A DNA stretch of 64,000 nt from Skermania sp. ID1734 (GTDB lineage Bacteria > Actinomycetota > Actinomycetes > Mycobacteriales > Mycobacteriaceae), in the NCBI RefSeq assembly GCF_007489285.1, contig NZ_VLIY01000015.1, positions 1 through 64,000 of the forward strand, in the 5' to 3' direction. Position numbers and translations under genes: made by a program. Below, in pieces: positions 1 to 64,000 of this stretch. Within the stretch, counting starts at the first letter, position 1; each line of letters begins with the position of its first letter. A model generated the notes under the pieces. It was not told the DNA's origin. It did not search any database and was given only the letters and a program-made list of their open reading frames with translations.

Positions 1-163
1 CAGCCGAGCGGGCGTTCCACTCGGCGCCGCACACAGCGTCGGCATCGGCGGAGAGCAGTGCGTTGATCATGGTCTGCAGCAGCTCGCGCATCAGATCCGG
101 CGACGCGTCAGATAGGGCTTGGCCAAGCAGGCCTGCAGGGTCGACAATATGGGGTGCGGTCAT
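1..163 (-). CDS. IS256-family transposase, N-terminal fragment (runs off the window)
   Basis: The reverse strand from 163 reads MTAPHIVDPAGLLGQAL, then SDASPDLMRELLQ and MINALLSADADAVCGAEW. This is the characteristic start of actinobacterial IS256-family (mutator type) transposases. Only about 54 residues lie inside the window; the DDE catalytic domain would be further left. The ATG is fixed by the CAT at 161-163, with a purine-rich GAGGAGT upstream on the reverse strand (about 171-177). I could not identify the terminal inverted repeat, so the right edge of the element, somewhere between 163 and about 245, is open. The insertion sits next to a packed phage-like cassette. Confidence 0.8.
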   Translation of the reverse strand, partial: MTAPHIVDPAGLLGQALSDASPDLMRELLQTMINALLSADADAVCGAEWNARSA

Positions 164-225
164 CGCGATGACTCCTCGAGGATTCTTTAGACGGTTGACT
201 CGAAAGATCACGCGGTGGCCGCTCT

Positions 226-248
226 ACATCCGTCAACGACACGGATGT
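226..248. repeat. 8-bp inverted repeat over a start codon
   Basis: ACATCCGT (226-233) and ACGGATGT (241-248) form perfect arms around a 7-nt spacer. The right arm contains the ATG (245-247) of the first small gene. It could be an operator, a translation-inhibiting hairpin, or part of the end of the neighbouring insertion sequence. Confidence 0.4.
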
Positions 249-451
249 CGGAGACGATCTCGGCCACCGAGTTACACCACTCTATGGGGCACTACTGCGA
301 CGAGCTCGACGCGCTGCTCGCAGATGCTGGCCGAATTGACCGGCTCGATGCGTCGTCGAGGCTCTACAGCATCGGATGGGCGTGCCGGAACCTGTGCGCG
401 ACGCTCGCGGCCGTCGAACGCACACCGCGGGAACAGCTGGAGCAGTCATGA
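245..451 (+). CDS. small hypothetical protein (68 aa), first gene of the phage-like cassette
   Basis: The protein begins MSETISATELHHSMGHY and is 68 residues long, mostly helical in composition, with no motif I recognise. I chose ATG 245 over the in-frame GTG at 215, because the extra GTG-derived residues do not look like protein and lie in the leader. Its stop overlaps the ATG of the next gene (448), the ATGA arrangement typical of translationally coupled phage genes. The insertion sequence to the left may have cut off an original promoter or part of the gene. Function unknown. Confidence 0.5.
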   Translation: MSETISATELHHSMGHYCDELDALLADAGRIDRLDASSRLYSIGWACRNLCATLAAVERTPREQLEQS

Positions 452-693
452 GCCGCGGTCGCGCACCTCTCGATCCGACCGGCGCCATGCTGCTCCTGGA
501 GCGGGTGCTCGACCAGTTGCCGGCACTACCTCAGGCAGCGTGCCGCGGGCAGTGGCAGATCTACGAACCGCGCAGCCTGGGCGAGGAAGACGAGTGCGTC
601 GCCGAACGCCGCGCCGCCGCCGCCCAGCTGTGCGGCCGTTGCCCGGAACGTGTCCGCTGCCAGTGGCGCACCGAACCGCCAGGGTCGCCGTGA
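448..693 (+). CDS. WhiB-like iron-sulfur protein, short phage type (81 aa)
   Basis: WhiB-family proteins bind a [4Fe-4S] cluster through four cysteines and act on transcription, often through the primary sigma factor. Here the cysteines are visible as AACRGQW near residue 29, followed downstream by CGRCPERVRC, giving the family spacing C-Xn-C-X2-C-X5-C. The usual C-terminal G[VI]WGG turn and basic tail are absent: the protein ends a few residues after the last cysteine (QWRTEPPGSP). Mycobacteriophages and integrative elements commonly carry such small WhiB variants. ATG 448 overlaps the previous stop, and the next gene's GTG (690) overlaps this stop. Family call good; role in the element inferred. 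Confidence 0.75.
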   Translation: MSRGRAPLDPTGAMLLLERVLDQLPALPQAACRGQWQIYEPRSLGEEDECVAERRAAAAQLCGRCPERVRCQWRTEPPGSP

Positions 694-1013
694 GCAGCGT
701 CGTCAACGGGCTGTTGCTCGAGCGCGACGATCTGCTGGTTGTGCAACGGCTCATCGTCGTCGCTGAACACGCGCGCCGCCGCAACGGACTCCCACTGTCG
801 GACACCATCGCTCGACTGAAAACGCAGGTCAACGCAGCGCTGGCGGACAATCGGACACGAAACGAACAACCGTTGCAGCCCAACACATATCGTGAGATCA
901 GCGTCAGCGAGTACGCCACCCGCACCGGCTGCAGCCAGCGGACCGCGCGCCGCCACGCACAACGACACGGCCGCAAAACAGGCGGCCGCTGGCTCATACC
1001 GATCGAGGAATAA
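690..1013 (+). CDS. excisionase/MerR-type helix-turn-helix protein (107 aa)
   Basis: The C-terminal 45 residues read ISVSEYATRTGCSQRTARR, then HAQRHGRKTGGRWLIPIEE. This fits the HTH_17/excisionase pattern, in which a winged helix recognises DNA and the chain ends in a G-x-W-x-I-P strand. The N-terminal 60 residues are helical and unassigned. The likely start is GTG 690, overlapping the WhiB-like stop. In an integrative element such a protein could be a recombination directionality factor or a regulator of the cassette. It is encoded far from the broken recombinases (3.5 to 5.2 kb) and on the other strand, so a pairing with them is only inferred. Confidence 0.65.
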   Translation: MSSVVNGLLLERDDLLVVQRLIVVAEHARRRNGLPLSDTIARLKTQVNAALADNRTRNEQPLQPNTYREISVSEYATRTGCSQRTARRHAQRHGRKTGGRWLIPIEE

Positions 1014-1016
1014 CCG

Positions 1017-1241
1017 ATGGCCAACACCAGCAACACAGGAACATCGACGAACGGCAGCAGCGGCGCCGACGCCGACCAGCGCGCCGCGGTCATCGACTAC
1101 CTGAGCGCACTCGACCCCGCCGAGCTCGTCGCGCTGCTCGCTGAGGCCCTCGCCGGCGAGCAACCCACCAGCCGGGGAACGCATCGGGCAAACAAGCAGA
1201 CGAGCCCAACCGCGCGCATCGCGGCCGGCTACAACGACTGA
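1017..1241 (+). CDS. small hypothetical protein (74 aa)
   Basis: ATG 1017 follows the HTH gene by 3 bp. The product begins with a Ser/Thr/Asn/Gly-rich stretch, then an acidic helix (AAVIDYLSALDPAELVALL), and ends basic. No domain recognised. Its place in the close-packed same-strand run makes it a credible gene of the mobile cassette. Confidence 0.55.
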   Translation: MANTSNTGTSTNGSSGADADQRAAVIDYLSALDPAELVALLAEALAGEQPTSRGTHRANKQTSPTARIAAGYND

Positions 1242-1265
1242 AGCGTGAAAGGGCACTGACAAACC

Positions 1266-1454
1266 ATGAGCATCAGCCCCCAAAAACGAGTTCTCGTCTC
1301 CCGCGCGAGCCTGTACGACCCCGACTACGACGACGAAGCGGACCGACTGGCCGCAATCGACGGTCTCAACCCGCGCACGCGAATGGCGCTGGGCTACCAC
1401 GAACAAGCGAAAAAGGCGGCCGAGGAACTCGCCAAGCAGGAGAGCAAGCGATGA
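1266..1454 (+). CDS. small hypothetical protein (62 aa)
   Basis: The product starts MSISPQKRVLVSRASLYDP, has an acidic middle (DYDDEADRLAA) and a Lys/Glu-rich helical tail. The GAAAGGG sequence about 12 bp upstream may be a weak ribosome binding site. Its stop overlaps the ATG of the following gene (1451) by 4 bp, supporting translational coupling. No family recognised. Confidence 0.55.
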   Translation: MSISPQKRVLVSRASLYDPDYDDEADRLAAIDGLNPRTRMALGYHEQAKKAAEELAKQESKR

Positions 1455-1969
1455 CCCAAACCGCGCGGCCCACCGACGCCCAGCTGCAAGCGATCGTTGA
1501 TCAGCGCCTTGCCGAAGCCGCCCAGGCCAGGACCGAGCTGGAAAGCCGGCGCACCGCCGAACAGCAACGCCTCGCCGAGGCGCAACGCGCCTACGACCTG
1601 GCATTCATCGCCGACCATCGGAGGATCGACCAGCAGCTGGCCGAACGCGAACACGCCGCATTCACAGCCTTCCGCGACGCTGTAACCGCTCGTGATCTCG
1701 TCGCCGCATTCACCGCGTTCGCTGACTACCGCGGGCACCGCATCGCCCGCTATCACGTCCGCAGCCAAGCCCGGCAATCCCAAGACGCCCAACAGACCAC
1801 CGCCCAGATCTTGCCCGACAGCGACCGCTTAAGGTTCGACGGAGGTGACTTCATCACCGCAGTCAACAAAGCAGCCGAGGCAACCTATCGGCAGCGCAGC
1901 GACGAAATATGCGCGGAAGTAATTCCCGAACGCCCCGAGACCATCGCCGACCTCGACGGTGAAGGCTGA
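1451..1969 (+). CDS. hypothetical coiled-coil-rich protein (172 aa)
   Basis: Residues about 8 to 90 are an almost uninterrupted Ala/Glu/Gln/Arg-rich helix (for example AEAAQARTELESRRTAEQQ), which predicts a coiled coil. The rest is mixed, with a further helical stretch (AAEATYRQRSDEICAEV). There is no signal peptide or membrane segment. ATG 1451 overlaps the preceding stop. It could be a structural or scaffolding protein of a phage-derived element, but I see no specific motif and give no function. Confidence 0.6.
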   Translation: MTQTARPTDAQLQAIVDQRLAEAAQARTELESRRTAEQQRLAEAQRAYDLAFIADHRRIDQQLAEREHAAFTAFRDAVTARDLVAAFTAFADYRGHRIARYHVRSQARQSQDAQQTTAQILPDSDRLRFDGGDFITAVNKAAEATYRQRSDEICAEVIPERPETIADLDGEG

Positions 1970-1973
1970 ACCC

Positions 1974-2192
1974 ATGACGCTCGACGCGCTCGACCCGGGC
2001 CCCAACGGCGACTTCCCGTATCTGCCGCGCACACCCGACGGCTACCTCGACACCAACGTCATGCCCATCGGCATCCGCCGGCAACGCACACCCGACGGCC
2101 GTGTCGTGGAAATCGACGTGACCCCGACCGTTCTCATCGACGGCGCGCACGTGCCGATCACCAGCGTTCTCCCACCGCCACCAAGCCCATAA
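1974..2192 (+). CDS. small hypothetical protein (72 aa)
   Basis: From ATG 1974 the protein starts MTLDALDPGPNGDFPYL and is rich in Pro, Gly and short beta-forming stretches (VEIDVTPTVLIDGAHVPI). It contains two similar segments, RTPDGYLDTNVMPI and RTPDGRVVEIDVTP. An in-frame GTG at 1959 would overlap the previous gene and add five residues; either start is possible. No family recognised. Confidence 0.5.
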   Translation: MTLDALDPGPNGDFPYLPRTPDGYLDTNVMPIGIRRQRTPDGRVVEIDVTPTVLIDGAHVPITSVLPPPPSP

Positions 2193-2205
2193 GGGAGCGC
2201 CCGAA

Positions 2206-2340
2206 ATGGCTCACATCATCAAGCACCTGGAACTGTCAGCGAACATCGTTGGGAAAGCACCCGCAATCAGCGAAACCATAGACGTGAAGGTGATCAGCAC
2301 CGGCACGACAAGCATCACCGTAGCCATCCGAGCTGGGTGA
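2206..2340 (+). CDS. very small hypothetical protein (44 aa)
   Basis: ATG 2206 is preceded by a good ribosome binding site, AAGGGAG (2191-2197). The product starts MAHIIKHLELSANIVGKAP and ends TGTTSITVAIRAG, a Val/Ile/Thr-rich beta-type composition. It is the last gene of the same-strand run before two hairpins, which supports it being a real terminal cistron. Function unknown. Confidence 0.5.
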   Translation: MAHIIKHLELSANIVGKAPAISETIDVKVISTGTTSITVAIRAG

Positions 2341-2353
2341 CGCAGCAGCGCGG

Positions 2354-2389
2354 CGCGCCGAGATGAACGGTGGTGTGGATCTCGGCGCG
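2354..2389 (+). terminator. 11-bp stem hairpin after the small-gene run
   Basis: CGCGCCGAGAT (2354-2364) pairs perfectly with ATCTCGGCGCG (2379-2389) across a 14-nt loop. There is no U-tract, as is common for mycobacterial hairpins. It starts 14 bp after the last small gene. Confidence 0.5.
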
Positions 2390-2413
2390 TCAGCAGTCGC
2401 GCGACACCTATAC

Positions 2414-2456
2414 GGGCCGCTGCCGTCTGCACTGCCTTTCCAGACGGCAGCGGCCC
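2414..2456 (+). terminator. 16-bp perfect GC-rich hairpin terminator
   Basis: GGGCCGCTGCCGTCTG (2414-2429) and CAGACGGCAGCGGCCC (2441-2456) are perfectly complementary around an 11-nt loop. It is one of the strongest hairpins in the window and lies in the 340-bp gap 2341-2680, which otherwise holds no gene I can support. It most likely ends the small-gene operon and insulates the following gene. Confidence 0.75.
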
Positions 2457-2680
2457 GGACACAAACTGATCGCCGCCGCGGGGTGGGGGCATGCCCCTTC
2501 GCCGCCGCGCCGGGCCGCCCTGGGTGAGGCGAAAATTCCGTGCGGACAGTTCACAGATATCCGCATCTGCGACCCAACAACCAGGTGATCGACCGAATCT
2601 GAGGAGAAGATTCGACGAAATTCCACCCTCGACTGGCGGCCGAAAGCTGCGATAAGCGCCCGCCCGTAAGATTCGATTCC

Positions 2681-3301
2681 GTGATTGCGAAACCGGTCAA
2701 GTACTCCGCGGCATGGGTGCCCTACGACGAGCGTTCGTGGGACCAGGCATCTGCCTTGGCCGGCGAATGGATCGAGGATGAAGCGCAGCGGCTGAGCTTG
2801 CCTGTTGTACTACTCACCAACACATTCAGCGGTCAAGCCGATAGCGGGCCGCTGGCCGATTTGGTGCGACGCGGCGCGATCCACACGACACGGCGGTCGC
2901 GTTCGGTTTCGTCGGGAACCGGCCCAGTGTTCGCGTATGTGCCGCATGTCCGCGAACTTGCCTACAGCATCCAGCTCGCGCGTAATACCGCGCTGTGCGT
3001 GGTGGAGACCCCTTCTTTCCCGGTGCGTGGATGGGCCTCCGCTGTCGGCGCAGTTGACTTGTTGACGGGCGAGATCACGCCGCCGCCGGCAGCCGAGTTG
3101 AAGGACGAGTTAGACCATCTGGTGTTCAACGGGAACAACGGTTACGGCGATGTGTACGGTAAGCGCGACGCGAAGCGATCACTTGGGAAGCTATCTGCAA
3201 GTGCGGATTATGACCCGGATTTTATCGTCGGGTATTTGGCTGGCAGCGGCATCAGCGAAAATGGTCTGACGAATATTCAGAAGCTGATCGGGAAGCTCTG
3301 A
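2681..3301 (+). CDS. hypothetical protein of unknown family (206 aa)
   Basis: The likely GTG start gives MIAKPVKYSAAWVPYDERS. The protein is soluble, with mixed alpha/beta composition and no signal peptide. Recognisable stretches are VVLLTNTFSGQ, then VFAYVPHVRELAYSIQLAR followed by NTALCVVETPSFPVRGWA, and a Gly/Asn-rich loop (NGNNGYGDVYGK) before a C-terminal helical part. I do not recognise the family. The 49-aa acidic protein 18 bp downstream is probably co-transcribed. Placement between a strong terminator and dead recombinases suggests element cargo; a toxin-antitoxin or defence role is only a guess from context. Confidence 0.6.
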   Translation: MIAKPVKYSAAWVPYDERSWDQASALAGEWIEDEAQRLSLPVVLLTNTFSGQADSGPLADLVRRGAIHTTRRSRSVSSGTGPVFAYVPHVRELAYSIQLARNTALCVVETPSFPVRGWASAVGAVDLLTGEITPPPAAELKDELDHLVFNGNNGYGDVYGKRDAKRSLGKLSASADYDPDFIVGYLAGSGISENGLTNIQKLIGKL

Positions 3302-3319
3302 CCCCGAGGACCGGATGCA

Positions 3320-3469
3320 ATGGCGACGTTCAAGGATCTTCATGGCGAGCCGGTGCTCGACGAGTCCGATGAGCCGTTCATCTACCACGGCGAGGAACTG
3401 ACCGAGGAGCGCGCCGCTCAGTTGGCGGCCGAAACACTCGCCGAGATCCGCCCGCATGACCACGACTAG
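3320..3469 (+). CDS. small acidic protein (49 aa), partner of the preceding gene
   Basis: ATG 3320 lies about 10 bp after a GAGGA motif. The product starts [19 protein letters not shown], continues with [19 protein letters not shown] and ends EIRPHDHD. It is strongly acidic with a C-terminal helix, resembling small antidote-type proteins in size and charge, though I recognise no exact family. It lies 18 bp after the 206-aa gene, and its end overlaps by 4 bp the tail of the convergent recombinase remnant. Confidence 0.5.
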
Positions 3470-4319
3470 GGTGTCTGGAATGTCGCGAACGGAGTGGACC
3501 GAGCGTCAAAACGGCCGCAACTGTAGCCAGTGCGGAAAGCGGTTGCTGATTCAACAAGTGGCAGCGGACCGGGTTCGGTGGTGAAGTGATCGCCAGCGGC
3601 GAATCGGTCGAATGCAGCGGCACCTGTATTGGCGACGTCGAAGCGCGCTGACTCTAAGGTCATCAGCTGGTCGATCGCTGTACGGCGGCGCGTGTCGCTG
3701 ACCAACGTGTAAATGCTCGTTGTTTGCGACGACTGGTGGCGCATCAGCTCCTGGACAACGCGTAGATCAGCGCCGCATTCGACAAGGTGAGTGCCGTAGA
3801 AGTGCCGCAGACAGTGCGGTGTGCCGGGAACCTTGTTGCGCAGCATGCGAAGTCGGGTGCGTTCGCTGACGCAGCGGCCGCCGACGCGCCGGGCCCGTTG
3901 GCCATGAACCAGTAGCCCGCCGGCATTCTGCGGGCGTGCGCAAGGATCAGCGGGTGCGCCGGCAGCGTGTACGTCGATCCGCCCTTGCCGGTGACCGTGA
4001 GAGTGCCGGCCTCGGCGTCGAGCTGGTTGCCGTGGAACCTGGCGACCTCGGCGACGCGCAACCCGGCGAGGCCTTGCAGCAGGCACATCGCCCGCAGTTC
4101 CGAGTCGCTGGTGGCGATCAACCGCTCGAACTGGCCGCGGGTGACCGGGCGAGGTTGCCCAGTTCCGGGCGGCCGAGCCACTGCGCTATCTCGCTGGTGC
4201 CGGCGTCGAGTAGCGGGCCGTGGTCGGTCTGGAACCCGGTCTTGGACAGTGCGTTTCGCGCGGCCCTCCGCATACATGTGCGTAGCCCACCGCGACAGGA
4301 TCGGATCGGAGCTGCTCAT
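3466..4319 (-). pseudogene. tyrosine recombinase (phage-type integrase), frameshifted with an internal deletion
   Basis: Reading from ATG 4319, the N-terminus (MSSSDPILSRWATHMYAEG) shifts frame after RAKRT. The next part of the core-binding domain ([19 protein letters not shown]) is in another frame. The chain then jumps to [17 protein letters not shown] with much of the usual core-binding domain missing, and a third frame change occurs after WFMANGPG. The catalytic pieces remain: [10 protein letters not shown] (Arg), TGKGG (beta-hairpin Lys), [11 protein letters not shown] (His-x-x-Arg), [11 protein letters not shown] (His) and SIYTLVSD (Tyr). At least three disruptions make it inactive. It starts 10 bp after the end of a second, related recombinase. 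Confidence 0.85.
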
Positions 4320-4329
4320 TGCGCCCCGC

Positions 4330-5181
4330 TCAAATCCGGTTGATCGCGTCAGCGCGCCGCGGATCCGACACCCGGGTGTAGACCGCTGTGGTGGCGAGGT
4401 TCGCGTGCCTGAGCAGTGTTTGCACGGTGCGCAGGTCCGCGCCGGTCTCGACCAGGCGAGTGCCGTACCAGTGTCGCAGGCGGTGAGCTGTACCGTTGGC
4501 GATGTCCGCGCGAGCCATCGCACCCGCGATCATCTCGGATACGCTGCGCGACTTGAGATGTTCGCCAGGCCGGGTCGCGTTCGATGGGAACCATCAGCCC
4601 CGTTTCGGCATCAGGTGAGCCTCGTCAACGATCAGCGGATGCAGCGGAATGGTTTCAGCGTGGCCACCCTTGCCGACCACCCGCAATGTTCGGGATTCGA
4701 GGTCGAAGTCCTCGCCGCGCACCTTCGCGATCTCGTGGACCCGCAGACCTGCATACGCTGCGAGCAGGATCATCACCCGTGTCCGGTGATGCATGCGAGT
4801 GGCGATCAGGCGGTCGAGTTGTTGGTCGCTGATCGGCCGGGGAGTTGACCTCGGTAGCCGTGGCGCTGGCAGGGTCGCGGTGGTGTTGTGCCCACCGTTG
4901 GCGGAGAACCAGTCGAAGAATCGTTTGATCTGTACGTAGTAGGTGTTTCTGCTGCGGGCTGCAAGGTGTGGACGCGCCAGGAACCGTGACACGTCCACGG
5001 CTGTGACGTATTCGATGGGTGATCCTGCGAACCGTTCCACCGCCCTCAATGTGCGCACTGATTCCTCGACCCACCTCTCGCCCTTGCCGGCGCCGCGCTG
5101 GTGGAGCTCCCATCTGCTCAGCGGCGGTAGCTCGGTCCCGTCTGTGCCGCCGGTGGAGACAAGTCGCAGTGCAGTGGTCAT
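4330..5181 (-). pseudogene. tyrosine recombinase interrupted by a single in-frame TGA
   Basis: ATG 5181 opens a 283-codon frame with an N-terminal SAM-like core-binding domain (about 20 to 105) and the catalytic domain (about 115 to 283). Visible are AGLRVHEIAKV (Arg), VGKGGHAETIP (Lys hairpin), [11 protein letters not shown] (His-x-x-Arg), [10 protein letters not shown] (His) and VYTRVSD (Tyr). The frame is intact except for TGA at 4594-4596, between HLMPKRG and [10 protein letters not shown], where relatives usually have an aromatic residue. Without the stop the enzyme would be complete. The gene heads a two-recombinase operon with the more decayed copy downstream. Sequencing error is possible but the neighbour's decay argues for real inactivation. 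Confidence 0.85.
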
Positions 5182-5509
5182 GGTTCCTCCGTCATCGTGG
5201 GTAGTAGCCCTCTCGGGCCGTCCGGCCGCGAGGGAGGCGCTGCGCGCCTACTGGTGCCTGTGCTTGGCCCCTTCCCCAATTGCGCCCCCGTTCCACGATT
5301 CGCCAGACCGGACTGGCCAACGACTTCTAGACCTCCCACCAACTGGCCGTGGAAGATCCCGCGTTGAACCCGTCGCGTCGTGCGCACTCTGCTTCGGGCT
5401 GCCAGCGCCGTTCGCTGGACTGTGAATCACCGGACCGATCTTTTGTGTTGCTGCTGGGGCGGGACCGGCAGAAAACCGCCCTATTCTGTTGTCTCGCAGG
5501 GATGTTGGC
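5182..5509. other. gene-free stretch upstream of the recombinase pair
   Basis: This 328-bp interval between the recombinase start and the next reverse-strand gene contains no open frame with protein-like composition and no tRNA. It would be the natural place for the recombinase promoter and an attachment core, but I found no repeat of it elsewhere in the window that would mark att sites. Confidence 0.4.
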
Positions 5510-5725
5510 CTAGTTGTGGTGTTCGGCGTAGAAGTCGGCTAGGGATTGAATGTCACGCGACGTAATGAGGGACCAGCGGACGAGTCCCGCGTATCGGCGG
5601 GCGAACCTGTCCGGGTCGGCATCGCCCTGGCGGGTCGCGTAGTCGAGCGCATCGGAATAGGCGTGCTCGACGGCTTCGGTCTCGCCAGGGGAGAGGCGTC
5701 TACGTCGACCGCGACGATTCGACAT
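5510..5725 (-). CDS. small basic/acidic hypothetical protein (71 aa)
   Basis: From ATG 5725 the product reads MSNRRGRRRRLSPGETEAV, then a helical acidic region and ends SRDIQSLADFYAEHHN. The Arg-rich N-terminus could contact nucleic acid. The start lies inside the end of the upstream gene (overlap 26 bp), indicating coupling. No family recognised; probably part of the accessory element. Confidence 0.5.
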   Translation of the reverse strand: MSNRRGRRRRLSPGETEAVEHAYSDALDYATRQGDADPDRFARRYAGLVRWSLITSRDIQSLADFYAEHHN

Positions 5726-5903
5726 GACGCAGTAACCGCAGCGCACCCGCCGGATCGATCTCGCCACGGGCGAGACGGTCGGCGATGGTCGCGGCGTCGA
5801 GAAACGTGACGCGGCTCAGACCCTCCCGCCGGCACAGATCGGTGACTTTGGTCATGGCGGGCAGCAGCTCGGCGCGGGTCAGCGGCCGGTCTATCGTGTG
5901 CAT
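5700..5903 (-). CDS. small hypothetical protein (67 aa)
   Basis: ATG 5903 gives MHTIDRPLTRAELLPAMTK, followed by a helical body (DLCRREGLSRVTFLDAATI and ADRLARGEIDPAGALRLL). The pattern of short amphipathic helices is compatible with a small DNA-binding or antidote protein, but no family is recognised. An inverted repeat sits immediately upstream of the start (5908-5933), a likely control site. It overlaps the following gene by 26 bp. Confidence 0.5.
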   Translation of the reverse strand: MHTIDRPLTRAELLPAMTKVTDLCRREGLSRVTFLDAATIADRLARGEIDPAGALRLLRHVESSRST

Positions 5904-5907
5904 AAAG

Positions 5908-5933
5908 GGTGTCCTAGCGGGCTAGGGGACACC
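5908..5933. promoter_or_regulatory. inverted repeat upstream of the small reverse-strand operon
   Basis: GGTGTCC...TAG (5908-5917) pairs with CTA...GGACACC (5922-5933), leaving a two-base bulge. It lies 5 bp upstream of the ATG at 5903, where an operator or leader hairpin would act. Confidence 0.35.
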
Positions 5934-6179
5934 TGAGCGTTCGAGAATAATTGCGTCTACAGTGCATCGTGACGTACAGCGGTTACACCGGCCTGTACAG
6001 CGTTTGGTGCGCTGTTGATCGCCAAGTACGTCGAGCGACTACAGGCCCGTGGATGATGCGTCGTACTGTTTATCGGGAGGTCAAGGTCGCTAGGGCATCG
6101 CAGCGCGCCAGCGTGAGGAGCGGAACGCGACCGGAACCGGACCGTCGAGATCAGCGAGTCAACGGAAACGGAGCGCGGC

Positions 6180-7920
<1,741 letters not shown>

Positions 7921-7921
<1 letters not shown>

Positions 7922-8388
7922 TGAGCATGACCGACTGGGAGTTCGAGGCACGACCGCACCGTACGGCGCGCTTTGCCACCATCATTGCCGCGGTGATCAT
8001 CGTGGTGATGGTGGTGGCCGGTGTTCTACTGCGGCACAACGCCACCGGTGTCTATTTCCGGACCGCCGATCAGGTCGCCATGGTGTTGCTGGGTCTGCTG
8101 CTCGGCGGAGCGGTGCTGTTGCTGACCCGGCCCCGGCTGCGTGCCAATGCCCGCGGCGTCTCGGTGCGAAACGTGATCAGCGAGAAGTTCTTCGAGTGGA
8201 ACGTCGTGCGCGGTCTGTCCTTTCCCGATGGCGCGTCGTGGGCGCGGATCGAACTGCCCGACGACGAGTACGTAGCGGTGATGGCGATCCAGGCCAACGA
8301 CAAGGAACGCGCGGTGGAGGCGGTGCAGCGCTTCCGCGCCTTGGGTCGCAAGTATGCCGGCTCGAGCCAGGGCTTGCCTCCGGCGTAG
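7921..8388 (+). CDS. PH-domain membrane protein (Rv1417-like)
   Basis: The 155-aa protein has two N-terminal membrane segments (FATIIAAVIIVVMVVAGVL and a second, VAMVLLGLLLGGAVLLLT). A cytoplasmic domain follows, containing ANARGVSVRNVISEKFFEW and AVEAVQRFRALGRKY, typical of the bacterial PH-like domain in small mycobacterial membrane proteins. It sits in the same place as Rv1417 after ribH. Its role is unknown; conserved coupling to riboflavin genes (TGATG overlap) suggests co-expression. ATG 7921 was preferred; ATG 7927 and GTG 7918 are alternatives. Confidence 0.8.
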
Positions 8389-8397
8389 CCTGCCGAC

Positions 8398-9213
8398 ATG
8401 ACGCAACCTCCGCAGAGACTGTCGTTTCGGTCCGACGAGATCGCTGAGGAAGCCGTTGACCGACTGGTCGAAGTCCTTGACCTGCAAGCGGGTCTACCAG
8501 GCATTCAGCGGCTGCGGGCCTGGGAACGCTCAGCGTTGGCGGTTCGGCCCGGCGAACGTGCGCTCGACGTGGGCTCCGGCACCGGCTCCGAGGTGCAACA
8601 CCTGGCAGACTTGGTGGGACCGGATGGCGACGCAGTGGGTGTCGAACCGAACGACTGGATGCGCACGGTTGCGGAAGAGCGCGCGGCGCAAGCCAGTTCG
8701 CGGGCCCGTTTCGTGTCCGGGCTCGCCAGCGACCTACCGTTCGCGGACGGCGCCTTCGACATCGTGCGCTGTGAGCGAGTCTTTCAGCACCTGAACGAAC
8801 CCGAACTCGCGGCGACGGAGATCGCGCGGGTCCTGCGGCCGGGTGGACGCACAGTCGTCACCGACACTGACTGGGAGACAGCGATTCTGCATCCTCTCGA
8901 TCGGGAAATCGCCGCAGCGGTCGCCGAGATGATGTTGGCGAACATGACCAACCCGCGATCGGGGCGCCGTCTTCCCGGACTGCTCACCGCGGCCGGCCTC
9001 ACAGTCGAGGACGTCGGATCACAGGCGCTGATTTGGCCCGCATCGGTGGTCGAGGGCCCCTTCGTTCAGATGATGATGGCGCAGTCGATCGAAAGCGGCA
9101 TCCTCGCCGAGGAGCAGGCGGCACGACTCCTCGCAGATTTGCGCGCCGGCGTGGCGCGCGGTGACTTTCATATGTCGGTGACCATGTTCGCGGTGTTGGC
9201 AACAAAAGGCTAG
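8398..9213 (+). CDS. class I SAM-dependent methyltransferase
   Basis: The 271-aa protein shows the Rossmann-type methyltransferase fold. Motif I is ALDVGSGTGSEVQHLA (about residue 57), the acidic residue ending strand 2 is in VGVEPNDWM, motif II is LPFADGAFDIVRCERV, and motif III is RVLRPGGRTVVTDTDW. This is the Methyltransf_11 pattern of small-molecule methyltransferases. The substrate cannot be read from sequence. It starts 9 bp after the PH-domain gene and ends 25 bp before the convergent lipoprotein gene. Confidence 0.85.
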   Translation: MTQPPQRLSFRSDEIAEEAVDRLVEVLDLQAGLPGIQRLRAWERSALAVRPGERALDVGSGTGSEVQHLADLVGPDGDAVGVEPNDWMRTVAEERAAQASSRARFVSGLASDLPFADGAFDIVRCERVFQHLNEPELAATEIARVLRPGGRTVVTDTDWETAILHPLDREIAAAVAEMMLANMTNPRSGRRLPGLLTAAGLTVEDVGSQALIWPASVVEGPFVQMMMAQSIESGILAEEQAARLLADLRAGVARGDFHMSVTMFAVLATKG

Positions 9214-9238
9214 GTCAAACATCGCGCCAAAGTTGTTG

Positions 9239-9886
9239 CTAGTGCGCTAAATACAGCACGACCTGAGTTTTGCCCGCCGAGTCCTTGTGTGATTCCACCG
9301 CGAGTGGTGTCTGGCTCGCCGTCCCAATGCCGAAGGTGGTGACCCCCTCGAACGAACCGGCGAACACGATCTGACGAAGCGACTGATAGTCGTCGCCGGC
9401 GGTGAAGGTGAAGTTGTGGAACTTCGCGATGTCGGCGGCCGGCGCTTTGATCGACACCTGCACTTCTGCGCCGCCGTCGACGGGAATCACCCGCCCTGAT
9501 CCTGCCTGCGTGACCTGCGGAACGTAGGCGGCGCGATACCCGACCGGATCTGACGTGTCCAACTGGAACGTCACGGTATCGAAGCACCGGCCCGGCTTCG
9601 GCACTACGTCGGAGACGGTGCCGGTGGTGATGGGGTGGTCCGGCCCGCCGCCGTCGGGCAGCGTGTTCCAGGTGGCGACGTTCAGGCCGTCTTCGACGCA
9701 GCCGTCGAGGCTTGGGAGTGAGTTGATCGGGGTGCTGCTGACCGACGATGTCGGGAAAGCCGTGCCGGTCGGCTTGCTCGACGTTGCAGATGTCGTCGGG
9801 CTCGCGGACTGCTGGGTGTTGCCCGAACAGGCGGCGAGCACGATGGCCAATAGTGCTGTCGCAGCGGCAAGTTTCGTCGGCGCCAT
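9239..9886 (-). CDS. secreted lipoprotein with an AMIN-like domain
   Basis: The 215-aa precursor has a signal peptide (MAPTKLAAATALLAIVLAA) ending in a lipobox with LAAC, so Cys20 should be lipidated and the protein anchored outside the membrane. A Ser/Thr/Pro linker (about 21 to 55) follows. The domain after it (CFDTVTFQLDTSD, GYRAAYVPQVTQAGSG, VPVDGG-type strand, then FAGSFEGVTTFGIG) fits AMIN-like beta domains thought to bind cell-envelope polymers. ATG 9886 lies 5 bp after the ggt stop, so the two are one operon. The exact ligand is unknown. Confidence 0.75.
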   Translation of the reverse strand: MAPTKLAAATALLAIVLAACSGNTQQSASPTTSATSSKPTGTAFPTSSVSSTPINSLPSLDGCVEDGLNVATWNTLPDGGGPDHPITTGTVSDVVPKPGRCFDTVTFQLDTSDPVGYRAAYVPQVTQAGSGRVIPVDGGAEVQVSIKAPAADIAKFHNFTFTAGDDYQSLRQIVFAGSFEGVTTFGIGTASQTPLAVESHKDSAGKTQVVLYLAH

Positions 9887-9891
9887 ATCCG

Positions 9892-11817
9892 CTATCCTGC
9901 CGTGTCCCCGAGCACAATGCCGTCCCGACGCGGGTCCGCGCCGCCGATCCACCCGTCCCTGTCGCGTTGCAGCGCACTGAGCCCACTGGATTGCGGTGCC
10001 ACCGAAACCTGATGCCCCAGTTGCCGCAACCGCTGCACGAGGGGATCGTGGTCGCCGTTGTCGGTGGCATTGATATCCGGATGCTCGCCGCCGACTCCGG
10101 TCACCGGCGTGTTGGCCGCGCCGAAATCGACTGCGGAGACCGCTTGTTGCGGATCGAGACCCCAATCCAGCAGGTTCACCAGGGTTTTCACGACGAACTG
10201 GATGATCACCGCGCCGCCCGGTGAACCGGTGACGAGCTGCAGATTTTTGTGGTCGTCGAACACCAGCGTCGGCGACATGGAACTGCGGGGCCGCTTGCCC
10301 GGTTGGACCCGGTTGGCGATGGGTGTGCCATCCGGCGCGGTCGGCTGCGCCGAGAAGTCGGTGAGCTGATTGTTCAGCAGGAAGCCGTCGACCATGTGGA
10401 ACGAACCGAACGCAGACTCGATCGAGGTGGTCATCGACGCGGCATTGCCGTATTTGTCGACGATCGAAATGTGGCTGGTGCCATGCTCAGGCTGCTGCGG
10501 TGCCGGTGCGAGTGGCACCGGGCCAAGGTCGCCAGGCTGTGCGGTGCCCATCGAGTGGTCTGGGTTGATAAGGGCAGCACGCTTCTTCAAATAGTCAGGG
10601 TTGAGCAGCGTTTGCGGTGAATTGCCAGGCAGCGGCACAAAATCCGAGTCCGCGATGTATTTGTCGCGGTCCGCGTAGGCCAACCGTTCGGCTTCGGAGA
10701 TGAGGTGCACGGCCTCGGGGTTCGGGCGCCCGCCGTTGACGTCCATCGTGGTCGGTCGCAGCCTCGCGAGATCGAAGTTGCTCAGGATTCCCATGATCGA
10801 GCCGATCGTGATGCCGCCTGATGACGGGTTCGGCATTCCGCAGATCTGGTGGCCGCGGTACGGCTCACACACCGGCGTGCGCTTCTTGGCCTGGTAGGCC
10901 GCGAGGTCTTGCAACGTGATCTGGCCGGGCGTGCGCCCGCCGGATGTTGTGGCTGTCGTGTCGACGATGTCGCGGGCGATGGCGCCGTGATAGAAGGCGT
11001 CGGCGCCGTCGGTGGCGATGGCGCCCAGGGTCTTCGCCAGCGCTGGGTCGGTGATCGTGGTTCCGGCCTTTTTCGGTGTTGCGTCGGCGTTGAGGAAATA
11101 GGCGCGTGCGGTCGGGTCGGCGGCCAGCGACGACGCGGACTCGGCGATCTGTTCGGCCATCCGGGGACTGATCGCAAAGCCGTTGTCGGCAAGGTTGATT
11201 GCCGGGTCGAAGAGGTCGTGCCACGGTTGTTTGCCGTGGTCGTGGTGCGCCAGCTCGAGCAGCCGCAGTACGCCGGGAACGCCGATGGAACGACCGCTGG
11301 CGCGCGTGTTCGGTTGCGGTTCACGGCGATCGGTGTCGCTGATCCAACGCAGGTAATTCTCGGTTGCGGACTGTGGTGCCGTCTCGCGGCCGTCGTAGGC
11401 ATCGACCTGTTTGGTGTTGGCGTCGTAATACAGCAGGAACGCGCCGCCGCCGATGCCGGAGGACTCTGGCTCCACGAGGTTCAGTACGGTCTGGGCGACG
11501 ATGAGGGCGTCGGCTGCCGTGCCGCCGGCGTCGAGGACCTTGCACGCTGCCAACGTCGAGACCGGATTTGCCGTGGATACCGCGTAGGTCCGGGTGCGCA
11601 CCGGTGTCATTCCGGAGCGGTAGCCGGTCGCGATCTCGGGGTTGGTGGCCAGGTCGGTGGTGCCGCTGGCCCTCGAGACAGTGAGCATCGTGGCCTTGCC
11701 GGTCTCGGTGCAGGCCTGGCTGCTGGTGCTGCTGCTGCTGCTGCTCGAGCATGCGGTCAGGCACGCGACGGCGAGCACAGTGGCCAGGCCGAAGCTGCTG
11801 AGTCTCACCTTCGCCAT
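9892..11817 (-). CDS. ggt: gamma-glutamyltransferase, lipoprotein form
   Basis: Gamma-glutamyltranspeptidase cleaves or transfers the gamma-glutamyl group of glutathione-like thiols outside the cytoplasm. This 641-aa protein starts with a lipoprotein signal (MAKVRLSSFGLATVLAVAC, then LTAC) and a Ser-rich linker. The large subunit contains EPESSGIGGGAFLLYYD and YDGRETAP. Autoprocessing and catalysis should use the Thr of HGTSHISIVDKYGNA. The oxyanion region includes RPRSSMSPTLVF and TGSPGG. ATG 11817 was chosen because it places the signal peptide at the N-terminus. It is operonic with the AMIN-like lipoprotein and divergent from the PadR gene. Confidence 0.93.
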   Translation of the reverse strand: MAKVRLSSFGLATVLAVACLTACSSSSSSSTSSQACTETGKATMLTVSRASGTTDLATNPEIATGYRSGMTPVRTRTYAVSTANPVSTLAACKVLDAGGTAADALIVAQTVLNLVEPESSGIGGGAFLLYYDANTKQVDAYDGRETAPQSATENYLRWISDTDRREPQPNTRASGRSIGVPGVLRLLELAHHDHGKQPWHDLFDPAINLADNGFAISPRMAEQIAESASSLAADPTARAYFLNADATPKKAGTTITDPALAKTLGAIATDGADAFYHGAIARDIVDTTATTSGGRTPGQITLQDLAAYQAKKRTPVCEPYRGHQICGMPNPSSGGITIGSIMGILSNFDLARLRPTTMDVNGGRPNPEAVHLISEAERLAYADRDKYIADSDFVPLPGNSPQTLLNPDYLKKRAALINPDHSMGTAQPGDLGPVPLAPAPQQPEHGTSHISIVDKYGNAASMTTSIESAFGSFHMVDGFLLNNQLTDFSAQPTAPDGTPIANRVQPGKRPRSSMSPTLVFDDHKNLQLVTGSPGGAVIIQFVVKTLVNLLDWGLDPQQAVSAVDFGAANTPVTGVGGEHPDINATDNGDHDPLVQRLRQLGHQVSVAPQSSGLSALQRDRDGWIGGADPRRDGIVLGDTAG

Positions 11818-11848
11818 GCTGACGAGTGTCACGTTCCCCACGCTAACC

Positions 11849-11912
11849 CGGTGATCACGAGCAAACGGCGAGCTGTACGGCGTAAGAATGGGACTTTTGC
11901 TCGTGATCACCG
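11849..11912. repeat. 17-bp perfect inverted repeat between ggt and the PadR gene
   Basis: CGGTGATCACGAGCAAA (11849-11865) and TTTGCTCGTGATCACCG (11896-11912) are perfect arms around a 30-bp spacer, in the divergent gap. A close single copy occurs before uvrC (13749-13767). It may be a regulator-binding pair or a dispersed genomic repeat. Confidence 0.65.
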
Positions 11913-11951
11913 CGCGGGCATGCATAGGGCTGCTAGCCTTGGGGCACTAGG

Positions 11952-11966
11952 CATAGGAGTTCTATG
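11952..11966. promoter_or_regulatory. CATAG-N5-CTATG inverted repeat over the padR start
   Basis: CATAG (11952-11956) and CTATG (11962-11966) flank GAGTT, and the right arm contains the ATG. PadR proteins usually repress their own genes through short palindromes, so this is a candidate autoregulatory site. Confidence 0.35.
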
Positions 11967-12326
11967 TATATCGACAAAGACTTGGTGGCCGCGTCTGCGA
12001 CGCCGCTGGTGCTCGGAATTCTCGCCGACGGCGAGTCCTACGGTTACGCGATTCTCAAACGCGTCAAAGAGCTTTCCGGCGGGCGCATGCAGTGGACCGA
12101 CGGAATGCTTTATCCGCTGCTGCACCGTTTGGAACGGTCCGGGTACGTGTCTGCGTCCTGGGGGAGCTCCGACGCCGGGCGGCGACGCAAGCACTACGAA
12201 ATCACCGATGCGGGCAGGCGAGCGCTCGCTGAACGACGCAGCCAATGGGACGTCGTGGCGGATGCGCTGGATCAGGTGTGGCGCTGCGCCCAGTTGCCGC
12301 CGGCGCCAGCGGGTGGTTGGTCGTGA
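11964..12326 (+). CDS. PadR-family transcriptional regulator
   Basis: The 120-aa protein is a winged-helix repressor. It shows ATPLVLGILADGESYGYAI, RMQWTDGMLYPLLHRLERS and WGSSDAGRRRKHYEITDAG, the classic PadR sequence, with a short C-terminal dimerisation helix. ATG 11964 is preceded by AGGAGT. Its stop overlaps the GTG of the following membrane protein gene. PadR genes paired with permease-prefix membrane proteins are common in actinobacteria and normally regulate that partner. Confidence 0.9.
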   Translation: MYIDKDLVAASATPLVLGILADGESYGYAILKRVKELSGGRMQWTDGMLYPLLHRLERSGYVSASWGSSDAGRRRKHYEITDAGRRALAERRSQWDVVADALDQVWRCAQLPPAPAGGWS

Positions 12327-13672
12327 CGGACACCGACGCAGTGCTGGAATCGCAGATCGGCCAGTGGCGTGGCTACGTCGAACGACATCATGCCATCTCG
12401 GCAGCCGACGCCGACGAGATGGAAGACCATCTGCGCGACCAGATTTCGGACCTGTCGGCACTCGGGCTACAGGCCGACGAGGCGTTCCTGGTTGCGGTGA
12501 AGCGGATGGGCAGCGTCGATACCATCTCCCGCGAGTTCGCGCGTGAGCATTCCGATCGGCTCTGGAAGCAGCTTGTGCTCGTGCCCGCCGCCTCCGACCG
12601 CGCCGATCGCGGGTCCCGGCGCGAGCTCTTCGTCGTTCTCGCGTTGGCTGTCGCAGCGGCCATCGCGGTGAAGGTCGGCTGGGCAGTGCTGCACGACGAC
12701 CTGTTCGCGCGCAACGCCAGCCTGTTCGTGCTGCCTTTCCTCGCCGGATACTTCACGTGGAAGCGTCGACTGAATCCGCGCGTTGCCGCGGTGCTGGTGG
12801 TGCCCTTTGTGCTGGCGGCGGTGCTGTTGAACGCCTTCCCGTTCGATCCGCGCGGATCCACCGTGGTGATCGCGTCGATCCATGCGCCGATCGCCCTGTG
12901 GTTTGCCGTCGGTCTGGCCTATGTCGGCGGCGAGTGGCGGTCGGACCGTCGCCGGATGGACTTTGTCCGGTTCACCGGTGAATGGTTTGTCTACCTGACC
13001 CTGCTGGCGCTCGGCGGCGGCGTCTTGACGGGTCTGACCGTTGGCGCCTTCACCGCGCTGGGTCTCGATGCCAATGGGGCGATAGAGGATTGGGTGCTGC
13101 CCTTCGGCGCGGCCGGAGCCGTGATTGTCGCGGCGTGGCTGGTCGAAGCGAAGCAGAACGTTGTGGAAAACATCGCGCCGGTTCTCACTCGGGTGTTCAC
13201 GCCGATCACGATCCTGATGCTGGCCGTGTTGGTTGGCGGGTTCGCAACCACAGGCAGCGTTATCGATGTCGACCGCAGCCTGTTGATCCTGATGGATCTC
13301 ATCCTGGTCGTCGTACTGGGGCTGTTGCTGTATGCGATTTCGGCACGCGATCCGCACCTGCCGCCGGACATGTTCGATCGGTTGCAACTGGTCCTCGTCG
13401 TGCTCGCGCTCGTGCTCGACGCACTCATGCTGGCGGCGATGCTGAGCCGGATCGCCGAGTTCGGCATGACCGCAAACAAGGCGGCGGCGCTCGGGTTGAA
13501 TCTCGTCTTGCTCGTCAATCTCGGTTGGGCCGCCTGGCTCGGTTTCGGCTTCGTCCGCGCCCGCCACGGCTTCAGCGCCACCGAGCGCTGGCAGACGCGC
13601 TACCTGCCCGTCTTCGGGGCCTGGGCAGCACTTGTCGTGGGGCTGTTTCCGCCGGTGTTCGACTTCGCCTAG
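12323..13672 (+). CDS. permease-prefix-domain multi-pass membrane protein
   Basis: Residues 1 to about 85 (HHAISAADADEMEDHLRDQ, FLVAVKRMGSVDTISREFA) match the soluble permease prefix domain found in front of transporter-like proteins with PadR partners. The rest of the 449-aa product has about ten hydrophobic segments, for example LFVVLALAVAAAIAVKVGW, LLALGGGVLTGLTVGAF and LVLLVNLGWAAWLGFGFV. No transporter catalytic motif is visible, so substrate and function are unknown. GTG 12323 overlaps the padR stop (GTGA), and this start places the prefix domain at the N-terminus. Confidence 0.75.
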   Translation: MTDTDAVLESQIGQWRGYVERHHAISAADADEMEDHLRDQISDLSALGLQADEAFLVAVKRMGSVDTISREFAREHSDRLWKQLVLVPAASDRADRGSRRELFVVLALAVAAAIAVKVGWAVLHDDLFARNASLFVLPFLAGYFTWKRRLNPRVAAVLVVPFVLAAVLLNAFPFDPRGSTVVIASIHAPIALWFAVGLAYVGGEWRSDRRRMDFVRFTGEWFVYLTLLALGGGVLTGLTVGAFTALGLDANGAIEDWVLPFGAAGAVIVAAWLVEAKQNVVENIAPVLTRVFTPITILMLAVLVGGFATTGSVIDVDRSLLILMDLILVVVLGLLLYAISARDPHLPPDMFDRLQLVLVVLALVLDALMLAAMLSRIAEFGMTANKAAALGLNLVLLVNLGWAAWLGFGFVRARHGFSATERWQTRYLPVFGAWAALVVGLFPPVFDFA

Positions 13673-13748
13673 CGAGGCCGGCCCCGAGCTGCACACGGTT
13701 GCCACGACACCGAACAAATGGTCGCTAATCGGGGCAAACTTCGCGCCA

Positions 13749-13767
13749 TTTGCTCGTGATCAACGCG
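13749..13767 (+). repeat. copy of the TTTGCTCGTGATCA motif before uvrC
   Basis: TTTGCTCGTGATCAACGCG differs at one base from the right arm of the ggt-padR inverted repeat (11896-11912). A more distant version (GTTTGCTCGTCATCGGCGC) follows ctaB near 35597. Confidence 0.5.
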
Positions 13768-13803
13768 GGGAGTGGGCGGGGCGATCCTGTCGGTCCGGAT
13801 GAC

Positions 13804-13809
13804 TAACCT
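13804..13809 (+). promoter_or_regulatory. -10 box TAACCT of a probable leaderless uvrC promoter
   Basis: TAACCT fits the mycobacterial TANNNT -10 pattern and lies 7 bp before GTG 13817, so transcription would begin at or next to the start codon. Confidence 0.4.
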
Positions 13810-13816
13810 GGTAGTC

Positions 13817-15775
13817 GTGCCAGACCCCGCCACCTACCGGCCCGCCCCGGGCTCGATTCCCGTCGAACCTGGTGTCTACAAGTTCCGCGACGTCCATGGC
13901 CGGGTCATCTACGTGGGCAAGGCAAAGAGCTTGCGGGCGCGGCTGAGCAACTACTTCGCGGATGTGGCGTCACTGCATCCACGCACCAGGCAAATGGTCA
14001 CCACGGCCGCGAGCGTCGAATGGACCGTCGTCTCCACCGAAGTCGAAGCGCTGCAGCTCGAATACAACTGGATCAAAGAGTTCGACCCGCGGTTCAACGT
14101 CCGCTACCGCGACGACAAGACGTATCCGGTGCTCGCCGTGACCCTCAACGAGGAGTACCCGCGGCTGTTCGTCTACCGCGGACCGCGCCGCAAAGGCGTC
14201 CGCTACTTCGGTCCCTATGCGCACGCGTGGGCGATTCGGGAAACGCTCGACCTGCTGCTGCGGGTCTTCCCGGCACGCACCTGCTCCAACGGAGTGTTCA
14301 AGCGGCACAGCCAGATCGGGCGGCCGTGCCTGCTCGGATACATCGACAAGTGTTCGGCGCCGTGTGTCGGGCGGGTGAGCGCCGCGCAGCACCGCGAGAT
14401 CGTCAACGACTTCTGCGACTTTCTCGCCGGCAAGACCGACCGGATGGTCCGCCAACTCGAAAACCGGATGCAAGAGGCCGCAACCGAACTCGACTTCGAA
14501 ACGGCCGCCCGGCTCCGCGACGACGTAGGCGCACTACGCCGGGCGCTGGAGAAGCAGGCCGTGGTCCTGGGCAGCGGCACCGACGCCGACGTGGTCGCCT
14601 TCGCCACCGACGACCTCGAGGTGGCCGTGCAGGTGTTCCACGTGCGCGGGGGACGGGTGCGCGGGCAGCGCGGCTGGGTTGTCGACAAGGCCGGCGAGGC
14701 CGTCGAACCCGGCGTGGCCGAACGCTCCGGCGGTGACCTGCCCGAATTGGTCGAGCAGTTCCTGACCCAGTTCTACGGCGAACAGGCCGCGCACGCAGAG
14801 AATGTCGACGAGTTCGACCGGCCAGCCTCGGTGGTGCCGCGGGAGGTACTCGTCCCGGCGTTGCCGCGCAATGTCGACGAGGTGGGGCAGTGGCTGAGCG
14901 GGCTGCGCGGATCCACGGTGCACATCAGGGTGCCGCAGCGCGGGGACAAGAAGGCGCTCGCCGAGACGGTGCACCGCAACGCCATGGAGGCGCTGGCGCA
15001 GCACAAGCTCAAACGGGCTAGCGATTTCAACGCCAGATCTGCGGCGCTGCAGGGCATTCAGGAGGCATTGGAACTCGACAGCGCGCCGCTGCGCATTGAA
15101 TGTGTGGACATCAGCCACGTGCAGGGCACCGATGTGGTGGCGTCCCTGGTGGTGTTCGAGGACGGACTGCCGCGCAAGTCTGACTATCGGCATTATGCGA
15201 TCAAAGAGGCGGCGGGCGAGGGACGTTCGGACGATGTCGGAAGTATTGCCGAGGTCACGCGCCGCCGGTTCGCTCGTATGCGGCGCGACGAAGAACCGTC
15301 GGTCATCGACGAAAAGACGGGCAAGCCAAAGCGGTTCGCGTATCCGCCGAACCTGTATGTCGTCGATGGCGGTGCCCCGCAGGTCGCGGCGGCGGCTGAG
15401 GTACTCGACGATCTCGGCATTACCGACGTCGCGGTCATCGGACTGGCCAAGCGGCTCGAAGAGGTATGGGTACCAGGCGAACCCGATCCGGTGATCCTGC
15501 CGCGCAACAGCGAATCACTGTTCCTGTTGCAGCGCGTGCGCGATGAAGCGCACCGTTTCGCGATCACGTTCCACCGCAGCAAGCGATCACGACGCATGAC
15601 AGCATCCGCGCTCGATTCCATCCGTGGACTGGGCGAGACCCGTCGGACCGCGCTCGTCATGCATTTCGGCTCGGTAGCGAACCTGAAAAAGGCGAGTGTG
15701 GAGGAGATTGCCGAGGTGCCCGGCATCGGGTTGAACACCGCCAAGGCGGTGCTCGCCGCACTCAGCGCTGAATAG
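13817..15775 (+). CDS. uvrC: UvrABC excinuclease subunit C
   Basis: UvrC makes both incisions during nucleotide excision repair of bulky DNA damage, with UvrA and UvrB. The 652-aa product has the GIY-YIG nuclease at about 16 to 95 ([26 protein letters not shown]), a UVR motif at about 220 to 255 ([19 protein letters not shown]) and the RNase H-like second nuclease in the middle ([19 protein letters not shown]). Tandem helix-hairpin-helix motifs lie at the C-terminus ([27 protein letters not shown]). GTG 13817 gives [15 protein letters not shown], as in other mycobacteria; the upstream in-frame codons are leader. Its end overlaps the convergent pseudogene by 14 bp. Confidence 0.97.
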
Positions 15776-16674
15776 CCTGCCACGCCGAGTGCAACCGCTT
15801 GGCCCGCACCGATCCGGCGATTGCGAGCACCTGACGATCGCGCGCCCAGCGCTCACGCGTCTGGTCGTCGGCGCTGTGCCACAACGGATCGAGGTCGGCG
15901 AGGAGGGCTTCGAACGTGTCGAACAGCCCGCCGAGCGCGATGTGCACCGTCGGATCACTCGGTTCGGCCAGGGCTAAACCGCGGACCGCCGACGCACCAA
16001 AGACCAGCCGCTGCACTATGTCTCGCGGCCACTGGCATCGCCTGGCCACCTGTACCAGCCAGCCGTGCGTCGCCCCGAGCACGTGCAGGTCCTCGACGGT
16101 CCGGAAAGGCTTGAGGTAGCGGGCGAATCCATCGCCCGGGCAGATCTCGCGTTCGTCGACCGTGACGTTCTCGAACACGACCTCCGCGTGCGGCACCTCC
16201 GGAATGAAGGGCAGCGGCGGGCGATCCGTGAGCGTCACCCCCGACCGAGCCGAGTCGATCAACACCACGCGCAATTGATTGCGCCCCGCGGAATCCGTCC
16301 CGACGGTCGCGACAACCGCGAGTTGGGCGGGCGGCGGACCCACCGGTGACGAATGACTTCACGCCGTCGAGGCGCCAGCCGGCGCCGTCACGGGTCAGGG
16401 TGGTCTGGATGGCGGCGGGGTGACCACCGCCGGTTTCGGTCGCACACATCGCGGTCGCCGCTTCGCCGGCTCGGGGGAGCAGCGCCGCGAGTGCCCACCG
16501 ATATCCGGCCGCGAAGGCATAGCCGAGGCGGTCGGCGTGAAAGCCGCCGATGATCGCTCGGTCGATCGGCAGGTCGAACTCATGGTGTTCGCTGTGTCGC
16601 CACGCGTGGGCCACCGAGTCGAGGGGCGCGGGCGCCGGCGAAACAGTCAGGAGGTGTTGAAGCACGCTCTGCAC
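15762..16674 (-). pseudogene. acyl-CoA dehydrogenase-like protein, frameshifted
   Basis: The first half, read from GTG 16674 or 16665 (LTVSPAPAPLDSVAHAWRH, then DRLGYAFAAGYRWALAALL, ATAMCATETGGGHPAAI and GVKSFVTGG), resembles a shortened acyl-CoA dehydrogenase family of mycobacteria. It includes the flavin and substrate-contacting CATETGGGHP segment. About 110 residues in, near 16340, the frame shifts. The second half (PPAQLAVVATVGTD, PHAEVVFENVTVDERE, TVEDLHVLGATHGWL) continues in another frame to 15762. Joined, the protein would be about 305 residues. A G-rich run marks the shift point. Mutation and sequencing error cannot be told apart here. Confidence 0.75.
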
Positions 16675-16695
16675 CCGTCGACCGTATGTCAACGG

Positions 16696-16701
16696 TAGGG
16701 T
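16696..16701 (+). promoter_or_regulatory. candidate -10 box TAGGGT for rapZ-cuvA-whiA
   Basis: TAGGGT lies 53 bp upstream of the rapZ GTG. The same hexamer occurs 38 to 58 bp before gap, ctaB and tkt in this window. No convincing -35 element is visible. Confidence 0.35.
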
Positions 16702-16753
16702 TGCGTCGAAGTAACCGCGACACGGAGAACAGGTAAGGACCAGGGCGGCCGCA

Positions 16754-17659
16754 GTGGACCAGCAAGAGCGTGTGCAGCAGGCTGCCGATGGCGTCGATGT
16801 CGTTGTGGTGACTGGACTTTCGGGCGCCGGACGGGGCACGGCTGCGAAGGTGTTCGAAGACCTCGGCTGGTATGTCACCGACAACCTGCCCGCGGAGCTC
16901 ATCCCGCGGTTGATCAACCTGGGGCTCGAAATCGACCCGCCGATCCGCCGGCTCGTCGTGGTCATGGACGTTCGCAGCCGGTTCTTTACCAGCGATCTCA
17001 ACCGGGTGGTCAAGGAACTCGAGTCGCAGTCCGTGCACATGCGCCTGCTGTTTCTCGAGGCGTCCGACGACGTCCTGATTCGCCGGTTCAGTCACGTCCG
17101 ACGCCGCCACCCACTGCAGAGTGAGAGCCTCGACGGCACCCTGTCGGGCGGAATCGCGGAGGAACGCCGGATCCTGGCCGACGTGAAATCGGCGGCCGAT
17201 CTGGTGATCGACACGACCGCCCTGTCGATCCACGAACTGCGTCGCAAGATCGAGGAGGCCTACGGCGGCGCGACGCCGGACGCCCTACAGGTCACCGTGC
17301 AATCGTTCGGTTTCAAATACGGGGTTCCGATGGACGCCGATGTGATGCTGGATGTGCGCTTCCTGCCCAATCCCCATTGGATCCCCGAACTCCGCGAGCA
17401 CACCGGCCGCGAGGCTGTCGTCCGGGACTACGTGCTGTCCCGCGACGGCGCCGCGGAGTATTTGCGGACCGCGAACCATTTGGTCGAGCTGACCACGAAT
17501 GGCTACCTTCAAGAAGGCAAGCGATATATGACGATCGCGGTGGGGTGTACCGGGGGCAAGCACCGCAGCGTAGCGATTGCGGAGGCATTGGCAGACTTGG
17601 TAAGCGGCGACGAGAGCCATGCGGTGCGAGTGGTGCACCGCGATCTGGGGCGCGAATGA
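16754..17659 (+). CDS. rapZ: RapZ-family nucleotide-binding protein
   Basis: The 301-aa protein has an N-terminal P-loop (VVTGLSGAGRGTAAKVFED, about residues 18 to 36). A YVTDNLPAELIPRLINL segment follows, and the C-terminal domain carries GVPMDADVMLDVRFLPNPH, AVGCTGGKHRSVAIAEAL and RDL near the end. RapZ in E. coli is an RNA-binding adaptor in glucosamine-6-phosphate control; in actinobacteria the role is less clear. GTG 16754 lies shortly after AAGGAC. The gene overlaps cuvA by 4 bp, in the conserved rapZ-yvcK-whiA order of Gram-positive bacteria (Rv1421-Rv1423). Confidence 0.95.
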   Translation: MDQQERVQQAADGVDVVVVTGLSGAGRGTAAKVFEDLGWYVTDNLPAELIPRLINLGLEIDPPIRRLVVVMDVRSRFFTSDLNRVVKELESQSVHMRLLFLEASDDVLIRRFSHVRRRHPLQSESLDGTLSGGIAEERRILADVKSAADLVIDTTALSIHELRRKIEEAYGGATPDALQVTVQSFGFKYGVPMDADVMLDVRFLPNPHWIPELREHTGREAVVRDYVLSRDGAAEYLRTANHLVELTTNGYLQEGKRYMTIAVGCTGGKHRSVAIAEALADLVSGDESHAVRVVHRDLGRE

Positions 17660-18723
17660 GCAGCGGATATCCCCACGACACGGATCACCAGCCAGCGATC
17701 GTCGCGCTCGGCGGTGGGCACGGCCTGTATGCCACCCTCAGTGCGGTCCGGCGGCTGACCCGCAACGTCACCGCGGTGGTCACCGTGGCCGACGACGGCG
17801 GCTCGTCCGGTCGGCTGCGATCCGAGCTGGGTGTGATTCCGCCTGGCGACCTGCGCATGGCGCTGGCCGCGCTCGCTGCCGACGACAATGCAGTTTCGGT
17901 GTGGACCAAGACGATTCAGCATCGTTTCGGCGGGACCGGAGCACTGGCCGGGCATTCAGTGGGCAACCTGATCCTGGCCGGGCTGAACGAGGTGCTCGGC
18001 GACCCCGTCACCGCGCTCGACGAGATGGCCCGGCTGCTGAAGATCAGTGGGCGGGTGTTGCCGATGGCGTCGATCGCCCTCGATATCGAAGCCGACGTGT
18101 CCGGCCTGGAGGCTGATCCGCGCGTCAGCCGCTGCATTCGAGGCCAGGTGGCCGTCGCCACCACGCCCGGCAAGGTGCGTCGGGTGCGGCTGATCCCGGC
18201 GGATCCGCCGGCCTGCACCGATGCGCTGACTGCGATCGATCACGCCGAACTGGTCGTGCTCGGGCCGGGGTCGTGGTTCACCAGCGTCATCCCGCACATG
18301 CTGGTACCGGAATTGCTGGACTCACTCACAACCACGCGCGCCCGGAAGGTGTTGGTGCTGAATTTGGCCGCCGAGCCGGGCGAGACGGCAGGATTCTCCG
18401 CAGAACGACATTTACACGTATTGTCGCAACACGCACCGACTTTCGTGGTCGATGATGTGATCGTGGATTCAGGGTCGGTGCCGGAGGGTCGCGAGCGTGA
18501 GCACCTGGTCCGGGCGGCGCGGGCGCTCGGGGCACAGGTCACTTTCGCCGACGTCGCCGAGCCCGGCGTGAGTCAACATCATCCGGGCAAGCTGGCTGCG
18601 GTCCTGCGCCCGTTAGCGGGACGGATAACCGGTAAGCGACGGATGTCGCCGCCGATAGGTATGTCGGGTGACGGACAGTCGGTATTGGTGGAAAGGGGAG
18701 CGCGTCGTGGCGATGACAGCTGA
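17656..18723 (+). CDS. cuvA: YvcK/CuvA family protein (gluconeogenesis/cell-wall factor)
   Basis: The 355-aa product binds UDP-sugars in characterised relatives and is needed for growth and cell-wall precursor balance on gluconeogenic carbon sources. Signature stretches are [63 protein letters not shown] and [22 protein letters not shown] 17656 overlaps the rapZ stop. The end extends 17 bp into whiA. Confidence 0.95.
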
Positions 18724-19690
18724 GGTTAAGGACGAACTCAGCCGGCTGGTGGTCAACCAGGTCAGCGCGCGGCGCGCCGAGTTGTCTGCGCTGCTCCGTT
18801 TTGCAGGTGGGTTGCACATCGTCGCCGGACGGGTGGTGGTCGAGGCCGAGGTGGACCTCGGCTCCATCGCGCGGCGGCTGCGCCGGGAGATTCTGGAGCT
18901 CTACGGCTATGCGTCCGACGTGCACGTTCTCGGCGCCGGCGGCCTGCGCAAGAGCGCTCGCTATGTAGTGCGGGTGTCCAAGGAGGGCGAGGCGCTGGCC
19001 CGGCAAACGGGATTGCTCGACGTCCGTGGGCGGCCGGTCCGGGGCCTGCCCAGCCAGGTGGTGGGCGGCAGCATCGCCGATGCGGAAGCAGCTTGGCGCG
19101 GCGCATTCCTGGCGCACGGCTCACTCACCGAGCCGGGGCGTTCGTCAGCCTTGGAGGTGAGTTGTCCGGGACCGGAGGCAGCGCTGGCATTGGTTGGCGC
19201 TGCACGGCGGCTCGGGATCACCGCAAAAGCCCGCGAGGTGCGCGGCACCGATCGGGTGGTGGTGCGCGACGGCGAGGCGATCGGCGCTCTGCTGACCAGA
19301 ATGGGAGCACAGGACACGAGGCTCACCTGGGAGGAGCGCCGGATGCGGCGCGAGGTCCGCGCGACCGCGAACCGGCTCGCCAACTTCGATGACGCCAATT
19401 TGCGACGGTCCGCGCGGGCGGCCGTCGCGGCGGCGGCGCGGGTGGAGCGCGCCCTGGAGATTCTGGGTGACGAGGTGCCCGACCATCTCGCGGCGGCCGG
19501 CACCCTGCGCGTGCAGCACCGGCAGGCGTCGCTCGAGGAGCTGGGCCAGCTCGCCGATCCGCCGATGACTAAAGACGCTGTGGCAGGACGCATTCGACGC
19601 CTGCTGTCGATGGCCGACAAGGAAGCCAAGAAGCGCGGTATCCCCGACACCGAGTCGGCGGTTACTGCTGAGTTGCTCGACGAGGCCTGA
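18707..19690 (+). CDS. whiA: WhiA, sporulation/cell-division type DNA-binding protein
   Basis: WhiA combines an N-terminal domain derived from LAGLIDADG homing endonucleases (about 15 to 215) with a C-terminal helix-turn-helix (about 240 to 310, [19 protein letters not shown]). In Streptomyces it works with WhiB as a co-regulator of division genes. The 327-aa protein shows [36 protein letters not shown] and [20 protein letters not shown] 18707 lies 7 bp after AAAGGGGAG and gives [14 protein letters not shown], as in M. tuberculosis; ATG 18713 is the alternative. Confidence 0.95.
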
Positions 19691-19721
19691 AGCCCCCGCG
19701 CCCGATGGATAGATCACACCA

Positions 19722-19738
19722 CTGACAATGACTGTCAG
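19722..19738. terminator. short hairpin after whiA
   Basis: CTGACA (19722-19727) and TGTCAG (19733-19738) flank a 5-nt loop, 31 bp after the whiA stop and before the gap promoter region. The stem is short, so terminator function is uncertain. Confidence 0.3.
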
Positions 19739-19749
19739 GGGGCGATTAG

Positions 19750-20820
<1,071 letters not shown>

Positions 20821-20833
20821 GGAGCCCGCTTCC

Positions 20834-22048
20834 GTGAAGACCCTGCAGGACCTACTGAACTCCGGTGTCGAGGGTCGGGGCGTTCTCGTGCGCTCCGACC
20901 TCAATGTCCCGCTCGAGGACGGCAAAATCACCGACCCGGGTCGCATCATCGCTTCCGTTCCGACGCTGAAGGCGTTGGTCGAGGCCGGTGCCAAGGTTGT
21001 CGTCATGGCGCACTTGGGCCGGCCGAAGGGCGCCGTTGATCCGAAGTTGTCGCTGGCGCCAGTTGCGGAGCGGCTCGCCGCCGAGTTGGGACGTAATGTC
21101 CAACTCGCGGGTGACGTGGTGGGCCAGGACGCGTTGGCGCGCTCGGAGGGCCTCACCGACGGTGACGTGCTGCTCCTCGAGAACGTGCGGTTCGATCCTC
21201 GCGAAACCAGCAAAGACGACGCGGAGCGTGGCAAGCTCGCCGCCGCGCTCGTCGAATTGGTCGGCGACGACGGGGCTTTCGTCTCCGACGGCTTCGGTGT
21301 CGTGCACCGCAAGCAGGCGTCGGTCTATGACGTGGCGAAGCTGCTGCCGTCGTACTCGGGCACGCTGGTCGAGGAAGAAGTGGGCGTGCTGGCCAAGCTG
21401 ACGAGCGAGCCGGATCAGCCGTATGCCGTGGTGCTCGGCGGATCCAAGGTTTCCGACAAACTGGCCGTCATCGAGGCGCTGGCGCCGAAGGTCGACACGT
21501 TGGTCATCGGTGGCGGAATGTGCTTCACCTTCCTTGCCGCGCAAGGGCATCCGGTTGGCAATTCACTGCTGCAGGAAGAGATGATCGATACCTGCAAGGA
21601 TTTGCTCGACCGCTACGCCGACGTCATCCACGTGCCGCGCGACGTGGTGGCCGCGGACAGCTTCTCGGCCGACGCACAGGCGAAAACCGTCGATGCGCAC
21701 CAAATTCCGGACGGCTGGATGGGTCTGGACATCGGCCCGGAGTCGGCCAAGCGGTTCGGTGCGGTGCTGGGTGCGGCCAAGACGATCTTCTGGAACGGCC
21801 CGATGGGCGTGTTCGAGTTCGAGAAGTTCGCGGCCGGTACTCGTGCGGTGGCCGAGGCGATTGTGAAGGCGACCGGCAAGGGCGCGTTCAGCGTGGTCGG
21901 TGGCGGCGACTCGGCGGCCGCGGTGCGTCAGCTCGGGTTGCCCGAGGACGGGTTCTCGCACATTTCCACCGGTGGCGGGGCGTCGCTGGAGTACCTGGAG
22001 GGCAAGGAGCTGCCGGGTCTGGCGGTACTGGAGGTGAAGGGGGAGTGA
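20834..22048 (+). CDS. pgk: phosphoglycerate kinase
   Basis: The 404-aa kinase transfers phosphate from 1,3-bisphosphoglycerate to ADP. Visible signatures are [16 protein letters not shown] (substrate Arg and Asp), [32 protein letters not shown] (nucleotide side) and [17 protein letters not shown], followed by [22 protein letters not shown] 20834 follows AAGGAGCC. The last codons and stop lie inside the first unit of a 77-bp tandem repeat that fills the gap to tpiA. Confidence 0.98.
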
Positions 22049-22195
22049 GCATCGCAGCGACGAAGTCGCGAGGAGCGGAGCGAGTCCTGAACCGACCAAC
22101 GGACTCGGAGGTGAAGGGGGAGTGAGCATCGCAGCGACGAAGTCGCGAGGAGCGGAGCGAGTCCTGAACCGACCATCAAGTTCGGAGGTGAAGGG
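22031..22195 (+). repeat. 77-bp tandem duplication between pgk and tpiA
   Basis: Two consecutive 77-bp units (22031-22107 and 22108-22184) are nearly identical, and the first 11 bp of a third (GAGGTGAAGGG, 22185-22195) run up to the tpiA ATG at 22196. Each unit starts with GAGGTGAAGGG, which in the first copy encodes the end of pgk and in the last acts as the tpiA ribosome binding site. The body (GCATCGCAGCGACGAAGTCG, GAGGAGCGGAGCGAGTC) looks like a mycobacterial dispersed intergenic repeat. Confidence 0.9.
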
Positions 22196-22978
22196 ATGAG
22201 TCGTAAACCGCTCATCGCCGGCAACTGGAAGATGAACCTCAACCACCTCGAGGCCATCGCCCTGGTGCAGAAACTGGCGTTTGCGTTGCCGGAGAAGTAC
22301 TTCAGCAGGGTCGATGTCGCGGTGATTCCGCCGTTCACCGACATCCGCAGCGTGCAGACCCTCGTCGAGGGGGACAAGCTGCTGCTCACCTATGGCGCGC
22401 AGGATGTGTCGGTACACGACTCGGGTGCCTACACCGGCGAGATCAGCGGCTCCATGCTGGCCAAGCTGGGCTGCACCTTCGTAGTGGTCGGTCACTCGGA
22501 GCGGCGCCAGTATCACCACGAGGACGATGCGACGGTGCTGGCCAAGGCCAAGGCCGTGCTCAAGAACGAGATGACGCCGATCGTGTGCATCGGTGAGGGG
22601 CTTGACGTCCGCGAGTCCGGCAATCAGGTCGAGTACAACCTCGAACAGTTGCGCGGGTCGCTGAAGGGGCTGTCCGCCGAGGACATCGCCAATGTTGTCA
22701 TTGCCTACGAGCCGGTGTGGGCGATCGGCACTGGGCGGGTGGCCACGCCGCAGGACGCGCAGGAGGTGTGTGGCGCGATTCGCGAGGAGTTGGTCAAGCT
22801 CGCCGATGCCGACGTAGCGGCCGGGGTGCGGATTCTCTACGGCGGTTCGGTCAACGCGAAGAACGTCGGTGAACTGGTGGCCCAGCCGGATGTGGATGGA
22901 GCACTGGTCGGTGGGGCGTCGTTGAAGGCGGACGAGTTCGCGACCCTCTCGGCGATCGCGGCCGGAGGCCCGCTGTAG
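22196..22978 (+). CDS. tpiA: triosephosphate isomerase
   Basis: The 260-aa TIM barrel interconverts dihydroxyacetone phosphate and glyceraldehyde 3-phosphate. Active-site segments are [14 protein letters not shown] (Asn, Lys), [15 protein letters not shown] (electrophilic His) and [17 protein letters not shown] (catalytic Glu and loop 6), then [15 protein letters not shown] for phosphate binding. ATG 22196 is set by the GAGGTGAAGGG ribosome site that belongs to the upstream repeat. Its last 21 bp and the stop are copied again 55 bp downstream. Confidence 0.98.
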
Positions 22979-23043
22979 GTTCAGCGGGCTCGTAGGACGC
23001 CGATCGGGCACTGCGGCCGGAGGCCCGCTGTAGGTTCAGCGGG
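22958..23043 (+). repeat. 31-bp direct repeat copying the 3' end of tpiA
   Basis: The stretch starting GCGGCCGGAGGCCCGCTGTA at 22958-22988, which includes the tpiA stop, is repeated exactly at 23013-23043, 55 bp away. It looks like local duplication. Confidence 0.85.
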
Positions 23044-23072
23044 GACAGAGGGCCGCTGCCCAAGCGTGCGTT

Positions 23073-23215
23073 GAGATGTGCACTCACATGTGTGTACATC
23101 TCAAGCCGCCCGCCCGCCCCAGGATGTACACACACAGGTGTGTACATCTCAAGCCGCCCGCCTGCCCCAGGATGTACACACACAGGTGTGTACATCTTCA
23201 AGCCGCCAGCCCACC
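23073..23215 (+). repeat. 48-bp tandem repeats with TGTACA-type hairpins in the secG leader
   Basis: The core GTGTGTACATC occurs at 23090, 23138 and 23186, exactly 48 bp apart, with the intervening AAGCCGCCCGC-rich spacer conserved and the last unit partial. Each boundary forms a hairpin: GATGTACACAC and GTGTGTACATC around ACAG (23123-23148 and 23171-23196), and a related GAGATGT/ACATCTC pair at 23073-23102. The 340-bp interval 22979-23318 therefore contains no gene but is filled by this and the tpiA-end duplication. secG starts about 100 bp after the array. Confidence 0.9.
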
Positions 23216-23318
23216 CCGCCGTGTGTGTATACGCGTGTGGCGTGGCTCGCCGTGCTGTACCGGGTTGCCTGCCCGTGTATCGTGGGCGGGCGACGCCTGT
23301 GAGGAGATAGAAGACCCC

Positions 23319-23555
23319 GTGGAACTGTTCCTGGATATCTTGCTGGTGGTGACCAGCGTGCTGATGGTGCTGCTGGTGCTCCTGCATCGCGCTAAGGGCG
23401 GCGGTCTGTCCAGCCTCTTCGGCGGTGGCGTGCAGTCGAGCCTGTCGGGCTCCACTGTGGTGGAGAAGAACCTCGACCGGATCACTATCTTCACGTCGAT
23501 CGTCTGGCTCATCGCCATTCTCGGGATCGGTCTGGAAATCAAGCTCGGGGGCTGA
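23319..23555 (+). CDS. secG: SecYEG translocase subunit SecG
   Basis: The 78-aa membrane protein is the small auxiliary subunit of the Sec export channel. It has two membrane segments (LFLDILLVVTSVLMVLLVL and FTSIVWLIAILGIGLEI). The conserved loop HRAKGGGLSSLFGGGVQSS between them is the SecG hallmark. GTG 23319 follows GAGGAG at 23301-23306. It lies between tpiA and ppc, the usual mycobacterial position, but its leader carries an unusual repeat array. Confidence 0.95.
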   Translation: MELFLDILLVVTSVLMVLLVLLHRAKGGGLSSLFGGGVQSSLSGSTVVEKNLDRITIFTSIVWLIAILGIGLEIKLGG

Positions 23556-23617
23556 GCTCACGACAGGCAGCGGAGGCCTGAGAGAACGTCCGGTGCAAAC
23601 CAGTCATACTTCTCGGC

Positions 23618-26383
23618 ATGACTGCGACCGATCCGGGCCGTGAAGCCACCGAGCCGCTCCGTGAAGACATCCGCCTCCTCGGTGGCATTCTCGGACAAAT
23701 AGTCCGCGAACAAGAAGGCGAGGAGGTCTTCGGCCTCGTCGAGAAGGCGCGCGTCGAGTCTTTCCGGCTGCGGCGGTCCGAGATCGACCGCGCCGAGTTG
23801 GCGAAGCTGTTCGACGGCATTGTCATCGGCAAGGCCATTCCGGTCATTCGAGCGTTCAGCCATTTCTCGCTCCTGGCCAACCTTGCCGAGGACCTGCACC
23901 GGGAGCGGCGCCGCGCCATCCACGTGCGGGCCGGTGAGCCGCCCCAGGACAGCAGCCTCGCCGCCACTTACGCGAAACTCGACGCTGCCGGCCTTGAGTC
24001 GGACACCGTCGCCGACCTGCTGCGCGACGCGTTGGTGTCGCCGGTGATCACGGCTCACCCGACCGAGACTCGCCGCCGCACTGTCTTCGAAACGCAGGCC
24101 CGCATCACGGAACTCATGCGGTTCCGGGAACGCACCGATCTTGATGAAAGTGAACAAGAAGATGTCGAGGTGCGGTTGCGTCGACAGATTCTTACGCTGT
24201 GGCAAACCGCGCTGATTCGTCTTCACCGCCTGCGCATCCAGGACGAGATCGAGGTCGGCCTGCGCTACTTCGATCTGTCGCTGCTCGACGTCATCCCGGA
24301 CATCAATGCGCGCGTGCGTGAGCAGTTGCGGAAGCGCTGGCCGGAGGCGGATCTGTTGCAGCAGCCGATGTTGCGTCCTGGCTCGTGGATCGGTGGTGAC
24401 CGCGACGGCAACCCGTTTGTCACGGCCGACGTCGTACACCGTGCGACGCACCGGGCGGCGTTCGTCGCGATGGACCACCACCTCACGGAGCTGTCGCATC
24501 TCGAGCAGGAATTGTCCATGTCGGCGCGGCTTGTCACCGTCACGTACGACCTCGATGCGCTCGCGGATGCGGCCGGAGATGTCGCGGCCGGCCATGCCGA
24601 CGAGCCCTACCGCCGCGCGCTGCGGGGCATCCGGGCCCGGCTCACCGCGACGGGCGAGCGGATTCTGGATTCCCAGCCCGAACACGCGCTGCCGTCGTCG
24701 CTGCCGCCGTACTCGTCGCCGCAGGAGGTGCTGGCGGACCTCGATGTTGTCGATGCCTCGTTGCGCAGGCACGGCGATGCGATTCTCGCTGATGCCCGCC
24801 TCGCCAGGCTGCGGCAGTCGATCGAGACGTTCGGTTTTCATCTCAGCGGTCTGGACATGCGGCAGAACTCGGCCATCCACGAGACTGTCGTCGCCGAGTT
24901 GCTCGCCTGGGCTGGCGTCCACGCGGATTACACGTCGCTGCCGGAAGAGGAACGGGTACGGCTGCTGGCCCGCGAGCTGGAGACACGCCGACCGCTGACC
25001 GGGCCCGACGCCACGTTCAGCGAGCTGACGACCAACGAGTTGGCGATCGTGCGCTCGGCCGCCGACGCTGTCCGAACGCTCGGCCCTGGAGCGATCCCGA
25101 ACTACATCATCAGCATGTGCACGTCCGTCAGCGACATCCTCGAGGCGGCCATCCTGCTGAAGGAAGCAGGCATCCTCGTTCCGGGTGTGAACGGCGAGCC
25201 ACCTCGGTCCGAAGTCGGGGTGGTGCCGCTGTTCGAGACAATCGAGGATCTGCAGAACGGTGCGAAAACGCTGCTGGCGACCCTGGATGTGCCGGTGTAC
25301 CGGGAGTTGGTGCGCTCGCGTGGAGACAACCAGGAGGTGATGCTCGGCTACTCGGATTCGAACAAGGACGGTGGGTACCTCGCCGCCAACTGGGCACTGT
25401 ACCGGGCCGAGCTCGATCTCGTTGAGGCCGCGCGCAGCAGCGGAATTCGGTTGCGGCTCTTCCACGGTCGTGGCGGCAGCATCGGCCGCGGTGGCGGACC
25501 CAGCTACGAGGCGATTCTCGCCCAACCGGCGGGCGCGGTGACGGGGTCGTTACGCATCACCGAACAGGGCGAGGTCATCGCCGCAAAATTTGCCGAGCCA
25601 CGGCTGGCCCGCCGCAACCTGGAGTCCCTTATCGCGGCCACCCTCGAATCGACCCTGCTCGACGTCGAGGGCCTCGGCGACGCGGCCGAGCCCGCATATG
25701 CGATCTTCGACGACCTGGCCGCACGAGCACGTTCGGCGTACGCGGAGTTGGTGCACGAAACCCCCGGATTTGTTGATTACTTCCGGATGTCCACCCCGGT
25801 CGCGGAGATCGGCGAGCTCAACATCGGTAGCCGGCCGTCGTCGCGCAAGCCCACGAGTTCGGTGTCGGATCTGCGCGCCATTCCGTGGGTGATGTCGTGG
25901 AGTCAATCTCGCGTCATGCTGCCGGGCTGGTACGGCGTCGGCACGGCGTTCGAAGACTGGATCGGCGAGGACGAGAACCGACTGGCGCAACTCTCCGAGC
26001 TGTATCAGCGTTGGCCGTTCTTCCGTTCGATGATGTCGAACATGGCCATGGTCATGGCCAAGGCGGACCTCGGTCTGGCGGCGCGGTATTCCGAACTGGT
26101 GCCGGATGAAGCGTTGCGGCAAAAGATCTTCGGCATGATCTGCGTCGAATACGACAAGACGGTGCGCATGTATCGGGCGATCACCGGCCAGCCCGACCTG
26201 CTGGCCGACAACCCGGCCGTGGCGCGGGCGGTGTTCAACCGCTTCCCGTATCTGGAACCGCTGAACCACCTGCAGGTGGAATTGTTGCGTCAGTATCGCG
26301 CCGGCGATGATCGGGAACTCGTCAAGCGCGGGATCCTGTTGACGATGAACGGGTTGGCCGCGGCCCTGCGAAACAGCGGTTAG
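23618..26383 (+). CDS. ppc: phosphoenolpyruvate carboxylase
   Basis: PEP carboxylase fixes bicarbonate onto PEP to make oxaloacetate, refilling the TCA cycle. The 921-aa protein has the first catalytic signature [16 protein letters not shown] (essential His) and [19 protein letters not shown]. The second signature is [17 protein letters not shown], the glycine loop is [19 protein letters not shown], and the chain ends ALRNSG, near the typical C-terminal Asn-x-Gly. ATG 23618 lies 62 bp after secG. Its stop overlaps the convergent SRPBCC gene by 4 bp. Confidence 0.98.
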
Positions 26384-26889
26384 TCGCTCACCCAGTGGTA
26401 TTCGGTTTCGAGGCCTTGGTAGGCGTCGAAACGGGGGAGTGGCGCGTCGTTGAGCGCGGCGTCGAGGCGGTCGAGGTAGAACTGCAGGCGCGGGCCGGTG
26501 ACGGGCAGGTCCGATGGGTGCAGGTGGCGTCGCACCACTTCCAGAGTGGTCACCACACCTACTTGGTGCAGGGTGATCTCCAGGATTGCGTTGTGGAGTT
26601 GCAGGTCGGCGCGATGCGGCGCCTCGCAGTGCTGGACGCGTATCGACACCGTTTTTTGCAGGCAGTCATCGTCGAGCGCGACCTGCAGGTCGCGGCCTGA
26701 ATCTTCGCCGCCTGAATCTTCGACGACTGTGCCGAACCAGGTGGGAAGCGTCGCGGATTCGGTGAGTCGTTCCCATACGTCGACGATCGGGATGGCGAAA
26801 CCGCGCACGTAGTGCAGCATGACCAGATCGCTGCCAGTAGCCCGGTCATGTTCGGGTCGGACCTCGCCGATGGGGGACGTCACGGTCAC
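26380..26889 (-). CDS. SRPBCC/START-like hypothetical protein (169 aa)
   Basis: From GTG 26889, preceded on the reverse strand by AAGGAAGGAG, the product starts [17 protein letters not shown]. The core [19 protein letters not shown] then [16 protein letters not shown] matches the opening of SRPBCC (Bet v1-like) proteins, where helix and strand form a ligand cavity. The C-terminal helix is [17 protein letters not shown]. Ligand and role are unknown. It converges on ppc and is divergent from vapBC. Confidence 0.65.
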
Positions 26890-27208
26890 GTGGGCTCCTT
26901 CCTTCGCACATTCATTGAACACGCCCGAGTGCGCTACGGGGAACCGATTGCCGCTGGCCCACGTCAAATCCGGTAAGCAGCACAACCAGGCGATCGGGCG
27001 AAAGGTGTTGGAATGCAGCAGCGCTCAGGGTGTCATGCGGGATGGCGGCAGGGATTGCGGGCGCGATCGCGGTCGGGTCCGGGGACTCGCGGAATGTGCG
27101 CGCGGGCCGAGGGAGCGGACCGCAGTGCGCCGCCTTGGCGCGGCCCGACGGACACCGGAGATACCGCGACGCATCATGATGCGGAGTGATGATGATATGA
27201 TGCGATTT
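26890..27208. promoter_or_regulatory. gene-free gap with a likely VapB operator
   Basis: This 319-bp gap has no supported gene. Just before vapB it holds a perfect 12-bp palindrome GCATCATGATGC (27171-27182), followed by further GATGATGATATGATGCG repeats to 27205. Such AT-richer palindromes are where VapB-type antitoxins usually bind to repress their operon. Confidence 0.5.
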
Positions 27209-27457
27209 ATGCGGACGACCGTCAACATCGACGATGAACTGCTGACACAGGCGAAAATGCTCGCCGCACGCACGTCTCGCAGCCTTGGTGCCGTGGTCGA
27301 TGACGCGTTGCGTGTCCTGTTGAAGGCACAGAGCGTTTCCGCTGAGCAGACGGGGTGGCGGTTGCCGTCGGCGAATCTCGGCCGGTTGCAACCCGGCGTG
27401 GATTTGGAGGACAAGGAGTCGCTCGCGAACGTGTTAGGCGACAATGATCTGTCCTGA
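27209..27457 (+). CDS. vapB: VapB-family antitoxin
   Basis: The 82-aa protein begins MRTTVNIDDELLTQAKMLA, continuing ARTSRSLGAVVDDALRVLL. This is the ribbon-helix-helix DNA-binding N-terminus of VapB antitoxins, and the variable C-terminal tail (about 45 to 82) should wrap and block the toxin. ATG 27209 was preferred; ATG 27200 is also in frame. It overlaps vapC by 14 bp, as expected for coupled synthesis. Confidence 0.9.
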   Translation: MRTTVNIDDELLTQAKMLAARTSRSLGAVVDDALRVLLKAQSVSAEQTGWRLPSANLGRLQPGVDLEDKESLANVLGDNDLS

Positions 27458-27872
27458 CGTCAACGTTTTCGTGTATGCGTTGAACGAGGACAGCGCCCAT
27501 CATGCGCAGTATCGGAATTGGCTGGTGGAGGCGCTCCGTGGTGTGGAGCCGGTGGGCGTCAGCGAATTGGTTCTTGCCGGGGTTGTTCGCATCTTGACGA
27601 ACCATCGGATCTTTGAACGCCCGAGCTCAACTCAGGAGGCGCTCGACTATTGCGCGGCCATCCGGGCTGCACCTTCGGCGGTTCCGCTCCAACCCGGACC
27701 TCGGCACTGGGCGCTGTTCGCCGAACTCTGCGCCGAAACCGCGGCAAAGGGAAACATCGTCCCTGATGCCTATCACGCCGCCTTGGCAATCGAAAATGGC
27801 GCGACCTGGATCACCAACGACCGAGGATTTGCGCGATTCCCCAAACTTATGTGGCGCAAGCCATTTGACTGA
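27444..27872 (+). CDS. vapC: VapC-family PIN-domain ribonuclease toxin
   Basis: The 142-aa toxin has the four acidic PIN residues: Asp5 (MICPDVNVFVYA), Glu in GVSELVLAGVVRI (about 40), Asp in VPDAYHAALAI (about 109) and Asp in WITNDRGFARFP (about 128). PIN toxins cut RNA using Mg2+, commonly tRNA or rRNA; the target here cannot be read. All key residues are present, so it appears active. It ends 6 bp before the convergent pgl gene. Confidence 0.92.
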   Translation: MICPDVNVFVYALNEDSAHHAQYRNWLVEALRGVEPVGVSELVLAGVVRILTNHRIFERPSSTQEALDYCAAIRAAPSAVPLQPGPRHWALFAELCAETAAKGNIVPDAYHAALAIENGATWITNDRGFARFPKLMWRKPFD

Positions 27873-27878
27873 ATGTGA

Positions 27879-28649
27879 CTACTTGCCGTTCCGGTCCAGC
27901 TTGCTCGCCGCCGGCTCGTCGAGCAACCAGACAGTCTTGAGGTGTCCATGCGCACCTGCGGCCGGAACGTCCTCCGGGACGGCGTGATCGTCGACCGCGG
28001 CAGCCACCGCGTCCGCCTTACCCGCACCGGACACCACCAGCCACACTTCCCGTGCATGCCGCACCGCGGGCAGCGTCAAGGTGATGCGCACCGGCGGCGG
28101 CTTGGGGGAATCGAGCACCGAAACCACCATGTGCTCGTGTTCGCGCACGGCGTCGGAGTTCGGAAACAGTGAGTTGACGTGGCCTTCCGGGCCCATACCC
28201 AACAGATGCACGTCGAAGAGCGGCACGTCCGTGCCGCGCGCTTGCTCGGACAAGACCCGGGCATACCCGGCCGCGGCTGCCTCTGGATTGTTGCCGAACT
28301 CGCCGTCGGAAGCCGCCATCGGGAAAACCCGCGCCGGATCGACGTCGACATGATCGAGCAGAGCCTCGCGGGCTTGTAGCTCGTTGCGTTCCTGGTCGTC
28401 ATGCGGGACGAATCGTTCGTCGCCCCAGTAGATGTCGACCTTGCGCCAGTCGATGCTGCCCGGGTTCTCCCGAACCCATTTCAGAAGTCCGATGCCGGTG
28501 CCGCCCCCGGTCAACACGACTGCCGCCGAGCCGCGTTCGGCCTGGGCCGACTCGATGGCCTCGACGAAGCGCTGGCCGGCGGCGGCGACCAGGGCGTCGG
28601 TGTCGGGGTAGGTCTCGACAATCACAGTGGGCGCGGTCATATCACTCAT
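27879..28649 (-). CDS. pgl: 6-phosphogluconolactonase
   Basis: The 256-aa enzyme hydrolyses 6-phosphogluconolactone, the second oxidative pentose phosphate step. Signatures are [55 protein letters not shown] and [22 protein letters not shown] 28649 ([18 protein letters not shown]) overlaps the opcA stop and is the last gene of the tkt-tal-zwf-opcA-pgl operon. The longer open frame upstream is inside opcA and was not used. Confidence 0.96.
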
Positions 28650-29550
28650 ATTGCACGCTCTCCATGCCCTCGAGGGCCGACTCGTAAATCTCGTCGGGAT
28701 CAAGTCTGCGGAGATCCTCGGCGAGGCAGTCGCGAGTTTCCCGACGCGCCAACGCAAGGCGACGATCCGGCTGCCCGGTGCGCGACAGCGTCGCTGTGCG
28801 GCCGGTCTGCGGCCGGCTCAGCGTGATGGACGAGGTTTCGCGCTGCAGTTCGACGAACAGGTCGCCGAACTTCCTGGTGACCGGGCAGTTCAGGCGGCTT
28901 GCCAGCCAGCCCGCCGTCACATCGAGCGCCGGTTCCTCCCGTAGGCCGGAGACGACGACGCGCTGGACCGGTTCGAACGGAGCCTCGTCGAGCGCCGACG
29001 TCAACAGCGCCCGCCAGTACGTCACCCGTGCCCACGACAGGTCCGTGTCGCCCGCCGCGTAGCTCGCGCGACGGGTCTTGATCGTCTGCAACGGATCATC
29101 GGCGAGCGTCGCGTCGGTGATTCGTCTGATTGCCAGCCGGCCTACCGGATCCTCGGCGGGCACAGGCGGTGCGTTGCGGGGCCACCACGCCACCACCGGG
29201 GTGTCGGGCAGGAGAAACGGGATGACCACACTGCTTTCGTGTTCCGTGAGTTCACCGGCGAGCATGAGCACGATGACCTCGGACGCTCCGGCGTCTCCGC
29301 CTACCCGGATCTGGGCGTCCAGTCTCGTTGCGTCGCTGCGGTTGCCGCGGGACAGCACGATGATCCGGCAGGGGTGTTCCTTGCTGGCCTCGTTCGCCGC
29401 GTCGATGGCGTCCTCGGTGTCGGCCGCGTTATCGGTACAAATGACCAGAGTCAGAACCCTTCCGGAGGTGACTAGACCGTTGGATTCGCGCAGTTCGATC
29501 AGCGTCTTGCCGACGGCCGAGGTGGTGGTCTGGGGCAGGTCGACGATCAT
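28642..29550 (-). CDS. opcA: OpcA, glucose-6-phosphate dehydrogenase assembly/activation protein
   Basis: OpcA helps assemble or redox-activate glucose-6-phosphate dehydrogenase in cyanobacteria and is conserved beside zwf in actinobacteria. The 302-aa product starts [17 protein letters not shown] and has [19 protein letters not shown], then [19 protein letters not shown], and [14 protein letters not shown]. No enzyme motif is known for the family. It starts 18 bp after the zwf stop. Confidence 0.95.
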
Positions 29551-29568
29551 CTCGCTAGTTCTCCCTGT

Positions 29569-31119
29569 CTACGGCCGCCGCCACACACGTCCAGTGCGGG
29601 CGAGCATTTCATCAGCCGACTTCGGCCCCCACGTCCCGGCCTCATACGACTCGGGCCGCCCGTTGGCCGCCCAATGGTCGAGCACGGGATCCAGTATTTT
29701 CCAGGACAATTCGACCTCGGCGTTCACCGGGAACAAGGACGGCACGCCCAACAGCACGTCGAGGATCAGCCGTTCGTAGGCCTCGGGGGAGGACTCGGTG
29801 AACGCGGCGCCGTAACTGAAGTCCATGTTGACGTCGCGCACCTCCATGCTCGACCCCGGCACCTTGGAGCCGAATCGCATGGTGACGCCCTCGTCCGGCT
29901 GGACCCGGATAACCAGAGCGTTCTGACCGAGCTCTTCGGTCATCGTTTCGTCGAACGGAAGATGTGGCGCCCGCTTGAACACGACCGCAATCTCGGTGAC
30001 GCGCCGGCCTAGCCGTTTACCGGTGCGCAGGTAGAACGGCACCCCCGCCCAGCGTCGAGTGTCCACGGCCAGCGTGATGGCCGCGTAGGTCTCGGTGCGC
30101 GACTCCGGCGAAAAGCCCTCCTCCTCGAGCAGCCCAACCACCGGCTGGCCGCCCTGCCAACCGGCGGCGTACTGTCCGCGTGCGGTCGTCTCATCAAGCG
30201 GCTCAACAAGTTTGGTGGCCGAGAGCACCTTGATCTTCTCGGTCTGTAGTTCGCCCGGTGCGAAGCTGACCGGCTCCTCCATCGCGGTGAACGCCAACAA
30301 CTGCAGCAGATGGTTCTGGATGACGTCACGGGCGGCGCCGATGCCGTCGTAGTACCCGGCGCGGCCACCGAGGCCGATATCTTCGGCCATCGTGATCTGC
30401 ACATGGTCGACGTAATGGGCATTCCAGATCGGCTCGAACAATTGGTTGGCGAACCGCAGCGCGAGGATGTTCTGCACCACCTCTTTGCCGAGGTAGTGGT
30501 CGATGCGGAAGACCGTCTCCTCCGGAAAGACCTGGTTGACCAGGGCGTTGAGTTTGCGGGCGCTCTCCAGGTCGTGGCCGAAGGGCTTCTCCACCACCAC
30601 CCGTCGCCAGGCGCCGTTCTTGGGAGTGGCCAGTCCGGAATCGGCGAGTTGTTGGAGCACGACCGGGAACGCGCCCGGCGGAATCGACAAGTAGAAGGCG
30701 TGATTGCCGCCGGTGCCGCGTTCGGCGTCGAGCGAAGCCAGCGTTTTGCTGAGCCGGTCGAAGGCGCTGTCGTCGTCGAAGGTGCCCTGCACAAAGCGAA
30801 TTCCCTCGGCCAGGCGGTCCCAGACCTCCTGCCGGTACGGAGTGCGCGCATGCTCCTTCACTGCGTCGTGCACGATCGCTGCGAAGTCCTCATGGGCCAT
30901 ATCGCGGCGGGCAAAACCGACCAGCGTGAAGCCCGGCGGCAACAACCCGCGATTGGCGAGGTCGTACACCGCCGGCATCAACTTCTTGCGCGCCAGGTCG
31001 CCGGTGACACCGAAGATGACGAGGCTGCAAGGACCAGCGATTCGCGGCAGCCGCATGTCCCGCTCGTCGCGCAGCGGGTTACGCCAGGCGGCCCTTGCAA
31101 CCTCGGTGTCGTCGGACAT
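29569..31119 (-). CDS. zwf: glucose-6-phosphate 1-dehydrogenase
   Basis: Zwf makes NADPH while oxidising glucose 6-phosphate. The 516-aa protein has the dinucleotide site VIFGVTGDLARKKLMPAVY, the active-site His in RIDHYLGKEVVQNILALR and the substrate Lys region VVEKPFGHDLESA. ATG 31119 directly abuts the tal stop (TGAATG), and the frame is the only intact one. It belongs to the middle of the pentose phosphate operon. Confidence 0.97.
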   Translation of the reverse strand: MSDDTEVARAAWRNPLRDERDMRLPRIAGPCSLVIFGVTGDLARKKLMPAVYDLANRGLLPPGFTLVGFARRDMAHEDFAAIVHDAVKEHARTPYRQEVWDRLAEGIRFVQGTFDDDSAFDRLSKTLASLDAERGTGGNHAFYLSIPPGAFPVVLQQLADSGLATPKNGAWRRVVVEKPFGHDLESARKLNALVNQVFPEETVFRIDHYLGKEVVQNILALRFANQLFEPIWNAHYVDHVQITMAEDIGLGGRAGYYDGIGAARDVIQNHLLQLLAFTAMEEPVSFAPGELQTEKIKVLSATKLVEPLDETTARGQYAAGWQGGQPVVGLLEEEGFSPESRTETYAAITLAVDTRRWAGVPFYLRTGKRLGRRVTEIAVVFKRAPHLPFDETMTEELGQNALVIRVQPDEGVTMRFGSKVPGSSMEVRDVNMDFSYGAAFTESSPEAYERLILDVLLGVPSLFPVNAEVELSWKILDPVLDHWAANGRPESYEAGTWGPKSADEMLARTGRVWRRP

Positions 31120-32238
31120 TCAGTTCTTGGCGCGCAGTTGCTCGGCGGTGGCGTCGAGCAACTCCTGCCAGGACTTCATGAACTTGTCGACACCCTCGCT
31201 CTCCAGGGTCGCGAACACGTCCGGCAGATCGACGCCGACGTCGGTGAGCTGGTCGAACAACGCCTGCGCCTGAGCGGATCGGCCGCTGACCGTGTCACCG
31301 CTGATCTCGGCGTGGTCGGCGACCGCCTGCAGCGTCTTCTCCGGCATCGTGTTCACCGTGTTCGGCGCCACCAAGTCGGTGACGTACATGACGTCGGAGT
31401 AGTCCGGGTTCTTCACGCCGGTCGAGGCCCACAGCGGGCGCTGACGGTTGGCGCGCTCCGACTTCAGGTTGTCGAAGCGGGTGTTCGCACCCTCGAAGAC
31501 TTCCTGGTAGGCCGCGTACGCGAGCCGGGCGTTGGCAACACCCGCCTTACCTCGCAGCGCGAGGGCTTCGGCACTGCCGAGCTTCTCGAGCCGCTTGTCG
31601 ATCTCCGTGTCCACCCGGGAGACGAAGAACGATGCGACGGAGTGAATGCGGCTCAGGTCGCGGCCGGAGTTCTTGGCCTCTTCCAGCCCGGCGAGGTAGG
31701 CGTCCATCACCTCGCGGTGCCGCTCGACCGAGAAGATCAGCGTGACGTTCACACTGATGCCCTCGGCGATGGCCTTGGTGATCGCCGGGAGCCCGGGCTT
31801 GGTGGCAGGGATCTTGATCAACACGTTCGGCCGATCGACGATCTTCCACAATTCGATGGCCTGCGCGATGGTCTTGTCGGTGTCGAACGCGAGGAATGGG
31901 TCCACCTCGATGGACACGCGGCCATCAACGCCGCCGCTGGACTCGAAGATCGGCGCGAACACGTCGCAGGCGTTGCGCACGTCGTCGGTGGTGATCGTGC
32001 GGATGGCGGCGTCCACATCAGCACCGCGCGCGGCAAGCTCTTTGACCTGATCGTCGTAGGCGTCGCCCTTGCTGAGCGCGCCCTGGAAGATCGTCGGGTT
32101 GGTCGTGACACCTACCACGTTGCGGGTCTCGATCAGCTCGGTGAGGTTGCCGGATTGAATCCGTTCCCGCGAAAGGTCGTCGAGCCAGATGGATACGCCC
32201 TGGTTGGACAGTGCCGTGGTGTTTGCGTTCTGACTCAT
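31120..32238 (-). CDS. tal: transaldolase
   Basis: Transaldolase moves a three-carbon dihydroxyacetone unit between sugar phosphates. In the 372-aa protein, [38 protein letters not shown] and [18 protein letters not shown] (Schiff-base Lys) are diagnostic of the longer actinobacterial type, about 370 residues. It starts 6 bp after the tkt stop and ends at the zwf ATG. Confidence 0.97.
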
Positions 32239-32244
32239 GTCAGG

Positions 32245-34353
32245 TCACCCCTTCAAGTTTTCGATAGATTTGCGGGCCGCTGCGGCGACGTGGGAATCGG
32301 TGAAGCCGAACTCGCGGAAAAGCGTCTGGTAATCGGCCGAGGCACCGAAGTGCTCGATCGAAACAATTTCGCCGGCGTCGCCGACGAACCGGTACCACGG
32401 CATTGCGATGCCGGCCTCCACTGCGACGCGCGCCTTGACCGCCGGCGGCAGCACTTCGTCGCGGTAGCTCTGATCCTGGTTGTCGAACCATTCCACGCAG
32501 GGCATCGACACCACCCGGGTCGCGATGCCATCGGCCTCGAGGGAATTGCGGGCCGCAACCGCGATCTGCAACTCCGAGCCCGTCGCGATGATCACGACGT
32601 CAGGAGTGGGCTTGCTGGCTTCAGCCAGGATGTAGCCGCCGCGCGCGACACCCTCGTAGTTGGTGCCCTCCAGCACGGGCAGGTTCTGCCGGGTCAGCGC
32701 CAGCGCCGTCGGACGGTGGGCCGACTTGTCGCGACCCTGCTCGATCGTGGCGCGCCACGCATGCGCCGTCTCGTTCGCGTCGCCGGGCCGAACAACGTTG
32801 AGCCCCGGAATGGCTCGCAGCGCGGCGAGATGCTCGATCGGCTGGTGGGTCGGGCCATCTTCGCCCAGACCGATCGAGTCGTGCGTCCAGACGTAAACGA
32901 CCGGGCACTGCATAATCGCGGCCAACCGGACCGCTGGTCGCATGTAGTCGCTGAACACCAGGAACGTTCCGCCGAACGGGCGGGTGGGCCCGTGCAGCGC
33001 AATTCCGTTGAGGATCGACCCCATCGCGTGCTCTCGGACACCGAAGTGCAGCACGCGACCGTACGGGTTGGCCTTCCACATCCCGGTCGAGATGCTTTCC
33101 GGGCCGAAGCTCGCCGAATCGGGGATGGTGGTGTTGTTCGACTCGGCCAAGTCCGCGGAGCCGCCCCACAGTTCCGGTAGCACCGGGCCGAGCGCCTCGA
33201 GCACCTTGGCCGACGCCTTCCGGGTGGCGAGGCCCTTCGCATCGGGCTCCCAGGTCGGCAGTCCGCTGTACCAGCCGTCGGGCAATTCGCGCCCGTGCAG
33301 GCGGTCGAACAGCGCCTTGTTGTCCGGGCACCGCTGTGCCCAGGCGTCGAACTGTTCCTGCCAGGCCTTGTGTGCCTCGGCGCCACGCTCGCCGACCTTG
33401 CGCGCGTGCGCGATGACCTCCTCGGCGACGTCGAACTTCTTCTCCGGGTCGAAGCCGAGCGCCTTCTTCACCGCCGCGACCTCGTCGTCACCGAGGGCAG
33501 CACCGTGCGCGGCGCCGGTGTTCATCTTGTTCGGCGCTGGATAGCCGATGATCGTGCGCAGCAGGATGAACGACGGCTTGTCGGTGACGGCCTTGGCGTT
33601 GTCGATGGCCTCCTGGATGCCGACTACGTTCTCGCCGCCCTCGACGACCTGTACGTGCCAGCCGTAGGCCTCGTACCGCTTGGCGGTGTCCTCGCCGAGC
33701 GCGATCGTGGTGTCGTCCTCGATGGAGATCTTGTTGTCGTCATAAATCACCACGAGGTTGCCGAGTTGCTGAACCCCGGCGAGCGACGACGCCTCGGAAG
33801 TGACCCCTTCTTCGATGTCGCCGTCGGATGCGATCACGTAGATGTAATGGTCGAAAGGGCTCTGTCCGGGCGCGGCGTCCGGGTCGAACAGCCCGCGCTC
33901 GCGACGCGACGCCATCGACATGCCGACAGCCGACGCCAGACCCTGGCCGAGTGGGCCGGTAGTGATCTCCACACCTCGGGTGTGGCCGTGCTCGGGGTGG
34001 CCGGGAGTCTTGGAACCCCAGGTGCGCAGCTCTTCGAGGTCTTTCAGTTCCAGTCCGTAGCCGGAGAGGTAGAGCTGGATGTACAGCGTGAGACTCGAGT
34101 GTCCGCAGGAGAGCACGAACCTGTCGCGGCCGACCCAGTCGGCGTCGTTGGGATCGTGGCGCATCACATGCTGGAACAGCGTGTACGCGAGCGGGGCAAG
34201 GCTCATCGCGGTGCCGGGGTGACCGTTGCCGACCTTCTGTACCGCATCGGCGGCGAGAACCCGGATGGTGTCCACCGTGCGCTTATCCAGGTCGGTCCAA
34301 TCCGACGGGTAGTGCGGTTCGGTCAGCTTGCGGATCTCATCAGTGATCGGCAC
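32245..34353 (-). CDS. tkt: transketolase, operon copy
   Basis: The 702-aa thiamine diphosphate enzyme transfers two-carbon ketol units in the non-oxidative pentose phosphate pathway. The cofactor site is YVIASDGDIEEGVTSEASS with VVIYDDNKISIED; the pyrimidine-domain motif is [19 protein letters not shown]. The N-terminus carries AVQKVGNGHPGTAMSLAPL. It heads the reverse-strand operon tkt-tal-zwf-opcA-pgl. It is clearly different in sequence from the second transketolase at 35.8 to 37.9 kb; this one is the usual mycobacterial type. Confidence 0.97.
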   Translation of the reverse strand: MPITDEIRKLTEPHYPSDWTDLDKRTVDTIRVLAADAVQKVGNGHPGTAMSLAPLAYTLFQHVMRHDPNDADWVGRDRFVLSCGHSSLTLYIQLYLSGYGLELKDLEELRTWGSKTPGHPEHGHTRGVEITTGPLGQGLASAVGMSMASRRERGLFDPDAAPGQSPFDHYIYVIASDGDIEEGVTSEASSLAGVQQLGNLVVIYDDNKISIEDDTTIALGEDTAKRYEAYGWHVQVVEGGENVVGIQEAIDNAKAVTDKPSFILLRTIIGYPAPNKMNTGAAHGAALGDDEVAAVKKALGFDPEKKFDVAEEVIAHARKVGERGAEAHKAWQEQFDAWAQRCPDNKALFDRLHGRELPDGWYSGLPTWEPDAKGLATRKASAKVLEALGPVLPELWGGSADLAESNNTTIPDSASFGPESISTGMWKANPYGRVLHFGVREHAMGSILNGIALHGPTRPFGGTFLVFSDYMRPAVRLAAIMQCPVVYVWTHDSIGLGEDGPTHQPIEHLAALRAIPGLNVVRPGDANETAHAWRATIEQGRDKSAHRPTALALTRQNLPVLEGTNYEGVARGGYILAEASKPTPDVVIIATGSELQIAVAARNSLEADGIATRVVSMPCVEWFDNQDQSYRDEVLPPAVKARVAVEAGIAMPWYRFVGDAGEIVSIEHFGASADYQTLFREFGFTDSHVAAAARKSIENLKG

Positions 34354-34392
34354 GGGTTGCGGTTCTCCTTCTGGCGATAATCTGCTACGTCC

Positions 34393-34398
34393 ACCCTA
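34393..34398 (-). promoter_or_regulatory. candidate -10 box TAGGGT for the pentose phosphate operon
   Basis: On the reverse strand AACTAGGGTGGACG places TAGGGT about 40 bp before the tkt ATG, with an AGAAGGAGAA ribosome site between. No clear -35. Confidence 0.35.
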
Positions 34399-34553
34399 GT
34401 TGTGTGGCCGACACGTTGCCCGCGCAATTGCGGCTTTGCGCGTGTCTGTTCATCCGCGCGTCATGAGCAGGCGCGAGATCGGGTAGGGGTTCGGCAATCT
34501 GAAGGTGTCGCGCCGTCTACCATCATCTGTAGTAGCTGCGCCGCAGGCGTCGA

Positions 34554-34559
34554 TAGGGT
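34554..34559 (+). promoter_or_regulatory. candidate -10 box TAGGGT for ctaB
   Basis: CGATAGGGTGCAG lies 58 bp before GTG 34617 in the 263-bp gap divergent from tkt. The same hexamer is used on the other strand for tkt. Confidence 0.35.
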
Positions 34560-34616
34560 GCAGCGGATCAGCCCCGATTCGATGCGCGTGTCGCACGCGT
34601 GTGGCTAGGAGAAGGT

Positions 34617-35585
34617 GTGCGGACAGGGCAGCAGAGCGGACACGGTCTGGGTACGGCCGTGCCAACCCAGCCGTCCGCGCCGATGCATCCGCTGTTGGCG
34701 ACGCCACTGGCGTACCTGGCCCTCACCAAGCCGCGGGTCATCGAGCTGCTCCTCGTCGCGACCATTCCCTCGATGCTGCTCGCCGATCGCGGATCCGTCG
34801 ACATCGTCCTGATCATCAGCACGCTCTTCGGTGGGTGGATGGGCGCGGCCAGCGCCAACACCCTCAACTGCGTGGTCGACGCCGACATCGACAAGGTGAT
34901 GAAGCGCACCGCGAAGCGTCCGTTGGCGCGCGCGGTCGTGCCGCGCCGAAACGCGTTGATCTTCGGCCTGACACTCGGAGTAGCGTCGTTCGCCTGGCTG
35001 TGGTGGCGTGCCAACCTGCTCAGCGGGCTGTTGGTGGTCGCCACGATCCTGTTCTACGTCTTCGTCTACACCCTCGGCCTCAAGCGGCGCACATCGCAGA
35101 ACGTGGTGTGGGGCGGTGCCGCGGGCTGCATGCCGGTGATGGTCGGCTGGTCGGCGGTCACCGGGTCGATCGGGTGGCCGGCGCTGGTGCTGTTCGCGGT
35201 GATCTTCTTCTGGACACCGCCGCACACCTGGGCGCTCGCGATGCGTTACAAAGAGGACTACAAAGCCGCGGGCGTGCCCATGCTGCCCGTGGTGGCGACC
35301 GAGCGGCAGGTTACCCGCCAGATCGTGGTCTACACCTGGCTCACCGTGCTGGCCACGCTCGCGCTCGTTCCGGCGACCGGCGTGATCTATGCGGCCGTCG
35401 CCCTGGTGTCCGGCGCCTGGTTCCTCTTGATGGCCCACCAGTTGTACGCGGGCGTGCGGCGCGGTGAGTCGGTGCAGCCGCTGCGACTGTTCCTGCAGTC
35501 CAACAACTACCTGGCGGTGGTCTTCTGCGGTCTGGCCGTGGATTCTGTTCTGGGCTGGCCGACGATTGCGGGCTACTTCAGCTGA
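34617..35585 (+). CDS. ctaB: protohaem IX farnesyltransferase (haem O synthase)
   Basis: CtaB attaches farnesyl diphosphate to haem B to give haem O, the precursor of haem A for cytochrome aa3. The 322-aa polytopic protein of the UbiA family contains [19 protein letters not shown], the Asp-rich diphosphate site. A second one, [19 protein letters not shown], lies in the loop after [12 protein letters not shown] 34617 was chosen because AGGAGAAGG precedes it; a GTG at 34599 lies upstream of that site. ctaA lies 3.7 kb downstream. Confidence 0.95.
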
Positions 35586-35804
35586 CTTCTGACTGACGTT
35601 TGCTCGTCATCGGCGCAGTTCGCTCCGCACCTCGACACTTCGCTCCCCGCGCGCGGAACGCGAGTTGTATCGACGAGGAGCCAAGCCCCGTTCTCGCTGG
35701 TCGCAATCTGCGAACCGTTTGCTTGTTTCCCGCGCGTAGGTGATGCGGGCCTGTAAGGATTGCCGTGGAGTTGTGATCTTCGACACGAGCAAGGAACACC
35801 TCAG

Positions 35805-37865
35805 ATGACGGCAGTGGTTGCGGGTCCGGAAATCGATTCGATCAGCGTCAACACCATTCGCACGCTCTGTATCGATGCGGTTCAGGCGGCCAACTCCGGG
35901 CATCCGGGCACCCCGATGGCAATGGCGCCCGTCGTGTACACGCTGTGGCAGCGCGTTTTGCGGTTCGACCCGGCCGATCCCATCTGGCCCAACCGGGACC
36001 GCTTCGTTCTGTCCGCCGGTCACGCCTCGACGTTGCTCTACTCGATCCTGCATCTCACCGGTGTGCAGGCGGTCGACGCCAAGTACGAGACCGTGGGCAA
36101 GCCCTCGGTTGAGCTCGACGACCTGAAGAAGTTCCGCCAGCTCGACTCCAAGTGTCCCGGGCACCCCGAGTATCGCTGGACCTCCGGCATCGAGTGCACG
36201 ACCGGCCCGCTGGGCACCGGGGTGGCCACCAGCGTCGGGATGGCGATCGCGAGCAAGTGGCTGGCGGCCACCTACAACCGCCCGGGCCACGACCTGTTCG
36301 GCTTCAATGTCTATGCCCTCGCCGGAGACGGCTGCATGATGGAAGGCGTTGCCTCCGAGGCGGCTTCCCTTGCCGCACACCTGAAGTTGTCGAATCTGTG
36401 CTGGATCTACGACAACAACAAGATCACGATCGAAGGCGCCACGGACATCGCGTTCACCGAAGATGTGGCCACTCGGTTCGTCGGCTACGGGTGGAACGTC
36501 ACGCGCGTCGGCGACGCCAATGACCTCGACATGCTCGGCCGGGCATTCCAGACGTTTGCCAACGAACAGCACCGCCCGACGCTGATTATCGTCGACAGCC
36601 ACATCGCCTACGGCGCGCCCACGAAAGAGGGCACCGCGGCCGCACACGGGGAACCGCTCGGCGTCGACGAGGTGCGCGCCACCAAGGAGTTCTACGGGTT
36701 CCCGCCCGACGAGCAGTTCTACATCCCGGACGGGGTGTACGAGAACTTTGCCGACGGCATCGGCGCGCGCGGGGCAAAGCTGCATGCCGACTGGGAGGCG
36801 GCGTTCGAGCGCTACCGGGGCGAATTCCCGGATCTGGCCGACCAGATCGAGCGCATGCAGCGCCGGGAACTGCCCGATGGCTGGGATGCCGACATTCCAA
36901 CTTTCCCGGCGGATCCCAAGGGCATCGCGTCGCGCGCATCCTCGGGACAGGTGCTCAACGCGCTGGCCAAGAACTACCCGTGGCTCATCGGCGGCGCAGC
37001 GGACCTGTCACCGTCGACCAAAACACGCCTGACCTTCGAGGGTGCCGGGGATTTGCAGGCCGACAACTACGGTGGCCGCAACCTGCACTTCGGCGTGCGC
37101 GAATTCGCTTCCGGCGCAATAACGAATGGGCTCGCGCTGTCGAAGATCCGGGCCTTCTGGTCAGGGTTCATGATCTTCTCCGACTTCGCCCGCGGCGCAA
37201 TCCGATTGTCGGCCATCATGGAAATTCCGACTATCAACATCTTCACGCACGACTCGATCGGCGTGGGGGAGGACGGCCCGACGCATCAGCCCGTGGAGCA
37301 ACTGCTGTCGTTGCGCGCCATCCCTGGCGTCCTGGTGATTCGCCCGGCCGATGCCAATGAGGTGGCCGAGGCCTGGCGACTCATCGCCGGACTGCAGCAC
37401 GAGCCGGTCGCCCTGATCCTGTCTCGCCAGAATCTGCCGACACTCGACCGCTCTGTCTATGCGCCGGCCTCCGGGCTGGCGAAGGGCGCTTATGTGCTGG
37501 CGTCCGACGACGACCCAGAGGTGATCCTCATGGCGACGGGCAGCGAGGTCAGCCTCGTGGTCGAGGCCTACGAGCAGCTCACCAAGGACGGTATTCGCGC
37601 GCGCGTGGTCAGCATGCCGTGCCTGGAACTGTTCGCCCAGCAGCCCCAGGAGTATCGCGACAGCGTGCTACCGCCGTCGGTGCGAGCGCGGGTGGCGGTC
37701 GAGCAAGCGTCCACGCACGGCTGGCACCGCTACGTCGGCCTCGACGGCAAGGTCATCGGCATGGAGACGTTCGGCGCGTCGGCGCCGCTCAAAGAGCTGC
37801 TGACCAAGTTCGGGTTCACGCCCGAGAAGGTCGTGGAGGCAGCGCGTGAGGTCGCCGGGCGGTAA
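35805..37865 (+). CDS. second transketolase (divergent paralogue)
   Basis: This complete 686-aa transketolase has all key parts: [38 protein letters not shown] with [14 protein letters not shown] for thiamine diphosphate, and [19 protein letters not shown]. It differs strongly from the operon copy (for example [19 protein letters not shown] and [19 protein letters not shown]) and looks like the form common in proteobacteria and cyanobacteria. ATG 35805 follows AAGGAACACC. It sits between ctaB and qor, where M. tuberculosis has unrelated genes, so it is probably an acquired or lineage-specific copy. It could serve an alternative carbon pathway. Confidence 0.95.
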
Positions 37866-37882
37866 ACCCGATCGACTGTGCC

Positions 37883-38848
37883 TCAGGGCAGCAAGACGAT
37901 CGATCCGGTTGTCTTACGCCCCTCCAAATCCCGGTGCGCCCGCGCGGCGTCTGCTAGGGGATATGTAGCGCCAACCCGAACGCGTAGGGTGCCGTCGGCG
38001 AGGGCGTTGAAAACATCGCCCGCTCGCCAGCGCAGTTCTTCAGCGGTGCGGGTGTAGTGCGCCAGGGTCGGCCGGGTGACGAACAGCGAGCCCGCCGCGT
38101 TGAGCCGCTGCAGGTCGAAGGGCGGCACCTTGCCGCTGGCTGAGCCGAACAACGCAACCATGCCGCGGATCCGCACCGACGCGAGGCTTGCCTCGAACGT
38201 TGCCGCGCCGACGCCGTCGTACGCCACCGCGACGCCTTCACCGTCGGTGAGTTTGCGCACCTCATCGGCCAGGTCGTCGCCGTAGCGCAGCACTTGCCAC
38301 GCACCGGCCTCCTTCGACAGCGCCTCCTTTTCGTCGGTGGACACGGTGGTGATCACCCGGATCCCGCGCGCGGCGGCGAGTTGGGTGAGCATCAGCCCGA
38401 CTCCGCCGGCACCGGCGTGCACCAGAACGGTGTCGCCGTGTTGGGCGTTGTACACGGAATTCAGCAGGTAGTGCGCGGTCATTCCCTGCAGCAGGGCGGA
38501 CGCGGCCTCCGGCTTGCCCACGGCATCCGGCACTGGCACCGCGTTTGCGGCGTCCACGGCAACAATTTCCGCGTAACTTCCCTCGGCCTCGGCCCACGCC
38601 ACCCGATCGCCGACTTTCAGGTCGGTGACGTCCGCGCCGACCTCGGTCACCACTCCGGTGCCCTCTGAGCCGGGAATGTAGGGCAGTTCGCGCGGGTAGG
38701 CGCCGGTGCGGATGTAGGTGTCGATGTAGTTCACGCCGATCGCATCGGTCCGCACCAGGACCTGGTTGGCGCCGCACGCTGGCTCCGGAACCTCGACGGG
38801 ACAAAGGACCTCAGGACCGCCGAGTTCGCTCACTTGGATGGCTCGCAT
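37883..38848 (-). CDS. qor: quinone oxidoreductase, zinc-independent MDR family
   Basis: The 321-aa protein has the medium-chain dehydrogenase architecture: a GroES-like N-terminus (IGVNYIDTYIRTGAYPREL, IPGSEGTGVVTEVGADV) and a nucleotide-binding domain with VLVHAGAGGVGLMLTQLAA. No catalytic zinc cysteine pattern is seen, as in NADPH:quinone reductases. It typically reduces quinones or enals; the natural substrate is unclear. ATG 38848 (MRAIQVSELGGPEV). It corresponds to Rv1454c. Confidence 0.92.
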   Translation of the reverse strand: MRAIQVSELGGPEVLCPVEVPEPACGANQVLVRTDAIGVNYIDTYIRTGAYPRELPYIPGSEGTGVVTEVGADVTDLKVGDRVAWAEAEGSYAEIVAVDAANAVPVPDAVGKPEAASALLQGMTAHYLLNSVYNAQHGDTVLVHAGAGGVGLMLTQLAAARGIRVITTVSTDEKEALSKEAGAWQVLRYGDDLADEVRKLTDGEGVAVAYDGVGAATFEASLASVRIRGMVALFGSASGKVPPFDLQRLNAAGSLFVTRPTLAHYTRTAEELRWRAGDVFNALADGTLRVRVGATYPLADAARAHRDLEGRKTTGSIVLLP

Positions 38849-38964
38849 GAGTTCTGTTCTACCCGACGGGAGTGTTCGGACGCTCCGAGGTGCAGTGTGG
38901 TCGTCGCGGAACAGCCATAGCCGCACACGTGAGGCGCATCGAACAACCAGTATCGTTGTCCGCT

Positions 38965-39294
38965 ATGACGACCGAAGCCGTGACGAAGGCGCCCGCTGGC
39001 GTCGTGAAGTCAATCGAGAAGTTTTTGGCCGATCATGGCGGCACCGCGAAGGCGGTGTTGCAGCCGTTGGGCCGCGTCGGCGTGCGGATCACCCTCGTGG
39101 GTGCCGATGGCGTGCTCGGCGATCGCGTGGTCGCGACGATGGCCCAGGCGCGGGCTGCGGTCGATGAATTCGATGCCGTGACCATCACCGACTGGGTTCG
39201 TGATGTCACCGCGGTCGCCACCCCGCGCAAGGGTCACTGGCGAAAGATGGCCGGCTGGGTCGCCAACCAGACCAAGTTCCCGAAGCCGCGATAA
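38965..39294 (+). CDS. conserved hypothetical protein (109 aa, Rv1455-like)
   Basis: The product starts MTTEAVTKAPAGVVKSIEK and is a small soluble alpha/beta protein. Conserved-looking stretches are GRVGVRITLVGADGVLGDR and AAVDEFDAVTITDWVRD; it ends basic (MAGWVANQTKFPKPR). ATG 38965 was chosen because TATCGT (38951-38956) is a good -10 box 8 bp before it, giving a leaderless message, and upstream residues look non-coding. Function unknown. Its 3' end is followed at once by a 20-bp-stem hairpin. Confidence 0.75.
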   Translation: MTTEAVTKAPAGVVKSIEKFLADHGGTAKAVLQPLGRVGVRITLVGADGVLGDRVVATMAQARAAVDEFDAVTITDWVRDVTAVATPRKGHWRKMAGWVANQTKFPKPR

Positions 39295-39299
39295 TCCGC

Positions 39300-39343
39300 C
39301 TGTGCGTGAAATTTCACCGGTGACGGTGAAATTTCACGCACAG
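39300..39343. terminator. 20-bp perfect bidirectional hairpin between convergent genes
   Basis: CTGTGCGTGAAATTTCACCG (39300-39319) pairs perfectly with 39324-39343 around a GTGA loop. It starts 5 bp after the forward gene's stop and contains the last codons and TGA of ctaA (39334-39336) on the other strand, so it can end both transcripts. Confidence 0.8.
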
Positions 39344-40320
39344 GGGTAGGTCGCAGGAACTGTCGCGGCAGTGGTGGTTTCCGGCAGCGGCTCCCGGGTG
39401 CGGGTCGCTGCCCACAGCGCCGCGGTCGCGGCGGTGCAGGCCGCGGCGCCGCCGACGTGAATCGCCACCAGCGCCGACGGGACGTGCGTGAAGTACTGCA
39501 CCACGCCAACCGCAGCCTGGGCGACGATCAGCACAATCAGCACCTGAAACCGCCGTTTGACGGCGGCAGACGCGTCGACCGCATAGAGGGCGAAACCCAG
39601 CCCGATGACGAGCGCAAGGTAACCGACGAGAAGTTCGGCGTGCGCGTGCACCAGCGTCACGATCTCGATATTCAGCCGCGGGACCGTGTAGGTGGCGCTC
39701 TGGTCTCCGGCGTGCGGGCCGGCGCCGGTGACCATCGTGCCTGCGACGAGCACAAAGCTCAGCACCACGCCGGCCAGGCCGGACAGCCAGCGCAGCGGGG
39801 TCGGCACGGTCGAGGTCTCCACCCCATCGTCGGGCGCGACGATCTTCGTGTACAGCAGCACCGACAGCCAGACCATCAGCATCGACGCGAGCAAGTGCAC
39901 GGCCACGGTCCACCACAGCAACCCAGTGCGCACGGTGATGCCGCCGATGACCGCCTGCAGGACGGTCCCGGCCGGCATCAGCCAGGCGAAGACGAACACT
40001 TCGCGACGGCGGCGGGCGCGGGTCACCGCGAGCACGACGAGCGCCGCGCAGATCACCACCAGGAAGGTGAACATGCGGTTGGTGAACTCAATGGCTTGGT
40101 GGAAGCCGGCGACCTCGGCGTGCGGCACCGGGACGAAGCTGCCTGGGAAGCATTCCGGCCAAGTGGGGCAGCCGAGCCCGGATGCGGTCACCCGAACGAT
40201 TGCGCCGGTGATCGAGATGCCGGCCTGCGACACGATGACTGCCAGCGCAATGAGTCGTTGGACGTGCGGCGACGGCAGCGGCAGCCGGTCGACGATCCGG
40301 AGGAAGCCGCGATAAAGCAC
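39334..40320 (-). CDS. ctaA: haem A synthase
   Basis: CtaA oxidises the methyl group of haem O to the formyl group of haem A. The 328-aa membrane protein has about eight helices and the conserved haem-ligand histidines, including the motif GFHQAIEFTNRMFTFL (His-x-x-x-Glu-x-x-x-Arg type), TVAVHLLASMLMVWLS, and VHAHAELLVGYLAL. VRVTASGLGCPTWPEC carries the paired Cys region typical of actinobacterial CtaA. Start at GTG 40320; the longer frame upstream is unsupported. The stop lies inside the hairpin terminator. Confidence 0.93.
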   Translation of the reverse strand: MLYRGFLRIVDRLPLPSPHVQRLIALAVIVSQAGISITGAIVRVTASGLGCPTWPECFPGSFVPVPHAEVAGFHQAIEFTNRMFTFLVVICAALVVLAVTRARRRREVFVFAWLMPAGTVLQAVIGGITVRTGLLWWTVAVHLLASMLMVWLSVLLYTKIVAPDDGVETSTVPTPLRWLSGLAGVVLSFVLVAGTMVTGAGPHAGDQSATYTVPRLNIEIVTLVHAHAELLVGYLALVIGLGFALYAVDASAAVKRRFQVLIVLIVAQAAVGVVQYFTHVPSALVAIHVGGAAACTAATAALWAATRTREPLPETTTAATVPATYPCA

Positions 40321-40345
40321 GCTTCGATGGTAGAGGAGTGGGCAG

Positions 40346-41122
40346 CTAGAAGAACCGGAAGGTGCGGGTCGCGGCCCACCCGGCGAGCAGACCCCAGACG
40401 GCCAGGACGACGATGCCATACCAGTCCACCGTCAGGTCGAGGGCCTGTTTGAGCGCTTCGGCGAGCGCGCCCGACGGGATCAACCGAGCGGCGATCCGGA
40501 GCCATTCGGGCAGATTTGGGGCGAAGATCACACTGCCGATGCCGAGCAACACGAACCAGGCGATGTTGGCCAGTGCCAACACGACTTCAGCCTTGAGCGT
40601 GCCGCCCAGCAGCAAACCCAGCGCGGCAAAACACGCGGTACCGAGCAATATCAGCGCGGCACCGAGCAGCAGGCCGCCGATGCTGGGTCGCCAGCCGAGC
40701 GCAAATCCGATTGCCCCGAGCACCACTGCCTGCACCACGACGACGATGACCACCGCGACGCTCTTGCCGGCGATGATGCCCCACTTCGGCAACGGCGTCG
40801 CGCCGAGCCGCTTCAGCGCGCCGTAGCGGCGGTCGAACCCGACCGCGATGGCTTGGCCGGTGAACGCCGTGGACATGACCGCGACCATCATCACCGCGGG
40901 CACCACCGTGTCGACGCGATCGCTGCCCAAGGCGCCGAACGGCAGCAGGGTCAGACCCACCAGGATGGTGATCGGGATGAACATGGTGAGCAGCAGTTGT
41001 TCGCCGTTGCGCAGCAGCAGCACCAGCTCGAGCGTGCTCTGTGCCCGCAGCATGCGCAGCGGCGCGCTGGGGCGCGGATCGGGCGCGAAGGTGCCCGGGG
41101 CGAACCTGGTGGTCTCGGTCAT
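40346..41122 (-). CDS. ABC-2 type transporter permease
   Basis: The 258-aa protein has six hydrophobic segments in the ABC-2 pattern (LLTMFIPITILVGLTLLPF, VVIVVVVQAVVLGAIGFAL, LGTACFAALGLLLGGTL, LANIAWFVLLGIGSVIF). The signature RYGALKRLGATPLPKWGII lies in the first cytoplasmic loop. It overlaps the ATPase gene by 4 bp and should form an exporter with it (Rv1457c/Rv1458c pair). The substrate is unknown; the neighbour mptB suggests envelope traffic, an inference only. Confidence 0.88.
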   Translation of the reverse strand: MTETTRFAPGTFAPDPRPSAPLRMLRAQSTLELVLLLRNGEQLLLTMFIPITILVGLTLLPFGALGSDRVDTVVPAVMMVAVMSTAFTGQAIAVGFDRRYGALKRLGATPLPKWGIIAGKSVAVVIVVVVQAVVLGAIGFALGWRPSIGGLLLGAALILLGTACFAALGLLLGGTLKAEVVLALANIAWFVLLGIGSVIFAPNLPEWLRIAARLIPSGALAEALKQALDLTVDWYGIVVLAVWGLLAGWAATRTFRFF

Positions 41123-42072
41123 CCGCGCAGCTCCCGGCCCGTCAGGTCGAGGAATACGTCCTCCAGTCGGCGCTGATCGACCCGCATGTCGGTGGTGAGC
41201 ACGCCGATCCGCGCGCACCAGGCGGTGACGGTTGCCAGTACTTGCGGGTTGATGTCGCCCTCCACGAGGTAGCAGCCGGGGGTCGTCTCCCGCGGCGCGT
41301 ACCCCTCGGGCAACGCGGCGGTCAACAATTCGAGGTCCAGTTTCGGTGGCGCGGAAAAGCGCAGCTGGCCTTCGGCTCCGCGGGTGGTGATCTCGGTGGG
41401 CGTTCCGGCAGCGACGATCCGGCCGTGGTCGATGATGATCAGTTCGTCGGCAAGTTGCTCCGCTTCGTCCATCATGTGCGTCGTCAGCAGCACGCTGACG
41501 CCGTCGCGGCGCAGCGCGTCGATGAGTTCCCACACGAGCAGCCTCGCCTGGGCGTCGAGGCCGGCGGTCGGCTCGTCGAGGAAGACCAGCTCGGGTCGCC
41601 CGACCAAGGCGCATGCCAGCGCGAGGCGCTGTTGTTGGCCGCCGGAAAGGCGACGGTACGGTGTCTTCGCGGCGTCGAGCAGTCCGAGGGAACGAAGCAG
41701 CCACTCGGGATCGAGCGGGTTGGCGGAGTACGACGCCACCAGATGCAGCATCTCGCCGGCGCGCGAGCCGGGGTACGCGCCGCCGCCCTGGAGCATGACG
41801 CCGATCCGCGGCCGCAGCGCCGCCGAGTCCGCGATCGGGTCGAGCCCGAGGATTCGGACCGTGCCCGCGTCGGGCCTGACGAACCCCTCGCACATCTCGA
41901 CGGTCGTGGTCTTGCCGGCCCCGTTGGGTCCGAGCAGGGCGAGGACCTGAGCGCGCTCCACTTGTAGCGACAAACCATCGACCGCGGTCAGCGAGCCGTA
42001 CTTCTTGACCACGCCGTCCAGACTCACGGCAGGGGGGTCCGACACCGCCGATCGGGAAACTTGCGCAGTCAC
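41119..42072 (-). CDS. ABC transporter ATP-binding protein
   Basis: The 317-aa ATPase has Walker A LLGPNGAGKTTTVEM, Q-loop VMLQGGGAYPG, signature RLSGGQQQRLALACAL, Walker B ELVFLDEPTAGLD and switch His in VLLTTHMMDEAEQL. Residues about 230 to 317 form the extra C-terminal domain seen in ABC-2 exporters. It lies between mptB (4-bp overlap) and its permease (4-bp overlap), all on the reverse strand. Confidence 0.93.
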   Translation of the reverse strand: MTAQVSRSAVSDPPAVSLDGVVKKYGSLTAVDGLSLQVERAQVLALLGPNGAGKTTTVEMCEGFVRPDAGTVRILGLDPIADSAALRPRIGVMLQGGGAYPGSRAGEMLHLVASYSANPLDPEWLLRSLGLLDAAKTPYRRLSGGQQQRLALACALVGRPELVFLDEPTAGLDAQARLLVWELIDALRRDGVSVLLTTHMMDEAEQLADELIIIDHGRIVAAGTPTEITTRGAEGQLRFSAPPKLDLELLTAALPEGYAPRETTPGCYLVEGDINPQVLATVTAWCARIGVLTTDMRVDQRRLEDVFLDLTGRELRG

Positions 42073-43796
42073 GAGGATTCAGCGTAAGCCCCGCGGGCGG
42101 CATCAGCCGTTTCCGCCCCCGCGTCGACCCGCCAGGGCAGCCGGTTGCGGGTCGCCAGGATGAGGGTCCCGCAGACGATCACCGTGGCGATCGACGCCTG
42201 CACAATGGTGAATGGTTTGAACTCGGCGCCGTTCGGCATGAGAATCACGCTGACCAGCGAAGAGAACGCGATCGTCGGGATGCGGAACGCCGGGCGTGTC
42301 GCCCAGGCGGCCAGCGGAATCACCGCCCACAGCAGGTACCAGGGCTGGACCACCGGGAACAGCAGAACCATGGCACCGAGCCCGACGCCGAGTGCTCCGA
42401 CGGCGTGCAAGCGTCCCGTGTAGGTCGCGATCAGCATTCGCAGTCCGATAAACGCCGCTACCAGCGCGGCGATCGGCCGGGTCAGGTTCAGTACGGCCGT
42501 CGTGTGGTCGCCGAGCCCGAGCAGGACTCCGCCGAATCCCGTGATGATGCCTATGGAGGTCGGCAGCGACATCCAGCTCCGCACTGCGTTGGCGGTCCCG
42601 AGGGTGTGGATCCAGCCGAAACCGAGTCCGCTGACCTCACTGACCGTGAATATCACTGCGGCAGAAATCACACCGAGCAATGCAGCGGACATGGCCAACG
42701 AACGCAGGCTGCGACCCCAGCGCCGGGCGAGCGCCATGCCGAGAAAACCCAGTGACACGATCGAGGTGATCTTGATGGTCGTCGACAACGCCATCAGCCC
42801 AGTCCCGGCCACCAGGTACCACATTTGTCGCCCGGCGATGGGCTGCGTCGACTCCACTGCCCGCAGGGCGATCTCGAATCCGGCCAGCATCAGACCCAGC
42901 ATCAGTGCCTCGTTGTGCACGCCGGAAACGAGGTGAAACAGCAACAGCGGGTTCGCGGCGCCCAGCCAGAGCGCGCTCACACTCGCGACCCCGCACCGCC
43001 GCGCCAGCCGCGGGAGCGCCCACACGATCATGGCCACACCGGCCAGGGCGAGCAGTCGGTGCAAAAAGATGCCGACGACGATGTTATCCCCGGTCAGCAG
43101 GGAAATGCCCTTGCCCATCCAGAGGAACAGGGGGCCGTACGGCGCTGGTGTGTCGCGCCAAATGGTGGGGACCGTGCGAGTGAGCACGTGATCGACGCCG
43201 AGTGCGGGCCCGGGTCCGATCGCATAGGGGTCCATTCCGCGTGCGGCGATCTCGCTCTGGGCCAGATAGGAGTAGACGTCGCGGCTGAACATCGGCGGCG
43301 CCACCGCCAGCGGAATGATCCACAGCAGCAGGGTGCGGTCGAGTTGGCTGCGGCTCAGTCGCCGCGGCGGGGCGTCGGCGCCGGTCGTCCCGATGGCGAA
43401 GCGACCGAGCAGCAACCAGGCGAGCACCACCATGACCGTGCCGGTCATCGTCATCGTCAGCGCGGTGGTCAGCATCCGCGACGGCAGGCTGAGCACCCGG
43501 ATGCCATAGACCGGGTTCTGCAGCACGGGTTGTGCTCCCGCACCCAAGGCGCCCATGGCCATCAGGACGGATCCGGTCGCGCCGAACCAGCGGATGTTGC
43601 GCAGCGCCACCAACTCGCGGGCATTGAGCCCGGGCGCCTCGGGTTCGTCACCGTGCAGGATCGCGACGGTATGTTCCGGAGCGACGTCGAGGCCGAAGAT
43701 CCGGCGGGTTCGGGCGAGCAGTCGGCTGCGCACAGTGTCGGGTTCGTGCCCGACCGCGTGCGTCTCGGCAGCGTTCCTACTGCCCACCACCGCCAT
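42069..43796 (-). CDS. mptB: alpha-(1->6)-mannopyranosyltransferase MptB
   Basis: MptB is a GT-C type membrane glycosyltransferase that starts the mannan core of lipomannan and lipoarabinomannan using polyprenyl-phosphate mannose. The 575-aa protein has many transmembrane segments. The early loop FSRDVYSYLAQSEIAARGM and the following MDPYAIGP carry acidic residues where GT-C catalytic sites lie; TPAPYGPLFLWMGKGISLL and GVHNEALMLGLMLAGFEIA are also family-like. ATG 43796 (MAVVGSRNAAETHAV). Position next to the ABC pair matches Rv1459c. Confidence 0.9.
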   Translation of the reverse strand: MAVVGSRNAAETHAVGHEPDTVRSRLLARTRRIFGLDVAPEHTVAILHGDEPEAPGLNARELVALRNIRWFGATGSVLMAMGALGAGAQPVLQNPVYGIRVLSLPSRMLTTALTMTMTGTVMVVLAWLLLGRFAIGTTGADAPPRRLSRSQLDRTLLLWIIPLAVAPPMFSRDVYSYLAQSEIAARGMDPYAIGPGPALGVDHVLTRTVPTIWRDTPAPYGPLFLWMGKGISLLTGDNIVVGIFLHRLLALAGVAMIVWALPRLARRCGVASVSALWLGAANPLLLFHLVSGVHNEALMLGLMLAGFEIALRAVESTQPIAGRQMWYLVAGTGLMALSTTIKITSIVSLGFLGMALARRWGRSLRSLAMSAALLGVISAAVIFTVSEVSGLGFGWIHTLGTANAVRSWMSLPTSIGIITGFGGVLLGLGDHTTAVLNLTRPIAALVAAFIGLRMLIATYTGRLHAVGALGVGLGAMVLLFPVVQPWYLLWAVIPLAAWATRPAFRIPTIAFSSLVSVILMPNGAEFKPFTIVQASIATVIVCGTLILATRNRLPWRVDAGAETADAARGAYAESS

Positions 43797-43867
43797 CACA
43801 CTGAAGCAGCGTAGTCGGGTCCGCTGAAAGCCCGTACCGATCGACCGTCGATCACTACTCTGAGCGC

Positions 43868-45682
43868 GTGAGTGACGCCACCAACACCACGGGGATCGAA
43901 TCAACCGCTGAGCTGGTCAAAATCCTTGCCCGTTCGCCGGAGTTGGCTGCATTGGGGGAAACCGGAATTGCCCAGCTGTGCGAGCGCGGTTCGCTGGACG
44001 AGTTGACCAGCGGCGCAATCCTGTATCGCGAGGGCGATCCGACCACCACGATGTATTTCCTCGTGCGCGGGCGGCTGCGGGTGACCGCGGAGGGAGCTGT
44101 GATCGGGTATCTCGATCGACTCGATCCAGTCGGAGCGACGGATCTGTTGACCGGCGGACCGCGCACGGCGACCGTGCAGGCGCTGCGCGACAGCGTCGTG
44201 CTCGGCATCGATGCGCCGTCCTATCTCGAACTCATGGACGCCCATCCGATCGGGCACCGAGCGTTTCTGCGGCGGGCGATCACCCAACTTCCGCTGGCAG
44301 TCAAGCGTGGCCGGCAGTCGCGATCCAACAACGCCCACGGCACCTTCGCCGTGATTCCGTCCAGCGGCGACGTACCGGTGCGCGTCCTTGCCGAGACGAT
44401 GGTCCATCGCCTCTCGGGCTGGCCGGCCGCGCGGCTCATCACCGCTGAGCATGTCGACGCTGCCCTCGGGGAGGGAACCGCACGAGCGCCGCTGAGCGAT
44501 GTCGAGGCATCGGCGCGGATCAACGATTGGCTCGACGACCTCGACCGCCGCCACGACTATCTGGTTTTCGCCGCCGATTCCGGTCGCGATGCGTGGGCCA
44601 CGCGCTGCCTGCACAACGCGGATCGGGTGCTGGTGCTGGCGGAGGCCATCGCCAACCCGATGCCCATTCCAGCGTTGAGCGAACTGCAGGCCAACGGCAT
44701 GGCGGCACCGGTCGAGTTGGTGCTGCTGCGTCCGGAGGGCGACCCCTCGCCACAGACGATGGCCTGGCGCGAGATCACCGGCGCGCGCGCCCACTATTTT
44801 GTACATCCTTGGGCGCCAAGCGAACTCGACTCGTTGGCGCGGCAGGTCACCAGTCGCGGCGTCACCTTGGTGCTGGGCGGCGGGGGAGCACGCGGTTTTG
44901 CGCACATCGGACTGATTCGCGCGATGGAAGAGATGAACATTCCCATCGACGTCACCGGTGGCACGAGCATGGGCGCATTCATCGCGGCCCTGTCGGCGTG
45001 CGGTTTCAACAGCATGGACATGGCCGAGATCTGTCGCGAGACATTCGTGCGTGCCAACTATCTCAACGACTACTCGCTGCCGCGGACCTCGCTGATCAAG
45101 GGAGAGCGGTTCGCGGCGCGGCTGCATTCGATCTTCGGTGACCGCATGATCGAGGAGTTGCGCCGAACCTATTTCTGCATCGGCACGAACCTGACTACTG
45201 GACAGGCGCTGGTCTGCGACCGCGGGCTGCTCTACCGCTGGATCGCGGTGAGCATGTGTGTGCCCGGCGTCGCACCGCCGGTCGCCTACGAGGGCGAATT
45301 GTTGTGCGACGGCGGGGTGGTCGACAACCTGCCCATCGACGTCATGCGTCGCCTCGAACGGGGAGTGGTGGTGGCCTGCAACGTCAGCACCGACGGCGCG
45401 CTGCGCGCTCCGGGCGCGGGAATCGGCGAACCGGACCTGCAGGCGCTGGTGAACTGGAAGGGCGCCACCAAGACCCCGTCGCTGGCCGAAATTCTCGTTC
45501 GCACCGCCATGCTGACCAGCTCGGTCGCGGTGGAGGAGTCAGCGATCAACGCCGACGCGTACATCCGTATGCCGGTCGATGACTTCGGCATGTTCGATTG
45601 GAAGCGGCTCGATGATCTGATCGCGCTCGGCTACGACCATGCGAGCGCGCAACTGTCCGCCATCAAGGAGACCCTGCTTTAG
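43868..45682 (+). CDS. patatin-like phospholipase with a cyclic-nucleotide-binding-type domain
   Basis: Residues about 15 to 130 (ILYREGDPTTTMYFLVRGR, VTAEGAVIGYLDRLDPVGA) form a cNMP-binding-like beta barrel. Residues about 140 to 320 are an intermediate region with Rossmann-like features. Residues about 330 to 500 are a patatin hydrolase, with oxyanion loop LVLGGGGARGFAHIGL, nucleophile Ser in GGTSMGAFIAAL and catalytic Asp in LCDGGVVDNLP. This 604-aa layout matches neuropathy-target-esterase-like proteins (M. tuberculosis Rv2565 type). GTG 43868 sits 6 bp after TACTCT, so the message may be leaderless. A signal-controlled lipase is inferred. Confidence 0.9.
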   Translation: MSDATNTTGIESTAELVKILARSPELAALGETGIAQLCERGSLDELTSGAILYREGDPTTTMYFLVRGRLRVTAEGAVIGYLDRLDPVGATDLLTGGPRTATVQALRDSVVLGIDAPSYLELMDAHPIGHRAFLRRAITQLPLAVKRGRQSRSNNAHGTFAVIPSSGDVPVRVLAETMVHRLSGWPAARLITAEHVDAALGEGTARAPLSDVEASARINDWLDDLDRRHDYLVFAADSGRDAWATRCLHNADRVLVLAEAIANPMPIPALSELQANGMAAPVELVLLRPEGDPSPQTMAWREITGARAHYFVHPWAPSELDSLARQVTSRGVTLVLGGGGARGFAHIGLIRAMEEMNIPIDVTGGTSMGAFIAALSACGFNSMDMAEICRETFVRANYLNDYSLPRTSLIKGERFAARLHSIFGDRMIEELRRTYFCIGTNLTTGQALVCDRGLLYRWIAVSMCVPGVAPPVAYEGELLCDGGVVDNLPIDVMRRLERGVVVACNVSTDGALRAPGAGIGEPDLQALVNWKGATKTPSLAEILVRTAMLTSSVAVEESAINADAYIRMPVDDFGMFDWKRLDDLIALGYDHASAQLSAIKETLL

Positions 45683-46863
45683 GCGGACGCGCCGACTGTC
45701 GGGCTCGTATCGATGCCGAGCGCCTTAGCCTCGTTGATGATCCGTTCGCACAGATTCGGATCGACCTGGCCGAGGCCGTAGACGATGCCGGTGAACTCAG
45801 CCTGCTTGTTCGCCGGCATCCGGGAGACGAGATTGAGCAGAATTCCCCAGTGTTCGCCGATCAGCGCAGCGTCGACCGCGACTCGCATGGAGGATTCCGG
45901 CATTTTGGCGATGATTCGGGCGACAGCCGAGCGGTTCTCGTCGCCCATTTGCGCCACCAGCGGCAGCACCAGACCCCACATCTCGAACTTGTCGGCGGTG
46001 CGCAGGATGTTTGCTTGGACGGCCTCGTCACGCAGCGGTGCTAGCTGCACCACCCGTTCCTGCGATTGCGGTGACATTGCCGAGACGACAGGCAGAACGT
46101 CGGCCCACAGATCCCGCCGGTCCACGGCAGAGATGTAGGCGTCGATCAACTGGTCATCCTGGGCGGCGAGGATGTCACCGAGCTCGCGTTTGAATCCGTA
46201 GCTGACATGCACGAGCAGCGAGAGGAACTCCGCAATGAGACCCTCAGGGTCCTCCTGGATGCGCATGAGCAAGCGCTGAATGCGCTCACTGGGGAGCATC
46301 CGGAAAATGTGGTCTACGCGGTTTTTGGACTCCATCAGGAATGCGATGCGCAGCAGCCTTGTTTCGTCGGAAATCGCTTCCTCAACTGCCAGAATCGTAT
46401 CGTCGGACAGGAAGTCGACGAACCGGCTCATCGTGACGAAGTCGTCGCGCGAATCGAGTTCGAGGGCGATGTCGACGATCTTCGTGACCGGCAGCAGCTG
46501 AATGAGGTCACGCGCTCGCCGCGGGTCGAGGTGCACGCAGACGTCGGCCAGCAGCACCGGGTCGACGTGCTTGGCCAGCAGCGCACCTCGCCGAGCCGGT
46601 ATGTCGACGACGATGCCCGCCGAGATGACCGGACTGATGTGGGTGGCGAGCCACCCACCGGCCCGGCTCGGCAGGCGTTCGGCGATGCGGGCGAGCCGGC
46701 GCAACAGCGGCCGGTCCTCTTCCAACAAATGTTCGGCGACGGCCTCCCGCAGCAGCCGCAATGGCTCGGCGTCGAGCGGGGAAAGGAACGCAACCTCGGA
46801 CTGGTCGACGCCAAACAGATTCGCCAGTTTGACCAGTTCGGCGTCGGCGGCGAGCCGGCTCAT
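45679..46863 (-). CDS. helical-repeat protein resembling the MgtE N-terminal domain (394 aa)
   Basis: The protein is soluble and almost entirely helical, built of repeats such as VLLADVCVHLDPRRARDLI, VTKIVDIALELDSRD, RMLPSERIQRLLMRI, VSAMSPQSQERVVQLAPL and VAQMGDENRSAVARII. They recall the superhelical N-domain of MgtE Mg2+ channels (ELLEELPPEEAA-type repeats) but no membrane or CBS domains follow. Function unknown: a scaffold or metal-sensing role is only a suggestion. ATG 46863 overlaps the upstream 74-aa gene's stop, and the gene ends overlapping the patatin gene by 4 bp. It is absent from the matching M. tuberculosis interval as I remember it. Confidence 0.6.
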   Translation of the reverse strand: MSRLAADAELVKLANLFGVDQSEVAFLSPLDAEPLRLLREAVAEHLLEEDRPLLRRLARIAERLPSRAGGWLATHISPVISAGIVVDIPARRGALLAKHVDPVLLADVCVHLDPRRARDLIQLLPVTKIVDIALELDSRDDFVTMSRFVDFLSDDTILAVEEAISDETRLLRIAFLMESKNRVDHIFRMLPSERIQRLLMRIQEDPEGLIAEFLSLLVHVSYGFKRELGDILAAQDDQLIDAYISAVDRRDLWADVLPVVSAMSPQSQERVVQLAPLRDEAVQANILRTADKFEMWGLVLPLVAQMGDENRSAVARIIAKMPESSMRVAVDAALIGEHWGILLNLVSRMPANKQAEFTGIVYGLGQVDPNLCERIINEAKALGIDTSPTVGASA

Positions 46864-47084
46864 CTGCGCCCCCTCGTCGCGAAGTCGTAGAGCTTGCCGA
46901 TCGGCAAAAATTTCACGGACTCGATGATCGCGCTGCGCATCTCCGAGCGGTGCCGCACCCGAGCGGCCTCGATCAACTCGTTGAGCTTGGCGATGTCTTC
47001 GAGGCTGAGCTGACGCAACGCCGACTGCGCCGATGGTTGCAGCCGCAATTCCGAGGCCAGCCTGGTGCTCGAGGTGACTCTCAT
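46860..47084 (-). CDS. small conserved-looking partner protein (74 aa)
   Basis: The product starts MRVTSSTRLASELRLQPSA and ends FLPIGKLYDFATRGRR, with a central helix EDIAKLNELIEAARVRH. It is basic, has no membrane segment and is not recognised. It is divergent from sufR, 100 bp away, and coupled by a 4-bp overlap to the 394-aa helical-repeat gene. The pair probably works together. Confidence 0.6.
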   Translation of the reverse strand: MRVTSSTRLASELRLQPSAQSALRQLSLEDIAKLNELIEAARVRHRSEMRSAIIESVKFLPIGKLYDFATRGRR

Positions 47085-47173
47085 GGGTCAATCAAACCGG
47101 TTCCGGAAGGCCGTCGCAGCCAATTCGGTGTTAGTGAGGGCACCCTTGGTGGAACGGCGCGCGGAATTCCGTC

Positions 47174-47188
47174 ACACTGGTGTTGTGA
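47174..47188. promoter_or_regulatory. ACACT-N5-TGTGA inverted repeat, likely SufR operator
   Basis: ACACT (47174-47178) and TGTGA (47184-47188) flank GGTGT. The right arm contains the GTG start of sufR. This is the form I recall for mycobacterial SufR sites. It lies in the divergent region shared with the 74-aa gene, so binding could repress both directions. Confidence 0.65.
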
Positions 47189-47961
47189 AAACCGCTCCCG
47201 AGCTCCCGGCCCGCGGGAGTTCTGTGCTTGCCGACGCGCACGGCGATGCCACGCACGAGGGTCAGACCCGTGCGGCTGTCGTCGATCTGCTGCTCGCGGA
47301 CGGGCCGGTTTCAGCCACGGAGATCGGTGACAAGCTTGGCTTGACCGCCGCCGGCGTGCGGCGACACCTCGACGCGCTGATCGAGTCGGGTGAGGCGCGG
47401 CTGGTAACCCCGCCGCGCTGGCAACAACGAGGACGCGGACGCCCGGCCAAGCGGTATCAGCTCACCGCCAAGGGCAGGGGCCGGTTGGGCCACGCCTATG
47501 ACGACCTGGCGGGTGCCGCAATGCGGCAGCTGCAGGCGATCGGCGGCGAGACTGCCATCGAGGACTTCGCCCGCGCACGGGTCCAGGCGATCGTCGCCGA
47601 CGTGACACCGGTAGCCCAGCACGAACCGGAGCAACTCGCCGCCAAGGCCGACGAGATTGCGGACGCGTTCACCAGCGCAGGCTTTGCCGCCTCGACCCGT
47701 CAGGTCGGCGCCGGTGTGCAGATCTGCCAGCACCACTGCCCGGTATCGCACGTTGCCGAGGAATTTCCGCAGCTCTGCGAGGCGGAACTCGACGCTTTTC
47801 GGGAGTTGCTCGGCACCCACGTCCAGCGGCTGGCCACCATCGCCAACGGTGACTGTGCCTGTACGACGCACGTGCCGCTGATGCAACTGGACAAGACTTC
47901 CCCAACGCCCGGGGCTCAGCCCGCCCCGGCACCGACGAGCCTCCGGAAGGAGCACCGATGA
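47185..47961 (+). CDS. sufR: SufR, iron-sulfur-sensing repressor of the suf operon
   Basis: SufR has an N-terminal winged HTH (about 30 to 100: [51 protein letters not shown]). A C-terminal part carries the cluster cysteines, [18 protein letters not shown] and, near the end, [10 protein letters not shown]. Loss of its Fe-S cluster relieves repression of cluster assembly genes. The 258-aa reading from GTG 47185 ([11 protein letters not shown]) starts within the probable operator; an upstream in-frame start at 47065 would overlap the divergent gene and is less likely. It overlaps sufB by 4 bp. Confidence 0.93.
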
Positions 47962-49412
47962 CGGTCACCGACCCCACGGTCACGGATCCGACCAAAACCG
48001 CGCCGCTGACGCAGGAGGAAGCGATTGCTTCGCTCGGCCGATACGGCTATGGCTGGGCAGACTCGGATGTCGCGGGCGCAAGCGCACAGCGCGGTCTCTC
48101 CGAGGCGGTGGTCCGCGACATTTCGGCGAAGAAGAACGAGCCGGAGTGGATGCTGGAAAACCGTCTCAAGGCGTTGCGCATCTTCGATCGCAAGCCGATG
48201 CCGAACTGGGGTTCCAACCTCGACGGTATCGACTTCGACAACATCAAGTACTTCGTCCGTTCCACGGAGAAGCAAGCCGCGAGCTGGGACGAGTTGCCCG
48301 AGGACATCCGCAATACCTATGACAAGCTGGGCATTCCGGAGGCCGAGAAGCAGCGGTTGGTCGCGGGTGTGGCCGCGCAGTACGAGAGCGAAGTTGTCTA
48401 CCACCAGATCCGTGAGGATCTCGAGTCCCAGGGCGTGATCTTCCTCGACACCGACACCGGCCTGAAGGAACATCCGGAGATCTTCCGGGAGTACTTCGGC
48501 AGCGTGATCCCGGCCGGGGACAACAAGTTCTCCGCGCTCAACACGGCGGTGTGGTCGGGCGGCTCGTTCATCTACGTGCCGCCGGGCGTGCACGTCGACA
48601 TTCCGCTGCAGGCCTACTTCCGGATCAACACCGAGAACATGGGCCAGTTCGAGCGGACGCTGATCATCGTCGACGAGGGCGCCTACGTGCATTACGTCGA
48701 AGGCTGCACCGCGCCGATCTACAAGTCGGACTCGCTGCACTCGGCGGTCGTGGAGATCGTCGTCAAAAAGGGTGGGCGCTGCCGCTACACGACCATCCAG
48801 AACTGGTCGAACAACGTCTACAACCTGGTGACCAAGCGGGCGAAGGCCGAGGCTGGCGCGACCATGGAGTGGATCGACGGCAACATCGGCTCGAAGGTGA
48901 CCATGAAGTACCCGGCCGTGTGGATGACCGGGGAGCACGCCACGGGTGAAGTGCTGTCCGTGGCGTTCGCCGGCGAGGGTCAGCACCAGGACACCGGCGC
49001 GAAGATGCTGCATTTGGCACCGCACACGTCCTCGACCATCGTGTCGAAGTCGGTGGCGCGCGGCGGTGGCCGGGCGTCGTACCGCGGCCTGGTTCAAGTG
49101 CACAAGGGTGCGCACGGGTCGCGCTCGACCGTGAAGTGCGACGCGCTGCTGGTGGACACGATCAGCCGGTCGGATACCTACCCCTACGTCGACATTCGCG
49201 AGGACGACGTGACGATGGGTCACGAGGCCACCGTTTCCAAGGTGTCCGAGGACCAGCTGTTCTACCTGATGAGCCGCGGCCTCACCGAGGACGAGGCGAT
49301 GGCCATGGTGGTTCGCGGTTTCGTCGAGCCGATCGCCAAGGAACTGCCGATGGAGTACGCGCTCGAACTCAACCGCTTGATCGAGCTGCAGATGGAAGGA
49401 GCGGTCGGCTAA
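47958..49412 (+). CDS. sufB: SufB, Fe-S cluster scaffold subunit
   Basis: SufB is the scaffold of the SufBCD complex on which new Fe-S clusters form. The 484-aa protein contains [35 protein letters not shown], the beta-helix core with [18 protein letters not shown] and FFYLMSRGL-type C-terminus ([18 protein letters not shown]). It has no intein, whereas the M. tuberculosis gene is interrupted by one; the residues around the conserved Cys of VEGCTAPIY are continuous here. ATG 47958 overlaps the sufR stop, and sufD starts immediately after the stop. Confidence 0.97.
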
Positions 49413-50621
49413 GTGACTGCACAGAACGTGGCGGTCGCGGCTGAAGCGCGCCCAGCTGTCAACAAGGGTGAGGTTTTCACGTCGTTCGACGTGAGTGCCT
49501 TCGAAGTTCCGTCGGGTCGCGACGAGGCGTGGCGGTTCACTCCGCTGCGTCGCTTGCGCGGGCTCCATGACGGCACCGCGGTCGCCAATGGTGAAGCCAC
49601 AGTGGAGGTTTCCGACGTTCATGGCGTTGCCGTGGCGACGGTGGATCGTGCCGACACCCGGCTCGGCGAGGCTGGCGTACCCGCCGACCGGGTTGCTGCT
49701 CAGGCATATTCGTCGTTTACGACAGCCACGATCGTCGAGGTGCCCAACGAGGCCACCATCCGCGAGCCGATCGTCGTGACCGTCACCGGTCCCGGGGCGG
49801 ACAAGGTGGCGTTTGGCCACCTGCAGATCCGGCTGGGCCGCTTCGCCGACGCGACGGTGGTCATCGACCAGCGCGGCAGCGGCACCTACGCGGAAAACGT
49901 CGAGTTCGTTCTGGGCGACAGCGCGCAGCTTCGCGTTGTGGCGGTGCAGGATTGGGCCGACGACGCCGTGCACACCGCGGCACAGCACGTCAAAGTCGGC
50001 CGCGACGCGATGTTCCGGCACACCAATGTGACTTTGGGTGGCGACTTGGTGCGGATCACCGAAACCGTGCACTACGACGGGCCGGGTGGCGACGCCGAGC
50101 TGCTCGGGCTGTACTTCGCCGACGCCGGTCAGCACTTCGAGCAGCGACTGCTCGTGGATCATTCCAAGCCGCACTGCAAGTCGAACGTGCTGTACAAGGG
50201 TGCGCTGCAGGGCGATCCCGGCTCGGACAAACATGTGTCTGATGGTCGTTCCGCAGGCTCCACTCCTGACGCCCACACCGTGTGGATCGGCGACGTGCTC
50301 ATCCGCGCCGAGGCAGAGGGCACCGACACCTTCGAGGTGAACCGCAACCTGGTGCTCACCGACGGTGCCCGCGCCGACTCGGTGCCCAACCTCGAGATCG
50401 AGACCGGCGAGATCGTCGGCGCCGGCCACGCCAGCGCCACCGGGCGCTTCGACGACGAGCAGCTGTTCTACCTGCGCGCTCGTGGCATTCCCGAAGATGT
50501 GGCGCGCCGCCTGGTCGTGCGCGGCTTCTTCCACGAAATCATCAACAAGATCGCGGTCCCGGACGTCCGCGAACGCCTCGAGGCAGCCATCGAGGCCGAA
50601 CTGGCAGCGATTGGAGCCTGA
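49413..50621 (+). CDS. sufD: SufD, Fe-S assembly scaffold partner
   Basis: SufD pairs with SufB and SufC; it shares the right-handed beta-helix fold. In the 402-aa protein FEVPSGRDEAWRFTPLRRL is the typical N-terminal signature, and HTNVTLGGDLVRITETVHY, HKPHCKSN-type segment (DHSKPHCKSNVLYKGALQG) and DEQLFYLRARGIPEDVARR mark the conserved C-terminal half with the scaffold His. GTG 49413 directly follows the sufB stop; sufC begins 5 bp after its end. Confidence 0.96.
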   Translation: MTAQNVAVAAEARPAVNKGEVFTSFDVSAFEVPSGRDEAWRFTPLRRLRGLHDGTAVANGEATVEVSDVHGVAVATVDRADTRLGEAGVPADRVAAQAYSSFTTATIVEVPNEATIREPIVVTVTGPGADKVAFGHLQIRLGRFADATVVIDQRGSGTYAENVEFVLGDSAQLRVVAVQDWADDAVHTAAQHVKVGRDAMFRHTNVTLGGDLVRITETVHYDGPGGDAELLGLYFADAGQHFEQRLLVDHSKPHCKSNVLYKGALQGDPGSDKHVSDGRSAGSTPDAHTVWIGDVLIRAEAEGTDTFEVNRNLVLTDGARADSVPNLEIETGEIVGAGHASATGRFDDEQLFYLRARGIPEDVARRLVVRGFFHEIINKIAVPDVRERLEAAIEAELAAIGA

Positions 50622-50626
50622 ATCAA

Positions 50627-52677
<2,051 letters not shown>

Positions 52678-52682
52678 GCGTC

Positions 52683-53114
52683 ATGCGAATGGAGCAGATG
52701 TACCAGGATGTGATCCTGGATCACTACAAACATCCGCATCACCGCGGGCTGCGCGAGCCGTTCGGCGCCGAGGTGCACCATGTCAACCCGACCTGCGGTG
52801 ACGAGGTCACCCTGCGGGTACGCATCAACAACGGCATCGTGGAGGACGTGTCCTACGACGGTCAGGGCTGTTCGATCAGCCAGGCATCGACATCGGTGCT
52901 CACCGATCAGGTGATCGGCGTGCCGGTCGGCGAAGCCCTCGGGGTCGTCGACGCATTCAACGAAATGATCAGCAGCCGCGGCACAATTGACGGTGACGAG
53001 GACGTGATCGGCGACGGCATCGCGTTCGTCGGCGTGTCCAAGTATCCGGCACGCGTGAAATGCGCGCTGCTGGGCTGGATGGCATTCAAAGATGCTGTAG
53101 GGAGGCATCAGTGA
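52683..53114 (+). CDS. sufU: SufU, zinc-dependent sulfurtransferase
   Basis: SufU accepts persulfide from SufS through a zinc-bound cysteine site. The 143-aa protein shows MEQMYQDVILDHYKHPHHR, HHVNPTCGDEVTLRV, SYDGQGCSISQASTSVLTD and PARVKCALLGWMAFKDAV, giving the three conserved cysteines and an Asp. It is somewhat shorter at the C-terminus than I recall for M. tuberculosis SufU. ATG 52683 follows GAGAGCCTGAGCG. It overlaps sufT by 4 bp. Confidence 0.96.
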   Translation: MRMEQMYQDVILDHYKHPHHRGLREPFGAEVHHVNPTCGDEVTLRVRINNGIVEDVSYDGQGCSISQASTSVLTDQVIGVPVGEALGVVDAFNEMISSRGTIDGDEDVIGDGIAFVGVSKYPARVKCALLGWMAFKDAVGRHQ

Positions 53115-53455
53115 GCGAGACGACCGACACTCAGCGCGAGAAGCTACTCGATGACATCGAGGAGGCAATGCGTGACGTCGTGGACCCCGAGCTCGGCATC
53201 AATGTCGTCGACCTCGGACTCGTCTACGGCATTTCGGTTTCCGACGACGAGGACACCGCCATGCTGGACATGACACTGACCTCGGCGGCGTGCCCGTTGA
53301 CCGACGTCATCGAGGATCAGTCCCGCAACGCGCTGGTGCGTAGCGGGATAGTCAACGATCTGCAGATCAACTGGGTGTGGGTGCCGCCGTGGGGGCCGGA
53401 CAAGATCACCGAGGACGGCCGCGAACAGTTGCGCGCCCTCGGATTCACGGTCTAG
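53111..53455 (+). CDS. sufT: SufT, MIP18/DUF59 family Fe-S carrier or maturation factor
   Basis: The 114-aa protein belongs to the MIP18 (DUF59) family, which helps hand clusters to target proteins. Visible are IEEAMRDVVDPELGINVVD, LGLVYGISVSDDEDTA, LDMTLTSAACPLTDVIED and INWVWVPPWGPDKITEDGR, with the conserved DPE and the Cys of the ACPL motif. GTG 53111 overlaps the sufU stop. It is the last gene of sufR-B-D-C-S-U-T, and its end overlaps the convergent secreted-protein gene by 4 bp. Confidence 0.94.
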   Translation: MSETTDTQREKLLDDIEEAMRDVVDPELGINVVDLGLVYGISVSDDEDTAMLDMTLTSAACPLTDVIEDQSRNALVRSGIVNDLQINWVWVPPWGPDKITEDGREQLRALGFTV

Positions 53456-53958
53456 GCCCGCGCTGAGTTCTCCCACCAGGAGTACAGCGCGTTCAGGTCG
53501 GTTCCTTGCGCTGTGCCGAGGAACAGTTTCTGATCGTTGGTCCACATGACCTCGTTCTTGCCTTGGTAGATCCCGCATGCGACTTGTCCGGCGGTTTGGT
53601 CGGGTGCGTTCTTGTAGTGCCACGTGCCCGGTGAGGTGTCCTGGCCGGGGCAGTTGACCAACTGGTCGTCGCCGGTGCTGCTTTGGAACCCGTAGGCGAC
53701 GTCTGCGGTGTTTTGATACAGCGAATACCGTGCTGCCGCAGCGCCGCCCGGATCGCTGTTGTTGAAGCAGTCAACGGTGGCGACGGCGCGGGAGGCGGGC
53801 GGATCGACGGTCTTGCAGGAATCGCTGCTGTAGCCGGTCGGAATCATCCCGGTCAAGTCATTGGCAGGATCGGCCTGGGCGACCGGCAGGGCAAGGAAGT
53901 AGAGGCCGGCGAGCGCCGTCGCCAGCAACAACTGCAGGAACCGCTTCGAAACGTTCAT
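53452..53958 (-). CDS. secreted hypothetical protein (168 aa)
   Basis: A signal peptide is clear (MNVSKRFLQLLLATALAGL, then YFLALPVAQADP with likely cleavage after QA). The mature part has four Cys residues (DSCKTVDPP, VDCFNNSDPG, VNCPGQDT, QVACGIYQG), suggesting two disulfides, and it ends in LNALYSWWENSARA. Similar Cys-rich ends with Trp pairs occur in extracytoplasmic regions of mycobacterial proteins, but I do not recognise a family. ATG 53958 follows CAGGAGTCC. Confidence 0.7.
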   Translation of the reverse strand: MNVSKRFLQLLLATALAGLYFLALPVAQADPANDLTGMIPTGYSSDSCKTVDPPASRAVATVDCFNNSDPGGAAAARYSLYQNTADVAYGFQSSTGDDQLVNCPGQDTSPGTWHYKNAPDQTAGQVACGIYQGKNEVMWTNDQKLFLGTAQGTDLNALYSWWENSARA

Positions 53959-54170
53959 TTCGGACTCCTGGGGTGTGGTGAGCTGCGGTTGCACATACCG
54001 CAAGCCGATTCGACAGCGAAACCCCCGACATGCGCGCGATGCGCATGGAATCGGCGCGTAAACCGGCGCCATCGGTCCCGGCCTCGGCCACGCATGAATG
54101 AACGGTATTCCGCCTGGATACGGCCTGCAATAGCGCCGCGAAATTGCCAACGGTAGCTACCTGCCGTAAC

Positions 54171-54181
54171 TTGTCAGACAA
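54171..54181. promoter_or_regulatory. TTGTCAGACAA palindrome, candidate FadR-type operator
   Basis: TTGTC and GACAA flank a central A, ending 14 bp before ATG 54196. This length, position and symmetry fit GntR/FadR autoregulatory operators. Confidence 0.5.
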
Positions 54182-54195
54182 CCTGAGGAGTTAAG

Positions 54196-54870
54196 ATGGA
54201 AGCGCTGACGCGGGTACCGCTTTCGCAGCAGGCGGCCCAAGCACTGCTTGATGAGATCCGCAATGGTCGCTGGGAAGTGGGGGACCAGATCCCTGGTGAG
54301 CTGGCCCTCGCGGCCGAGTTGAACGTGGGGCGATCCACCATCCGGGAAGCAATCCGTCAGTTGGCTGCCCGCGGCGTGCTCAGCTCACGGCAGGGGATCG
54401 GCGTGTTCGTGTCGTCGACGACCGGGATCGACGGGTGGAATCGGCTTGCCGAGATCAGCGCCATTACCGAACTGGTCCAGGTGCGCGTGGCCATCGAGTC
54501 GCGCGCCGCCGCGCTTGCCGCAGCCTGCCACCACCGGGACGACGCAGCGCGGATCCGCCGCGCGCTGGTCGTCCGAAACGGACTCGTCACCGCGGCTCCC
54601 GCGGAACTGGCGGGCGCCGACATCCGCTTTCACCGCGAGGTTGTCCAGGCCGCGCACAACTCGCTGCTGCTTGCGCTTTTCGACAGTCTGCAGCCACGGC
54701 TTGTCGAGGCGATGACCGAATTACTCGAGTTGATGCCAGCCACCCAGCAGGACGCGGACGCGCACGCGGCGCTCGTCGAGGTGATCCTCGCCGGCGATTC
54801 CCACCGCGCCGAGGCGCTGGCGCGCGATCACCTGCTCGGTGTCGCCAACGAATTGGAGTCGCTGCCATGA
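54196..54870 (+). CDS. GntR family (FadR-type) transcriptional regulator
   Basis: Residues about 8 to 75 are a GntR winged helix (GRWEVGDQIPGELALAAEL, NVGRSTIREAIRQLAARGV, SSRQGIGVFV). Residues about 95 to 215 are an FCD effector domain (RVAIESRAAALAAACHHRD, ADIRFHREVVQAAHN, AGDSHRAEALARDHL) with metal-binding Asp/His positions typical of the class. The 224-aa protein starts after TGAGGAG. It overlaps the ABC ATPase gene by 4 bp and should control it. Confidence 0.92.
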   Translation: MEALTRVPLSQQAAQALLDEIRNGRWEVGDQIPGELALAAELNVGRSTIREAIRQLAARGVLSSRQGIGVFVSSTTGIDGWNRLAEISAITELVQVRVAIESRAAALAAACHHRDDAARIRRALVVRNGLVTAAPAELAGADIRFHREVVQAAHNSLLLALFDSLQPRLVEAMTELLELMPATQQDADAHAALVEVILAGDSHRAEALARDHLLGVANELESLP

Positions 54871-55664
54871 GTGACACGGTGCTGTCGGTATGTGAGGTGA
54901 CCGTTGTGCGGCAAGGCCGTTCGCTCATCGAGGCGGTCAGCGTCGACGTGCGCCCCGGCGAGCAGTGGGCGCTGTTGGGTCCCAACGGTGCCGGCAAGTC
55001 CACACTGCTTGCGCTGTGTGGTGCCCGGCTCCACCCGACCAAAGGCACCGTAGCAGTGCTGGGGCATCGGCTCGGCAGGGTCGATATGCGTTGGCTGCGA
55101 ACGCATATCGGCCACGTCGATCCGCGTACCCGGATCGAGCCGTACCTCTCCGTGCGGGAGGCGGTGCTCACCGGGTTGCTCGCCGCGGCCGATTTGCCGA
55201 AGCGGTGGTCGCCGACTGCAGCCGAGAGCTGCCGCGCCGATGAGCTGATCGAGGCGTTGGGATTGGCGGCGCGTGCATCGAGCCTGTGGTCTGTGCTGTC
55301 GCAAGGGGAGCGCGGTCGCGCACTGATCGCCCGCGCGTTGATCACCGAACCCAGGCTGTTGCTGCTCGACGAGCCGACCACCGGGCTCGACCTCGCCGCG
55401 CGGGAAATCCTGCTCGGCATCCTTGCCGACGTGCGGTCATTGCGGCCCGAGCTGTCGTCGGTGCTGGTCACCCATCATCTGGAAGAGCTGCCGGCATCGA
55501 CCACGCATGCTGTTGTACTCGCCGGGGGCCGCACCGTTGCTGCGGGTCCGGTGGCCGAGGCGTTGACCTCCGAGACGGTATCGCAGGCATTCGGCCACCC
55601 GATTCGGATCGAACGGCGAAACGGTCGCTGGTCGGCTACCGGCGCCGAACCTGCTCGGGTGTGA
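54867..55664 (+). CDS. ABC transporter ATP-binding protein (orphan)
   Basis: The 265-aa ATPase has Walker A LLGPNGAGKSTLLALCG, signature VLSQGERGRALIARAL (Gln at the second position instead of Gly) and Walker B RLLLLDEPTTGLD, followed by VLVTHHLEELPAST. It resembles ModF/YdcF-like ATPases of the single-domain type. No permease gene is next to it, so it may act without a transporter or share one encoded elsewhere. ATG 54867 overlaps the GntR stop. Confidence 0.88.
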   Translation: MSDTVLSVCEVTVVRQGRSLIEAVSVDVRPGEQWALLGPNGAGKSTLLALCGARLHPTKGTVAVLGHRLGRVDMRWLRTHIGHVDPRTRIEPYLSVREAVLTGLLAAADLPKRWSPTAAESCRADELIEALGLAARASSLWSVLSQGERGRALIARALITEPRLLLLDEPTTGLDLAAREILLGILADVRSLRPELSSVLVTHHLEELPASTTHAVVLAGGRTVAAGPVAEALTSETVSQAFGHPIRIERRNGRWSATGAEPARV

Positions 55665-55667
55665 AAT

Positions 55668-56132
55668 TCATTGCTCGGCAGTCTCGACCACTGACTTGAT
55701 GCGATTCAGCGTGGCCGCCATGTTGTCGCGGTTGGTCTTTCCGCGCGTCCAACCGGCCACCAGCCAGTACAGCCGCAGCGGCAGCAGGTTGTGCAGCCGA
55801 AAGGATTCGGTGACGTTCGTGCCGTCGCCGTCCGGTTCGAGGTGGTAACTCCACGTGTTGATCGGCACGCCGCGCGGCCCGAGCACCGTGAAGGCGAAGG
55901 ACCGACCAGGTTCGCACTCGACCACACGGCACACCGTCGCGTACTTGAGTCCCCAGCCGTTGCGGTTCACGTGCCCGCGGAACTTCGCGCCGAGCGCCGG
56001 ACCGGTCGACTTGCCGACCCACTCCGCGCCGAAGGTTTCCGGGCTGAATTCGCCGACGCGGGTGACGTCGCTGATCAGCTCCCAAATCTGCTGCGGCGCA
56101 GCAGCCATGTGCACTGTGACGGAATCATGCAT
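55668..56132 (-). CDS. SRPBCC family protein (polyketide cyclase/dehydrase-like)
   Basis: The 154-aa protein starts MHDSVTVHMAAAPQQIWEL, then ISDVTRVGEFSPETFGAEW, the standard opening of SRPBCC proteins. VCRVVECEPGRSFAFTVLG and WSYHLEPDGDGTNVTESFR are further family-like strands, and the final helix is MAATLNRIKSVVETAEQ. It binds an unknown small hydrophobic ligand. It lies 23 bp after the Ku gene. Confidence 0.85.
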   Translation of the reverse strand: MHDSVTVHMAAAPQQIWELISDVTRVGEFSPETFGAEWVGKSTGPALGAKFRGHVNRNGWGLKYATVCRVVECEPGRSFAFTVLGPRGVPINTWSYHLEPDGDGTNVTESFRLHNLLPLRLYWLVAGWTRGKTNRDNMAATLNRIKSVVETAEQ

Positions 56133-56155
56133 GCCGACAACGCTACTCGACGTCC

Positions 56156-57067
56156 TCAGGCGCCCTTTCGGGCACGCGACGCCGACTTCTTGGCAGGCGC
56201 TTTCTTTGCGGTCGACTTGGTGCCCGATGCCTTCTTGGCTGCGGGCTTCTTGGCCGGGGCTTCCTTGGCCGTCGAATCGGTACGCCGGCCTGCGGCCTCG
56301 ACGCTGCGCTGCAGCGCCGCAACGAGATCCACCACTTCGGCGTCCTCGGTTTCCTCCTCTACCTCGGCCACCGGGATCACCTTCTTGCCACCGGAGGCGA
56401 TCGTCTCGTCGAGCATCTTCTGCAACTCGATCTGGTAGTCGTCGGTGTATTCGGAGGGTTCGAAGTCGCCGGACATGCTTTCCACAAGCGTCTCAGCCAT
56501 TTTGAGTTCCTGCGGCCGCGGCTCGGCCACCCCTTCGAGGGATTCGAACTCGGCCGCGCGAATCTCGTCCGGCCACAACAAGGTTTGCAACACCAGTACG
56601 CCGTCGCGGACCCGCAGTGCAGCCAGCCGGGTCTTCTGTCGGAGGGTAAAGTGCACCAACGCGGTCTGGTCGATCTTCTCGAGCGTCTTTGCCAGCAGCA
56701 CATAGGCTTTCGGCGTCGATGAATCCGGTTCGAGGTAATAGCTGCGCTCGAACATGATCGGGTCGATCTGTTCGGACGGAACGAACTGCAACACCGGGAT
56801 CTCGTGCTTCTCCGCGGCGGGCAGTTTGGCGAAGTCTTCGTCGGTGAGGATGACGCGCTCACCGTCGGGGGAGTCGTAGGCCCGGTCGATATCGGCGTAC
56901 TGCACCGACTTACCGCAAACGGAGCACACCCGGTCGTACTTGATGCGACCGCCGTCCTTGGCATGGACCTGGTGAAACCTGATGTCGTGGTCCTCGGTGG
57001 CGGTGTAGACCTTTACCGGGACATTGACCAGTCCGAAGGCGATGGAGCCCTTCCAAATCGACCTCAT
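56156..57067 (-). CDS. mku: DNA end-binding protein Ku
   Basis: Bacterial Ku binds double-strand break ends and recruits LigD for non-homologous end joining. The 303-aa protein has SIWKGSIAFGLVNVPVKVY, IRFHQVHAKDGGRIKYDRV, CSVCGKSV and AETLVESMSGDFEPSEYTD. Its C-terminal tail from about 265 is a lysine/alanine-rich repeat (PAKKPAAKKASGTK, AKKAPAKKSASRARKG) like the basic extension of mycobacterial Ku, which aids DNA binding. ligD is not in the window. The start overlaps the end of crtL by 4 bp. Confidence 0.95.
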   Translation of the reverse strand: MRSIWKGSIAFGLVNVPVKVYTATEDHDIRFHQVHAKDGGRIKYDRVCSVCGKSVQYADIDRAYDSPDGERVILTDEDFAKLPAAEKHEIPVLQFVPSEQIDPIMFERSYYLEPDSSTPKAYVLLAKTLEKIDQTALVHFTLRQKTRLAALRVRDGVLVLQTLLWPDEIRAAEFESLEGVAEPRPQELKMAETLVESMSGDFEPSEYTDDYQIELQKMLDETIASGGKKVIPVAEVEEETEDAEVVDLVAALQRSVEAAGRRTDSTAKEAPAKKPAAKKASGTKSTAKKAPAKKSASRARKGA

Positions 57068-58227
57068 TCCACCATGATGGTCGAATTGCGGCGATTAGGC
57101 GAGTGAATGCGGCGCCGCATCGTGGCGAAGGCGACGGTACGGCGCAGGTCCGCCGGGAGTGCCGCGAATAGGGCGGTCATTGCCGCCGCCGTCCCGCCGA
57201 GGCTGTACCGGTCGGACAGGTAGGCGCGCTGGTGGGCAGGCGACAAGGCGAAGAAGGCATCGAAAAATGCGGCGGTGCGCCCAGGTTCGAGACCCAGCAG
57301 GCTACGCAATCCCGCGCGGCGCAATGCCTGCACGGCGCGAGCGCGCGGGGGCCAGAGTATGGCGTGGGGATCGGCGCCGTCAGCCAACGCCTGAGCGAAC
57401 CGATCGGCAGCCTGCAATGACGCGGCCACGCTGTAGCCGGTACCGGGATGCATCAGTCCGGCGCGCGCCCCGAAAGCGGTCACGCCTTCAGGACCGGAGG
57501 GCGGCGGTTCGACGGCGATGCGCACCCGCTCGACCGGCTCGGTTCCGTCGACCGTCAAGCCGCGATTGCGCAGACGAACACCCAAGCGGCGCTGCAGCTC
57601 TCGTAACCCGAGCGCCGGGCGGCCAACCAGGTTCGTTTCCTCCAGCAGAACTCTGCGGTCGCTCAACGGCATTGCGTACAGAAACGACGCAGGATCGCCG
57701 GGCGAGGCGCCATTGTCGTTGCGCCAGTCCATGAACCACGCCTGCTGGCCGTCGAGCACGGGTTGCGCGCGGTCGGCGGAAACGATCACGCCGAACGCCG
57801 TCTGCTGGGCGACGCCAGGCCCGGGTGCGGCGCCGCGCGCGTCGATCACGTGCTGCGCGGACAGTTCGTCCCCGGAGGAGAGCGCCACCGTATGGCGGTC
57901 GAGTCCCACGGCCGTGGCGGCGTAACTGTCGGCGCCGTCAAGTGTGAGGCTGTCCTGCAAAGCGGCCGTGTCCAACACGCAATACGGCCTGTCCAGAGCG
58001 CGTCGCTGATTCGCCCACACCGCCGGGTGGGCGATCGTCTGGGCGATCACCGCCGGCGCGATCCAGGATGGCAGCTCGTCGAGCCAGCAGGCGTACGTCG
58101 GCGTCCACCGTCGCTTCGGGTGCGGATCGACCACGCTGACCCGCAGCCCGTGGCGCAGGCAGCGGTGCGCCAGTGCGCGGCCGGCGGGCCCGAGCCCGAC
58201 GATGGCGACGTCGGTGGCTGCGTTCAC
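57064..58227 (-). CDS. crtL: lycopene cyclase
   Basis: The enzyme closes the ends of lycopene to beta-rings, part of carotenoid pigment synthesis. The 387-aa flavoprotein begins ATDVAIVGLGPAGRALAHR (FAD beta-alpha-beta motif). AWFMDWRNDNGAS and LPLSDRRVLLEETNLVGRP (as YAMPLSDRRVLLEETNLV) match the lycopene beta-cyclase family, as do FGARAGLMHPGTGYSVAAS and LLGLEPGRTAAFFDAFFAL. No other carotenoid gene is in the window. Its last four bases overlap the ku start, an unusual pairing with a DNA-repair gene. Confidence 0.88.
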   Translation of the reverse strand: MNAATDVAIVGLGPAGRALAHRCLRHGLRVSVVDPHPKRRWTPTYACWLDELPSWIAPAVIAQTIAHPAVWANQRRALDRPYCVLDTAALQDSLTLDGADSYAATAVGLDRHTVALSSGDELSAQHVIDARGAAPGPGVAQQTAFGVIVSADRAQPVLDGQQAWFMDWRNDNGASPGDPASFLYAMPLSDRRVLLEETNLVGRPALGLRELQRRLGVRLRNRGLTVDGTEPVERVRIAVEPPPSGPEGVTAFGARAGLMHPGTGYSVAASLQAADRFAQALADGADPHAILWPPRARAVQALRRAGLRSLLGLEPGRTAAFFDAFFALSPAHQRAYLSDRYSLGGTAAAMTALFAALPADLRRTVAFATMRRRIHSPNRRNSTIMVE

Positions 58228-58317
58228 CTAACCACCCCACTGCCGCGCGGGGTTTTGCGGCGGCGCACCCCCCAGTGCCTGTGCGACACCGCAAAGAGGC
58301 GCGCGGCGGGGGTGGGG
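58228..58317. terminator. imperfect GC-rich inverted repeat between crtL and the SDR gene
   Basis: TAACCACCCCACTGCCGCGCG (about 58228-58248) roughly pairs with CGCGCGGCGGGGGTGGGGTTA (about 58300-58320), with several mismatches. It may be a hairpin terminator for the SDR gene, which ends at 58318. Confidence 0.3.
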
Positions 58318-59079
58318 TTACAGCCCACCGGTAGCGAGCAGCCCACCATCGACCCGCACGGTCTCGCCGGTGATCCACGACGCCGCATCCGACACCAGAA
58401 AGCCCACCAACTCGGCCACGTCCTCGGGCGCACCCAGGCGCTTCATCGGGTAGGGCCGAGCCGCTTCATCCTCGCCCGACGCGTAGAGCGCCGTCGCGAA
58501 CTGGGTCTTCACCACCGCCGGCGCGACCGCGTTCACCCGGATCTTCGGCCCCAGCTGCCACGCGAGCTCCTCGGTCAGCCGGATCAGCGCTGCCTTCGAC
58601 GCCGCATACGCGCCGATCACCCCAGTCGAGCGCAGGCCGGCGACACTGGCGAGGTTGACGACGGCGCCGCCGTGTTCGCCCATCCACGCCTTGTGCGCTT
58701 CCTGCACGTAACCGAGCGCGGCCACCACATTGACGTCGAAAATCTTGCGCACTGCGTCGAGGTCGGCGGTCATCAGGTCGCCGTACACCGGGTTGATGCC
58801 GGTGTTGTTGATCAGGATGTCCAGCGAACCGAACTCTTCGACGGCCTTCGCCACGGCGTCGGCGCGGGCTTGAGCGTCACCGGAATTGCCGGCCAACGCC
58901 TCCACCCGGCCGGGGTGGCCGAGCGCGGCCAGGTCGCTGGCGGCCTGGGCGAGCGGCTCCGGTTTACGGGCGGTGATCAGCACGTTCGCGCCGCTGGCAA
59001 GCAGGTGGGCGGCGATGGCCTTACCGATACCTCGGCTGGCGCCGGTGACGAGGGCCGTGCGGCCGTCGAGGTTGCTCAT
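58318..59079 (-). CDS. short-chain dehydrogenase/reductase
   Basis: The 253-aa protein has the SDR fold: cofactor motif TALVTGASRGIGKAIAAHL, NNTG-type strand (ILINNTGINPVYGDL), the catalytic Tyr-x-x-x-Lys in GAYAASKAALIRL with Ser in VNLASVAGLRS, and VRVDGGLLATGGL at the end. It resembles FabG-like 3-oxoacyl reductases but the substrate is unknown. ATG 59079 (MSNLDGRTALVTGASRG). It is divergent from the ABC-F gene. Confidence 0.93.
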   Translation of the reverse strand: MSNLDGRTALVTGASRGIGKAIAAHLLASGANVLITARKPEPLAQAASDLAALGHPGRVEALAGNSGDAQARADAVAKAVEEFGSLDILINNTGINPVYGDLMTADLDAVRKIFDVNVVAALGYVQEAHKAWMGEHGGAVVNLASVAGLRSTGVIGAYAASKAALIRLTEELAWQLGPKIRVNAVAPAVVKTQFATALYASGEDEAARPYPMKRLGAPEDVAELVGFLVSDAASWITGETVRVDGGLLATGGL

Positions 59080-59191
59080 GGGTGCGAACGTTAGCGGAGT
59101 CACCTGGCTGAGCGTCCGGGGAGTCTGCCTCCGCACGGTAAAATCGATGCTTCATGTGCGTTTCGCACTGGCATCGGTCAGGAGAGCAACT

Positions 59192-60823
<1,632 letters not shown>

Positions 60824-60830
60824 AGTTTTT

Positions 60831-60850
60831 ACCGCCTGATCTGCGGTTTT
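60831..60850 (+). terminator. short hairpin with a T-run after the ABC-F gene
   Basis: ACCGC (60831-60835) and GCGGT (60843-60847) form a 5-bp stem followed by TTTT. The stem is short. Confidence 0.35.
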
Positions 60851-60915
60851 CTTGATCACCGCAGCTGGTGTGATCTAGCCTTGAAGGACGCTGATCGGGT
60901 GTCTGGAGGACCACC

Positions 60916-61140
60916 ATGGGCGAAGAATCAGCTCTCCCCAAAGGTGCTCGTGTGACCGGAGAATCGCGCGGCAAATTGCAGAGCTTGCTGAAGAAACAAT
61001 ACGAGGCGGGCGCCAGCATCCGATCTCTGGCCAAGGAGACCGGGCGTTCGTACGGCTTCATTCATAACGTCTTGGTGGAGTCGCATGTGCAACTGCGCGG
61101 GCGCGGCGGTGCCAACCGCCGCAAACACGCACCGGCGTAG
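60916..61140 (+). CDS. small helix-turn-helix protein (Rv1473A-like, 74 aa)
   Basis: The protein starts MGEESALPKGARVTGESRG. KLQSLLKKQYEAGASIRSL then AKETGRSYGFIHNVLVESH is a helix-turn-helix of the resolvase/invertase type (Gly turn, then a recognition helix). A basic tail follows (GRGGANRRKHAPA), so DNA binding is likely. It lies 92 bp after the ABC-F gene and matches the place of Rv1473A. Target genes unknown. A 20-bp-stem hairpin follows. Confidence 0.85.
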   Translation: MGEESALPKGARVTGESRGKLQSLLKKQYEAGASIRSLAKETGRSYGFIHNVLVESHVQLRGRGGANRRKHAPA

Positions 61141-61164
61141 GGCCGGGTGCCCCGCTCATCCTCT

Positions 61165-61232
61165 CGCCGCGCGCGTTCTTGCTGCGGCGCGAGCCTCGAA
61201 CGTGCTGCGGGACAGCAAGAGCGCGCGCGGCG
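61165..61232. terminator. 20-bp stem hairpin between convergent genes
   Basis: CGCCGCGCGCGTTCTTGCTG (61165-61184) and CAGCAAGAGCGCGCGCGGCG (61213-61232) pair with one wobble position around 28 nt, between the HTH gene and AcnR, which converge. Confidence 0.65.
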
Positions 61233-61233
61233 G

Positions 61234-61821
61234 CTAGGCGCCCGAGCCATTGCGGCTGTCGTGTCGGCGCACCGACTCCTCGACCAGGTCCAGGACTGCC
61301 GACAGATTTTCCCCCGCATGGCCGGAGGCGATCCGCGCGATCAATCCGTCCAACACCAGATCGAGATAGCCCAGCAGGACATCCGTCGGCAGATCGTCAC
61401 GCAACCGGCCCGCGGCCTTTTGTCGCTCCAACCGTGCCAGCGTCGCGTCGGTGAGTTCCGCTGAGCGCTGAGTCCAGCCACGCCGGAACTCGGGATCGTT
61501 GCGTAGCCGGCGTGCAATCTCCAAACGCGTTCCGAGCCAATCGAATTGCTCCGGATGAGTCAGCATGTCCCGCATCACCTGGACCAGACCCTGGGTGGCC
61601 GCCACCTCGGCCATCCGCTCGGCGTCCTCCTGGGCCAACGCGAGAAACAGCGCGTCCTTGTCGCGGAAGTGGTGGAATATCGCACCGCGCGAGAGTCCGG
61701 TGACTTCTTCGAGTCGGCGCACAGTGGCGCCCTCGTAGCCGTATTCGGCAAAGCATCGGCGCGCGCCGTCGAGAATTTGGGCGCGGCGTGCGGCGAGGTG
61801 GTCCTCGCTCACCTTCGGCAC
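61234..61821 (-). CDS. acnR: TetR family regulator AcnR
   Basis: The 195-aa protein starts MPKVSEDHLAARRAQILDG. The TetR DNA-binding domain is residues about 10 to 55 (YEGATVRRLEEVTGLSRGA, IFHHFRDKDALFLALA), and the C-terminal ligand domain is helical. In corynebacteria AcnR represses aconitase; this gene lies directly downstream of acn in the same orientation, as in M. tuberculosis (Rv1474c). It could be co-transcribed with acn unless the hairpin at 61863-61917 stops the message. Confidence 0.9.
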   Translation of the reverse strand: MPKVSEDHLAARRAQILDGARRCFAEYGYEGATVRRLEEVTGLSRGAIFHHFRDKDALFLALAQEDAERMAEVAATQGLVQVMRDMLTHPEQFDWLGTRLEIARRLRNDPEFRRGWTQRSAELTDATLARLERQKAAGRLRDDLPTDVLLGYLDLVLDGLIARIASGHAGENLSAVLDLVEESVRRHDSRNGSGA

Positions 61822-61862
61822 TGGTTCGCTCCAGTCATGTCGGCGGGTGTGCTCTGATTGCC

Positions 61863-61917
61863 CGGAAGCAGGGGTCCCCTACTGCGCGTAGCGGCCAGTA
61901 GGGGACCCCTGCTTCCG
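61863..61917. terminator. 21-bp perfect hairpin between acn and acnR
   Basis: CGGAAGCAGGGGTCCCCTAC (61863 onward; arm ends 61883) and its complement at 61897-61917 (AGTAGGGGACCCCTGCTTCC) pair perfectly across a 13-nt loop. It sits in the acn-acnR gap, 41 bp after the acn stop on the reverse strand. Confidence 0.75.
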
Positions 61918-61952
61918 AAAGAGGCAACGAGACAGCGGCAACTGCGACCGGC

Positions 61953-64000
<2,048 letters not shown>

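Follow-up and report, generated by a model that had tools for sequence, protein, structure and literature searches.

The tandem array located between tpi and secG in the window (the whole 64,000-nucleotide stretch of DNA analysed here) appears, on balance, somewhat likely to be a cluster of binding boxes for a ribbon-helix-helix (RHH) antitoxin of the CcdA family, encoded on contig C56, which would tune or insulate secG. The occurrence of the box in this genome and in those of relatives points to the possible conversion of a former antidote protein into a chromosomal regulator. The locus comprises the following features.

22196–22978, plus strand: tpi (triosephosphate isomerase; Pfam TIM), the upstream gene
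23075–23122, no strand: unit 1 of the 48-bp array, an imperfect palindrome and GC-rich spacer (TRF, repeat finder)
23123–23170, no strand: unit 2 of the 48-bp array, an 11-bp inverted repeat and spacer
23171–23218, no strand: unit 3 of the 48-bp array, the palindrome of unit 2 with a diverged spacer and one inserted base
23090–23098, minus strand: box TGTACACAC in unit 1
23125–23133, plus strand: box TGTACACAC, left, in unit 2
23138–23146, minus strand: box TGTACACAC, right, in unit 2
23173–23181, plus strand: box TGTACACAC, left, in unit 3
23186–23194, minus strand: box TGTACACAC, right, in unit 3
23223–23231, minus strand: box TATACACAC beyond the repeated units, 37 bp past the preceding exact box of the same strand
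23319–23555, plus strand: secG (preprotein translocase subunit; Pfam SecG; GTG start at 23319), the downstream gene

The original prediction described an array of 48-bp repeats with hairpin stems of about 11 bp, some 100 bp ahead of the SecG start, and each of these properties was recovered: TRF delineates 3.0 copies with a period of 48 at 23075–23217 (91% matches), an ungapped repeat finder places the starts of the copies at 23075, 23123 and 23171, folding yields stems of 11–12 pairs (−15.7 to −19.3 kcal/mol), and the end of the array is separated from the GTG codon of SecG by 101 bases. The prediction also rightly denied that the array was a CRISPR, because the spacers, which would be unique in a CRISPR, are themselves repeated. 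Each unit joins a 26-bp palindrome to a C-rich (GC-rich) spacer of 22 bp; copies 2 and 3 are, respectively, 92% and 71% identical to copy 1, with one base inserted in copy 3. The stem of unit 1, when extended into the flanking TTGA/TCAA, reaches 12 pairs (−19.3 kcal/mol). To this description can be added the further exact box at 23223–23231, just outside the units.

With up to three mismatches allowed, the 26-bp palindrome is found at a single place in the genome, namely the secG array, and the tpi–secG gap gave no match against phage and plasmid DNA. SecG itself is present in 149 of 151 genomes. Among the best 80 matches listed for the tpi of the host against named genomes, Nocardia is the closest (86%, vs 76–80% for Mycobacterium), and the host belongs to the wider Nocardia/Mycobacterium group, probably in a genus other than Mycobacterium. 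The surroundings contain duplications of their own: a 77-bp tandem duplication (22030–22195, 2.2 copies) covers the 3′ end of pgk and the pgk–tpi gap, and the 3′ end of tpi (22949–22988) is copied 55 bp downstream (23004–23043), with a GC-rich hairpin at or past the tpi stop codon in both copies. Many of the tpi–secG gaps listed for relatives (loci L008–L122) contain, by eye, a TAGGCT/TAGACT-type element resembling a −10 box near the start of secG.

The box TRTACACAC occurs at 36 sites in the 5.1-Mb genome, compared with 13 sites for the reversed control, and 32 of these 36 fall in ten loci, including six in the secG array; the core TGTACACAC accounts for 19 strongly clustered sites. Isolated boxes, the sequence context of which was read, are located at C1, C23, C31 and C54. 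The ten loci, with their exact boxes, the period of successive pairs and the adjacent genes, are the following.

C6, 69255–69322: 2 exact boxes; 47 bp; znuA
C7, the secG array: 6 exact boxes; 48, 48 bp; secG
C11 (C11a/C11b pair), 54185–54253: 2 exact boxes; 48 bp; marR and an MFS transporter gene, one array on each side
C11 (C11a/C11b pair), 56223–56291: 2 exact boxes; 48 bp; the same two genes
C15, 76710–76728: 1 exact box; a lone pair, flanked by a DUF3558 gene and a transposase-like frame
C24, 13433–13500: 2 exact boxes; a TylF-type methyltransferase gene and a Phd antitoxin gene
C34, 163266–163334: 1 exact box; 48 bp; a short-chain dehydrogenase gene and a gene of TfoX/YjbR-like type that does not reach its Pfam cut-offs
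C45, 135694–135809: 4 exact boxes; 47, 48 bp; a DUF732 gene
C55, 124422–124681: 9 exact boxes; 48, 48, 48, 48, 47 bp; an ECF sigma factor gene and a SnoaL-like gene
C56, 203317–203432: 3 exact boxes; 47, 48 bp; the antitoxin gene and crcB

At seven of the nine loci other than secG, direct pairs of boxes 11–12 bp apart, some of them degenerate, are repeated every 47–48 bp, and with the secG array included, this period is found at eight of the ten loci. At C24, an inverted pair is accompanied by a degenerate one at a distance of 48 bp, the only pair at C15 is inverted, and across the loci the boxes are variously arranged in direct, convergent or divergent orientation. The two-box pattern TACACACN{2,18}TACACA has 14 matches in the genome (none in the control), with a gap of 5 in 12 matches and of 4 in the remaining two, which corresponds to a spacing of 12 or 11 bp. 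These matches are distributed over eight places, one of which, a solitary pair with 11-bp spacing at C6:1589, is outside the ten-locus count; it is also the only pair spaced by 10–13 bp in approximately 549 kb of the host's own sequence, array regions excluded, which contain 31 boxes at no more than one mismatch. Relative to start codons assigned by eye, the arrays lie about 25–165 bp upstream, with the C56 array positioned over the start codon; the exception is C11b, downstream of the MFS gene, where the next gene is not clear. The marR–MFS pair is enclosed between two oppositely oriented arrays in a manner resembling the ends of a cassette (L242, 8185–8253 and 10223–10291), and the isolated inverted pair of C15 (L160, 10709–10728) is located about 0.5 kb from the contig end, in front of the transposase-like frame, which was identified by eye.

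The secG array can be viewed as a variant of a genome-wide theme: it shares exact boxes and a 48-bp period with the other arrays but differs in orientation, its boxes facing each other at distances of 16 and 32 bp between core centres, as opposed to the direct pairs, spaced by 12 and 36 bp, in the operator. Because its units are copies of one another, the six exact boxes represent few independent events.

At C56, the three-pair array overlies the gene of a small antitoxin (minus strand, 203110–203319), an RHH protein of the Pfam family CcdA (PF07362); a search for this antitoxin gave one match in the genome. The product of the adjacent toxin gene scores 22.6 bits against the PIN profile, just below the cut-off of 23.6, and that of the one relative tested lies far above it. 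Compared with five relatives, the toxin ORF stops early, with the final stretch containing the TTDQRL motif out of frame, and the DALY/DAFY motif of the relatives reads EALY; this toxin is probably inactive. Six aligned antitoxins (that of the host and those of five of six relatives) share an invariant MARLNVY, with overall identities to the host protein of 53–56%; in the RHH fold, this segment forms the strand that contacts DNA. Comparison of the antitoxin with solved structures gave nothing significant, the weak matches (E = 0.25–0.28) being two P450 sequences and the antitoxin Rv0298.

A search of other species for the core of the array, as originally proposed, retrieved from 150 relatives only matches of 23–41 bases in three genomes (with no more than five candidates per genome scored) when the array DNA was used, but identified the 12-bp pair at an antitoxin gene in six genomes of one other genus. 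Specifically, when 300 genomes of the family were scanned with the box pattern alone, the gap-5 (12-bp) pair was found, among the places listed, in nine: G206, G226, G246, G274, G344 and G350, which belong to one genus, and G182, G302 and G320. A separate protein search of the same 300 genomes with the C56 antitoxin returned close homologues (E ≤ 2e-13) in exactly the former six, all within the pair-bearing nine; the hypergeometric probability of this overlap is about 9e-11, a value that overstates the case because the six genomes are kin. In all six, the pair lies at a small antitoxin gene, overlapping its start codon; the gene product begins with MARLNVYVPD in the five where it was read, and among the places listed for these genomes the 12-bp pair occurs nowhere else, G226 having one extra pair with 11-bp spacing at another place.

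Similar box pairs mark the start codon of homologues encoded on plasmids of Pseudonocardiaceae (65–66% identity), with two mismatches of 18 in a Saccharopolyspora plasmid and four in a Pseudonocardia plasmid; at five weaker homologues in further genomes (E from 1e-5 to 3e-4), no match to the pair was better than six mismatches of 18. G182, G302 and G320 carry the pair without a close antitoxin homologue, and no antitoxin-like gene was noticed at the pair in G182 and G320. In G302, a 12-bp TGTGTA pair lies just upstream of what appears, by eye, to be the gene of a different, VapB-type antitoxin (L239, 1470–1530). Among the places listed for the 300 relatives, no comparable set of box pairs was found, so that the dispersed arrays are without support from conservation. 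When viral contigs were scanned with the pattern of the operator, a single contig was picked up, on account of an unrelated simple GTGTGTATGGCT repeat.

The palindromes at secG could also act at the RNA level, as a cluster of hairpins, multiplied by slippage, that would terminate or trim tpi transcripts and keep them apart from secG, with the likeness to the box being incidental or secondary. Hairpin clusters are reported to act in intrinsic termination (PMC8355165), and the array provides three stable stem-loops past the tpi stop codon, within a 271-nt region that folds with z = −6.7 on the plus strand (−4.5 on the minus strand). In the tpi–secG gaps of relatives (40 distinct gaps of 60–400 bases from loci with both genes, copies of the host locus set aside), the best stem surpasses at least 29 of 30 shuffles in 23 of the 40, where the shuffles preserve base composition only and some of the gaps come from close kin. 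The gap in relatives thus often holds a terminator-like hairpin, and the palindromes of the window could serve likewise. No U-rich tail is present, however, with no stem followed by a T-run between 21900 and 23700; tail-less terminators are described in actinobacteria. Rfam 15 yielded, for the same interval, 12 weak matches, mostly microRNA-like and all far below the gathering scores. Function as RNA does not, moreover, account for the recurrence of the exact box, with its period of 48 bp, at other loci, the majority of which have boxes in direct orientation without pairing between them. We regard a role of the hairpins alone as rather unlikely; RNA and protein-binding roles are nevertheless mutually compatible.

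A further reading is that of a plain minisatellite, a set of functionless slippage products of a unit that happened to carry a palindrome. Copies 1 and 2 are alike throughout, spacer included, and the duplications in the adjacent pgk–tpi gap and at the tpi 3′ end point in the same direction. Elsewhere, the spacers of C55 are repeated and units 2 and 3 of C45 share, by eye, most of their spacer (the low likeness value computed for C45 is due to an offset of one base between the units), and the compared stretches are 58% alike at C6 and 50% and 23% alike at the two steps of C56, such that old slippage may have shaped some of the other arrays. At C11a, C11b and C34, however, the stretches are only 12–19% alike and the period is nonetheless kept; in arrays of two pairs, with their single inter-pair spacer, the comparison is with the outside flank. 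The period thus does not everywhere go back to recent slippage, although old slippage may lie behind it at C6 and C56. Furthermore, the box matches the motif at the start codon in other genera. The minisatellite that the original prediction had entertained is accordingly improbable in its plain form, which does not account for the 47–48-bp step where no spacer repeat is evident, even if copies 1–3 at secG may have arisen by slippage.

Still less probable, in our view, is recognition of the boxes by some other protein with a DNA-binding or architectural function, such as a partition-like protein, for which the antitoxin gene would be just one target. The variable orientation of the boxes would fit such a protein, and an RHH partition protein likewise requires arrays of short repeats (PMC9499535), but the restriction of the 12-bp pair, among the places listed, to the antitoxin gene in the six other genomes argues against it. 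A coding role of the repeats, suggested by a unit length divisible by 3 and by an ORF that continues in frame into secG, was discounted considering that the 47-bp steps of other arrays break the frame. The window's own vapBC was likewise discounted as the source of a binder: this VapB (PF09957)–PIN pair at 27209–27872, four kb past secG, includes an RHH antitoxin (27209–27457), and no TACACAC box is present near it.

The binding of the C56 antitoxin is thus the reading that we favour for the secG array, and the protein binding envisaged in the original prediction receives good, though indirect, support from the recurrence of the box at other places in the genome, in arrays that share its period, and from its match to the antitoxin operator. 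Under this scenario, antitoxin dimers would occupy neighbouring TRTACACAC boxes and cover the DNA upstream of secG, which would then be repressed, shielded from read-through or otherwise tuned. With the adjoining toxin gene truncated, the antitoxin might now be mainly a chromosomal regulator. The array shares with the operator exact copies of the box and the 47–48-bp period; it differs in having convergent boxes instead of direct pairs 11–12 bp apart. This orientation is the main weakness of the assignment, as the array may be recognised in another manner, or may not be recognised by the antitoxin. Because the direct 12-bp pair, the geometry that defines the operator, is absent, we denote the secG array operator-like and claim no membership in the class. 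In function it would resemble a multi-site operator bound by an RHH antitoxin; a second role, at the level of RNA, is possible, in that the inverted order of the boxes may also give rise to hairpins that end tpi transcripts.

More tentatively, and with somewhat less confidence than would make it the expected outcome, the entire toxin-antitoxin module can be proposed to have been domesticated, with the toxin decayed and the antitoxin, its DNA-binding face retained, served by a newly gained chromosomal network of about ten operator-like arrays, most of them on a common 12/48-bp lattice. Such a network would bring together secG, a zinc-uptake gene, an ECF sigma factor, crcB, the marR–MFS pair and a second toxin-antitoxin pair. 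If this is the case, the box of the antitoxin would have undergone a lineage-specific spread to many promoter regions with a fixed geometry, in parallel with decay of the toxin, which would illustrate how a selfish module becomes a regulatory circuit. The box loci constitute a directly testable list of candidate targets that includes a gene of the protein-export machinery.

Several known systems resemble the secG array in part. Clustered-hairpin intrinsic terminators similarly place several hairpins soon past a stop codon (PMC8355165); in contrast, the primary sequence of the secG array is common to arrays of direct boxes that form no hairpins. ParB of plasmid pSM19035 is an RHH protein acting on an array of short repeats, but these repeats are contiguous, plasmid-borne and dedicated to partition (PMC9499535), whereas here the boxes are chromosomal with 12/36-bp spacing. 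In the titles and abstract openings of the open-access literature searched, there were no dispersed operator arrays of this kind. Action of antitoxins beyond their own operons is already known case by case. HigA2 (Rv2021c) of M. tuberculosis controls genes outside its operon through an operator motif, with sites sought as ATCAC(N)4-7GTGAT and eight of them bound (PMC11205783); periodic multi-pair arrays do not appear in the portion of the account considered here. MqsA is another antitoxin with outside targets (PMC4803016), and the Shigella VapBC complex, the antitoxin of which has a different fold, binds two operator sites in its own promoter (PMC3384007). A further parallel is with the operators of type II RHH antitoxins of the CcdA, FitA and VapB types, which share with the present case an RHH antitoxin, a PIN toxin and short boxes at the antitoxin's own gene, and from which it differs in that the box recurs at nine other loci, mostly in 47–48-bp arrays, the toxin is truncated and the boxes at secG are convergent.
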